Part shown: positions 1 to 41,451 of the stretch, one piece after another
Layout: each line of letters begins with the position of its first letter
Position numbering within the stretch: the first letter of the stretch is position 1
Assembly: GCF_009882975.1 (NCBI RefSeq)
Contig: NZ_WTUX01000019.1
Span: 713,820 to 755,270, forward strand
DNA: 41,451 nt
Origin: Maritimibacter harenae
GTDB lineage: Bacteria > Pseudomonadota > Alphaproteobacteria > Rhodobacterales > Rhodobacteraceae
Direction: 5' to 3'
Position numbers and translations under genes: made by a program
Notes under the pieces: generated by a model
Told to the model about the DNA's origin: nothing
Databases searched by the model: none
What the model saw: only the letters and a program-made list of their open reading frames with translations

Positions 1-104
1 CCCGGCAAATAGGATTATTCAATATGCGGAATTGCAAACGACACCGCCCGTGGGTGATAGCTTCGGGCCAAGAGTCGCGGCAAGATGACCGCGAGGGAGG
101 AGAA

Positions 105-1118
105 ATGATGAAAAGACGCGAGTTTTCTGCAATGTTCGGCGCCGGCCTTCTGGGGGCGGCTCTTCCGGCTGGCCGGGCGGCGGCCTTCAGCCCGCCGTCG
201 AACGAGGTCGTTCCCGTGACCGTCGGTGCGCTGGCGAACGGCACGGCGCAGTGGGAGCTTGCCGTGATCAAGAACAACGAGCTCGACAAGAAGCACGGGG
301 TGGACCTGAGCCTCAAGGACGTGTCGGGCAAGCAGGCAAGCCACGTGGCGCTGATGTCGGGCGATGTCGACATCGTGCTGTCGGACTTCATCTGGGTGGC
401 CACCGTGCGCGGGCAGGGCGAAGATTTCACCGCCGTGCCGCACAGCTACGCCGTGGGCGGCCTCATGGTCGATCCCGACGGCCCGATCCAGTCGCTTTCC
501 GACCTGCCGGGCAAGACGATCGCCATCGCCGGCGGCCCGGTGGACAAGAGCTGGGTGGCGCTCCAGGCCTATTACAACAAGGAGATGGGCGAGAGCCTGT
601 CCGACAAGGTCGACGCGCGCTTCGGGGCGCCGCCGCTGGTCAACGAGCTCCTGGCCGAAGGCAAGGCCGACGCCGCGCTCAACTTCTGGCACTTCAACGC
701 CCGCTCCAAGGCGGCCGGGATGAAGGAGCTGATCTCGGTCACCGAGATGATGGAAGGTCTGGGCGTCACGAACCAGCCGCCGCTTCTGACCTGGGTGTTC
801 CGCGAAAGCGTGGCCAACGAGCGCGAGAAGGCGATCACCGGCTTCCTCGACGCGTCGTTCGAGGCCAAGAAGATGCTCCTGTCGCGCGATTCCGTGTGGA
901 GCGACATCCGCGACCTGATGCGGGTGGGCGACGACGACACGCTGTTCGAGACGCTGCGCGAGGATTACCGCAAGGGTATCATCCGCGACTATGACGACGC
1001 GGTCGTCGAAGCCGCGGCCGCGGCCTATGACATCATGGCCGAGTATGGTGGCCCCGACCTTGTGGAGGACACCACGACCATGCCCGACGGGACCTTCTGG
1101 TCCGGTTACCGAACCTGA
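105..1118 (+). CDS. ABC transporter periplasmic substrate-binding protein (NrtA/SsuA/TauA type)
   Basis: Predicted periplasmic ligand-binding subunit of an ABC importer. The N-terminus reads MMKRREFSAMFGAGLLGAAL, a twin-arginine-like or Sec signal with a cleavable region near residue 25. The rest matches the TauA/SsuA/NrtA fold, with a 'GALANGTAQWELAVI' opening, a 'LPGKTIAIAGG' segment and about 337 residues in all. The ATG at 105 was chosen because a strong ribosome site (GAGGGAGGAG) lies just upstream; a longer reading from base 24 lacks one. It heads a four-gene operon with a TauC-like permease and two ATPases. Location beside a PQQ alcohol dehydrogenase locus suggests a role in that system, for example uptake of a cofactor, metal chelate or related solute. 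The ligand cannot be read from the sequence. Confidence 0.85.
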   Translation: MMKRREFSAMFGAGLLGAALPAGRAAAFSPPSNEVVPVTVGALANGTAQWELAVIKNNELDKKHGVDLSLKDVSGKQASHVALMSGDVDIVLSDFIWVATVRGQGEDFTAVPHSYAVGGLMVDPDGPIQSLSDLPGKTIAIAGGPVDKSWVALQAYYNKEMGESLSDKVDARFGAPPLVNELLAEGKADAALNFWHFNARSKAAGMKELISVTEMMEGLGVTNQPPLLTWVFRESVANEREKAITGFLDASFEAKKMLLSRDSVWSDIRDLMRVGDDDTLFETLREDYRKGIIRDYDDAVVEAAAAAYDIMAEYGGPDLVEDTTTMPDGTFWSGYRT

Positions 1119-1127
1119 TCCGGGCCC

Positions 1128-1919
1128 GTGGGCCGAATGGATCGGGGTAGGAAATCCCCCCGAGGAATATCGGGCGGGCTGGAATGGTTCTCGCTGCCAC
1201 TCCTCCTCCTAACGTGGCAGATACTGGCGGTGGTCGTTGACCACCGCCTCTTTCCCACGCCGATCGAGGTGGTGGGCGAGCTTTGGTATCTCGCGACCGA
1301 GCGGTCGCTGCTGGAGGACGTTTTCAAGACGCTGACGCGCGCGGCCATCGCCTTCGTCGTCGCGATGGGGGCGGGGATCGTGCTGGGTGGCATCTTCGGA
1401 CGGTTTCGCGCCGCCGACCAGTTGTTCGGGTCCTGGGTCCTGATCGGTCTCAACATCCCGGCCATCGTGGTCGCGATCACCTGCTACATCTGGCTTGGCC
1501 TGACCGAGTTCGCCCTGATCCTCGCGGTCGTCATCAACAAGGCGCCGCTCGTCACCGTGACCATGCGCGAAGGGGTGCGCGCGCTCGACCATGGCTACGG
1601 CGAACTGGCGCGGGTCTACCGTGTGCCGTTCTGGCGCCGGGTCCGCCGCTTCGTGGTGCCGCAGCTCATGCCCTACGTGCTGACGGCGGCGCGCACGGGG
1701 CTGTCGCTGATCTGGAAGATCGTGCTGGTGTTCGAGGTTCTGGGGTCGGACGGCGGCGTGGGGTTCCGCATCGGAATATTCTTTCAGAATTTCGACATCG
1801 CGGGCATCCTCGCCTATACGATGGCCTTCATGACAGTGGTGATCCTGATCGAATACGCGGTGATGCGACAACTGGAAGCAAAGGTTCTTGGATGGCGTCC
1901 GGCGTTCCTGTCCGCATAG
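1128..1919 (+). CDS. ABC transporter permease (TauC/SsuC type)
   Basis: Inner-membrane permease of the BPD_transp_1 family, about 260 residues with five to six hydrophobic segments. The cytoplasmic coupling loop motif is recognisable as 'ALDHGYGELARVYRVPFWRRVRRFVVPQLMPY', written here only as a region (about residues 143-175); the EAA-like core is GELARVYRVPFWRRV. The start is uncertain: GTG at 1128 or ATG at 1137, neither with a strong ribosome site. It lies 9 bases after the binding-protein gene and overlaps the following ATPase by 28 bases, so translation is probably coupled. It should work with the neighbouring binding protein and the TauB-like ATPase. Confidence 0.85.
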   Translation: MGRMDRGRKSPRGISGGLEWFSLPLLLLTWQILAVVVDHRLFPTPIEVVGELWYLATERSLLEDVFKTLTRAAIAFVVAMGAGIVLGGIFGRFRAADQLFGSWVLIGLNIPAIVVAITCYIWLGLTEFALILAVVINKAPLVTVTMREGVRALDHGYGELARVYRVPFWRRVRRFVVPQLMPYVLTAARTGLSLIWKIVLVFEVLGSDGGVGFRIGIFFQNFDIAGILAYTMAFMTVVILIEYAVMRQLEAKVLGWRPAFLSA

Positions 1920-2608
1920 ACATTGCCGACAAGCACTTTGGCGCCACGCCGCTTTTCGAGGATCTCAAGCTCGAGATTCCGGCGGGCGAGGTGCTGGCGC
2001 TGATCGGCCCCTCGGGGGTGGGCAAGTCCACGCTGCTACGGATGGTGGCGGGGATCGACACCGACTTCACCGGCACGGTCGAGGTCGATGGAAAGTCGCC
2101 CGAAAAGGCGCCGCTCCCGGGCTTCGTCTTCCAGGATCCGCGGCTGCTCCCGTGGGAAACCGCGACCGGAAACCTGCGGGTCGTGAACCCGGAGCTTTCG
2201 GTGGAGGAGGCCCACAAGCTTTTGCGCGAAATGGGGCTCGAAGGCTACGAGGACGCGCTGCCGGGGGAATTGTCCGGCGGCATGCAGCGCCGCGTGGCGC
2301 TGGCGCGATCGCTGGCGGTGGCGCCCGGGCTTCTGATCCTCGACGAGCCCTTCGTGTCGATCGACCGCAAGCTGGTGCGCGAATTGTCGGCGCTGATCGG
2401 CGAGGTGATCGAAAGCTACGGGCCGACCGTGATCCTCGTCAGTCACGAGCCCGAGGATGCCGCGCGGCTGGCCGACCGGGTGATCCTGCTCGATGGGCGC
2501 CCCGCGCAGGTGGCCGAGGACCGGCGCATAGAGGCGCCGCGCGGGTCGCGCGACGATGCCGCCATCCGTGCCGAAACCGCCCGCATCGCGGGGGAGGAGA
2601 CAGAATGA
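1892..2608 (+). CDS. ABC transporter ATP-binding protein (TauB/SsuB type)
   Basis: Nucleotide-binding subunit of the importer, 238 residues. Walker A is GPSGVGKST near residue 38, the Q-loop is FQDPRLLPW, the signature is LSGGMQRRVALARS and Walker B is LLILDEP, followed by the switch-histidine segment ILVSHEPED. The 'QDPRLLPW' sequence is typical of the nitrate/sulfonate/taurine subgroup. The ATG at 1892 lies inside the end of the permease gene, and the stop overlaps the next gene as ATGA. It is assigned to the adjacent permease by order and family. Confidence 0.87.
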   Translation: MASGVPVRIDIADKHFGATPLFEDLKLEIPAGEVLALIGPSGVGKSTLLRMVAGIDTDFTGTVEVDGKSPEKAPLPGFVFQDPRLLPWETATGNLRVVNPELSVEEAHKLLREMGLEGYEDALPGELSGGMQRRVALARSLAVAPGLLILDEPFVSIDRKLVRELSALIGEVIESYGPTVILVSHEPEDAARLADRVILLDGRPAQVAEDRRIEAPRGSRDDAAIRAETARIAGEETE

Positions 2609-3324
2609 GCGTGCTCGCCATGAAAGGCGTCGAGAAGAGCTATGGTGCGGTGAAGGCGCTGGACGGGGTCGACCTGTCGCTGGAGGAAAGCCGTTTCGTC
2701 GGGCTTCTCGGGCCCAACGGGGCCGGCAAATCCACGCTGTTCCAGATCATCGCCGGGCTTTTCGTGCCGGACGCAGGCGAGGTCAGCCTCTTCGGCCTCA
2801 CCCACCGCGAGGACGGACCCGAGATCCGGCGGCGCATGGGGGTCGTGTTCCAGGCGCGTTCGGTCGATCTCGACATGTCGATCCGGGCCAACCTGCGCTT
2901 CCACGGGCGTCTCTTCGGCCTGAGGGGCAGGGCGCTCAACGCGCGCATCGATGCGCTGGCCGAACAGTTCGGGCTGGCCGAGCTGGTGTCGCGCCCGGTG
3001 CGCACGCTTTCGGGCGGCCAGCAGCGCAAGGTCGAGATCGCGCGCGCGCTCATCAACGATCCGGACCTGATCATCATGGACGAACCCTCCGCAGGGCTCG
3101 ACACGCCTTCGCGCCGCGCGCTGGTCGCGGACATCCGCAAGCTGGCGCGCGAGCAGAAGGTGGCCGTGCTCTGGGCCACCCACCTGGTCGACGAGGTCGA
3201 GGAAGCCGACGACGTGGTGATGCTGGTCAAGGGCCGGGTCGTGGCGCAGGGCACGCCGGAGGCGCTCATCGCGCAATCCGGGGCCGATGACCTGACCGAT
3301 GCCTATTCCAGCCTGACCGGCTGA
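2605..3324 (+). CDS. PedC-like ABC ATPase associated with PQQ alcohol dehydrogenase systems
   Basis: A second, different ATPase of 239 residues, of the ABC-2/DrrA exporter type rather than the importer type. Walker A is GPNGAGKST, the signature is LSGGQQRKVEIARAL and Walker B is LIIMDEPSAGLD, followed by ATHLVDEVEEAD. The family resemblance is to PedC, the ATPase found beside quinoprotein ethanol dehydrogenases. It is ATGA-coupled to the TauB-like gene and ends the plus-strand operon. No ABC-2 type permease is visible anywhere in the window, so its membrane partner must lie elsewhere. Its stop abuts the convergent gene with no gap. Confidence 0.8.
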   Translation: MSVLAMKGVEKSYGAVKALDGVDLSLEESRFVGLLGPNGAGKSTLFQIIAGLFVPDAGEVSLFGLTHREDGPEIRRRMGVVFQARSVDLDMSIRANLRFHGRLFGLRGRALNARIDALAEQFGLAELVSRPVRTLSGGQQRKVEIARALINDPDLIIMDEPSAGLDTPSRRALVADIRKLAREQKVAVLWATHLVDEVEEADDVVMLVKGRVVAQGTPEALIAQSGADDLTDAYSSLTG

Positions 3325-3897
3325 TCACTCCGCCTTGTCCGGTGTCACCGGGGCGGGCGCGGGACCGAATTCCAGCGCACCGAAGTCGAAATCCACCACC
3401 CGCTGGCCGATCCGGGCCGAATTGCCCCCGGTCTCGGACTGGGTTTCCTGGGCCAGCTCTTCGGCGGTATCCTCGTCCTCGGCATCCTCGACTTCGCCCG
3501 CGATGTCCTCGCCCTTGGCGATCTCGCGCTGGGCCTCCATCACGAGGGCTGCGAGTTCTTCGCTATAGGGCAGCTTGTGCGCACGCGGCTGGCCGACGGG
3601 ATAATGCTCTTCGTCCAGCTCGCGGATCCACAGGAAGATCGTGCCGGGATCGCCCGACACCTTGTCGGGTTCGTCCACCTGCGCCCAGTAGAGCCGGAAG
3701 CGTTCCGGGGGGGCCGAGTCCGAGGGCAGGCCGCGAATCTCGCCGATCCCGCGGTAGGTGAGGAAGATCAGGGCCACGGTCATCACCGTGAGGCCCGCGC
3801 GCAGGATCAGCGGGAAGCGCGATTGCAGGAGCACGAGCAGCGCGAGCGCAACCACGAAGGCATAGGCGACGGCGAGCGTGAGGATCGTCTGGGTCAT
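3325..3897 (-). CDS. Small two-helix membrane protein of the ExbB/ExbD-like operon, unknown function
   Basis: Not recognised as a named family. The 190 residues begin with two hydrophobic helices (about residues 5-26 and 29-48). A soluble domain follows with Trp-rich segments (FRLYWAQVDEP, TIFLWIRELDEEHYP), and then a strongly acidic stretch around residues 130-155. The tail is Pro-rich. The start codon overlaps the stop of the ExbD-like gene (ATGA), so the two are translationally coupled. The last position in the operon and the membrane topology suggest an accessory subunit of the ExbB/ExbD-like complex; this is inference from context. Confidence 0.7.
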   Translation of the reverse strand: MTQTILTLAVAYAFVVALALLVLLQSRFPLILRAGLTVMTVALIFLTYRGIGEIRGLPSDSAPPERFRLYWAQVDEPDKVSGDPGTIFLWIRELDEEHYPVGQPRAHKLPYSEELAALVMEAQREIAKGEDIAGEVEDAEDEDTAEELAQETQSETGGNSARIGQRVVDFDFGALEFGPAPAPVTPDKAE

Positions 3898-4550
3898 TCC
3901 ACAACCTCGCCGCTTCCGACATCCTGGGCGCCGCCGGGCGTGTTGCGTCCGGCGGTGCGCGTGAGTTCCACGAGGCTCTTTGGCCGGTTGTTGAGATCGA
4001 CGATCTCGTCGTCCTCCAGCGTGAAGCGCGCCACGGTCACTTCTTCCCCGGTGCCGCCCAGCTCGACCTCGCCGTAATAGACGACGCGCACGGAGGGGTT
4101 CATCTTCTCGATCTTCACGGTGACCGGCACGGGGTCCGTCGACGTGGCGATGAAATGCACCACGTTGACCACGTATTCGCCGTTCATCAGGCCGCGCACC
4201 GACACGGTTTCCTGGTTGAGCGGGTTCTCGACCTCCTGGCCGTTCACGAGCAGCACGTCCTTGAACTGTCCTCGGTCGTCACGGTCGAGGTGCATGAGGC
4301 CGGCCTCGCGTTCATGGTACCACACGATGTTGCCGACCGGGTCCTCGACGTAGACGTCGATGTCGTCCTCGTTCCCGTCCGGCCAGCGCACGGTGATGAG
4401 GATCTCGACCTCGGTGTCGATCTTGCCGGTCTCCGCCACCGGGTTGATCATCGCGAAGGCGATGAAGAACATGAAGGCGAAGCCGACCAGCGCATTGAAA
4501 AGCAGGTCGGTGAACGCGTCGTATTCGCCGTCCCTGATATCCTCGAACAT
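3894..4550 (-). CDS. ExbD/MotB-like membrane-anchored protein with periplasmic domain
   Basis: 218 residues with one N-terminal transmembrane helix (about residues 16-37) preceded by FTDLLFN, with Asp15 at the position of the proton-carrying Asp of ExbD/TolR/MotB. After the helix comes a mostly beta periplasmic domain (about residues 45-190) rich in Asp and Val. No OmpA-like peptidoglycan-binding motif was found, unlike MotB or ZorB. It lies 7 bases downstream of the ExbB-like gene and overlaps the next gene by 4 bases. The pair should form a proton-driven inner-membrane complex. The assignment rests on the helix, the Asp and the gene order, because the soluble domain is unfamiliar. Confidence 0.72.
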   Translation of the reverse strand: MFEDIRDGEYDAFTDLLFNALVGFAFMFFIAFAMINPVAETGKIDTEVEILITVRWPDGNEDDIDVYVEDPVGNIVWYHEREAGLMHLDRDDRGQFKDVLLVNGQEVENPLNQETVSVRGLMNGEYVVNVVHFIATSTDPVPVTVKIEKMNPSVRVVYYGEVELGGTGEEVTVARFTLEDDEIVDLNNRPKSLVELTRTAGRNTPGGAQDVGSGEVVE

Positions 4551-4557
4551 CTGCGGC

Positions 4558-5313
4558 CTAGTCCTTCGCCATCGCGGAGGGCAGGATCACCTCGGAGAAG
4601 CGCACCAGGTGCTGCACGATCTTCAGCACGAGGTTGTCGAGGATGTTGAACTGCATCCGCAGGAGCACGCCCGCGGACAGGCCCGTGATGGTCGTCAGAA
4701 GCGCCACCGCCATGCCGCCGGTCATGCTCTGGAGCGCCGAGCGCATGGTCTCCACGTCGAATTCGCCCAGGTCGCGCATCGAGACGAGCATCAGGATGAA
4801 GCCGATGACGGTCCCGAGAAGGCCGAGCTTGTAGAGCGTGTCGGACACGAAGACGCCAAGGCGCACGGGGCTGCGGCAGGAGGAAGAGAAGGCGGAAAGC
4901 AGCGTGTCGGGCGACCCGTCGCCGCTTGCCCGGCGCATCCGTTCCAGGTCTTCGACCACCCGGCGCACCCGCCGGTTCGGCCCGAGTTTGGCGAGGGCCG
5001 CGTCCATGCTGGTGATCCCGCCGGTCTCCAACCCTTCGGTCACTTCGGCCAGCGCCGACATTTCGCGCGAAAGATCGAACAGGAACCACAGGCAATAGAG
5101 GCTGCCGACCCCGAAGACGATGATGATCAGGGTGGAGATCCCCGAGATGTCGTTTTCGATCAGGTAATCCAGGAACCCGTAGTCCCACAGGATCACCGCC
5201 CCCAGGCACAGCACGGCCATGAGGAGCACCCAGCGAAACAGGTCGTCCCAGGCCCGGTTGCCCACGATGCGGGCCGCGAGCCCTTCGTTCTGCTCGATAT
5301 GACTGTCTGTCAC
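4558..5313 (-). CDS. MotA/TolQ/ExbB-family proton channel protein
   Basis: 251 residues with hydrophobic segments near residues 22-42 and 55-78, a cytoplasmic region containing VRRVVEDLERMRR, and then two more helices carrying the ExbB/TolQ signature LGLLGTVIGFILMLVSM and GGMAVALLTTITGLSAGVLL. The GTG at 5313 was chosen because GGGAGGG lies just upstream and the start overlaps the stop of the nuclease-like gene as GTGA. Members of this family form the pentameric channel around ExbD/TolR helices and couple proton flow to work in the periplasm. No TonB or TolA-like partner is encoded nearby. Confidence 0.82.
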   Translation of the reverse strand: MTDSHIEQNEGLAARIVGNRAWDDLFRWVLLMAVLCLGAVILWDYGFLDYLIENDISGISTLIIIVFGVGSLYCLWFLFDLSREMSALAEVTEGLETGGITSMDAALAKLGPNRRVRRVVEDLERMRRASGDGSPDTLLSAFSSSCRSPVRLGVFVSDTLYKLGLLGTVIGFILMLVSMRDLGEFDVETMRSALQSMTGGMAVALLTTITGLSAGVLLRMQFNILDNLVLKIVQHLVRFSEVILPSAMAKD

Positions 5314-5834
5314 CGATACCCTCCCGGTGTGTTTGCACGGCGGAATTCCCAAGGCGGCTCGAATTGAACGTCGACTGCCCACAGCCCCCGTTCCTCGACG
5401 ATAGCCTCCATCTGGATGTCGACATAGTCCGTCGACTGTTCCTCGAAGGCGAGCGCCATGCCCCGCCGCACCATTTCCTCGTTGATCTGGTCACCACCGG
5501 ATTCGCACACGCCGAAGCGGCGGTTGAACGGGTCCGGCTCGCCCGTGAGATAGCAGGTCACTTCGCCGCGGCCCGCGAGGAGCTCGAGTGTTCGCTTGGC
5601 TGCGTCCGCGCAGCCCCAGCGCTGGCCGTTTTTGTAGCACGACTGGTTGCGCTCCGGAGCGTCGACGCCCCAGAGAATGACCCGCTGGTTGCCGATCTTG
5701 ATCACGTCGGCGTCCAGAATATCGGCGTCCCCGGTCACGATGTCGGGGTCGCTCTCGGCATCGGCGGAGAGCGCGAAGGTCGCGCTTAAGCTTATGAAAA
5801 TAAACGATAAAATGGTGGATTTTCCATGTCTCAT
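5310..5834 (-). CDS. Secreted thermonuclease (SNase)-family protein
   Basis: 174 residues with an N-terminal signal peptide (about residues 1-25). The SNase-like core holds ILWGVDAPERNQ, equivalent to the family's 'GIDxPE' with its acidic active-site residue, and INEEMVRRGMALAFEE, the usual C-terminal helix motif. The central Arg motif (usually RxYGRxLA) is altered to NRRFGVCESG. The mature part has four Cys, consistent with periplasmic disulfides. It is the first gene of a minus-strand operon with the ExbB/ExbD-like genes (GTGA overlap). Many SNase-like proteins in metabolic loci have no proven nuclease role, so the biochemical activity here is uncertain. Confidence 0.8.
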   Translation of the reverse strand: MRHGKSTILSFIFISLSATFALSADAESDPDIVTGDADILDADVIKIGNQRVILWGVDAPERNQSCYKNGQRWGCADAAKRTLELLAGRGEVTCYLTGEPDPFNRRFGVCESGGDQINEEMVRRGMALAFEEQSTDYVDIQMEAIVEERGLWAVDVQFEPPWEFRRANTPGGYR

Positions 5835-5869
5835 GGGCTATGCTCCATCCAGATTGAGGGAGGATCCAC

Positions 5870-6622
5870 ATGCGTATTCAGATCGCCACCATCGCTTTTC
5901 TCGCGGCCGCTGCACCCGCCGCGGCGGATGTCGTGCAGGACCTGCGCGACGGGGTCATCACGGAGTGCCGTGGGTGCGATCTGCGCGAGGCGAACTTCAA
6001 GAAGGCCGACCTCTCGGGCGTCGACCTGACCGGTGCGGACCTGACCGGGGCGCGGTTCCACCGCGCGGTGCTCAACGGCACGATCTTCGCCGACGTCACG
6101 GCGACGCGCGCCAATTTCAACGTGGCGCAGCTGCGCCGGGCGGTGTTCACCAACGCCGACCTGACCCAGGCGCTGTTCTACGAGGCGCAGCTTTCGGGAG
6201 CCGACATGACCGGCGCGACGCTGGTCAACGCCAAGATGCAGCATTCGCGCATGACCTCTGCGGTTCTGGCCGACGCCACGGTCGAAGAGACCGACATGAA
6301 CGCGGCGCGCATCAACAATGCGGACCTCTCCGGCGTTCAGATGTTCAACGTCTCCATCAAGGAGGCGAGCCTGGGGCGCACCGACTTCTCGGGTGCGGCG
6401 ATGAGCTACCTGTCGATCGTGCAGAGCGACGCCGCACGCGCCAACTTCGCCGATGCCACGATCGAATACACGGATTTCTGGGGCTCGGACCTGCGAGAGA
6501 CCGACTTCACCGGTGCGAAAATCACCGAAAGCCGCTTCTCGCGCGCCAACATGCGCGGCGCGCTCCTCGACGGGGCCGAAATCACCCGCACGTTCCGCGC
6601 GGACGGGACGTTCCAGGAATAG
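5870..6622 (+). CDS. Secreted pentapeptide-repeat protein
   Basis: 250 residues. A signal peptide (about residues 1-20, ending AAAAPAAA) is followed by an almost unbroken run of A(D/N)LXX-type repeats, for example ADLSGVDLTGADLTGARF, to about residue 235. This predicts a right-handed quadrilateral beta-helix in the periplasm. A CRGC pair lies just before the repeats. The start is supported by GAGGGAGGA. It is divergent from the nuclease-like gene, with only 35 bases between the two start codons, and its stop lies 2 bases from the stop of the convergent downstream gene. Role unknown; the context suggests part of the quinoprotein locus. Confidence 0.85.
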   Translation: MRIQIATIAFLAAAAPAAADVVQDLRDGVITECRGCDLREANFKKADLSGVDLTGADLTGARFHRAVLNGTIFADVTATRANFNVAQLRRAVFTNADLTQALFYEAQLSGADMTGATLVNAKMQHSRMTSAVLADATVEETDMNAARINNADLSGVQMFNVSIKEASLGRTDFSGAAMSYLSIVQSDAARANFADATIEYTDFWGSDLRETDFTGAKITESRFSRANMRGALLDGAEITRTFRADGTFQE

Positions 6623-6624
6623 GC

Positions 6625-7398
6625 TCAACGCGCACCTCGCACGGGCGGCGGGGTGGGCTTGTAGGGCGCAGCAAGCATCTCGAGCCGCGTGAAACTTTCG
6701 AAATAGGTCGAGTTCAGCTCGCGCGTCTCGGGGTTCACCGCGATCTGTCCTTCCTTGCGCAGGTAACGGGCGTCGAGGCGCAGGTTGATCTCGCCATCCG
6801 GCGAGGTGCCGGTGCAGACGCGCTTGGTGAACACGTTGCCGACCTTCATTTCGCCCTCGTCCAGCGGAAGATCCTCGCATTCGAGGTTCCAGTCGGCGTA
6901 GCGGGCTTCGAAATTGCGCATGAGCGTGACCGCCCGGCGGCGTTCCCTCTGGGGGACGCGCGGATCGGTCAGGATGCGCTGACCCTGTATGATCCCTTCG
7001 TCATCGACGAGCACGGAGACCATCACGGGGTGGGAAAACACGGTCGTGCCGTCACGCAGCACGTCATATTCGGAATTCATCGCGCGGGCGATGTAATCGA
7101 GTTCGTCGTCGTAGGAAAAATGCACTTCGTGCAGGCCGGAGTCCTCGGGCGGGCAGGTGGCGAAATCCTCTGCTTCCTCCAGGGGTAGCGAATAGGGGCC
7201 GCCGTTCGTGCCGCAGGCCAATTCGTTCACGTTGATTTCCGGGATGATCGAGACAGGCTCCCCGATCTCCGCGTCCCAGATCGCGAACGGCGGCTCCAGG
7301 CTCGACCGGCTGTCGCGCCCGGACTGGGCCTCGGCGGTCGCCGTGCCGACAAGCAGCACGGCGAGGCCGAGACGAAGCATGTGCCCCGCGTCCGTCAT
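6625..7398 (-). CDS. Secreted protein of unknown function in the alcohol dehydrogenase operon
   Basis: Not recognised. 257 residues with an N-terminal signal sequence (cleavage probably near residue 24, after TATAEA). The mature protein is acidic, has Cys at several positions (ELACGTN, FATCPPED, NLECEDL, KRVCTGT) and ends in a Pro-rich tail (PYKPTPPPVRG). It starts at the ATG that overlaps the stop of the cytochrome gene (TGATG), so it is probably co-translated with it. Position downstream of the PQQ dehydrogenase and its cytochrome suggests a periplasmic accessory role in alcohol oxidation. The presence of a secreted domain is visible; the function is not. Confidence 0.72.
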   Translation of the reverse strand: MTDAGHMLRLGLAVLLVGTATAEAQSGRDSRSSLEPPFAIWDAEIGEPVSIIPEINVNELACGTNGGPYSLPLEEAEDFATCPPEDSGLHEVHFSYDDELDYIARAMNSEYDVLRDGTTVFSHPVMVSVLVDDEGIIQGQRILTDPRVPQRERRRAVTLMRNFEARYADWNLECEDLPLDEGEMKVGNVFTKRVCTGTSPDGEINLRLDARYLRKEGQIAVNPETRELNSTYFESFTRLEMLAAPYKPTPPPVRGAR

Positions 7399-7931
7399 CA
7401 GCGGCCCTCGAGCGGGATGCAGTTGCGGTGGCCTTCTCCGTAGAATTCCTCGCACTGCTCGAAGGTGGTGTCGCCGGCGCCGATCATGTGGGTCAGCATG
7501 TAGGCGACGAGGTTGTCGATATCGTCGTCGCGGATCGACTTGCCGCGCGACGGCTTTTCGCCGTCCTCGAAGTCGTCCATCGTCATGCCGTAGCAGCGCC
7601 CGTCGGAATAGGCGTTGCGGTCATGGTAGGGCATTTCGGTGTAGGGGCGGCCGCACGCGATGATCTCGTGCAGAAGCTGCGCGTCGGCGGGGAATTCCCT
7701 GAGGTTCGGCGCGATGCCCACGGAGCGCGGGTTGCGGCCCATGCCGTCGCCGTCCCAGCCGTGGCACTGAAGGCAGACGCCCACGCGCTCGTAAACTTCC
7801 TTGCCGCGTTCGATGTCGTATTCCTGGGGATCGAACGCCTCGTCGGTCGCCGAATCCTGTGCCAGCGCGCCGCCGGCGAAAACCGTCATGGCCAGGGCGG
7901 CCGCAGCTGCGAGTGTTCGTCTTGCCATCAT
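7398..7931 (-). CDS. PedF-like cytochrome c, electron acceptor of the PQQ dehydrogenase
   Basis: 177 residues with a signal peptide (about residues 1-26, ending GGALAQ) and one heme site CLQCH at residues 53-57. ACGRPYTEMPYHDRNAY contains a candidate axial Met, and the C-terminal part has extra Cys (RCYG, FEQCEEF, RNCIP). This arrangement is that of cytochrome c550 PedF, the periplasmic electron acceptor of quinoprotein ethanol dehydrogenases. The ATG at 7931 or the adjacent one at 7928 may serve as start; AGGAAAG lies upstream of the first. A strong hairpin separates it from the dehydrogenase gene, allowing different transcript levels. Confidence 0.83.
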   Translation of the reverse strand: MMARRTLAAAAALAMTVFAGGALAQDSATDEAFDPQEYDIERGKEVYERVGVCLQCHGWDGDGMGRNPRSVGIAPNLREFPADAQLLHEIIACGRPYTEMPYHDRNAYSDGRCYGMTMDDFEDGEKPSRGKSIRDDDIDNLVAYMLTHMIGAGDTTFEQCEEFYGEGHRNCIPLEGR

Positions 7932-7987
7932 TCCTGTCTTTCCTGTGAGGTTCGCGTTTCTTGGTATCTTGGGTTTTTCAGAGACGA

Positions 7988-8014
7988 TGCCCGGCCGTGT
8001 GACACGGCCGGGCA
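7988..8014. terminator. Intercistronic hairpin between dehydrogenase and cytochrome genes
   Basis: An 11-bp perfect GC-rich stem (bases 7988-7998 with 8004-8014, TGCCCGGCCGT and its complement) closes a 5-base loop. No T-run follows on either strand, so it more likely acts as an RNA-stabilising or partial attenuating element downstream of the dehydrogenase than as a full terminator. Confidence 0.6.
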
Positions 8015-8033
8015 CCCTGGTTTCTGCTCAGTC

Positions 8034-9779
8034 TCAGAGAGCGAAGACGTAGAGCATGTTGGCCACTTGCGTCTGCTCGATCTCCGGGTGTCCGAAGGAG
8101 CCCAGGCCCAGCGGACCGGCCGTGATGGCGACGTACTGCTTGCCGTCCACCGCGTAGGTCATGGCCGGGGCCTTGAACACGCCACCGACGTTGATCGACC
8201 ACAGCTGTTCCAGCGTGTCGGCGTCATAGGCGCCGAAGGTGCCGTCGAGCTCGCCGACCCACACCAGGCCCGGCGTCAGCATGACACCGGCATAGCCCGG
8301 GTATTCGCGGATCGTCTTGTTGTCGACTTCGCCGGTCGCCGCGTTCACACGCAGGATCGAACCGTCCATCTCACCGCTGTCGGAGTTCGAGCCACCGGTG
8401 AAGATGGTGCCCGGAATCACATCCTCCGGGGCCACCGGAACGGTTTCAAGTTCCGAACAGCCCTCGATGGAGTGGCCGTAGGCCTGACCGGTTTCCGGGT
8501 TGTAGGCGGTGGGCCAGAAGTTGATGCCGCCTTGCAGGTGCGGGCAGTTCTCGATCGGGCCACCGTCACGCCGAAGCGTGACATCCTCGGCGTAGCTCTG
8601 CAGGGAAGCGTTCGGATCGTAGTTGACCGGTTTGCCCGTCTTCGGGTCGATGCCCGGGGTCCAGTTCAGCTTCTCCACATACTGACCGCTGTTGATGAAC
8701 GAGCCATTGTTGCGGTCGAGGTTGTAGAAGATGCCGTTACGGCCGAAGTGGGCCACGACCTTACGCATCTCGCCGTCGACTTCCTGGTCGATCAGCAGGT
8801 GCGAGCCGACCTCGTCGTAGTCGAGGTAGTCGCCCGGCGTATACTGGAAGTGCCACTTCAGTTCGCCAGTGTCGGCATCGAGCGCGATCGCCGAGTTCGA
8901 GTAGAGGTTGTCGCCGGGGCGATACTCGGGGTCATACATCGGGACCGGGTTGCCAGTGCCGTAGATCAGCGTGTTGGTTTCCGGGTCATAGGAGCCCGTC
9001 ACCCACGCCGCGGCGCCGCCTGTCTTCCAGCAATCGGGGTTGCCCGATTCCTCGCAGAGCCAGGTTTCGGAGCCGGGCTGGCCCGGTTCCGGCACGGTGT
9101 AGAAGCGCCAGATCTCGTCGCCGGTGGCCGCATCGAGAGCGGCGATCCAGCCGCGCGTGGCCCAGTCACCGTAGGATTGGCCGACGATGATCTTATCGCC
9201 AACGGCGAGAGGCGCGCCAGTAAACCCTTCTCCAGGCTGATCGGCGACCTGTTTTTCCCAGACGATATCACCGGAGGCGTCGTCACAGGCAACGACCCGA
9301 CCATCCGGAAGGTTGGTCACGACCAAGTCGCCCGAAAGCGCGAGACCCCGGTTCGCGACGAGGATGCCAAGGCTCGGGTCGCGGTCCACGGCCGTGTCGC
9401 AGATCCATTCGATCTGGCCCTTCTCGCCCGAGGAGACGTCGATCTTGTACGGCGTGCCCCAGGGGTCCGTGACGTACAACTTGCCGTCCTTGACGAGCGG
9501 CGTGGTCTCCATCGCGCCGGCGCCGAAGGCCGACGGCTCGGTGCCGCCCAGTGGGACGGCGAAGGCAAGCTCCATGTCGCCCACGTTTTCGGGCGTGATT
9601 TCGTCGAGCGGCGAATAGCGATGCGACGAGTAATTGCCGTGAACCGTCAGCCAGTTCGCGGCCTCGTCACCCATCGCGGACATTTCGAGTCGTTCGGGCG
9701 TCGCGGGCTCCGCGACGGCTCCTGACACGAAAAGTCCGGTTGCAGCCAAGGCGGCAACCGACAGATTGGTGATCTTCAT
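8034..9779 (-). CDS. PQQ-dependent alcohol dehydrogenase (methanol/ethanol family), probably lanthanide type
   Basis: Periplasmic quinoprotein of 581 residues, with a signal peptide (about residues 1-23) and an eight-bladed propeller with repeated Trp-docking motifs such as GDEIWRF and GELKWHF. It would oxidise a primary alcohol and pass electrons to the downstream cytochrome c. The catalytic segment is GDYLDYDEVGSH: Asp320 is the catalytic Asp, and Asp322, two residues later, is the residue that marks lanthanide-binding XoxF/PedH-type enzymes where calcium enzymes have Ala or Ser. The vicinal Cys pair normally just before the NRG motif is absent: NRG starts at Asn143, and residues 138-139 are Gly-Ile, with only a lone Cys127 nearby. 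GGAGG precedes the ATG. The substrate (methanol, ethanol or other) cannot be assigned. Confidence 0.88.
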   Translation of the reverse strand: MKITNLSVAALAATGLFVSGAVAEPATPERLEMSAMGDEAANWLTVHGNYSSHRYSPLDEITPENVGDMELAFAVPLGGTEPSAFGAGAMETTPLVKDGKLYVTDPWGTPYKIDVSSGEKGQIEWICDTAVDRDPSLGILVANRGLALSGDLVVTNLPDGRVVACDDASGDIVWEKQVADQPGEGFTGAPLAVGDKIIVGQSYGDWATRGWIAALDAATGDEIWRFYTVPEPGQPGSETWLCEESGNPDCWKTGGAAAWVTGSYDPETNTLIYGTGNPVPMYDPEYRPGDNLYSNSAIALDADTGELKWHFQYTPGDYLDYDEVGSHLLIDQEVDGEMRKVVAHFGRNGIFYNLDRNNGSFINSGQYVEKLNWTPGIDPKTGKPVNYDPNASLQSYAEDVTLRRDGGPIENCPHLQGGINFWPTAYNPETGQAYGHSIEGCSELETVPVAPEDVIPGTIFTGGSNSDSGEMDGSILRVNAATGEVDNKTIREYPGYAGVMLTPGLVWVGELDGTFGAYDADTLEQLWSINVGGVFKAPAMTYAVDGKQYVAITAGPLGLGSFGHPEIEQTQVANMLYVFAL

Positions 9780-9842
9780 TTTCACATTCCTCCCTTCGTA
9801 ACCATCCGCCCCGAACGCCAAGCGTCCGGCAGCGGCTGGAAC

Positions 9843-9897
9843 CATTGGAACGTGAAGTCCGATCAGATGGTTCAATGCCTTACATTGTGAAAATGAA
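9843..9897. promoter_or_regulatory. Candidate LysR operator upstream of the PQQ dehydrogenase
   Basis: The 126-base gap before the dehydrogenase holds related half-sites: CATTGGAAC at 9843-9851, GTTCAATG at 9870-9877 (inverted) and CATTGTGAA at 9883-9891. TTCAATG and CATTGTGAA form an imperfect palindrome at 9871-9891, in line with T-N11-A type LysR sites. A similar CATTGCGAA lies just upstream of the lysR gene. No clear -35/-10 pair was identified. Confidence 0.45.
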
Positions 9898-9905
9898 TTT
9901 TCGAG

Positions 9906-10919
9906 TTATTCCGCAGCCTTGTGGGTATGCGCCACGCCGGGCAGGGGGCGGATGTTCTCGCTCGCGCCGACGTCGGAATAGGTCTCACGCGCATAGGTGC
10001 TTATCCGGTCCGAGAAGGTCGCGAAGGGCTTCAGGCTGCGCAGGTGACGCGGCATGACGAAGACCACGTCACGGATGTGCTGGCCGATGTCGTAGACCTT
10101 GATGCGGTCGCGGACCGTGGTGGGCAGGTTCGGCAGGAGCGAGATCGGCGTGTGGCAGGTGGCCAGCCCCGCGGCGACGAAATCCACCGCCGCCTGGTGC
10201 GTGATGCAGCCGAAGAACGGCGAGGCGAAGGGCAGCATGGTGCGAAACCAGTTGTCCGAACGCTCCCGCCACGGGATCGCCGGGGTCACGTCCACGTAGC
10301 GCGTCAGCGCTTCCGCATCGTCCGGCACGTCGAACGTCGTCAGGGCCCGTTCGATCGCCGCGTCGGGGACCGACGTGGGCACCACCCAGACGATCTGGTC
10401 GCGGAAGAGATGCTCGATGTGGAACTGTGCGCGCTGGTCGTCGATCGATGCGGACGAGACGACACCGCAGTTGTACTTGTGCGCATTGATGTTCTCGACG
10501 ACCTCTTCCGAGGTGATCGCCCAGTCGAAATCGAAGCGCGCGAACTGGTTCTGCTCCAGCGCGGTGCGCGCCGCGGCCTCGGTGAAGCGCCCGCGCAGGG
10601 ACGGGGTCGTGCCGAAGTGGAGCGTAAGGCGCTTCTCGTCGAACAGCATGCGGTGCTGCTGTTCGGCCTGGTCGAGCTCGGTGAGGATGCGCTTGGCGGT
10701 CTTGTACCAGTAGTCGCCGGCGGCCGTGAGCTTGAGCGCCTCGCCGCGGCCGCGGTAGATCAGCTGGGTGCCAAGCGTCCGCTCCATCTTGGCGAGTTGT
10801 TGGGAGATCGTGGGTTGCGACAATTGCAGCACGCGCTTCGCAGCCGTGATCGACCCTGCGACGACGATCGCGTGCAGGACTTCCATCTGCTTGACGGTCA
10901 GGCGCACCGAGCACCCCAC
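9906..10919 (-). CDS. LysR-family transcriptional regulator
   Basis: 337 residues. The N-terminal winged helix (about residues 5-65) includes TVKQMEVLHAIVVAGSITAAK and TISQQLAKMERTLGTQLIYRG, the standard LysR helix-turn-helix. A LysR substrate-binding-like effector domain follows. GTG at 10919 is the longest start; GTG at 10907 (VRLTVKQ) is also plausible. It lies just upstream of the PQQ dehydrogenase on the same strand, so it probably controls that operon and itself, in keeping with related motifs upstream of both. The effector is unknown, but an alcohol, aldehyde or acid product is a reasonable guess. Confidence 0.85.
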   Translation of the reverse strand: MGCSVRLTVKQMEVLHAIVVAGSITAAKRVLQLSQPTISQQLAKMERTLGTQLIYRGRGEALKLTAAGDYWYKTAKRILTELDQAEQQHRMLFDEKRLTLHFGTTPSLRGRFTEAAARTALEQNQFARFDFDWAITSEEVVENINAHKYNCGVVSSASIDDQRAQFHIEHLFRDQIVWVVPTSVPDAAIERALTTFDVPDDAEALTRYVDVTPAIPWRERSDNWFRTMLPFASPFFGCITHQAAVDFVAAGLATCHTPISLLPNLPTTVRDRIKVYDIGQHIRDVVFVMPRHLRSLKPFATFSDRISTYARETYSDVGASENIRPLPGVAHTHKAAE

Positions 10920-10920
10920 G

Positions 10921-10982
10921 CATTGCGAAATTGCATGAGCATTATTATCTCCCCCAATTCAATCTATGAGTTTCATTACGAA
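10921..10982. promoter_or_regulatory. Candidate LysR autoregulatory sites upstream of lysR
   Basis: CATTGCGAA at 10921-10929 and CATTACGAA at 10974-10982 resemble CATTGTGAA at 9883-9891 before the dehydrogenase. The 274-base stretch 10920-11193 has no gene. Apart from these sites and the hairpin at 11141-11171, nothing else was recognised in it. Confidence 0.4.
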
Positions 10983-11140
10983 CATCAATACATTCCGATC
11001 GCAATGGTATAGGTGATCTGCGTTTTTCCGCTGACGGTGGGCAGGTGTGGTGGGTGCCCCGTGTTGCGGGCTCAACTTATCGGAAAACGCCCCGTTGCGT
11101 GGCGGTGTGCCCGGCGTGGGTTCGGACCGGGAAAACGCGA

Positions 11141-11171
11141 ATCGCCGGGGCGGTCGGGCCGCCCCGGCGAT
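11141..11171 (-). terminator. Rho-independent-like terminator for the Cache protein gene
   Basis: A perfect 13-bp stem (11141-11153 with 11159-11171, ATCGCCGGGGCGG and its complement) closes a 5-base loop. Read on the minus strand, it is followed by a short T-run (GCGTTTTCCC). It lies 22 bases downstream of the end of the Cache gene. Confidence 0.72.
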
Positions 11172-11193
11172 GTCCTGCCCCTCTCGTGGCGTG

Positions 11194-12309
11194 TTAGGCC
11201 ACGCGTTTGTAGCGCTTCTTGTCGTCGGTCGCGGTCGTCAGCGTGTGCAGCCGCGATTGCAGCCGGGCCAGCGCGGTCGACAGAAGATGCGCTTCGTGCG
11301 TGCTGTAGGCCTCGGGCGGGTAGATCACGTGACCGTCCGCGATGGCCGCGGCGTCGCGCGCCAGGTCCGCCAACGGCTTGAGGTACCGCAGGGCGAATAT
11401 CAGGGCGACTGCCGCGATCGCGGTGAAGAGGGCGGCAATCGGCCAGAACATGGACGCCATGACACCCCCCAGTGCGGTCGGGCCGGCGGCCAGCGGAACC
11501 CGCACGACCAGAGACCAACCGAACGCCGGCATGTCGCCCTCGATCATGTCGGGCAGGATGCCGGAGACATAGCGCTCCCCGGCGCCGCCCGACACCTGGG
11601 GCTGGAAGGTGGTGCCCAGGACCGCGCTCGAGCGCAGGCTGGGCTCAAGGACCGCACCGACCAGGTCGCCGTGCGCGTACAACGTTTCGCCGCGGTGGTC
11701 GAGGATGGCCAGGTCGACGCCAAGGCGATCGGCCGCGTCGGCCATGTAGGTCTCGAGCCACGCGGTCTGAAGCCGGTAGACGGCGACGCCCTTCACACGG
11801 CCGGAAATCGGGTCGCGGATCGGGCGCGACATGTTGATGACACCATGACCCGGCTCGCCGGCCGCGGCCGGGATCGTTTCCACCTGGTCGCCGCGCAGCC
11901 CGTTCCGGAACCAGGCCCTGTCGGACATGTCGGTGCCTTCATCGACCCCGGAAGTCGCGGCGACAACGGTGCCGCTCAGGTCAGTGACGGCCGCCCAGTA
12001 GATGCCTTCGGACACCATGGCGGCCACGTCCGACAGGTTGCGGCTGGTGGTGTGGTCGTCAACGTCGACATAGGCGCTGAAGCCCACGAGACTGTCCCAC
12101 TCGCGTTCCAGGACGTTCGACGCGGCGAGCTGCAGCGACCGGGCCGCGTGCTGCGTCACCTCGCTCTGTGCTTCGAACGCGATTTCGTCGATCTTGCGCT
12201 GAGCCGGCAGGAAAAGGACCAGGATCGACAGAAGGATCGCCCCGCCCGCGCAGACGAGAAGCGCGTATTGAATTCGGGGGTAGTAGGGAGTGCGGTCAAT
12301 GCTCAACAT
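11194..12309 (-). CDS. Membrane-bound Cache-domain sensor protein lacking an output domain
   Basis: About 371 residues: an N-terminal transmembrane helix (about residues 14-36), a large periplasmic double-Cache-like domain (about residues 40-285) with SDRAWFRNGL, INMSRPIRDPISG and DLAILDHRGETLYA motifs, a second transmembrane helix (about residues 290-315), and then a short HAMP-like cytoplasmic tail (LRYLKPLADLARDAAAIADG). The protein ends there with no kinase, GGDEF or methyl-accepting domain. The start is uncertain: ATG at 12309 suits an upstream GAGAGG spacing better than ATG at 12318. It is divergent from the exopolysaccharide operon and may sense an external ligand for it. The role in control is inferred. 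Confidence 0.75.
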   Translation of the reverse strand: MLSIDRTPYYPRIQYALLVCAGGAILLSILVLFLPAQRKIDEIAFEAQSEVTQHAARSLQLAASNVLEREWDSLVGFSAYVDVDDHTTSRNLSDVAAMVSEGIYWAAVTDLSGTVVAATSGVDEGTDMSDRAWFRNGLRGDQVETIPAAAGEPGHGVINMSRPIRDPISGRVKGVAVYRLQTAWLETYMADAADRLGVDLAILDHRGETLYAHGDLVGAVLEPSLRSSAVLGTTFQPQVSGGAGERYVSGILPDMIEGDMPAFGWSLVVRVPLAAGPTALGGVMASMFWPIAALFTAIAAVALIFALRYLKPLADLARDAAAIADGHVIYPPEAYSTHEAHLLSTALARLQSRLHTLTTATDDKKRYKRVA

Positions 12310-12460
12310 GGTGGTCATGCCTCTCTGCGAATTAACCAATTGTTCACATTTCCTTTTGTCGAGATTAGGGCGAGAACATGGTTTCCGAAGCACAACCCTG
12401 GGGTGAGATGTGGCGGTGCGCAGGCTTTCGTCGCGCCGTTTCCTCTCATAAAGGATAGGT

Positions 12461-13474
12461 ATGGATCGCCGTACCCTTTTGGCCGGACTCACCGGTGCCA
12501 CAATTGGCCACAGTTTCGTGACGCCACTCTCGGCGGCGGCGCGAACGGACTGGCAGGAATGGAAGAATCGCTTCCTCGCGCCGGACGGGCGCGTCATCGA
12601 TCATCTGCAGGACAATGCCAGCCATTCCGAAGGGCAGGCCTACGGTCTCCTGTTGGCCCAGGCGCATGGCGACCGGGCGGCCTTCGATGCGATCGAGGCG
12701 TGGACGCGCGCGCATCTCCTGGTGCGGGGCGACGCCCTGATGGCCTGGCGCTGGCGTCCGGGGCGGCGCGACGACGACGATCTGCACAGCGCGACCGATG
12801 GCGATCTCCTGCGGGCCTGGGCGCTGATGCGGGCCGAGGTGTTCTCGAACTGGGGCGTGGCCCGGCCCGAGGTTCAAGCCATCGCGCGGGCGCTTGGCGG
12901 CCAATGCCTTGCTCCCGATCCGCGCGCGCCGACCGAACCCGTGCTCCTGCCGTGGGCGCGCGCGCCGGAGCCCGCGGGCCCGCTCGTGTTCAACCCGTCC
13001 TACGTCATGCCGCGCGCGCTACGCGAGCTGGGAACCTATGCCGGGATGGTCGAACTGGTGCGCGCCGCCGACCATGGCGAGACGTTGCTGCGCGAATTGG
13101 CGGAAACGGGGCTCGTCCCCGACTGGACGCGGCTCACCGCGACCGGATTCACGCGGGCCGAGGGATTCAGCGGCCATCACGGCTATGACGCGATCCGGGT
13201 GGCGCTCTACCTCTCCTGGTCCGGGCAGGCCGCGCATCCCGCGCTGCGCCAGAAAATCCCGGTCTTCGCAGGCGGGGGCGAAACTCCGGTGGTGCTTACG
13301 AGAGGCGGGCGGGCGTTGGAAACAAGCACGTTCGCGGGATACCGCGCCATTGCGCGGCTCGTCACATGCGGGCCGGAAATCGCCACGGGCGGGGACGGCG
13401 CGCCCTATTACCCGGCGACCCTCGGACTGCTGGCATCCGTGGCGCGCCGCGAAGGAAAAACCTGCTCCGCCTAG
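12461..13474 (+). CDS. Glycosyl hydrolase family 8 endoglucanase (BcsZ-like)
   Basis: 337 residues with a signal peptide (about residues 1-27, beginning MDRRTLLAGLTG, twin-arginine-like). GH8 features are SEGQAYGLLLAQ with the probable acid Glu57, and SATDGDLLRAWAL with Asp113/Asp115. The rest is an alpha/alpha barrel-like pattern close to BcsZ, which cuts beta-1,4-glucan in the periplasm during export. It is a little shorter than BcsZ homologues of about 350-370 residues, but the core looks complete. The start has AAAGGATAGG upstream. It precedes the HlyD-like and GT2 synthase genes by 99 bases that carry a possible second promoter. Confidence 0.82.
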   Translation: MDRRTLLAGLTGATIGHSFVTPLSAAARTDWQEWKNRFLAPDGRVIDHLQDNASHSEGQAYGLLLAQAHGDRAAFDAIEAWTRAHLLVRGDALMAWRWRPGRRDDDDLHSATDGDLLRAWALMRAEVFSNWGVARPEVQAIARALGGQCLAPDPRAPTEPVLLPWARAPEPAGPLVFNPSYVMPRALRELGTYAGMVELVRAADHGETLLRELAETGLVPDWTRLTATGFTRAEGFSGHHGYDAIRVALYLSWSGQAAHPALRQKIPVFAGGGETPVVLTRGGRALETSTFAGYRAIARLVTCGPEIATGGDGAPYYPATLGLLASVARREGKTCSA

Positions 13475-13517
13475 AAGTTTCCAAACTTTTGACAATCTCA
13501 TCCTTTCCTTTGCTTAA
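13475..13517 (+). promoter_or_regulatory. Candidate promoter with adjacent palindrome upstream of the exporter/synthase genes
   Basis: In the 99-base gap, a perfect palindrome AAGTTTCCAAACTT (13475-13488) directly abuts TTGACA (13489-13494). A 17-base spacer and GCTTAA (13512-13517) follow as a -10-like box. This could be a sigma70 promoter for the HlyD-like and synthase genes with an operator or activator site just upstream. Confidence 0.45.
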
Positions 13518-13573
13518 CGCTGGGGTAAGAAACACGCCCTACGAATCCAACTGAACTTCTTGGGACAATCGTC

Positions 13574-14713
13574 ATGCGTTATCTTCGACTGGTCGTCGGC
13601 TCGCTCGTCATCATCGGTGCGCTTTACATCATCGTGGCCGAACAGGTCACCGGCGCAAGCTCGGACGCCTTCGTGAACGCACCGCTCGTCACCGTGCGTG
13701 CGCCGGTCGCCGGCGAGGTCACCCTGTCGCCGCGCGCGGTGGGGGCGGAAGTCTCGCTGAACACGGTGCTTTTTTCCGTCACGGACAGCCGGGCCGACCG
13801 CGTCCGCCTGAACGACCTGATCCTGGAACGCGACAAGGCAGAGGCCGAGGTCGCGCGGCTCGAAGCGCGCAAGAGCGCTGTCGAGCAGCGGCGCGACCGG
13901 CTCTCCGCCACCTACGAGGATTACGCGACCGCGCGCCTGCGGGAACTGCGCCGGAAGGCGGGGGACACGGTCGAACTTCCGCTGCGCGATCCGGGCGCCG
14001 AGTCGGCAACGCCCGCGCCGAACGCGACGGACCAGGTCGTGTCGCGTGACGATACGCTCGATGGTTCGCTCGCCGCGCCGACGCTCCTGGGGTTCCAGAT
14101 CGACGCCGCGCGGCGCGAGATCTTCCTCGACGACTCCGCCGGGGCGGCCTGGAACTATGCCTACTGGAGTGGCGCCGCGCGTCTCGAGGCGACCCGCATC
14201 CAGGACGACCTTGTCGCCGCGAAGGCGGTGCTCGCCGCCTACGAGGAGCGGATCGACCGCGAACGCGAGCGGCTGATCGGGCTGACCGCGGCCGACGTGA
14301 CCGCGCCCGCCGCCGGCGTGATCTGGGACAAGATGACTGCGGACGGCGTGACAGTTCAGCGTGGAGATCCGGTGATGCAGGTGGCGGATTGCGCGTCCTC
14401 CGTCGTGTCGCTCAGCGTGTCCGAGATCGTCTACAACCGTCTGCGTACCGGCGACCCGGCGGCCTTCCGGCTCTCCGGCGAGGATCACATGATGCAGGGC
14501 ACCGTTGCGCGCCTGGCCGGGTCCGGGGCGGCGACCATCTATGACTCGCTGGCGGTCAAGCCCAGCCGCGAACACCTTGAACGCTACGACGTGACGCTCA
14601 TCGTGCCCGAGCTGCGCCGCGCGCCCATGTCGGAAGGGTGCGGCATCGGGCGTACGGGCCGGGTCTTCTTCGAGGACCGTCCGCTGGATCCGCTGCGTCG
14701 CCTGCTGAACTGA
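13574..14713 (+). CDS. HlyD-like membrane fusion protein of the beta-glucan synthase system (BgsB-like)
   Basis: 379 residues. One N-terminal transmembrane helix (about residues 5-24) is followed by a biotinyl-lipoyl/barrel-sandwich half (VTVRAPVAGEVTLSPRAVGAEV), a coiled-coil region (about residues 75-120 and 200-240, rich in Glu, Arg and Ala), and a second half (VTAPAAGVIWDKMTADGVTVQRGDPVMQVADC). This is the periplasmic adaptor architecture of HlyD/MFP proteins and of the BgsB-type partners of GT2 glucan synthases. It ends 10 bases before the synthase gene, and the two were probably acquired and expressed together. It would link the inner-membrane synthase to the periplasm or outer membrane. 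Confidence 0.8.
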   Translation: MRYLRLVVGSLVIIGALYIIVAEQVTGASSDAFVNAPLVTVRAPVAGEVTLSPRAVGAEVSLNTVLFSVTDSRADRVRLNDLILERDKAEAEVARLEARKSAVEQRRDRLSATYEDYATARLRELRRKAGDTVELPLRDPGAESATPAPNATDQVVSRDDTLDGSLAAPTLLGFQIDAARREIFLDDSAGAAWNYAYWSGAARLEATRIQDDLVAAKAVLAAYEERIDRERERLIGLTAADVTAPAAGVIWDKMTADGVTVQRGDPVMQVADCASSVVSLSVSEIVYNRLRTGDPAAFRLSGEDHMMQGTVARLAGSGAATIYDSLAVKPSREHLERYDVTLIVPELRRAPMSEGCGIGRTGRVFFEDRPLDPLRRLLN

Positions 14714-14723
14714 GCACCACGCC

Positions 14724-16712
14724 ATGATCTACCCGTCCGAGTTCGGCTCCGCCGTCAACCAGCTGGCCCTCATCGCGGGCATCGCGGCCGTCATGCCCTT
14801 CGTCTTCAACAAGAGGAAGAGCTCGCATCGCACGGTGGTGCTGCTGGTCGCGGTGGTGCTCGCCGTGCGCTACATCTGGTGGCGTGCGACCGAGACGGTC
14901 GCGCCTTTCGGCCTGACCGTCGACTGGGCGGCGAGCTGGGCGCTTCTCGGGCTCGAGGCGCTGGCGCTCATCGGGTCGATCAGCGCCTTCTTCATCATGA
15001 TGCGCGTGAAGTCACGCAGCGCCGAGGCGACAGAGAACGCGAACTGGTGGGCGCCGGGGCCGATGCCCTCGGTCACGCTGCTCATCGCGACCTACAACGA
15101 AGAGCTCGACGTGCTCGAGCGCACGATCGTGGGCGCAAAGGCGCTGAGGCACCCCAACAAGGAGGTGCTTGTTCTCGATGACGGGCGCCGCGACTGGCTG
15201 GGCGACTACTGTGACCGCGTCGGCGTGGGCTACATGCGCCGGCCGGACAACAAGCACTCCAAGGCGGGCAACATCAACCACGCCCTGGAACGGCTGGCCG
15301 AGCGTGACACGCCGCCCGACTACGTGGCGGTGCTCGACGCGGACTTCGTGCCGCACCGGGGCTTCCTGCGCCGGTCGCTCGCGCTTTTCCACGACCCGGA
15401 CGTGGCGCTGGTGCAGACGCCGCAGCACTTCTTCAACGCCGACCCGATCCAGCACAACCTCGGGATCTCCCGGTCCTATCCGGACGAGCAGCGCTTCTTC
15501 TTCGACCACATGCAGCCCTCGCGCGATGCCTGGGGCATCGCGTTCTGCTGCGGCACGTCCTCGGTCATTCGGTTCAAGGCGCTCCAGGATATCGGTGGCT
15601 TCCCGACCGAGAGCATCACCGAGGATTTCATGCTCACGCTCGCGCTCCAGGACCGGGGCTGGCGCACCGTCTACCTGAACGAGGCGCTGTCGGAGGGGCT
15701 CGCCCCCGAAGGTCTCAAGGAATACGTCACCCAGCGCGCGCGCTGGTGCCTGGGTCTCATGCAGATCGCGCGCAGTTCGCTGGGCCCGCTGGGCAGGAAC
15801 AACCTGCGCCTGCGCGATCGGTGGAGCGTCACGGACTCCGTGTTCTACTGGCTGACGACTTTCACCTTCCGCCTCGCGGCCCTGGTGTTCCCGCTGCTCT
15901 ACTGGTTCTTCAACATCACCGTGGTGAACGCCGAGTTGGCCGACGTGATAAGCTATTTCGGGGCCTACTACGCCTGGGTGCTCGTGACGCTGAACATGAT
16001 GTCGCGCGGTCACGTGGTGCCGATCCTGAACGACGTGAGCCAGCTGGTCGGGGCCTATCCCATCGCGCGCGCGGCAATCACCGGGTTGATCAAGCCGCAC
16101 GGCCACGCCTTCAGCGTCACCGCGAAGGGCGGCGACCGCAGCCGGATCGTGGTGCAGTGGCGCATGCTGCTGCCGTTCGCGATCCTGCTGGCCCTGACCG
16201 TGCTGGGGCTCGCCCTCGGGATCTTCACCGACCGCTTCGCGTTCTACGACGCGGGCGACGGCAAGTGGGTGATCCTGTTCTGGACGATCTACAACCTGCT
16301 CGTGCTCATCGTGACCATCGTGGCCTGCTTCGAGCTGCCGCGGCGGGAACGTCACGTCGCCGATGCGCCGGAGCAGGTGCGCCTCGTCATGGGCGGGGAG
16401 ACCGCCCAGGTCTGGATGACGAGCCTTGCATTGGCCTCGGCCCGGGTGCGGGGTCGGTTCTACGATATCGGTACGCGCGGCACGATCGACATAGCGGGGG
16501 TCGGTCCGGTCGCCGCCTATGTCAACGAGCAGATGACCGACGGCGTGCGGCTCCAGCTTCTGCCCGACGACATGCAGCGCGAAGCGATGTTCCTGCGCTT
16601 CCACGCCGAGGACAACATTCCCGGCGTCACCCGCGTGCGAACCACGGCGATGCTGCGCGACATCGCGCGCCGCTTCACCTTCACGTCGCGCCACAAGAGC
16701 ATCGGGAAGTAA
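14724..16712 (+). CDS. BcsA-like family 2 glycosyltransferase, probable beta-glucan (mixed-linkage type) synthase
   Basis: 662 residues. Transmembrane helices at the N-terminus lead to a GT2 domain with the full catalytic set: Asp152 (LVLDDGRRDW), Asp205/Asp207 (VLDADF), the TED-type motif at about 299-301 and QRARW at 337-341. Later helices (about 370-540) form the export channel. The C-terminal tail begins RRERH (residues 540-544), where a PilZ domain would have RxxxR, but the DxSxxG motif is replaced by a TSLALASARVRG-like segment. So c-di-GMP binding by a standard PilZ is doubtful. Together with the HlyD-like partner, this resembles BgsA, which makes mixed-linkage beta-glucan, better than classical BcsA/BcsB. 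Linkage is inferred. UDP-glucose is the expected donor. Confidence 0.83.
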   Translation: MIYPSEFGSAVNQLALIAGIAAVMPFVFNKRKSSHRTVVLLVAVVLAVRYIWWRATETVAPFGLTVDWAASWALLGLEALALIGSISAFFIMMRVKSRSAEATENANWWAPGPMPSVTLLIATYNEELDVLERTIVGAKALRHPNKEVLVLDDGRRDWLGDYCDRVGVGYMRRPDNKHSKAGNINHALERLAERDTPPDYVAVLDADFVPHRGFLRRSLALFHDPDVALVQTPQHFFNADPIQHNLGISRSYPDEQRFFFDHMQPSRDAWGIAFCCGTSSVIRFKALQDIGGFPTESITEDFMLTLALQDRGWRTVYLNEALSEGLAPEGLKEYVTQRARWCLGLMQIARSSLGPLGRNNLRLRDRWSVTDSVFYWLTTFTFRLAALVFPLLYWFFNITVVNAELADVISYFGAYYAWVLVTLNMMSRGHVVPILNDVSQLVGAYPIARAAITGLIKPHGHAFSVTAKGGDRSRIVVQWRMLLPFAILLALTVLGLALGIFTDRFAFYDAGDGKWVILFWTIYNLLVLIVTIVACFELPRRERHVADAPEQVRLVMGGETAQVWMTSLALASARVRGRFYDIGTRGTIDIAGVGPVAAYVNEQMTDGVRLQLLPDDMQREAMFLRFHAEDNIPGVTRVRTTAMLRDIARRFTFTSRHKSIGK

Positions 16713-16725
16713 GGGGCAGGGGGCG

Positions 16726-17346
16726 CTAGCCTGCCAGCGGATCGGCCGACAGGTGCAGGTCGCAGGCGCCGCGCCGGGCCATGATCATCTGCGCGTTGGG
16801 CAGGTCGTTGTTCACGGCGCGTGCCCGGGCCTGCGCTTCGTCCAGCCCTTCGTCGCGCCAGCGCTGCACGAGCCGCTGTTCGAGGTCCGCTTCCGGCGCG
16901 TCGATCCAGATCGCGAAATCCCACATCGCGGCGAGCGCCGCCCAAGGGTCCCTGTCGAGCAGCAGGTAGTTCCCCTCGACCAGCACGAACTCGGTCTCCG
17001 CGGGCAGGAACCCCGCCCCGGCGATGGCGATATCGCGACGCCGGTCGAAGACCGGGAAGACCAGCGGCTCGCCGGCCACCGCCCGCGCCACGGCCCGTGC
17101 GAAGCCCGCGGCGTCGAAGGTCTCGGGCGCGCCCTTGCGGTCAAGCAGTCCGCGCGTCTCGAGCAGCCGGTTGTCGAGGTGGAACCCGTCCATCGGCAAC
17201 ACCACGGCGCTGCGGCCGTCCGCGTTGAGCCGGTCGCACAGAAGGCGCGACACGGTCGTCTTGCCGGCCGCGGGCGGGCCCGCCAGCGCAACCATCTTGC
17301 GCCCGGCCGGCAGGTCCGCGAGGGCGGCCTGCGCGGTGCGGGCCAT
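16726..17346 (-). CDS. frcK: P-loop sugar/nucleoside kinase, FrcK-like
   Basis: 206 residues with Walker A GPPAAGKTT near residue 25. The family features are LPMDGFHLDNRLL, FPVFDRRRDIA and LVEGNYLLLDRDPWAALA, those of the uridine kinase/pantothenate kinase-like group that includes FrcK. ATG at 17346 was chosen; a TTG at 17361 would add five residues. It follows frcA with a 4-base gap, last in a frcBCAK-ordered operon. In rhizobial frc loci this gene is a kinase linked to fructose-type sugar uptake; its exact substrate was not read here. Confidence 0.78.
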   Translation of the reverse strand: MARTAQAALADLPAGRKMVALAGPPAAGKTTVSRLLCDRLNADGRSAVVLPMDGFHLDNRLLETRGLLDRKGAPETFDAAGFARAVARAVAGEPLVFPVFDRRRDIAIAGAGFLPAETEFVLVEGNYLLLDRDPWAALAAMWDFAIWIDAPEADLEQRLVQRWRDEGLDEAQARARAVNNDLPNAQMIMARRGACDLHLSADPLAG

Positions 17347-17350
17347 GGCT

Positions 17351-18127
17351 TCAGGCTGCAACGGCCTCGGGCTCCTTCGCGCCGGTCATGAAGGCGACCG
17401 CGTCGGACATCGTGTAGTCCTTGGGGTCGATCACGCAGAGCCGCTTGCCCAGCCGGTGGACGTGGATCCGGTCGGCCAGTTCGAACACGTGCGGCATGTT
17501 GTGGCTGATCAGGATGATCGGAATCCCGCGCGAGCGCACGTCCAGGATCAGCTCGAGCACCTTGCGGCTTTCCTTCACGCCGAGCGCCGCGGTCGGCTCG
17601 TCCAGGATGATGACCTTCGATCCGAAGGCCGCCGCGCGCGCCACGGCGACGCCCTGGCGCTGGCCGCCCGAAAGCGTCTCGACCGCCTGGTTGATGTTCT
17701 GGATCGTCATCAGTCCCAGGTCGTTGAGCTTCTGGCGCGCGATCTCTTCCATCTTCTTCTTGTCGAGCCGGCGGAAGACCGAGCCCAGGATGCCTTCCAT
17801 GCGGATCTCGCGGCCCATGAACATGTTGTCGGCGATCGACAGGGCCGGGCTCATGGCGAGCGTCTGGTAGACGGTTTCGATCCCGTGTTCGCGCGCCTCG
17901 ATCGGGGAGTTGAAGCGCACGCGCTTGCCTTCGAGGAAGACCTCGCCCTCGTCGGGGATCACGGCGCCCGACACCGCCTTGATCAGGCTCGACTTGCCGG
18001 CCCCGTTGTCGCCGATCACGGCGAGGATTTCGCCCGGCATCAGCTCGAAGTCGCAGTGGTCGATCGCGGTGACGCGGCCGTAGCGCTTCACGAGGTTGCG
18101 GGCGGAGAGGATGGGTTCGGTGGACAT
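17351..18127 (-). CDS. frcA: Fructose-type ABC transporter ATP-binding protein (FrcA-like)
   Basis: 258 residues, a single nucleotide-binding domain. Walker A is GDNGAGKSS, the signature is LSGGQRQGVAVARA, Walker B is VIILDEPTAALG and the switch His lies in LISHNMPH. The single-domain form is that of FrcA, unlike the duplicated RbsA/XylG type. The start codon overlaps the permease stop by one base (TGATG). It works with the FrcC permease and FrcB binding protein. Confidence 0.85.
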   Translation of the reverse strand: MSTEPILSARNLVKRYGRVTAIDHCDFELMPGEILAVIGDNGAGKSSLIKAVSGAVIPDEGEVFLEGKRVRFNSPIEAREHGIETVYQTLAMSPALSIADNMFMGREIRMEGILGSVFRRLDKKKMEEIARQKLNDLGLMTIQNINQAVETLSGGQRQGVAVARAAAFGSKVIILDEPTAALGVKESRKVLELILDVRSRGIPIILISHNMPHVFELADRIHVHRLGKRLCVIDPKDYTMSDAVAFMTGAKEPEAVAA

Positions 18128-19191
18128 CACAGCGACACCTTTCTGATCCATTGGTCGACGGCGACGGCGCCGATGATGAGAACGCCGATGAGAAGCAGCG
18201 TCCATTGTGCGTTGGCGCCCGCCATGCGCAGGCCCAGTTCGAAGGTGCCCACGATGAGCGCGCCGAAGAAGACGCCCCAGATCGAACCGCGCCCGCCGAA
18301 GAGCGAGATTCCCCCGATCACCACGGCGGTGATCGACTGGATGTTGCCCACGACGCCGGTCGAGGCCGACGGCGACACCGAGCCCAGGCGCCCGATCATG
18401 ACCCAGCCCGCGATCGCGCAGATGAAGCCGGTGAGCATGTAGACGGACATGAGCGTGCCGTGGCGGTTCACGCCGGCCAGCTCGGCCGCCTCCGCGTCGT
18501 CGCCCACGGCATAGACATGGCGGCCCCAGGAGGTGGAGCGCAGGCAATAGGCCAGGATCACCACGATGAGCACCATCGTGACGACGCCGAAGGTCACGAC
18601 GGCGCTGCCCACTTCGAAGCGCTGCCCCATGAACCCCAGGAAGGGGGCCTGTTCGCGGATGTCCTGGCTGCGGATGGTTTCGTTGCGCGAATAGAGGTAA
18701 TTCGCGGCGAGCACGATCTGCCACATGCCCAGCGTCACGATGAAGGGCGGCAGCTTGACCTTGCTCACGAGCCAGCCGGACATCGCGCCGATCCCGGTGC
18801 CCACGGCTAGGCCGAGCGCCACGGCGATGGCGGGCGGGATGCCGTATCGGAACGTGAACTGTCCCATGATGACCGAGCTGAAGACCGCGATGGCCCCCAC
18901 CGACAGGTCGATCCCGGCGGTCAGGATCACGAGGCTCTGCGCGGCGGCGAGGATGCCCACGATCTGCACCTGTTGCAGGATCAGGGTCAGTGTCGGCCCC
19001 GAGAAGAAACGTCCACCCAGGATGACCGCGAACACGATGATCGCGCCCAGGAGCACCACGAGGGGCACCAGGGACGGCGTCATGTGAAGCGTGTGCTGGA
19101 TGCGGTGAACGATACCTTTGCGCTCGTAGTCGAACTCGGCCTGCTTGTCGCTCGCGTTCACGGCGGATTCGTAATTGTCCTGGTTGGCCAT
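18127..19191 (-). CDS. frcC: Fructose-type ABC transporter permease (FrcC-like)
   Basis: 354 residues of the RbsC/BPD_transp_2 family, with about ten transmembrane segments. A leading hydrophilic stretch (about residues 1-40) is followed by the first helix VPLVVLLGAIIVFAVILGG and the motif AAAQSLVILTAGIDLSVGAI. The ATG at 19191 has GAGGGAGGG just upstream. The gene lies 125 bases downstream of frcB across two hairpins, which may let the binding protein be made in excess. Confidence 0.85.
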   Translation of the reverse strand: MANQDNYESAVNASDKQAEFDYERKGIVHRIQHTLHMTPSLVPLVVLLGAIIVFAVILGGRFFSGPTLTLILQQVQIVGILAAAQSLVILTAGIDLSVGAIAVFSSVIMGQFTFRYGIPPAIAVALGLAVGTGIGAMSGWLVSKVKLPPFIVTLGMWQIVLAANYLYSRNETIRSQDIREQAPFLGFMGQRFEVGSAVVTFGVVTMVLIVVILAYCLRSTSWGRHVYAVGDDAEAAELAGVNRHGTLMSVYMLTGFICAIAGWVMIGRLGSVSPSASTGVVGNIQSITAVVIGGISLFGGRGSIWGVFFGALIVGTFELGLRMAGANAQWTLLLIGVLIIGAVAVDQWIRKVSL

Positions 19192-19222
19192 GTCCGCCCT
19201 CCCTCGGCGCGCTGGCTGAAGC

Positions 19223-19304
19223 GTCCCGCCCCCGGGGTCGCGGGGGCAGGACGGTGTTTTCACGTCTGCACTATACAGGATGTCGGCGGGCGATCACGCC
19301 CGCC
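19223..19304. terminator. Two intercistronic hairpins between frcB and frcC
   Basis: The first, at 19223-19252, pairs GTCCCGCCCCC with GGGGGCAGGAC (one mismatch). The second, at 19285-19304, has a perfect 8-bp stem GGCGGGCG/CGCCCGCC and a 4-base loop. Neither has a strong T-run on the minus strand, so partial termination or 3'-end protection of the frcB message is more likely than full termination. Confidence 0.6.
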
Positions 19305-19316
19305 GTGCTGTCGGGG

Positions 19317-20348
19317 TCAGCCCCAGCAGCGCTCCAGGCCTTCCTCGACCGAGATCGAGGGGACGCCGTCGACCGGGTCGTCGGTGACGAGGTTCACACC
19401 CGTGTTGAAGAAATCGAGCCCTTCGGACGGCTCCGGCACCGTGCCCTCGGTGGCGTATTCGTAGATCGCCTCGATGCCGAGACGCGCCATGTCGAGCGGG
19501 TACTGCTGCGAGGTGGCGCCGATCACGCCGTCGGCCACGTTCTGCACGCCCGGGCAACCGCCGTCGACGGACACGATCATCACGTCGTTCTCGCGGCCGA
19601 TGGCCAGCAGCGCCTCGTAGGCGCCGGCGGCGGCCGGTTCGTTGATCGTGTAGACGAGGTTGATGTTCGGGTTCACGGCAAGGCAGTTCTCCATGCCGGT
19701 CCGGCCGCCTTCCTGGTTGCCGGCCGAGACCTCGTCGCAGACGACGCGGTCGTCGGGCTCGTCGCCCCAACGGTTCGGATCGCCAAGGTCGACGCCGAAG
19801 CCTTCCATGAAGCCCTGGTTGCGCAGGACGCCCACGGTGGGCTGGGCGAGGCTGATGTTCAGCGTGGCGATGACGGCATTCTCGGCCTCGTCACCCATCT
19901 GTTCGCGTGCCCAGGCGCCGATCAGGCGGCCCGCCTCGTAGTTGTCGGTGGCGAAGGTCGCGTCGGCGGCATCCGCCGGGTCGAGCGGGGTGTCGAGTGC
20001 GATCACCAGCAGCCCCGCGTCACGGGCGCGCTGGATCGTGGGCGCGATACCGGCCGTGTCCGACGCGGTGATCAGGATGCCCGAGGCGCCGTTGGCGATG
20101 CAGGTTTCGACCGCTGCGACCTGGGTTTCGTTGTCGCCGTCGACCTGGCCGGCATAGCTGTTGAGGCCGATTCCGAGTTCCTCGGCGGCCGCGGTCGCGC
20201 CTTCGCGCATCTTCACGAAGAAGGGGTTGGTATCGGTTTTCGTGATCAGGCACGCGGAGACGTCGTCGTGCGCCTCGGCAAATGCGGCCCCGCTTCCCGC
20301 CAACAGGGCGGCCGCGCCGATCGAGGTGAGCTTCGCAGTTTTCAGCAT
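19317..20348 (-). CDS. frcB: Sugar ABC transporter periplasmic binding protein (FrcB-like)
   Basis: 343 residues of the Peripla_BP_4/RbsB-like fold. It has a signal peptide ending near AAFAEA (about residue 25), [18 protein letters not shown] at the start of the mature domain, and [22 protein letters not shown] and ALDTPLDP in the ligand cleft. The ATG at 20348 has GGAGG upstream. It heads the frcBCAK-type operon. Binding of fructose, ribose or mannose is known for FrcB; the exact ligand of this copy is inferred from the operon. Confidence 0.86.
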
Positions 20349-20417
20349 GTGTTCCTCCACTTGTGAACAGGCCCTCCCAGCCCGTTGAGCTCGACTCTTG
20401 ACCCGACTCGGCGTCCA

Positions 20418-20449
20418 AGTCAATAAATAACTTCCAGAGAGTTATTATT
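20418..20449. promoter_or_regulatory. frcB promoter -35 with candidate FrcR operator
   Basis: Read on the minus strand, TTGACT (20418-20423) is a -35-like box for frcB; no convincing -10 was seen. Overlapping it is an A/T-rich inverted repeat, AATAAATAACT (20422-20432) and AGTTATTATT (20440-20449), with a 7-base centre. Its position over the promoter and beside the divergent ROK regulator gene suits a repressor site. Confidence 0.5.
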
Positions 20450-20480
20450 GTGCGGGCTTCTGGCCGGCGCGGAAAAATGA

Positions 20481-21710
20481 TTGGATCGCCCGGTGGAATC
20501 AGGACCGACGCAGAACGAGAACGAGATCGAGCAAACCGGCGCGGGCGCCGGCGGTCTTGCCGTGTCCGGAACCAACCAGAGCGAGATGCGCGCGCGCAAC
20601 GAACGGTTGGTCCTGACGCTGCTCAGGCGCCGGGGAAGTCTTGCCAAGGCCGAGATCGCGCGCCTCACCGGCCTGTCCGCCCAGACCGCCGCCCGGTTGA
20701 TCCACGCGCTCGAGGAAGACGGGCTCATCAAGCGTGGCGATCCGCAGCGCGGCCGGGTGGGGCAGCCCTCGATCCCGATGTCGCTCGACCCCGAGGGGGC
20801 CTATTTCATGGGGCTCAAGGTCGGGCGGCGATCCGTCGAGCTGGTGCTGACCGATTTCCTTGGCAGCATCGTCGAGCGCCGCAAGCAGGTCTATGACTAC
20901 CCGGGCTTCGACAAGGTGCTGGATTTCGCCGTCAGCCGCGCGGAAGACATCACGCAGGCGCTGGGCAAGGGTCGGCAGTCCCGGGTCGCGGGGCTGGGGA
21001 TCGCCATGCCCTTCCACCTGTGGAGCTGGGCCCCGCGCATCGGCGTCTCCCCCGAGCTCATGGCGGACTGGAAGACGCGTGACCTGGGCACCGAGCTGGG
21101 GCAGCGCATCGACCTTCCGGTCTTTCTGCAGAACGACGCGACCGCGGCCTGTTCGGCCGAACTCGTCTTCGGCGGCAGCGACCTGCCGGCAAATTTTGCA
21201 AGCTTCTACATCGCCTTCTTCATCGGCGGCGGGTTGGTCCTGCGCGGATCGCTTTTCACCGGGGCGACGGGCAACGCGGCCGGGTTCGGCCCGCTTCTCG
21301 TCCCTGACCTGAACGGCGAGATCCGGCCGCTGATCGACCTCGCCTCGCTCTCCACGCTGGAAAGCCGCCTCATCCGCGAGGGGCTCGACGTGCGCCATAT
21401 CTGGGAAAACCCGGAGGACTGGAACCTGCCGGCGGGCATCGTCGACGGTTGGCTGGCCGAGGCCGCGCATGCGCTGGCCTACGCGATCCGCGCGACGCAG
21501 ACGACGCTCGACCTCGAGGCGATCCTGATCGACGGCTGGCTGCCGCGCGACATGCTGGCCGACCTCACGGCGCGCACGGCCGAGGTGCTGGACGGGATCG
21601 ACATGACCGGCATGTCACGCCCGCGGATCGAGGCGGGAAGCCTCGGGGCCGACGCGCGGCCCCTGGGCGCGGCGAGCCTGCCGCTCAACGCGCGCTACCT
21701 AATCGAGTAG
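20481..21710 (+). CDS. ROK-family transcriptional regulator (FrcR-like)
   Basis: About 409 residues. The N-terminal winged helix is RNERLVLTLLRRRGSLAKAE to AQTAARLIHALEEDGLIKRG, followed by a ROK sugar-kinase-like domain with LGIAMPFHLW and FFIGGGLVLRG segments. The usual Cys-rich zinc motif of ROK kinases is missing, so it should be a regulator and not an enzyme. The start is uncertain: TTG at 20481, GTG at 20562 (VSGTNQSEM) or ATG at 20586; the family's conserved GTNQS favours one of the first two. Divergent from frcB, it is the likely repressor of the frc operon with a sugar or sugar phosphate as effector. Confidence 0.82.
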   Translation: MDRPVESGPTQNENEIEQTGAGAGGLAVSGTNQSEMRARNERLVLTLLRRRGSLAKAEIARLTGLSAQTAARLIHALEEDGLIKRGDPQRGRVGQPSIPMSLDPEGAYFMGLKVGRRSVELVLTDFLGSIVERRKQVYDYPGFDKVLDFAVSRAEDITQALGKGRQSRVAGLGIAMPFHLWSWAPRIGVSPELMADWKTRDLGTELGQRIDLPVFLQNDATAACSAELVFGGSDLPANFASFYIAFFIGGGLVLRGSLFTGATGNAAGFGPLLVPDLNGEIRPLIDLASLSTLESRLIREGLDVRHIWENPEDWNLPAGIVDGWLAEAAHALAYAIRATQTTLDLEAILIDGWLPRDMLADLTARTAEVLDGIDMTGMSRPRIEAGSLGADARPLGAASLPLNARYLIE

Positions 21711-22466
21711 TCAGCCGTAGGAGCGGGCGAAGAAGGTCACGGTCATCGCGAGCCCGATCGCGACGATGATCACGCGCAGGAACGCCGTGTTGTGGATGCG
21801 CCGGGCCAGCACCGCGCCCGCGTAGCCCCCGATTGCGCAGGATAGCCCGACGACGAGCAACGCGCTCCAGTCGATCAACCCGGCGATGGAATAGGCCAGC
21901 ACCGACACCGACGACAGGGCGGCGGAGATCAGGTTCTTGAGCCCGTTCATCCGGTGCAGGTTCGTCATCCCGATGATTCCGAACGCGGCGAGCAGCAGGA
22001 TGCCCAGCCCGCCGTTGAAATATCCGCCGTAGATGCAGACGGCGAGAACCAGCGCCAGCGCCGCGATTTCCGAGAGGCTGCGCCCGGTGCGCACCAGGTG
22101 GCGCACCAGCATCGGCCCGGCGGCGAAGGTGACGGTGGCCACAAGCAGAAGCCAGGGCACGACGCCCGAGAACAGCTCTTCGGGCGTGACCAGCAGGAGC
22201 AATGCCCCCAGCAGTCCGCCGAGCACCGCGACGCCCACGATCCGGGCGGGCGAGGGGCGGCCGTCCCCGTCGATGTCGCTGCGATAGGCCCAGGCGCTGC
22301 CGATGTATCCGGGAAGCGCGGCGAAGGTCGCGGTCGCGTTGGCCATGATCGGCGGCACGCCGGCCCAGACGAGGGCGGGGAAGGACAGAATGGTGCCCCC
22401 GCCGGCGATGGCGTTGACGGCCCCGGCGGCGAACCCGGCCAGGGCAAGCACGATGATGGTCAGCAT
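21711..22466 (-). CDS. TauE/SafE-family membrane exporter
   Basis: 251 residues, nearly all hydrophobic, with about seven to eight transmembrane helices. The family pattern is visible: GFAAGAVNAIAGGGTILSFPALVWAG near the start, and a second related half (YFNGGLGILLLAAFGI). ATG at 22466 has AAAGGAG upstream. The family includes exporters of sulfite, sulfoacetate and other organic anions; the substrate is not evident. The stop abuts the FrcR stop with no gap (convergent). It is divergent from the GntR-type regulator, which may control it. Confidence 0.8.
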   Translation of the reverse strand: MLTIIVLALAGFAAGAVNAIAGGGTILSFPALVWAGVPPIMANATATFAALPGYIGSAWAYRSDIDGDGRPSPARIVGVAVLGGLLGALLLLVTPEELFSGVVPWLLLVATVTFAAGPMLVRHLVRTGRSLSEIAALALVLAVCIYGGYFNGGLGILLLAAFGIIGMTNLHRMNGLKNLISAALSSVSVLAYSIAGLIDWSALLVVGLSCAIGGYAGAVLARRIHNTAFLRVIIVAIGLAMTVTFFARSYG

Positions 22467-22542
22467 GGCGACGCTCCTTTGTTGCGTGGCCTGTTGCACG
22501 GGCGCGCAATGGTCTGCAAATTGGTCTGGAACGGAGGGGTCC

Positions 22543-23235
22543 ATGTCGGCGCGAAGCGAACAGGTTCTGGTTGATCTGCGGCGGTGGCTCGAGGATCGCG
22601 GGCTCGCGGCGGGGGACCGTTTGCCTGCCGAACGGACACTGGCCCGGGAGCTTGGATGCAGCCGGGAGACGCTGCGCGCGGCTCTTGCCGTGATGGAACG
22701 GGCGAACGAGGTCTGGCGGCACGTGGGCCAAGGCACGTTCTACGGACCGCGGCCCCTTGGGCATCCGATCCGTGAAAACATATTGGTTCAAGGCGCTTCA
22801 CCGCTGCAGTTGATGCAGGCGCGGCGCATCATCGAACCCTCCGTGGCGGGTGAGGCTGCCGGTCTGGCGAGCGCGCCGGAAGTGGCCTATCTCTCCGACC
22901 TCGTGGCCCAGGGCCGGCGCGCGACCACGCGGGCCGCCTGCGAACGGGTGGATGCGGCCTTCCACCGCGCGATCGCCGAGGCGACGGCGAACCCGATTCT
23001 CCTCGGCCTGCTCGACTACCTCGCAGGGGCGCGTCGTCACGCGGCCTGGCAACGGGAGTGGGAGCTGACATATCGCCGCCTCGGCGTGACCGAGTTCACC
23101 GGGCGTCACAGCGATCAGCACCAGGCCATCGTCGACGCCATCGCGCGCAACGATCCCGGCGGGGCGGCGGAGGCTATGCGCGACCATCTCGACACAGTCT
23201 TCGAGGCGATGCGGGACGCCGGTCTGACAGCCTGA
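22543..23235 (+). CDS. GntR/FadR-family transcriptional regulator
   Basis: 230 residues. The N-terminal winged helix carries GLAAGDRLPAERTLARELGC, then SRETLRAALAVMERANEVWR, and GHVGQGTFYG-like wing residues (HVGQGTFYG). An all-helical FCD ligand domain follows (about residues 80-225) with FHRAIAEATANP and HQAIVDAIARNDPGGAAEAMRDHL, the last containing the metal/ligand His. ATG at 22543 has GGAGGGG upstream. It is divergent from the TauE-type gene with a 76-base gap, so it probably regulates that gene. The effector is unknown; FadR-type proteins usually sense organic acids. Confidence 0.84.
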   Translation: MSARSEQVLVDLRRWLEDRGLAAGDRLPAERTLARELGCSRETLRAALAVMERANEVWRHVGQGTFYGPRPLGHPIRENILVQGASPLQLMQARRIIEPSVAGEAAGLASAPEVAYLSDLVAQGRRATTRAACERVDAAFHRAIAEATANPILLGLLDYLAGARRHAAWQREWELTYRRLGVTEFTGRHSDQHQAIVDAIARNDPGGAAEAMRDHLDTVFEAMRDAGLTA

Positions 23236-23247
23236 GGGTGCGGGCGG

Positions 23248-23640
23248 TCAGCCCAGGTCGAGGAAGGCGCGCAGCAGGTCGTGGCGCGACAGCACGCCGA
23301 CGAGCGCACCGTTGTCCGTGATCGGGTAGGCGCGGAACGGGTCGGTCTGGAACGTCTCCGCCGCCGCGATGATGTCGGTATCCGCCGGAAGGGTGCGCGG
23401 CGTGCGCGTCATGTGGTCGGCCACCACGCCGGACCATTGCTGGTAATAGCTCGCGTTCAGGGCGGTGGTGAAACAGTCCTTCGGGGTCAACACGCCGAGA
23501 AGCCCCCCTTCTTCGCCGCAGACGCAGGCCAGCGGCTGCGCGCCTTCCACGAGCTTGGCGATGGCGTCGCGCATGGGCGTGGTTTCCTGGAAGATCAGCA
23601 TGTCGCGCGACATGATCGTCCGGATTTCGCGTTCAGCCAT
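23248..23640 (-). CDS. Two-CBS-domain protein at the end of the nqr operon
   Basis: 130 residues, entirely a CBS pair: TIMSRDMLIFQETTPMRDAI... for the first, and DHMTRTPRTLPADTDIIAAAE...FRAYPITDNGALVGVLSRHDLL for the second. CBS pairs bind adenosine ligands such as AMP, ATP or NAD-like molecules and often sense energy or redox state. The start at 23640 overlaps the NqrM-like gene by 8 bases, so the two are coupled. Location at the end of the operon suggests a regulator or accessory of the Nqr complex. That link is inferred. Confidence 0.82.
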   Translation of the reverse strand: MAEREIRTIMSRDMLIFQETTPMRDAIAKLVEGAQPLACVCGEEGGLLGVLTPKDCFTTALNASYYQQWSGVVADHMTRTPRTLPADTDIIAAAETFQTDPFRAYPITDNGALVGVLSRHDLLRAFLDLG

Positions 23641-23797
23641 CGGCGCGTCCTTCCTTGCGGCGCGGGCAGACGTCGCAGGCCCCGGAGCAGGCGGCCGCCC
23701 CACAGCTGTCCTGCGGCGCGCGCCCGGTGAGCAGCAGCCCGGCGGCCAGGCCCAGGACGCTGGCCAGGGTGATGGCGAAGACAATGATAACTTCCAT
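23633..23797 (-). CDS. nqrM: NqrM-like Na+-NQR maturation protein (54 residues)
   Basis: A short gene, easily missed. One hydrophobic helix (about residues 3-24, VIIVFAITLASVLGLAAGLL) is followed by a Cys cluster SCGAAACSGACDVC and a basic tail RRKEGRADG. This matches NqrM, the small membrane protein with four Cys needed to load iron into the Cys4 site between NqrD and NqrE. A near-perfect ribosome site (GGAGGTG) lies in the end of apbE. It sits between apbE and the CBS gene and overlaps the latter by 8 bases. The four Cys are at residues 32, 37, 41 and 44. Confidence 0.8.
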   Translation of the reverse strand: MEVIIVFAITLASVLGLAAGLLLTGRAPQDSCGAAACSGACDVCPRRKEGRADG

Positions 23798-23800
23798 CGC

Positions 23801-24805
23801 TCACACCTCCTTCATCAGGGCCGCGATCCGGCCGGTGCGGGTAAGGGCGAGCCCGCTGCCCTCACGGCTCACGATGAGGGCGTTCAGGTCGTTGTCGCGC
23901 GCGAGCCCGTGGGCGTCGCCCGGCCCGGCGGCCATGAGCGCGGTGGCCCAGCCATCCGCCTCCATCGCCGTGGGGGCCACGACCGATACCGAGAGAAGCG
24001 TTGTTCGGACCGGCGCGCCCCTGGCCGGATCGATGATGTGGCCGTAGCTGCGACCGGCGAAATCGTAGCCGTTCACCCGGTTGCCCGAGGTGGCGATGGC
24101 GGCGCCGTCCAGCGCGATGATCCCGACAAGGCCGGTGGAGCCGGCGCGCGGGTCCTCGACCCCCGCCTGCCACATGCGTCCGTCCGGGTGGTGGCCCCAG
24201 GCCACGACTTCGCCGCCGAACTCGACGAAACCGGCCTGAGCGCCGGTGTCTTGCGCCAACGCGGCGAGCCGGTCGAGCGCGTGCCCCTTGGCGATGCCGC
24301 AGGGGTCGAAGGTCGTGCCGGCATTCGTTTTCACCAACGCCTTGCCCTCCACCGCGAGGTGCCGCCAGTCCGGTCTGGGTGCGCCCGTTTCTATGGGGCC
24401 GAAGCCATAGCGGGCGACCAATGGGCCCACGGTGGGGTCGAAATGACCGCCGCTCGCCGCCGCGATCCCGAGCGATCTGCGCGCCACGGCAAGGAGGTCG
24501 CGCCCTTGCGCGTGCCCGCCGCGCCCGGCCCGGTTGAAGACGCTGACCGCGCTGTCCGGGCGCCACGGCGACAGCGCCGCGTCGAGGTCCGCGAGCATCG
24601 CGTCGGCGGCCTGGACGAAGACCGCCAGGTCCACGCCATCCGGCAGGGTGGCGCTCCACGTGGTCCCGAAGGCCCCGCGCGTCACCGTCCGGGTTGCCGG
24701 GGTGCGGCCGACGAGCGGTGTGGCAGCCAGCCCTGCGGCCGTGGCGGCGAGCCCCGCGCCCAGGGCCAGGACATGCCGCCGTCCGAATATGGCACCGTCT
24801 TGCAT
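23801..24805 (-). CDS. apbE: FAD:protein FMN transferase (ApbE)
   Basis: 334 residues. A twin-arginine-like signal (FGRRHVLALGAGLAATAAGL) leads to the ApbE domain with VFNRAGRGG, TFDPCGIAKGHALDRLA, FVEFGGEVVAWG and DPARGAPVRTTLLSVSVVAPTAMEADGWATALMAAG. This enzyme attaches FMN from FAD to Thr (or Ser) in D-x-x-(S/T)-G-A-(T/S) motifs, here presumably of NqrC. ATG at 24805 has GGAGGG upstream. It follows nqrF by 4 bases, in the same operon, and is exported to the periplasm, where its target domain lies. Confidence 0.87.
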   Translation of the reverse strand: MQDGAIFGRRHVLALGAGLAATAAGLAATPLVGRTPATRTVTRGAFGTTWSATLPDGVDLAVFVQAADAMLADLDAALSPWRPDSAVSVFNRAGRGGHAQGRDLLAVARRSLGIAAASGGHFDPTVGPLVARYGFGPIETGAPRPDWRHLAVEGKALVKTNAGTTFDPCGIAKGHALDRLAALAQDTGAQAGFVEFGGEVVAWGHHPDGRMWQAGVEDPRAGSTGLVGIIALDGAAIATSGNRVNGYDFAGRSYGHIIDPARGAPVRTTLLSVSVVAPTAMEADGWATALMAAGPGDAHGLARDNDLNALIVSREGSGLALTRTGRIAALMKEV

Positions 24806-24809
24806 CGCG

Positions 24810-26030
24810 TTACCCTCCGAAGTCGTCATAATATATCATCTGCCGCTCCACACCGAGCCTGCGCAACGTCGCGAGCACGGCCGAGATCATCAGGGGCGGG
24901 CCGCAAAGGTAGAATTCGCAAGTCTCGGGCGCCGGGTGGCGGGCGAGGTGCCGTTCGAGCACCGTATGGATGAAACCCGTCGGCCCCTGCCAGCGGTCGC
25001 CCGGCGCGGGGTCGGAGAGCGCAGGCACCCAGTCGAAACGCGGGTGTGCGGCCGCCATGCCCTCGAACTCTTCGACGTAGTAGAGGTCCGCGACCGTGCG
25101 CGCCCCGTAGAAATAGGTGATCCGGCGATCGCCCCCGGCCGCGATCTGTTCGTGGGCGATGGCGCGCAGCGGGGCCATGCCCACGCCGCCGCCCACGAGG
25201 ACGATGTCGTTCGCGGTGTCGCGCACGTGGAACTCGCCGAAGGGTCCGGACACGTCGAGCATGTCGCCCGGCGCGCGCGCGAACAGCCATGAGGATACGA
25301 TTCCCGGCCGGATTTCGTCCTCGCGGCCCGCAGGCGGCACGGCGAGCCGGATGTTGAAGACCAGGGTGCCTTCGTCCTCGGGCCGGTTGGCGACCGAGTA
25401 GGCGCGGGTCGTGGGCTCCTCCGAGCGCGCCGTGAGGTGGTGCCAGCCGGCATGGTCCCAGGCCAGCGCGTGGGCCGCGTCGACCTCCATCTCGGCGAAA
25501 TCGAGCGCGTAGGGCGGCGCCGTGAGCTGCATGAACCCGCCCGCGCGTAGCGCGATCCCGCGCGGCTCGACCGGGCGCAGAACGAGTTCGCGGATGAGCG
25601 GCGCCATCATGCGGTTCGACACCACCTCGCAGGCGAAGGTTTCGGCGGCCAGGATGTCGCCGGGCACCGTCACGTCCACGTCGCCGCCCAGCACGACCTG
25701 GCAAGCCAGCCGCGTGTGTGCCCGCCGTTCGGCCGCGGACAGCAGGCTCGTCTCCGTGGGTTGCACGGCGTTGCAGCCCGGCCCCGTCGCCTCGACCCGG
25801 CAGAGCCCGCACGTGCCGCTGCCGCCACAGCCCGCGGGGATCGGGATGTCCGCGCCGTGGAGCGTGGACAAAAGCGTTTCGCCGCGCTGCGCGATGATCG
25901 GGTCCCCGCCGTTCACCACCACGTGGCTCGCCCCGCGCGGCAGCCAGGCCCGCCGCGCCACCAGAAGCCCGAGGCTGAGGATCAGCACGAGCGCCACCAT
26001 GACGCCGGATCCGACGAGGATCTCGCTCAT
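24810..26030 (-). CDS. nqrF: Na+-translocating NADH:quinone reductase subunit F (NADH dehydrogenase subunit)
   Basis: 406 residues. An N-terminal transmembrane helix (about residues 5-26) is followed by a [2Fe-2S] ferredoxin domain (CGGSGTCGLCRVEATGPGC... and RLACQV; the fourth ligand is the Cys of LACQV). An FAD/NADH reductase domain comes next, with RAYSVANRPEDEG for FAD, GGGVGMAPLRAIA and ITYFYGART for NADH, and ends in YYDDFGG. It is where electrons enter the complex from NADH. The start overlaps the nqrE stop by 4 bases (ATGA). Confidence 0.9.
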   Translation of the reverse strand: MSEILVGSGVMVALVLILSLGLLVARRAWLPRGASHVVVNGGDPIIAQRGETLLSTLHGADIPIPAGCGGSGTCGLCRVEATGPGCNAVQPTETSLLSAAERRAHTRLACQVVLGGDVDVTVPGDILAAETFACEVVSNRMMAPLIRELVLRPVEPRGIALRAGGFMQLTAPPYALDFAEMEVDAAHALAWDHAGWHHLTARSEEPTTRAYSVANRPEDEGTLVFNIRLAVPPAGREDEIRPGIVSSWLFARAPGDMLDVSGPFGEFHVRDTANDIVLVGGGVGMAPLRAIAHEQIAAGGDRRITYFYGARTVADLYYVEEFEGMAAAHPRFDWVPALSDPAPGDRWQGPTGFIHTVLERHLARHPAPETCEFYLCGPPLMISAVLATLRRLGVERQMIYYDDFGG

Positions 26031-26638
26031 GACGTCACCATCTGGGCGAAGGCGGAAAACCCGAGCGACAGCATGCCCGTCAGCAGGAAGGCCGCGCCGA
26101 GGCCGCGCAGCCCGGCGGGCAGGTCGGCATAGGCCAGCCGGCCGCGGATCGCGGCCAGCATGATCACCGCCAGCGCGAAGCCCGCCCCGGACCCGAGCCC
26201 GAAGACCGCGCTTTCGGCCAGGTCGTAGCGCCGCTCCACCATGAAGAGGCTCCCCCCGAGGATCGCGCATTGCACGGTGAGAAGCGGCAGGAACGCCCCG
26301 AAGGCCGCGTGGATCGTGGGCACGAAGCGCTGGAGAAGAATCTCGAGAAGCTGCACGGTGGCCGCGATCACGCCGATGAACGCCAGCAGCGACAGGTAGC
26401 TCAGGTCGAGCTCCGGGTAACCCGCCCAGCCCCAGGCGCCGGGGGCGAGGAGCAGGTCATAGACCACGCGATTGAGCGGGACGGTCAGGCCCAGCACCAG
26501 CGTCATCGCGACACCCAGCCCCAACGCCGCGTCGACCCGGCGCGACAGGGCGAGGAAGGTGCACAGCCCCAAGAAGAAGGTCAGCGGCATGTTCTCCACG
26601 AACATGGCGCGCAGGAAGAGGGCGCCAAGATCGGTCAT
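26027..26638 (-). CDS. nqrE: Na+-translocating NADH:quinone reductase subunit E
   Basis: 203 residues with about six transmembrane helices. The two half-membrane Cys motifs of the Cys4 iron site are present: MPLTFFLGLCTFLALSRRV near residue 25, and TVQCAILGGSLFM near residue 120. Together with the Cys of NqrD they bind the iron centre inserted with NqrM. Both ends overlap neighbouring genes by 4 bases. It is equivalent to RnfA in the related Rnf complex, but the gene order and the NqrF partner mark it as Nqr. Confidence 0.9.
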   Translation of the reverse strand: MTDLGALFLRAMFVENMPLTFFLGLCTFLALSRRVDAALGLGVAMTLVLGLTVPLNRVVYDLLLAPGAWGWAGYPELDLSYLSLLAFIGVIAATVQLLEILLQRFVPTIHAAFGAFLPLLTVQCAILGGSLFMVERRYDLAESAVFGLGSGAGFALAVIMLAAIRGRLAYADLPAGLRGLGAAFLLTGMLSLGFSAFAQMVTS

Positions 26639-27297
26639 TCCGCGGCCTCCCGGCGGTCGGGCGGCGTGTGGGCCAGGGGCTCGGCCTGCTCGCTGAGCGT
26701 CGCGCGGATCGCCCAGACGAGAAGCCCCAGCAGGAAGAACGCGCTTGGCGCGAGGAGCATGAGGCTCAGCGGTGTGAACCAGCCGCCATCCTCGACCGTG
26801 CGCAGGACAGGCACGCCCATCAGGGTGCCCTTGCCGAAAAGTTCGCGCAGGGTGCCGATCACCACGAGGATCAGCGAGTATCCCAGCCCGTTGCCCGCCG
26901 CGTCGACGACCGACGGCAGAACCGGGTTGTGGCGCGCGAACGACTCGGCGCGACCCAGCACGAGGCAGTTGGTGGTGATCAGGCTGACGAAGACCGACAG
27001 CCGCTGGCTGATGTCGAAGAAATAGGCCTGGAGCACCTGGTCGATCACGATCACCAGCGACGCGACGATCAGGATCTGGACGATCAGCCGGATGCTGACC
27101 GGGATGTGGCGGCGGATCAGGCTGATGATCGCCGCGGACAGGACCAGTACGGTGGTCAGGGCCACCGACATGGTCAGCGCTGTGTCGAGCGACGTGGTCA
27201 CCGCCAACGCCGAGCAGATTCCCAGGATCTGGAGCGTCACCGGGTTTTCCCGGATCAGCGGCGTGAAGAAGATGTGGCGAAGCGTGCGGCGGGCCAT
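26635..27297 (-). CDS. nqrD: Na+-translocating NADH:quinone reductase subunit D
   Basis: 220 residues, mostly hydrophobic. It has the Cys motifs LGICSALAVTTSLDTALTM and LITTNCLVLGRAE, which pair with those of NqrE for the membrane iron site. A hydrophilic C-terminal tail of about 20 residues (HTPPDRREAAE) is longer than usual. The stop overlaps the nqrE start (ATGA) and it lies one base from nqrC. Confidence 0.9.
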   Translation of the reverse strand: MARRTLRHIFFTPLIRENPVTLQILGICSALAVTTSLDTALTMSVALTTVLVLSAAIISLIRRHIPVSIRLIVQILIVASLVIVIDQVLQAYFFDISQRLSVFVSLITTNCLVLGRAESFARHNPVLPSVVDAAGNGLGYSLILVVIGTLRELFGKGTLMGVPVLRTVEDGGWFTPLSLMLLAPSAFFLLGLLVWAIRATLSEQAEPLAHTPPDRREAAE

Positions 27298-27298
27298 C

Positions 27299-28099
27299 TC
27301 AGAACTCCCTCCGCCGGATCGCGTCGATCACCGGGCCATAGCCGTCCGGGCCCAGCCAAAAGCGCACCATCTGCGTAACGCCGCGCCCGGTCCGGGAGGC
27401 GCCGGTGATGCCGTCGACCTCGTAAGGCGAGACGGCCGGCCCGCGTGCCACGGCGAATTTCATCGTGCCGGCCGGATCGCGCACCTGGGTGCCCTGAAAC
27501 CCGGCCTGCCAGCCCGGCTCCTCGATCCGCGCGCCAAGCCCCGGGGTCTCCGACTGGCGGGTGACGGTCATGCCCGCGATCGTGTTCATGTCGCCGGTGA
27601 GCGCGACCATCGCCTCGATCGGCCCGTTGTAACCCGAGCCGATCATCGGGAAGATCGCGGTCTCGACCCGGTCGTCGCGGCGCAGGATGTAGATCTGGAC
27701 GTAGCGCGGACGCGTGTCGATCCCGGCGATGTCCTGGTTGTCGTCGAGGTTGGCATAGTTGGCAGGGTCCTGAAGCGCGGCGTCGAGCGTGTCCGGCGTC
27801 ACGTCGCGCGCCGCCATCCCGGTTTCGAGGTCCACGACCACGGTGGAAAGCGTTGCGCCGTCGTCGGCCTCGAGCATCGCCTCCATCCCCGGGATGGCGT
27901 CGATCAGCGCTTCGAGGCGAAGCTGGGTTTCCGCCGCCCGGTTCGCCTGCTGGATTGGGCGCAGGACCACCGTCGCCCCGGTCACGAACAGCGAGCACAA
28001 CGCGGCGACCAGTATCGCCACCGCGATCGTCTTGCCGCGATTGTCGTTGGGCAGGGCGAGGAAGCGTTTCCACAGCGATATAGGGTTCAGGTCAGCCAA
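27299..28099 (-). CDS. nqrC: Na+-translocating NADH:quinone reductase subunit C (FMN-binding), Ser at the flavin site
   Basis: 266 residues. One N-terminal transmembrane helix (about residues 25-45) leads to a periplasmic FMN-binding domain. The flavinylation motif near the C-terminus reads DGITGASRTGRGV, so the position that normally carries Thr-linked FMN is Ser235. The flanking residues (RFWLGPDGYGPVIDAI) match NqrC. ApbE motifs tolerate Ser at this position, so FMN could still attach; this is inferred. It overlaps the nqrB end by 8 bases. Confidence 0.87.
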   Translation of the reverse strand: MADLNPISLWKRFLALPNDNRGKTIAVAILVAALCSLFVTGATVVLRPIQQANRAAETQLRLEALIDAIPGMEAMLEADDGATLSTVVVDLETGMAARDVTPDTLDAALQDPANYANLDDNQDIAGIDTRPRYVQIYILRRDDRVETAIFPMIGSGYNGPIEAMVALTGDMNTIAGMTVTRQSETPGLGARIEEPGWQAGFQGTQVRDPAGTMKFAVARGPAVSPYEVDGITGASRTGRGVTQMVRFWLGPDGYGPVIDAIRRREF

Positions 28100-28874
28100 G
28101 GCGTCGTCTCCGTCGGGCGTGCCAGGCGAGCAGCGCGAGCTCGTCCAGAAGGGGGGCGGTCAGGTTGGCGATCAGCGCGGCGCTCAGGGCAAGCTGTACG
28201 GTGGCGGCCCCTGTCCAGAGCGAAAGGAACAGCGCGATGAGGCCGCCGTAGAGCAGGCCCTGCGCCCAGCGGCCCAGCTGCGTGGCCGCGCTCGTGACCG
28301 GGTCGCATGTGAGCAGGGTGAAGGTGACGAGGATCGCCGGGGCGATGAACGGGTCGGCGACCGGCAGGCCCGCGAGGGCGGCAAGCCCGAGCGCGATGGC
28401 CGCGCCCGCCATCAGCCGGATCGACACGAGCCCGAAGGCGACCCCGATCCCGAGGGCCGCGAGCGCGCCCCAGGTCGCCGTGATCGGCAGCTCGGGCCAG
28501 GGCGCGGCGGGGTAGCCGAATCCAAGGAACGCGATGGCGACCGTCGCCGGATGCAGGATGTTGCGTCCCCAGCCGCCGAAGACCAGTTCGCCGATGACCA
28601 CGCCGAAGCTCACCCCCAGCACGTAGGCGAAGGGGCCGGGCGCGGCGGGCGCGAGCATCGCGATGGCGAGCGCCGTGATGACACCCGCGAGCGAGGGCGG
28701 CTGCGCGCGCAGCAGCATGAAGGCGAGCTGCCAGGCGTAGACGATCACCAGCGTGACGAGCAGGCGTACGATCCCGTCCCACCGCTCGGCCGTGATCCAC
28801 GTGACCGCAAGTGGCAGGAGCGCGAGCAGCAGGAAGAGCGCGACGGTTTCGCGGGTCCAAAGCCCCTTGATCAT
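28092..28874 (-). CDS. nqrB: Short, divergent NqrB-like subunit lacking the covalent-FMN loop
   Basis: 260 residues against about 400-415 for a standard NqrB. The core is clear: LGVSFGVVIGELVFGGWGRNILHPATVAIAFLGFGYP and LTCDPVTSAATQLGRWAQGLL align with NqrB. Between them the loop that normally carries the D-G-x-S-G-A-T FMN site is missing; GFGYP runs almost directly into the next helix (PAAPWPELPITATWGALAAL). The N-terminal extension of about 100 residues is also missing. Both reading frame ends are coupled to neighbours (ATGA with nqrA, 8-base overlap with nqrC), so it is not an obvious truncation by frameshift. NqrB normally forms the Na+ channel and quinone/riboflavin part. Confidence 0.85.
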   Translation of the reverse strand: MIKGLWTRETVALFLLLALLPLAVTWITAERWDGIVRLLVTLVIVYAWQLAFMLLRAQPPSLAGVITALAIAMLAPAAPGPFAYVLGVSFGVVIGELVFGGWGRNILHPATVAIAFLGFGYPAAPWPELPITATWGALAALGIGVAFGLVSIRLMAGAAIALGLAALAGLPVADPFIAPAILVTFTLLTCDPVTSAATQLGRWAQGLLYGGLIALFLSLWTGAATVQLALSAALIANLTAPLLDELALLAWHARRRRRLG

Positions 28875-30139
28875 GGCGCGACCTCCTCCGCCTCGGCCCG
28901 GTCGATCAGGGTGCGCAGCATGTCCGCGACCTTCGGCGCGGCCTGGGTGAGGTAGTCGATGAGCGCCAGGTCCTCTTCGACGAGCGAGAAGGCCCCGAGC
29001 GCCCGGGCGCTTTCCGTATCCCCGGCGGAAATCGCGCGGATCAGCGGCATCACCGGCACCGCGCCACAGAGCGCCTGGTCGAGCCCGGCGGTGGGCACGA
29101 GGGGCAGGGGGCGCGCGGACCGGCCGAGGGCCGCGCGCAGCCAGTGCGGCGGTTTTTCGGGGCCGGCATCCATGAGCGCGGTCACCTGGTGCACGCCGTG
29201 CCCGACCCAGCGCGCGCGCGTGCCGTCGATGGCGGAGCCCGCCAGCACGATGTGGCGGCCCGGGACCACCTTGCCCAGCATGAGTTCGCGGATATCGGCG
29301 CCGTGCTGCACCCGTCGCAGAAGCGGCGCGCGCATGCCCGGACCGGTGATCGCGACATGCTTGGTCTCCGGCACGTAGCCGCTTCTCAGGAGCGCGCCGA
29401 TGTCCGCGACCGCTTCCACGTGGATGTCCCAGACCGGGCGCTCGAAACTGGCGGGCGCGCGCGACAGGATATGCGGCCCGGCTAGGCCCCAGGGGTGCGG
29501 CGCGGGCGCCTCGATCCGCGTGACGCGGTCAGAGGCATCGCGGATGTCGACCTCGGCGCCGCGCGGGGTCACGAGGAAGACCGGGCCCTCGGTGAGCGCC
29601 CCGATCGCCTTCAGACCCGCCGCGAGCTCGGCCCCCCGGTCATGAACCCAGTCGAGCGGGCGGCCCGCCCCGGGGCGGGTGTCGTGGGCCATCACGAAAA
29701 TCGCGGCGGGCCGCGCCGCGCCGAACGCCGCGACCATGCCCGGGCGCTGGCGGAAGGCGCGCCAGAGGCCCGCGTTGGCCAGAAGTGTCCAGATCGCGGC
29801 CCCGTCCGTGGCCTTCGGTATGTCGAACCGATGCCGCCCGCCCTCGCCATCATGGTAGAAGAGCACCGAATTCAATCGCTTGCCGGGATCCATGTCGATC
29901 CGGGCGACGCGGGCGGGCATCGGTGCGGTGATGGCGAAGTCACGCGCCTTAATCGCGCGAAGCACGGGTTGGCCCTGTGCCACGCGGTCGCCGGGCTCGA
30001 CCAGGAGTTCAACGCGGAAATCGCCGCGAAACGGCGAACTGATCGAGGCCTCGCTCGTGATACGGGTCGCGCTGTCCGCCGGGGCCCGCGCGGGCGCCCC
30101 GGTGGGCACGGTCAATCCGATGGCACTTCGAGAAGCCAC
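28871..30139 (-). CDS. nqrA: Na+-translocating NADH:quinone reductase subunit A
   Basis: 422 residues, a soluble cytoplasmic subunit. SPFRGDFRVELLVEPGDRVAQGQPVL is a lipoyl-like opening, and the centre has HVAITGPGMRAPLLRRVQHGADI. The C-terminal section (VVPGRHIVLAGSAIDG, CGAVPVMPLIRAISAGD) fits NqrA/RnfC-like folds. It is slightly shorter than the usual 445 residues. A GTG start at 30139 is supported by AAGGAG upstream. First gene of the operon, it is divergent from a pentaheme cytochrome gene with 114 bases between. Confidence 0.86.
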   Translation of the reverse strand: MASRSAIGLTVPTGAPARAPADSATRITSEASISSPFRGDFRVELLVEPGDRVAQGQPVLRAIKARDFAITAPMPARVARIDMDPGKRLNSVLFYHDGEGGRHRFDIPKATDGAAIWTLLANAGLWRAFRQRPGMVAAFGAARPAAIFVMAHDTRPGAGRPLDWVHDRGAELAAGLKAIGALTEGPVFLVTPRGAEVDIRDASDRVTRIEAPAPHPWGLAGPHILSRAPASFERPVWDIHVEAVADIGALLRSGYVPETKHVAITGPGMRAPLLRRVQHGADIRELMLGKVVPGRHIVLAGSAIDGTRARWVGHGVHQVTALMDAGPEKPPHWLRAALGRSARPLPLVPTAGLDQALCGAVPVMPLIRAISAGDTESARALGAFSLVEEDLALIDYLTQAAPKVADMLRTLIDRAEAEEVAP

Positions 30140-30186
30140 GCGTTGCTCCTTCGGGTCGCGGTGTGATGTCCCGATGCTATCGAGAA

Positions 30187-30215
30187 TTTGTGACGAATCC
30201 AGATTACCTGTAGAG
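30187..30215 (+). promoter_or_regulatory. Candidate promoter for the pentaheme cytochrome
   Basis: TTGTGA (30187-30192), a 17-base spacer and TAGAGT (30210-30215) form a weak sigma70-like promoter about 40 bases before the start codon. The remainder of the 114-base gap (30140-30253) should hold the divergent nqrA promoter, but no clear box was found. Confidence 0.3.
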
Positions 30216-30253
30216 TGCTTCCTGCCAACCCCTTCATTTTACGGAAGGAATTT

Positions 30254-31444
30254 ATGTATATCATGCACAAGAATTCCCGGCTGCCGCGACGCATCACGGC
30301 GTTCTGCGCGGCGCTCGCCGTGGTCGTGGCCCCGCCGCTTTTCGCCCAATCCGAACCGGAGGGGGAGATCGAGGCGTTGGGTCAGGAACTGTCCACCTAC
30401 GTCTTTCCGGACGCCGGTCCCTACACGCCGGAAAGCATCGCCATCGGCAATGCGCGCCAGATCGAACTCTGGGCGCGCTCGGCCCATGCCGATGCAGGCG
30501 CCGAAGCGTTCTCTCACTGGGACGAGGACGGCGAGATCCCGGGAGCCTGCGCCGCGTGCCATTCGGGGCAGGGCTTTCGCGCCTTCCACGGCCTGGATGG
30601 CAGCACGCCCGGGCCGCTCCAATCGCCCGTTCCCACCGGCGGGGTGGTGGATTGCGAAACCTGCCACAACCCGGGGCTGGCCACGATCGAAACGGTGACC
30701 CTGCCATCGGGCGTCGCGCATCCGGCCGAGGCCGCCGAAGTGCCGTGCCTGACCTGCCACACGGGCCGGGCCGCGGGCGAACGGGTGGCGGGCGCGACCG
30801 CTGACATGCCCGACGACGCGGTGAACCCGGAGCTGTCCTTCGTCAATCCGCATTACAAGATCGCGGGGGCCACCTGGCTCGGCGGCTATGGTGGTGTGGG
30901 GTATCACTACCCCGGCAAGACCTACTCCGGCCGCTTCCTGCATGCCAAGCCGGTCGCGACCTGCCTGTCGTGCCACGAGCCGCACGCCCTGACGGTGAAC
31001 GAGGCGATCTGCCTGACCTGCCATCAGACCGGCCAGCCGGACGAGATCCGCATCTCGCGCCAGAGCTACGACGGCAGCGGCGACACCGAGAAGGGGATCG
31101 CGGCGGACATCCGGGCCAACAGCGACCTGCTGATGCGCGAGATGACCGCTTATGCCGAGGAGATCGCCGGGATCGGCCTGCTCTATGACGGCGCGCGCTA
31201 CCCGTATTTCTTCGCCGATGCCAACCTCGACGGTGTGGCCGATCAGTCGGACGGGCGGCCCGTGGCCTACAACGGCTGGACACCGCGGCTCTTGCGCGCC
31301 GCCTACAACTGGAAGGTCGTGAACGCCGATCCGGGCATCCACGTCCACAACCCGCATTACGCGCTGGAGCTGCTCTACGATTCGACCGAGGCGCTTGCGA
31401 CCGCGCGCGGGGCTGATTTCGCAGCAATGGGCCTTCTGCGGTAG
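30254..31444 (+). CDS. Secreted pentaheme c-type cytochrome
   Basis: 396 residues with a signal peptide (about residues 1-32, ending PPLFAQ). Five CXXCH heme sites are visible: CAACH (99), CETCH (134), CLTCH (165), CLSCH (237) and CLTCH (253). A DANLDGVAD segment resembles an EF-hand/calcium loop, and the C-terminal part has GIHVHNPHYALELL, with conserved-looking His that could serve as axial ligands. ATG at 30254 has GGAAGGAA upstream. The family is not one I recognise with certainty. It could carry electrons to or from a periplasmic oxidase or reductase. Its position, divergent from the Nqr operon, may be chance. Confidence 0.78.
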   Translation: MYIMHKNSRLPRRITAFCAALAVVVAPPLFAQSEPEGEIEALGQELSTYVFPDAGPYTPESIAIGNARQIELWARSAHADAGAEAFSHWDEDGEIPGACAACHSGQGFRAFHGLDGSTPGPLQSPVPTGGVVDCETCHNPGLATIETVTLPSGVAHPAEAAEVPCLTCHTGRAAGERVAGATADMPDDAVNPELSFVNPHYKIAGATWLGGYGGVGYHYPGKTYSGRFLHAKPVATCLSCHEPHALTVNEAICLTCHQTGQPDEIRISRQSYDGSGDTEKGIAADIRANSDLLMREMTAYAEEIAGIGLLYDGARYPYFFADANLDGVADQSDGRPVAYNGWTPRLLRAAYNWKVVNADPGIHVHNPHYALELLYDSTEALATARGADFAAMGLLR

Positions 31445-31454
31445 ACGCCGCGCC

Positions 31455-33164
31455 TCAGTGGCTGTCCGACACCGCGACGCGCACGTCGAGGAGCGCTGCG
31501 CGCCCTTCGCTCCGGATCGCGTGAAGCGCGCGCTCCAGGGCGGCGGGCAGGGCGTCAGCCGTCTCCACCCGTTCCGCGTAGGCCCGGCTCGCCCCGGCGA
31601 TGGCCGCGAAGTCGGGGACCGGGGAGAGCGAGGTGAGCGGCATCTCGTTCGCGCGCGCCGCCGCCCCCTCGGGATAGGACAGCACGACGGAGCGGCGCAC
31701 CGCGTTCCACATCGCGTTGTTCTTCACGATGACGAGGATCGGCAGGTCCAGCGCCTCGGCGATCTGGTGGCAGGCGACGGGGTTCGCGAAGATGTAGGAG
31801 CCGTCCCCCATCGCCGCGATGGTGAGTTTGCCGGGGCGCGCCATCTGGGCGCCGAGCGCGGTGGGCAGCGCCCACCCCAGCCCGCCGGAATGAGGGTTGG
31901 AGAACAGGCGGTTCGGACCCTTGATCCGCATCGCGCCGGGCACCAGCCCGAGTTCGCTGATGATCACCGCGTCCTCGTCCATGATCTCCGACAGGCAATG
32001 GCTGAGCCACTCGGCCCCCATCGGCTCGGCGCCGCGCGCTTCTGACACCATCGCGTCACGCCGCGCGTCCCGGTCGGCCGCGCGTCGGGCGAGGTCGTCC
32101 CGGCGCGCCTTCAGCCGGTCCCCGGACGTCGTCATCGCATCGCTGATCGCCGCGACCGTCGCCGCGGGGTCGCCGGTGATGGAAAGGTCGGAGCGGTAGC
32201 CGCGAACCGGCATGCGGGCAAAATTCGGGTCGGCGCCGATATGGATGATCTTCGCGTCCGGTTGCGGGGCCTGGGTTTCCTCGATCCACGGCACGCCGGA
32301 ATCCACCACGAGGATCACGTCGGCCTCTTTTGCCATCGTGGGCGCATAGCCCAACGAGGCCGGGCCGTCGGAGGCCATCACGTTACGGATCACGAAGGGC
32401 TCGACGGTGCCGATCCCGTGCTGCCGGCCCAACTCGGACAGGGCCGCCGCAACGCGCCCCTCGGGGTCGCCGCGCTGGCAGATGACGAGGGGGCGCTCGG
32501 CCATGGCGAGCATCTCCGCCGCCGCCCGGACCGCCTCGGGGTCGGGCGCCGCCGGGGTTGCGGCCGGGCGCGGTGACGGATCGGAGCGGCGCGGCGCCTT
32601 GACCATCTCGGCGAGCGGTTCACGCGGGAGGCTCAGGTAGACCGGCCCGCGCGGCTCCGACTGCGCCAGCGACACGGCGCGCGCGGCAAGCATGCCGCCC
32701 TGGTCCGGGTAGCGCATCTCGTAGTTGAACTTGACCGCGTCGCGCACCAGCGCGGTCTGGTCGTACATCTCCTGGCCATACTGGATCGGGGACTTGCGGC
32801 TGCCCGCGTATCCCGCCTCGGTCAGTGGCGTGCGCCCCGACATCATCACCAGCGGCACGTTGTCGGACGCGGCATTCAGCACGCCCATCACCGCGTTCGC
32901 GAGGCCCACGTTCACGTGCACCATGACCGATTGCGGCTTGCCGGTCGCGAGGTAGTAGCCATGCGCCATGCCGACGGCCGCCGTCTCGTGCGGGACGGTG
33001 ACGGGCGTGGGCATCGTATCCGGGTCGCGCGCCGCGAACGCCTCGATGATCGAGGGGAAATCCGTGCCCGCATTGGCGAAAAAGTAATCGATCCCGCTGG
33101 CCTTCAGACCGGTCAGCAGCGCCTCTGCGCCGGTCTCGGGCGCGGGGGTGTCCGCGTCTGTCAT
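31455..33164 (-). CDS. Thiamine pyrophosphate-dependent enzyme (benzoylformate decarboxylase/acetolactate synthase-like)
   Basis: 569 residues with three domains: the N-terminal Pyr domain carries the cofactor-activating Glu60 in VPHETAAVGMAHGYY, the middle domain lies around residues 190-330, and the C-terminal TPP domain has GDGSYIFANPVACHQIAEAL and the ILVIVKNN metal-binding segment. The C-terminal motif is complete, so it should be active. ATG at 33164 has GAGGGAGG upstream. Substrate possibilities include a 2-oxo acid (decarboxylation to an aldehyde), which would fit the aldehyde dehydrogenase nearby. It is divergent from the TRAP transporter genes with an inverted repeat in between. The exact reaction is not decided by the sequence. 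Confidence 0.8.
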   Translation of the reverse strand: MTDADTPAPETGAEALLTGLKASGIDYFFANAGTDFPSIIEAFAARDPDTMPTPVTVPHETAAVGMAHGYYLATGKPQSVMVHVNVGLANAVMGVLNAASDNVPLVMMSGRTPLTEAGYAGSRKSPIQYGQEMYDQTALVRDAVKFNYEMRYPDQGGMLAARAVSLAQSEPRGPVYLSLPREPLAEMVKAPRRSDPSPRPAATPAAPDPEAVRAAAEMLAMAERPLVICQRGDPEGRVAAALSELGRQHGIGTVEPFVIRNVMASDGPASLGYAPTMAKEADVILVVDSGVPWIEETQAPQPDAKIIHIGADPNFARMPVRGYRSDLSITGDPAATVAAISDAMTTSGDRLKARRDDLARRAADRDARRDAMVSEARGAEPMGAEWLSHCLSEIMDEDAVIISELGLVPGAMRIKGPNRLFSNPHSGGLGWALPTALGAQMARPGKLTIAAMGDGSYIFANPVACHQIAEALDLPILVIVKNNAMWNAVRRSVVLSYPEGAAARANEMPLTSLSPVPDFAAIAGASRAYAERVETADALPAALERALHAIRSEGRAALLDVRVAVSDSH

Positions 33165-33247
33165 CACTGTCCTCCCTCGGCCCGGTACGGGGCCGTGTCG
33201 ATAAATTGTGCTTGTCATCCATGTTTAGCAACCCCAAACTGAACCCG

Positions 33248-33266
33248 AATCTCATTTCGTGAGATT
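33248..33266. promoter_or_regulatory. Candidate IclR operator between divergent catabolic genes
   Basis: A perfect 7-bp inverted repeat AATCTCA-TTTCG-TGAGATT (33248-33266) lies in the 150-base gap between the TPP enzyme and the TAXI binding protein. Size and placement suit a regulator site serving both directions. The IclR gene four genes along is the most likely owner. Confidence 0.5.
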
Positions 33267-33314
33267 TTGGTTCGCTCCCGGGGAGGGGAGCGACGCAACT
33301 AGGGAGGAAAGAAA

Positions 33315-34268
33315 ATGCGGAAACTCATTGCGTCCGCGGCGATGGCGGCTGGCCTTGTGGCCGGTACCGGCGCCGCCCTGGCACAGAACGTGGGCATCGC
33401 CACGTCGAACCCGGGATCGCTGTTTCACAACATCGGCACATCGGTCGCCAACGCGGCCAACGCCAACGGGCTGAACACCACGATCCAGCCCGCCACCAGC
33501 CCGAACCAGTACATTCCCTACGTGAATTCCGGCGGGATCGAGTTCGGCGTCGCCAACCTTCAGGAGGTCAACTACGCGATCACCGGGGATGCCTGGTGGA
33601 ACGGGGTCGAGAACCCGAACATCCGCGTCGTGGGCCACCTGCAGCCGCTGGTCGAAGCGATCTTCGTGCGCAAGGACAGCGACATCATGTCGGTCTCGGA
33701 CCTGAAGGGGAAACCGATGACGGACGGCTACACCGCGCAGAACACCATCCTGCCGCAGCTGTCGGCCTTCTACGCCACGGCCGGCATGACGCGTGACGAT
33801 GTCGAGAAGGTCTCGGTCGCCTCGGTGGTCGCGGGCGCGGATGCGTTCATGGCCGGTGACACGGTCGGCTTCATCTTCGCCCACGGCGCGGGCAAGGTGC
33901 GCGAGGCCGATGCGGCCGTCGGCGGCCTGCGTGCGCTCGGCGTGGGTGACGACAGCGACGAGGCGCTTGCCGCCGCGCGCGAGCACTGGCCCACCGCCTT
34001 CTTCACCAGCCTGCCCGAAGGCGCGATGCCGGGTGTCCTCGAGGAAACCACCTACATCGCGTTCCCGCAGGTCGTGTTCACCCATGCCGACGTGCCGGAT
34101 GACGTCGTCTACGAGATGGCCAAGGCCATGTACGAACAGGCCTCGGTCATGGGCGAGACGTTCCCGCCGATGCGGGCGTTCAAGCCGGAGAACATGAAAG
34201 GCGATCCCGGCATCGCCGAGTTCCACCCGGGCGCCCTGCGCTTCTTCGAAGAGATGGGCTTGAACTGA
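33315..34268 (+). CDS. TAXI-family TRAP transporter periplasmic binding protein
   Basis: 317 residues. It has a signal peptide (about residues 1-24, ending GAALAQ) and a mature domain with GIATSNPGSLFHNIGTSVAN, a typical start of TAXI-type binding proteins, followed by PATSPNQYIPYVNSGG and LKGKPMTDGYTAQNTIL. GGGAGGAAAG precedes the ATG. It pairs with the fused permease 10 bases downstream. TAXI systems bring in organic acids; the neighbours suggest an aromatic or hydroxy acid. Confidence 0.85.
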   Translation: MRKLIASAAMAAGLVAGTGAALAQNVGIATSNPGSLFHNIGTSVANAANANGLNTTIQPATSPNQYIPYVNSGGIEFGVANLQEVNYAITGDAWWNGVENPNIRVVGHLQPLVEAIFVRKDSDIMSVSDLKGKPMTDGYTAQNTILPQLSAFYATAGMTRDDVEKVSVASVVAGADAFMAGDTVGFIFAHGAGKVREADAAVGGLRALGVGDDSDEALAAAREHWPTAFFTSLPEGAMPGVLEETTYIAFPQVVFTHADVPDDVVYEMAKAMYEQASVMGETFPPMRAFKPENMKGDPGIAEFHPGALRFFEEMGLN

Positions 34269-34278
34269 GGACCCCCTG

Positions 34279-36216
34279 ATGGCGGCTATGGAAACAAGGG
34301 AGGCCGGTTTCGGCCTTCCGCCCTCGGTCTGGCGCCCGATCGCGAACGTGCTGGCCACCCTCATGACGCTCACGGCCATCGGCTGGGCGCTGTCGGTGAA
34401 CCGGTACTTCGGGTTGGGGCTCTACCCGCAGCAATTCTTCGCGGCAATGCTCGTTTTCGTGCTGCCCGTCGCGTATCTCACGCTGCCCGCCCGGCAGGGG
34501 AGCGAGCGCACCACCGTGCCGATCTACGACGTGGTGCTTGCGCTCGCGTCCATGGCCGCCTTCGGCTTCATCGCGGTCAAGTATCCGCAACTCGTCCTGA
34601 TGATCTTCGCGCGTCCGCTCGAGGTCTGGCTGCCCGGCCTGATCGCGATCGTCCTGACGCTCGAGGCGCTGCGCCGGGCGACCGGCTGGGCGTTGGTGAT
34701 CATCATCGCCGTCTTCCTTCTTTATGCACTCTTCGGCGACGTGTTCCCGGGCCGCCTTCAGGGCCGGCCGCAGAACTGGCAGCTTCTGTCGGGCTACATG
34801 GCGTTCGATTCCAACGGTATTCTCGGACTGCCGATGTCGATCGCCTCGACCGTGGTCGTGGCTTTCATCCTCTTCGGCGTCCTTCTCAATCTCACCGGCG
34901 GTTCGCACTTCTTCACCGACGCCGCGATCATCGGCATGGGTCGCTACCGTGGCGGGTCGATGAAGATCGCCGTGCTCGCTTCGGGCCTCTTCGGGTCGAT
35001 CAGCGGCTCGGCGGTGGCGAACGTGGTGGGAACCGGGGTCGTGACGATCCCGATGATCAAGCGGGACGGCTACCCGGGCCACAAGGCCGGCGCGATCGAG
35101 GCCGTGGCCTCGACCGGCGGGCAGTTGATGCCGCCCGTCATGGGGGCCTCCGCCTTCCTCATGGCCGAGTTCCTGGCCGTCCCCTATTCCTCGATCGTCC
35201 TGGCCGCGCTCGTGCCGGCGATCCTCTATTACGTCGCGCTTTTCATCCAGGCGGACCTCGAAGCCGCCAAGCTGGGCATCCGGGCCATCCCGAAGGAGGA
35301 TATTCCCGACCGGCGCAAGGTCATGGTCGGGATGCACTTCGTCCTGGCCTTCGCGGTACTCATCTACCTGCTGTTCTGGCAACGCTACCAGCCCGAGCGT
35401 GCCGCGCTCTGGTCCGCGCTGGCCCTGATCGGTACGTCGATGGTCATCGGCTACGACGGCGTTCGTCCGACGCTGCGCACCATCCTGTCGGCCCTGTCGC
35501 GCACCGGGCTCGGGGTCGTGGAGATCCTGCTGATCTCGGCCGCCTCCGGGATCGTGATCGGCGTGCTGAACGTGACCGGCCTGAGTTTCAACCTGACCTA
35601 CCTGCTGGTCCAGATCGGGGGCGGCAGCGCGGTGATCCTGCTGGCCCTGTCGGCCATCGTCTGCATCATCCTCGGGATGGGGCTTCCGACCCTCGGGGTC
35701 TACGTCCTGCTGGCTGCTCTCGTGGCGCCCGCGCTGGTCGAAGTGGGGATCGAGCCGATCGCGGCGCATCTCTACGTGCTCTATTTCGGCATGATGTCGA
35801 TGATCACGCCGCCCATCGCGCTCGCCGCCTTCGCGGCGGCCTCGATCGCAAAGTCGCCCTCCATGGCGACGGGTTGGGCCGCGATGCGCTTCGGTTGGTC
35901 GGCCTACGTGATCCCGGTGCTCTTCGTCTTCTCGCCCACGCTCATTCTGATCGGTGCGCCGTTCGAGATCGCGCTGGCGCTCGTCACCGCCATCGTGGGG
36001 GTCTGGCTGATCTCTTCGGCCCTTGCGGGCTACTTCTCGCAGCGCCTGAGCAAGAGCAAACGCGTGCTGTTCGCCGTCTTCGGCCTTCTTTCGCTCATGC
36101 CCGCGGGCATGTTCGAGGGGGCGATCTATTCCGACGCGCTGGGGGTTCTTGGCGGCATCGCCCTGATGGGCAACGAGATCCGGCGCAGCCGCGCGACGGC
36201 GGAGGTGCGGGCATGA
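34279..36216 (+). CDS. TRAP transporter fused permease (DctQ-DctM, TAXI type)
   Basis: 645 residues, with the small 4-TM DctQ-like half at about residues 20-120 and the 12-TM DctM-like half after. Typical DctM features are LASGLFGSISGSAVANVVGTG, TIPMIKRDGYPGHKAGAIEAVASTGGQLMPPVMGA and YFGMMSMITPPIALAAFAAASIA. The fused form goes with TAXI binding proteins. It follows the binding-protein gene by 10 bases and overlaps the IclR start (ATGA). It drives solute uptake with a sodium or proton gradient. Confidence 0.88.
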   Translation: MAAMETREAGFGLPPSVWRPIANVLATLMTLTAIGWALSVNRYFGLGLYPQQFFAAMLVFVLPVAYLTLPARQGSERTTVPIYDVVLALASMAAFGFIAVKYPQLVLMIFARPLEVWLPGLIAIVLTLEALRRATGWALVIIIAVFLLYALFGDVFPGRLQGRPQNWQLLSGYMAFDSNGILGLPMSIASTVVVAFILFGVLLNLTGGSHFFTDAAIIGMGRYRGGSMKIAVLASGLFGSISGSAVANVVGTGVVTIPMIKRDGYPGHKAGAIEAVASTGGQLMPPVMGASAFLMAEFLAVPYSSIVLAALVPAILYYVALFIQADLEAAKLGIRAIPKEDIPDRRKVMVGMHFVLAFAVLIYLLFWQRYQPERAALWSALALIGTSMVIGYDGVRPTLRTILSALSRTGLGVVEILLISAASGIVIGVLNVTGLSFNLTYLLVQIGGGSAVILLALSAIVCIILGMGLPTLGVYVLLAALVAPALVEVGIEPIAAHLYVLYFGMMSMITPPIALAAFAAASIAKSPSMATGWAAMRFGWSAYVIPVLFVFSPTLILIGAPFEIALALVTAIVGVWLISSALAGYFSQRLSKSKRVLFAVFGLLSLMPAGMFEGAIYSDALGVLGGIALMGNEIRRSRATAEVRA

Positions 36217-36998
36217 GCACGGGGGTCGGCAGCGCGGAGCGTATCCTGGGCATTCTGGACCTGTTCACGGAGAACAGGCTGGAATGGACCGCGGACGAGA
36301 TGATGGCCGAACTCGGCTACACCCGTCCCACGCTCTACCGCTACATCAAGACCCTGAAGGACGCGGGCTTTCTGAGCCAGAACGGCCCCCACGGCCTCAC
36401 GCTGGGCCCGCGCGTGGTCGAGCTCGACTTCCTCATGCGCAAGTCCGACGCGCTGCTGTTGGAGGGCAGTGCGGTTCTCAAGGACCTGGCCGCCCTGCAT
36501 CCCGCGACCGCGCTTCTGGTTAGATGGTACGGCAACAAGCTTCTCTGCGTGGCCTCCGAGGTCTCTTCGCCGGAACCAAAGTCGAGCTACCCGCGCGGGC
36601 GCCCGATGCCGCTGGCGCGCGGTGCGATCAGCCGGGCGATCCTCGCCCACCTGCCGCGCCGGCAGATGCTGTCGAAGATCCGCGAGAACCTGGATGACCT
36701 GCGCGAACTGGGGATGGGCGACACGGTCGAGGAGATCGCCGACAACCTGCGCCAGATGCGAAAGGGCGGCACGCTCATCGCGCGCGGCGAGGTGACCGAC
36801 GGGGTGGTCGGCATCGCCGCCCCGGTCTTCGACGCGAGCAGGGCGCCCGTGGCGGTCCTGTGCCTGACCGTCGACCGCGACACGCTGGACGACGCGAAGC
36901 TGAAAGAGCTGTCAGGCGAAATCTGGGCGGCCGCCACGCGGCTCAGCGATGCCCTGACGCACATGCGCATCGAGGACGTGGTCCTCGGAGAACTTTGA
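36213..36998 (+). CDS. IclR-family transcriptional regulator
   Basis: 261 residues. An N-terminal winged helix (AERILGILDLFTENRLEWTADEMMAELGYTRPTLYRYIKTL) is followed by a C-terminal GAF-like effector domain with RGRPMPLARGAISRAILAHLP and VTDGVVGIAAPVFDAS. ATGA-coupled to the permease gene, it is embedded in the catabolic operon. It should act as regulator of this cluster, with the transported acid or a pathway product as effector. Confidence 0.85.
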   Translation: MSTGVGSAERILGILDLFTENRLEWTADEMMAELGYTRPTLYRYIKTLKDAGFLSQNGPHGLTLGPRVVELDFLMRKSDALLLEGSAVLKDLAALHPATALLVRWYGNKLLCVASEVSSPEPKSSYPRGRPMPLARGAISRAILAHLPRRQMLSKIRENLDDLRELGMGDTVEEIADNLRQMRKGGTLIARGEVTDGVVGIAAPVFDASRAPVAVLCLTVDRDTLDDAKLKELSGEIWAAATRLSDALTHMRIEDVVLGEL

Positions 36999-37022
36999 AC
37001 GACGCAAAAGGTAGTGAGCGAC

Positions 37023-38039
37023 ATGAAAAAGATCGACATCTTCAACCACATCTGGCCGAAACCCTTTCACGAGGCGCTGATCGACCACGTGGGCGAGACC
37101 ACCGACATCACCCGGCGCTCGGAAGCGGTGCCGATGATGACCGATCTCGACCGCCGGTTCGAGGTGATGAACATGTTCGGCGAGGATTACTGCCAGATCC
37201 TGTCGCTCGCCTCGCCGCCGTTCGAGAAATACGCGGATCCCGACAAGTCGCTCGACCTGGCGAAGATCGCCTCCGACAGCATGGCGGAGCTTTGCCAGCA
37301 ATATCCGGACCGCTTCCCCGGTTTCATCGGCTCGGCCGTGATGAACAACCCCGACGCGGTTGTCGAGGAAGCGCGCCGCAACATTGAGGACTTGGGCGCG
37401 GTCGGCATGCAGATCTTCACCAACGTCGGGGGCAAGCCGCTCGACCTGCCGGAGTTCGAGCCGTTCTTCGAATACATGGCCAAGAGCGGCAAGGCGGTGT
37501 GGATGCACCCGGCGCGGGGCGCGAACTTCCCCGACTACCTGACCGAGGATCAGTCGGAATACGAGATCTGGTGGACCTTCGGCTGGCCCTACGAGACGTC
37601 GGCCGCGATGGCGCGCATGGTGTTCTCGGGCCTGTTCGACCGGCACCCCGGCCTCAACGTCGTCACCCACCACGCCGGCGGCATGGTGCCCTTCTTCGAG
37701 GGCCGCGTCGGCCCCGGCTGGGACCAGATGGGCGCGCGGACCACGGACCGCGATCTTGCCGCCGTGCGCAAGGCGCTGAAGAAGCCGCATCTCGAGTACT
37801 TCAAGGACTTCTATGCCGATACCGCCACCTTCGGCTCGGCCACCGCGATCAAGCACGCGATCGAGTTCTTCGGCGAGGACCACGTGATGTTCGCCTCGGA
37901 CGCGCCCTTCGACCCGGAGGCCGGCCCGATGTACATCCGCGAGACCATCCGCATCCTCGACGAGCTCGACATCCCCGAGGAGACTCGGCGTAAGGTCTAC
38001 CAGGACAACGCCGCGAAACTTCTCGGCCTGTCGATCTGA
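37023..38039 (+). CDS. Amidohydrolase-2 family protein (ACMSD-like decarboxylase/hydrolase)
   Basis: 338 residues of the metal-dependent amidohydrolase-2 fold. Metal ligands visible are the His of IDIFNHIWP, His in WMHPARGA, HHAGGM and Asp in FASDAPFDPEAGP. The opening motif has Phe where other members have the first His of DxHxH, as seen in some ACMSD-related proteins. ATG at 37023 was chosen; GTG at 37014 is an alternative with a poor spacing to AAGG. ACMSD-like relatives decarboxylate aromatic acids such as carboxymuconate semialdehydes, resorcylates or vanillates. A decarboxylase role here is plausible but not proven. Confidence 0.78.
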   Translation: MKKIDIFNHIWPKPFHEALIDHVGETTDITRRSEAVPMMTDLDRRFEVMNMFGEDYCQILSLASPPFEKYADPDKSLDLAKIASDSMAELCQQYPDRFPGFIGSAVMNNPDAVVEEARRNIEDLGAVGMQIFTNVGGKPLDLPEFEPFFEYMAKSGKAVWMHPARGANFPDYLTEDQSEYEIWWTFGWPYETSAAMARMVFSGLFDRHPGLNVVTHHAGGMVPFFEGRVGPGWDQMGARTTDRDLAAVRKALKKPHLEYFKDFYADTATFGSATAIKHAIEFFGEDHVMFASDAPFDPEAGPMYIRETIRILDELDIPEETRRKVYQDNAAKLLGLSI

Positions 38040-38046
38040 GGGCGCC

Positions 38047-39480
38047 ATGACCTACGACACCGCACGGCATTTTATCGGGGGCAGCTGGATCGCGGAGGGC
38101 GCGCTGGGCGACAGCGTGAACCCGGCCGACGACAGCGTGCTTGGACAGTATCACGCAGGCTCCGCCGCGATGGTGGAGCAGGCGGCGCGGCAGGCACGCG
38201 AGACGTTCTTCACCACCGATTGGGCCCACGCCCCCCGGATGCGCGCGCAGGCGCTTTTCGAATTCGCCGACCGGATGGAGGCGGCGAAGGACGAGATCAT
38301 CGACCTGATCGTCGCCGAGAACGGCAAGCTGCGCTCCGAAGCGCTGGGCGAGACGATGGGCTCGATCTCCGAGGTGCGGTACTACGCCGGACTCGCGCGC
38401 AACCTGCGCGGCACGATGCAGGAGATCATGCCGGGCCAGATGTCGCTCTTCCACCGGGAGGCCGCCGGGGTCGCGGGGATCATCGTGCCTTGGAACGCAC
38501 CGGTGACGCTTCTGATCCGCTCGCTCGGGCCGGCGCTCGCGGCCGGCTGCACCTGTCTCATCAAGCCCGCGCACCAGACACCGCTGGTCCATGCCCGGGT
38601 GATGCAGTGTCTGGCCGAAAGCCCCTCCATGCCCGCGGGCGTGGTCAACTCGATCAACGAGAACGGGATCGAGGTGGGGCAGGCCATCGTGTCTTCGCCC
38701 GACATCGACACCATTTCCTTCACGGGCTCGTCCGCCACCGGCAAGGCGATCATGGCGGCCGCGGCGCCCACGCTGAAACGTGTCGGGCTCGAACTCGGGG
38801 GCAAGGCGCCCGCCGTGATCTTCGAGGATGCCGATATCGACCAGGCCGTCACCGACCTCACCCACGGCGCGCTCACGATGGCCGGGCAGATCTGCGTCGC
38901 TGCCGCGCGCTTTCTTGTCCATGAAAGCATCGCGAAGGCGTTCGAGGACCGGATCAAGGCCGCCTTCGCCGCCGTGCGCGTGGGGCCGGGAAACGACCCG
39001 CAAAGCGAGATGGGCAGCCTGATCGACCGCGCGAACCTCGACCGCCTGAAGGCGATCATCGAGCGCGCGGGCGACGAGGGCGAAATGGTGCTGCGTGGCG
39101 AGGCGCTGAACAAAGGCGCGTTCCTGACACCCAGCCTTTTCCGCATCGACGATGTGTCCTCATCGCTCGTGCAGGACGAACTCTTCGGCCCCATCGTCTC
39201 CATCGAGACCTTCGCGGACGAGGCCGAGGCGGTGGCCAAGGCGAACGCCACGCCCTATGGCCTGGCGGCCAGTGTCTTCACCACGGACCTTTCGCGCGCC
39301 ATGCGCATGAGCCGCGCGATCCGCTCCGGGACCGTCTGGCTCAACAGCCACATGCGCCTGGCGGCCGAGGCCGAGACGGGCGGATACGGCCAGTCGGGCC
39401 TCGGGCGCCTGCACGGGCCCGAAGGGCTGCACGACTTCATGGAGACCAAGCACATCTATCTGGAACAGGGGATGATCTGA
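38047..39480 (+). CDS. Aldehyde dehydrogenase, NAD(P)-dependent
   Basis: 477 residues of the ALDH superfamily. Catalytic residues are in LELGGKAPAVIFEDADI (general base Glu) and GQICVAAARFL (nucleophile Cys). IIVPWNAPVTLLIRSLGPALAAGC and SFTGSSATGKAIM cover the cofactor site. Length and motifs are complete. It lies 7 bases after the amidohydrolase gene and 3 bases before the flavoprotein gene. It could oxidise an aldehyde produced by the TPP enzyme or the ring pathway to a carboxylic acid. Confidence 0.88.
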   Translation: MTYDTARHFIGGSWIAEGALGDSVNPADDSVLGQYHAGSAAMVEQAARQARETFFTTDWAHAPRMRAQALFEFADRMEAAKDEIIDLIVAENGKLRSEALGETMGSISEVRYYAGLARNLRGTMQEIMPGQMSLFHREAAGVAGIIVPWNAPVTLLIRSLGPALAAGCTCLIKPAHQTPLVHARVMQCLAESPSMPAGVVNSINENGIEVGQAIVSSPDIDTISFTGSSATGKAIMAAAAPTLKRVGLELGGKAPAVIFEDADIDQAVTDLTHGALTMAGQICVAAARFLVHESIAKAFEDRIKAAFAAVRVGPGNDPQSEMGSLIDRANLDRLKAIIERAGDEGEMVLRGEALNKGAFLTPSLFRIDDVSSSLVQDELFGPIVSIETFADEAEAVAKANATPYGLAASVFTTDLSRAMRMSRAIRSGTVWLNSHMRLAAEAETGGYGQSGLGRLHGPEGLHDFMETKHIYLEQGMI

Positions 39481-39483
39481 GAT

Positions 39484-41058
39484 ATGGCCAACGGCACCGA
39501 TTACGACGTCATCATCGCGGGCGGGGGGCCGGTCGGCATGGGGCTGGCCATCGAGCTGGGCCAGCGCGGCATCCCCGTGCTCGTGATCGAGCGTTACCCG
39601 GAACCGCAGCCGATCCCCAAGGGCCAGAACCTGACCCAGCGCACCACCGAGACGCTGCATTTCTGGGGCTGCGAGAAGGAACTGCGCGCCGCGCGCTCGA
39701 TCCCCGACGAGGTGGGGATCGGCGGGCTCACCCTCTACAAGCACCTGATGAGCGACTACCACTACGATTGGCTGAACCGGGCCAGCGTGAACGAGTACTA
39801 CCTCACCACGAACGAACGCCTCCCGCAGTACGAAACCGAACGCGTCCTGCGCGCGCGTGCGCGCGAGATAGAGTGCATCGACATCCTCTACGGCTGGTCG
39901 GTGGAGCGGGTCGAGGACACGGGCGACCACGCCGCCGTCGTGGCGGCCGAGCGGGACGGGCCGGGGCAGAAGACGCTCACCGCCCAGTACGTCGTGGGCT
40001 GCGACGGCAGCCGCTCGACCGTGCGCGAAACAGGGGGCATCCCGCAGACGCAGTCGGACCACGACAAGCTGATGGTGCTCCTGGTGTTCCGCTCGATGGA
40101 GTTGCACGAGATGCTCAAGCGCTATCCGGGCAAGGCGTTCTACAACGTGCTCCACCCGGACCTCGAGGGCTATTGGCAGTTCTTCGGCCGCGTCGACATC
40201 GGCAGCTTCTTCTTCCACGCCCCGGTGCCCGCTGGCTCGACCGAGAAGGATGACTTCGAGTCGCTTCTGCAGGAGGTCGTGGGCCAGCCCTTCGACCTCG
40301 AGATCGACTATGTCGGGTTCTGGGACCTGCGGGTGTCGATCGCGACGCGCTACCGGGCGGGCCGCATCTTCGTGGCGGGCGACGCGGCCCATTCCCATCC
40401 GCCCTACGGCGGCTACGGGATCAACACCGGCTTCGAGGACGCCCGCAACCTGGGCTGGAAGATCGCGGCCCGGCTCCAGGGGTGGGGGCGCGATGCGCTG
40501 CTCGACAGCTACGACGCCGAGCGGCGGCCGGTCTTTGCCTCCACCGCGCGCGATTTCATCGAGTTCTTCATCGACGACGACCGCCGGTTCCTCGAGACCT
40601 ACAATCCGGAAACGGATCGCGCGGCATTCGAAGACGCCTGGGCGAAACGCAACGCGACCGCCGCGGAGGTCGCGAACTTCGAACCCAACTACGAAGGCTC
40701 GCCCATCGTGGCGGGGGAGGGGGGCACACCGAGCGCCCGGGGCGACCATCGGTTCGAGGCGCGGCCGGGCCATCACCTTGCCCCGCAGATCCTTTCGGAC
40801 GGCACCAACGTGTTCCACCGGCTGGGGCAGGGGTTCACGCTCCTGAACTTCGGTCGGCCCGGCGCGGCCGGCGAGGTCGAGGCTCTGGCGAAGCGCGAGG
40901 GGTTGCCCCTGACGCTCGTCGAGGACGCCGCCGACACGGCCTATGGCGCCAGCATGATCCTCGTGCGCCCCGACCACTACGTCGCCTGGGCGGGCGACTC
41001 GGCGGCGGCAGCGGCAGATGCGCTCGCCCGGTCGGTCGGGCTGGAACCGGTGGCCTGA
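39484..41058 (+). CDS. FAD-dependent aromatic hydroxylase (group A flavoprotein monooxygenase)
   Basis: 524 residues. FAD-binding motifs are VIIAGGGPVGMGLAIEL with ERYPE, the second FAD motif GCDGSRSTVRETGG, and GDAAHSHPPYGGYGINTG. The C-terminal thioredoxin-like domain (about residues 420-524) is like that of phenol 2-monooxygenase and MhpA-type enzymes. The reaction is expected to be NAD(P)H-dependent ring hydroxylation of a phenol or hydroxybenzoate. Last gene of the operon, it lies 3 bases after the aldehyde dehydrogenase. Confidence 0.85.
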   Translation: MANGTDYDVIIAGGGPVGMGLAIELGQRGIPVLVIERYPEPQPIPKGQNLTQRTTETLHFWGCEKELRAARSIPDEVGIGGLTLYKHLMSDYHYDWLNRASVNEYYLTTNERLPQYETERVLRARAREIECIDILYGWSVERVEDTGDHAAVVAAERDGPGQKTLTAQYVVGCDGSRSTVRETGGIPQTQSDHDKLMVLLVFRSMELHEMLKRYPGKAFYNVLHPDLEGYWQFFGRVDIGSFFFHAPVPAGSTEKDDFESLLQEVVGQPFDLEIDYVGFWDLRVSIATRYRAGRIFVAGDAAHSHPPYGGYGINTGFEDARNLGWKIAARLQGWGRDALLDSYDAERRPVFASTARDFIEFFIDDDRRFLETYNPETDRAAFEDAWAKRNATAAEVANFEPNYEGSPIVAGEGGTPSARGDHRFEARPGHHLAPQILSDGTNVFHRLGQGFTLLNFGRPGAAGEVEALAKREGLPLTLVEDAADTAYGASMILVRPDHYVAWAGDSAAAAADALARSVGLEPVA

Positions 41059-41071
41059 GCCGGTGACTCGG

Positions 41072-41096
41072 GGCCCGCGACGCGGTTTCGCGGGCC
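41072..41096 (+). terminator. Hairpin terminating the catabolic operon
   Basis: A perfect 9-bp stem GGCCCGCGA/TCGCGGGCC (41072-41080 with 41088-41096) closes a 7-base loop 13 bases after the last stop codon. There is no T-run, so termination may be partial or assisted. Confidence 0.55.
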
Positions 41097-41239
41097 GGTC
41101 CACCCGGCTGGGGCGATGATTCCGGGCCTGATTCCGCCCCGACCGGCCGAAACCGGCCGCGACCTGAACGAAGCGGCCCGGAGCCGGAACCCGCGAAGCG
41201 CAATGAAACAAGGCGCAAACGCCGTACAGAGCGGCCGAT

Positions 41240-41451
41240 TTCGGATCGATGCACTTTTTTTGAAAAAACCACTTGCGGGTGTCGGTCGAGAACCGTAAAT
41301 ACCCCCTCACCGGCGGCGCTGAGGCGCACAACGGGACGCCAGACGGAACGACGAAGCGATGCTTCGGAGGGAAGGACGGCGGAAAGATTTGAGGTAAGAC
41401 TGGGCGGGCGCGCCGAAGAAGTTAGGGCGCATCCGGTTATGTTTTGTCTCT
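41240..41451 (+). promoter_or_regulatory. Non-coding edge, candidate rRNA-operon promoter and leader
   Basis: The last 390 bases hold no gene. From about 41250 they contain T and A runs, a CTTGCG box, GTAAAT about 16 bases later, then CCCCCTCACC and GC-rich stretches with TTTGAGG. This arrangement recalls alphaproteobacterial rrn leaders, but the evidence is only resemblance. No rRNA sequence lies within the window. Confidence 0.35.

Follow-up and report, generated by a model that had tools for sequence, protein, structure and literature searches.

An operon on the minus strand of a 41,451-nucleotide stretch of the Maritimibacter harenae genome (the whole stretch analysed, here called the window) probably encodes a complex derived from NQR that passes electrons from NADH to a periplasmic multiheme cytochrome c and not to ubiquinone. 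Its NqrB is short, without the FMN loop, and a gene for a five-heme cytochrome c lies divergent from nqrA. The complex is best read, and we hold this to be likely, as an NADH:periplasmic-cytochrome oxidoreductase built from the NqrF-NqrDE-NqrC half of NQR. The genome, 4.25 Mb in size and 99.47% complete, has a single PF03116 gene, which was matched in two stretches, and encodes complex I as well.

A short NqrB within an NQR-type operon

The order of genes on the minus strand is nqrA, nqrB, nqrC, nqrD, nqrE, nqrF, apbE, an NqrM-like ORF and a CBS-domain gene. The first of these, nqrA (28871-30139), encodes a diverged protein of 422 aa, overlaps nqrB by 4 bases, matches PF24836 (E 4e-23) and V. 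cholerae NqrA, and scores 158 bits on TIGR01936, where the cut-off is 321. The FMN-binding subunit NqrC (27299-28099) carries DGITGAS, which fits the published [S/T]GA[S/T]-like motif with Ser235 at the place of V. cholerae T225; a covalent FMN site is thus present, with Ser for Thr. Ser occupies this place in the nearest relatives as well (loci L003 and L058), and Thr is found in the other short-form loci in which the motif was recognised. Cluster-Cys motifs are kept in both NqrD (26635-27297; 293.5 bits on PRK09292, cut-off 235) and NqrE (26027-26638; 254.7 bits on TIGR01940, cut-off 247.55), and NqrF (24810-26030, with the ATG at 26030 picked by reading) has Fer2, FAD and NAD domains and scores 380 bits on TIGR01941, cut-off 295.

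Downstream are the flavin transferase gene apbE (23801-24829; PF02424, E 5.5e-63), an ORF of 54 aa with four Cys (23633-23797) and a gene for a two-CBS-domain protein (23248-23646), which has a homologue at most short-form loci. The first-pass annotation had described the operon as otherwise complete, with apbE and an NqrM-like gene. This holds for nqrA to nqrF and for apbE; the NqrM-like ORF gave no Pfam match at E 0.01 and takes its name from position and Cys only.

Equivalog cut-offs are exceeded by NqrD (279 bits, cut-off 244.85), NqrE (254.7, 247.55) and NqrF (380, 295) and missed by NqrA (158, 321), NqrB (63, 350) and NqrC (140.3, 144), while a full-length NQR locus used for comparison (L080) passes the TIGR models for NqrA, NqrB and NqrC. 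On the same NCBIfam models the window and L080 score, respectively, 279 and 336 bits for NqrD, 255 and 333 for NqrE, 140 and 232 for NqrC, 380 and 693 for NqrF, 158 and 474 for NqrA, and 63 and 543 for NqrB. Judged by these scores, NqrA and NqrB, the quinone side, appear to have diverged most, and NqrD, NqrE and NqrF still look NQR-like. In sequence, the route that leads from NADH as far as the NqrC FMN at the periplasmic face is intact; the onward path to quinone is not.

The nqrB gene (28092-28874, minus strand) encodes 260 residues with the NqrB/RnfD fold, minus the FMN loop, the N-terminal quinone region and most of the loop between TM helices 1 and 2. The protein contains FGGWGRNILHP and LTCDPVTSAATQLG and matches Pfam NQR2_RnfD_RnfE (E 3e-20); PF03116 is its sole Pfam match, and PF00175 sits in the separate NqrF. 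Two NqrB equivalog models give it 62.9 and 75.9 bits against cut-offs of 349.9 and 414. An AlphaFold model built with 39 sequences has a mean pLDDT of 94.4 and aligns to structures of NqrB and RnfD at query TM-scores of 0.74-0.79, so that the fold is predicted to be retained. The ORF and the Pfam match bear out the first-pass annotation, which had noted a 260-residue NqrB with a conserved core and a missing covalent-FMN loop. Its estimate of about 100 missing N-terminal residues needs revision: against L080 the protein instead shows five gaps, of 45 residues at the N-terminus, 40 between TM helices 1 and 2, 44 at the FMN loop, and then 4 and 9.

The short NqrB is a conserved form and results neither from a frameshift nor from a wrong start. 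Both explanations were ruled out by the lengths and frames of the relatives, which measure 249-278 residues (n=50 distinct), with D-x-x-[S/T]-G-A-[T/S] in none of the 50. In six relatives (L040, L041, L052, L056, L072, L074) the stop-to-stop frames are only 266-269 codons, so there is no hidden N-terminus. That the gene is a solitary oddity was ruled out as well, since it is conserved across genomes.

A family search matched 110 of 394 genomes, 51 of them carriers of a short NqrB (30 of these close and 21 distant, with G159 and G245 represented by fragments), and most of the other matching genomes carry full-length NqrB. These 51 genomes were chosen by reading rows, with full-length matches outside the 400-aa frame class and E up to 2e-14; G231, G361, G032, G323 and a second weak row of G366 were left out. 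When a survey for the same short form was run with a profile of 39 short forms, matches were obtained in 35 of 292 genomes of the order, all at least 90% complete (E up to 4e-49), in 3 of 385 of the class (G000, G294, G508; E up to 1e-39) and in 5 of 398 of the phylum (E up to 1e-59; one of the five has an internal stop). Across the family, order, class and phylum searches, all short forms but that of G508 fall in the window's family. Two genomes, G099 and G125, contain both a full-length and a short NQR. Mesobacterium pallidum T40-1 and Maliponia aquimaris CECT 8898 are among the hosts of the module.

Sites lost and kept in NqrB

Residue numbers below are V. cholerae NqrB positions, and site counts cover 23 short rows in one alignment (A1) unless otherwise given. 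In this alignment the FMN-loop position is deleted: T236 is missing from all 23 short rows and is Thr in 5/5 full-length rows, and D-x-x-[S/T]GAT is present in 9/9 full-length NqrB rows. A Thr/Ser flavin motif elsewhere in the window NqrB was sought as [ST][GS]A[ST] and is absent. The looser string [STG]GA[TS] occurs in only two of 52 short rows (50 distinct), as TGAT at 221 in L044 and GGAS at 132, near the lost loop, in L050; both lack the upstream Asp.

In V. cholerae NQR, quinone is reported to bind with the N-terminal helices of NqrB, and the same study proposes a Na+ path through D52, E157, a further Glu, F338 and F342 (PMC10643135); changes at G140 and G141 are reported to disrupt the interaction with ubiquinone (PMC4014512). 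Among the short rows G140 and E157 are replaced in 23/23, G141 in 18/23 (kept in 5/23) and E144 in 17/23 (kept in 6/23). F338 is kept in 11/23 and F342 in 12/23, and both are absent from all ten rows of the window's group, where E274 is replaced too, in a stretch of uncertain alignment. D397 is kept in 23/23. The N-terminal quinone region, G140 and E157 have been lost along with the FMN site.

Riboflavin is described as held by T162, N200, N203 and D346 (PMC9325719). The window's group (21 rows) has T at T162 in 18 rows, N200 in 21, N203 in 16 and D at D346 in 19, with H at N203 in 5/21 rows, that of the window included. The corresponding numbers for the distant group (18 rows) are 13, 3, 6 and 17; G or S stands at N200 in 15/18 rows and S, G or A at N203 in 11/18. 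By this count the window's group retains most of the ligand positions, and in the distant group they have eroded. Because the window's group keeps most of these positions, its NqrB may still carry an electron, which counts against the cytochrome reading, as does the partial retention of G141, E144, F338 and F342.

The chief rival, direct transfer from the NqrC FMN to the NqrB riboflavin, starts from the same sites. The complex would still be an NADH:quinone oxidoreductase, with one covalent flavin fewer, NqrC docked closer in the space of the lost loop, its FMN reducing the NqrB riboflavin directly and quinone reduced next, and with the cytochrome as a side branch. We consider this unlikely. 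A precedent exists in a two-subunit Nqr/Rnf-like complex that is described as lacking the NqrB/RnfD Thr and that was modelled with an NqrC-like FMN near a non-covalent flavin site (PMC11334425), and the rival would also account for the kept riboflavin ligands, for G141 in 5/23 rows and for the presence of nqrA at nearly every short-form locus (53/54), which would be odd if the quinone side were useless. However, the N-terminal helices of the quinone site reported for V. cholerae are absent, and G140 and E157, at which the published work places quinone or Na+ function, are replaced throughout (PMC10643135, PMC9325719, PMC4014512). The distant group shares the gene module in spite of its replacements at N200 and N203, and G508, in which the NqrB is short as well, gave no NqrA match in a genome rated 99% complete. 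The rival fits the window's group more readily than it fits the distant group or G508.

The five-heme cytochrome and its partners

The cytochrome gene (30215-31444, plus strand) encodes 409 aa with five CxxCH and, by reading, a signal-like N-terminus. We tabulated 54 distinct short-form loci against 21 full-length loci (9 from the family search, 12 from wider searches), having dropped L004 and L007 as duplicates of L058 and L095 (identical NqrB) and left out L088, L089, L096, L147 and L148 as weak or Rnf-type. A homologue of the cytochrome is found beside 49/54 short-form and 0/21 full-length loci (Fisher 3e-14; 8e-8 against only the 9 full-length loci of the window's family), values that overstate independence, as the genomes are related. 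It lies on the strand opposite nqrA in 45/49 loci and on the same strand in four (L046, L047, L053, L146). An ORF with at least two CxxCH is present in 51/54 short-form and 0/21 full-length loci, and the equivalent counts are 49/54 and 1/21 for the CBS gene, 49/54 and 16/21 for ApbE, and 53/54 and 20/21 for NqrA. Contig ends truncate some of the loci on both sides. Absences count for less in the 12 full-length loci from outside the family, which span 6-11 kb, compared with 13-17 kb in most cases elsewhere; the 9 family loci are 10-17 kb.

Among the five short-form loci that lack the five-heme cytochrome, L039 and L145 each contain a tetraheme c-type ORF, and in L048 an EB_dh (ethylbenzene-dehydrogenase-type) protein with CxxCH (1370-2788) stands near nqrA at the usual place of the cytochrome. 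No cytochrome was seen near the short NQR in L043 and L054; the genome of L054 (G346) has a copy on another contig. Searched with a cytochrome profile, the 394 genomes gave 66 matches, in 47/51 short-form genomes and 19/343 others; the short-form genomes without a match are G036 (which holds L043), G012, G108 and G245. The 19 genomes with the cytochrome and without the short NQR, like the two loci with no cytochrome nearby and the four with the cytochrome on the strand of nqrA, count against the cytochrome reading. In G229, from a species of the window's own genus, NqrB is full-length and the cytochrome profile matched nothing. The cytochrome model has a pLDDT of 81 and its best PDB match an E of 0.032; the matches to OcwA and NrfA were weak and hence were not used to assign a function from the fold.

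Other neighbours were also observed. In 16/50 short-form loci compared, a cation:proton-antiporter-like protein (by reading; L091 from 2291, and relatives) is encoded close to the module. In the window a thiamine-diphosphate enzyme (minus strand) and an NMT1/TAXI-like binding protein (plus strand) adjoin the cytochrome at 31455-34268. A fixed link of these two to the module was rejected, as the set is absent from other loci; TPP-like matches occur only in L054 and L083, and a TAXI-like match in L088.

Two copies of the module, L053 (G013) and L146 (G1089), are broken, with several subunits in pieces. Together with the missing NqrA of G508 they would fit an eroding NQR whose NqrB is heading for loss, with no particular new function. 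This seems very improbable to us, as most of the 54 loci have open frames and a conserved order, D244, P122, G91 and further columns are conserved in the short NqrB (39 rows), and the module is kept across two groups that differ by at least 60% in NqrB.

The cytochrome family has a second kind of partner. We read 12 loci in which the cytochrome stands away from a short NQR, 9 from the 19 cytochrome-only genomes and 3 from genomes that have a short form as well (G349, G047 and G346). In nine of the 12 (L169-L176, L178) the gene divergent from the cytochrome is about 490-580 codons long and its product has an NqrF-like NAD domain, and a Pfam scan of six of these proteins found Ferric_reduct, FAD_binding_8 and NAD_binding_1 in all six. 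The remaining three loci (L168, L177, L179) have no ferric-reductase-type neighbour. The nine are apparently a separate NAD(P)H-to-periplasm system, and one cytochrome family thus accompanies two unrelated membrane NAD(P)H dehydrogenases. The 29 NQR-paired rows belong, in the cytochrome tree, to a clade of 31 (support 81) that also includes the orphans L168 and L179; the row of L177 is a wrong frame with nine CxxCH and was disregarded.

Ferric-reductase-type NAD(P)H dehydrogenases are a class of enzymes that export electrons from NAD(P)H, and it is mainly this alternative pairing that leads us to read the short NQR as an electron exporter. The same pairing argues against a reversed path, in which the cytochrome would take electrons from a periplasmic oxidation and the ion gradient would drive them to NAD+, an arrangement we regard as quite improbable. 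It would use the same parts, a cytochrome could donate as well as accept, and reverse operation of RNF/NQR-class complexes has been reported for some anaerobes (PMC11889175, PMC12174285).

Proposed electron path, descent and relation to known systems

In the favoured reading, transfer to the periplasmic cytochrome, electrons from NADH would enter the FAD and 2Fe-2S of NqrF, pass to the membrane 2Fe-2S of NqrD/NqrE and from there to the covalent FMN of NqrC at the periplasmic face. NqrC would then reduce the five-heme cytochrome, which would hand the electrons to a further acceptor. The steps as far as NqrC would follow from homology with NQR; the step from NqrC to the cytochrome is suggested by gene pairing, and the direction of flow by the ferric-reductase partner only. 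NqrB may be mainly a scaffold or docking place for NqrC, because its fold is kept while the FMN and the known features of the quinone site are gone. If ions are pumped, this is most likely done by the NqrD/NqrE switch, which is kept, and the ion path, should pumping be found, would therefore lie in NqrD/NqrE, since NqrB of the window's group has lost E157 and the F338/F342 gate. That the complex is in full an ion-pumping NADH:periplasmic-cytochrome c oxidoreductase, half an NQR that avoids the quinone pool and in which NqrB has ceased to carry electrons, is a more tentative proposal and, taken as a whole, somewhat doubtful.

The first-pass annotation had suggested one covalent flavin fewer than in Na+-NQR and a different electron path. 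The former gains support from the absence of the FMN site throughout a clade in which the short form is conserved; the latter is supported by the gene pairing, which suggests that the partner is a periplasmic cytochrome. A different ion, its alternative suggestion, is neither favoured nor disfavoured by these results. The losses at the quinone site, the place of the five-heme cytochrome and the CBS gene in the module, and the conserved family of short forms go beyond that annotation.

In a tree of NqrD and NqrE with Rnf (L096, L147) as outgroup, 49 short forms make one clade (UFBoot 94; FastTree support 0.60), which is joined at 99 by L159 (G748); the remaining 19 full-length rows group with a support of 68. 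The NqrB of L159, sister to the short forms, keeps SGAT, and the ApbE-CBS arrangement is present there, with no ORF of at least two CxxCH in the stretches read. Because the short clade joins a locus that keeps SGAT, the loss of the FMN is taken to be derived, and the suggested order is the CBS gene first, then FMN loss and the cytochrome. The one short form from outside the family, L145 (G508), is the most extreme: by reading, its NqrB lacks the FGGxGRN motif and has Ser at the D346 place; the locus contains a CBS gene, the tetraheme ORF and, by reading, an alanine-dehydrogenase-like ORF at the place of nqrA.

The operon resembles Na+-NQR (V. cholerae structures 7xk3, 8a1t and others) in its six homologous subunits in the same order, apbE, the NqrD/E Cys motifs, the NqrF domains, the NqrC FMN motif and the NqrB fold. 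It differs in an NqrB without the FMN loop, the N-terminal quinone region, G140 and E157, in a strongly diverged NqrA, and in the added cytochrome and CBS genes. We file it as an NQR-derived variant and not as Na+-NQR proper, because the NqrB FMN and quinone-site residues and the equivalog scores of NqrA, NqrB and NqrC all fail. The two-subunit Nqr/Rnf-like systems (Meheust 2021, Huang 2024), for which the authors propose electron export, are described as similar in having an NqrB/RnfD-type protein without the flavinylation Thr beside an NqrC/RnfG-type subunit. However, as described, their NqrB is fused to a C-terminal NAD-binding domain (PF00175) and the two subunits are the only ones, whereas six Nqr subunits are encoded here.

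Unlike Rnf, for which a review describes covalent FMN in RnfD in general terms (PMC12174285), the window has homologues of NqrF and NqrA and not the RnfB/RnfC iron-sulfur subunits. The Rnf of Methanosarcina acetivorans, according to the same review, is likewise a pump of the NQR/RNF class with a multiheme c-type cytochrome as redox partner, but it is archaeal, built of Rnf subunits and takes ferredoxin as donor (PMC12174285). The ferric-reductase-type dehydrogenases share the divergent five-heme cytochrome and an NAD-binding domain, but are single proteins of unrelated membrane fold, with no ion-pump homology. In the open-licence papers searched we found no description of an NQR that combines six subunits, a short NqrB lacking FMN and a cytochrome; a prior listing in supplementary gene tables is possible.

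There is disagreement over the subunit that moves the ion in NQR/RNF pumps. A study of V. cholerae NQR assigns this role to NqrB (PMC10643135), and work on A. woodii Rnf places Na+ movement in the RnfA/E pair, homologous to NqrE/NqrD, and not in RnfD (PMC11889175). The short-form family would be a natural test, because it keeps NqrD/E and has an NqrB stripped of its FMN, of E157 and, in the window's group, of both gate phenylalanines. If the favoured reading is true, there would be a route from NADH to a periplasmic cytochrome that avoids quinone, in a family with the short form in 35 of the 292 genomes searched.
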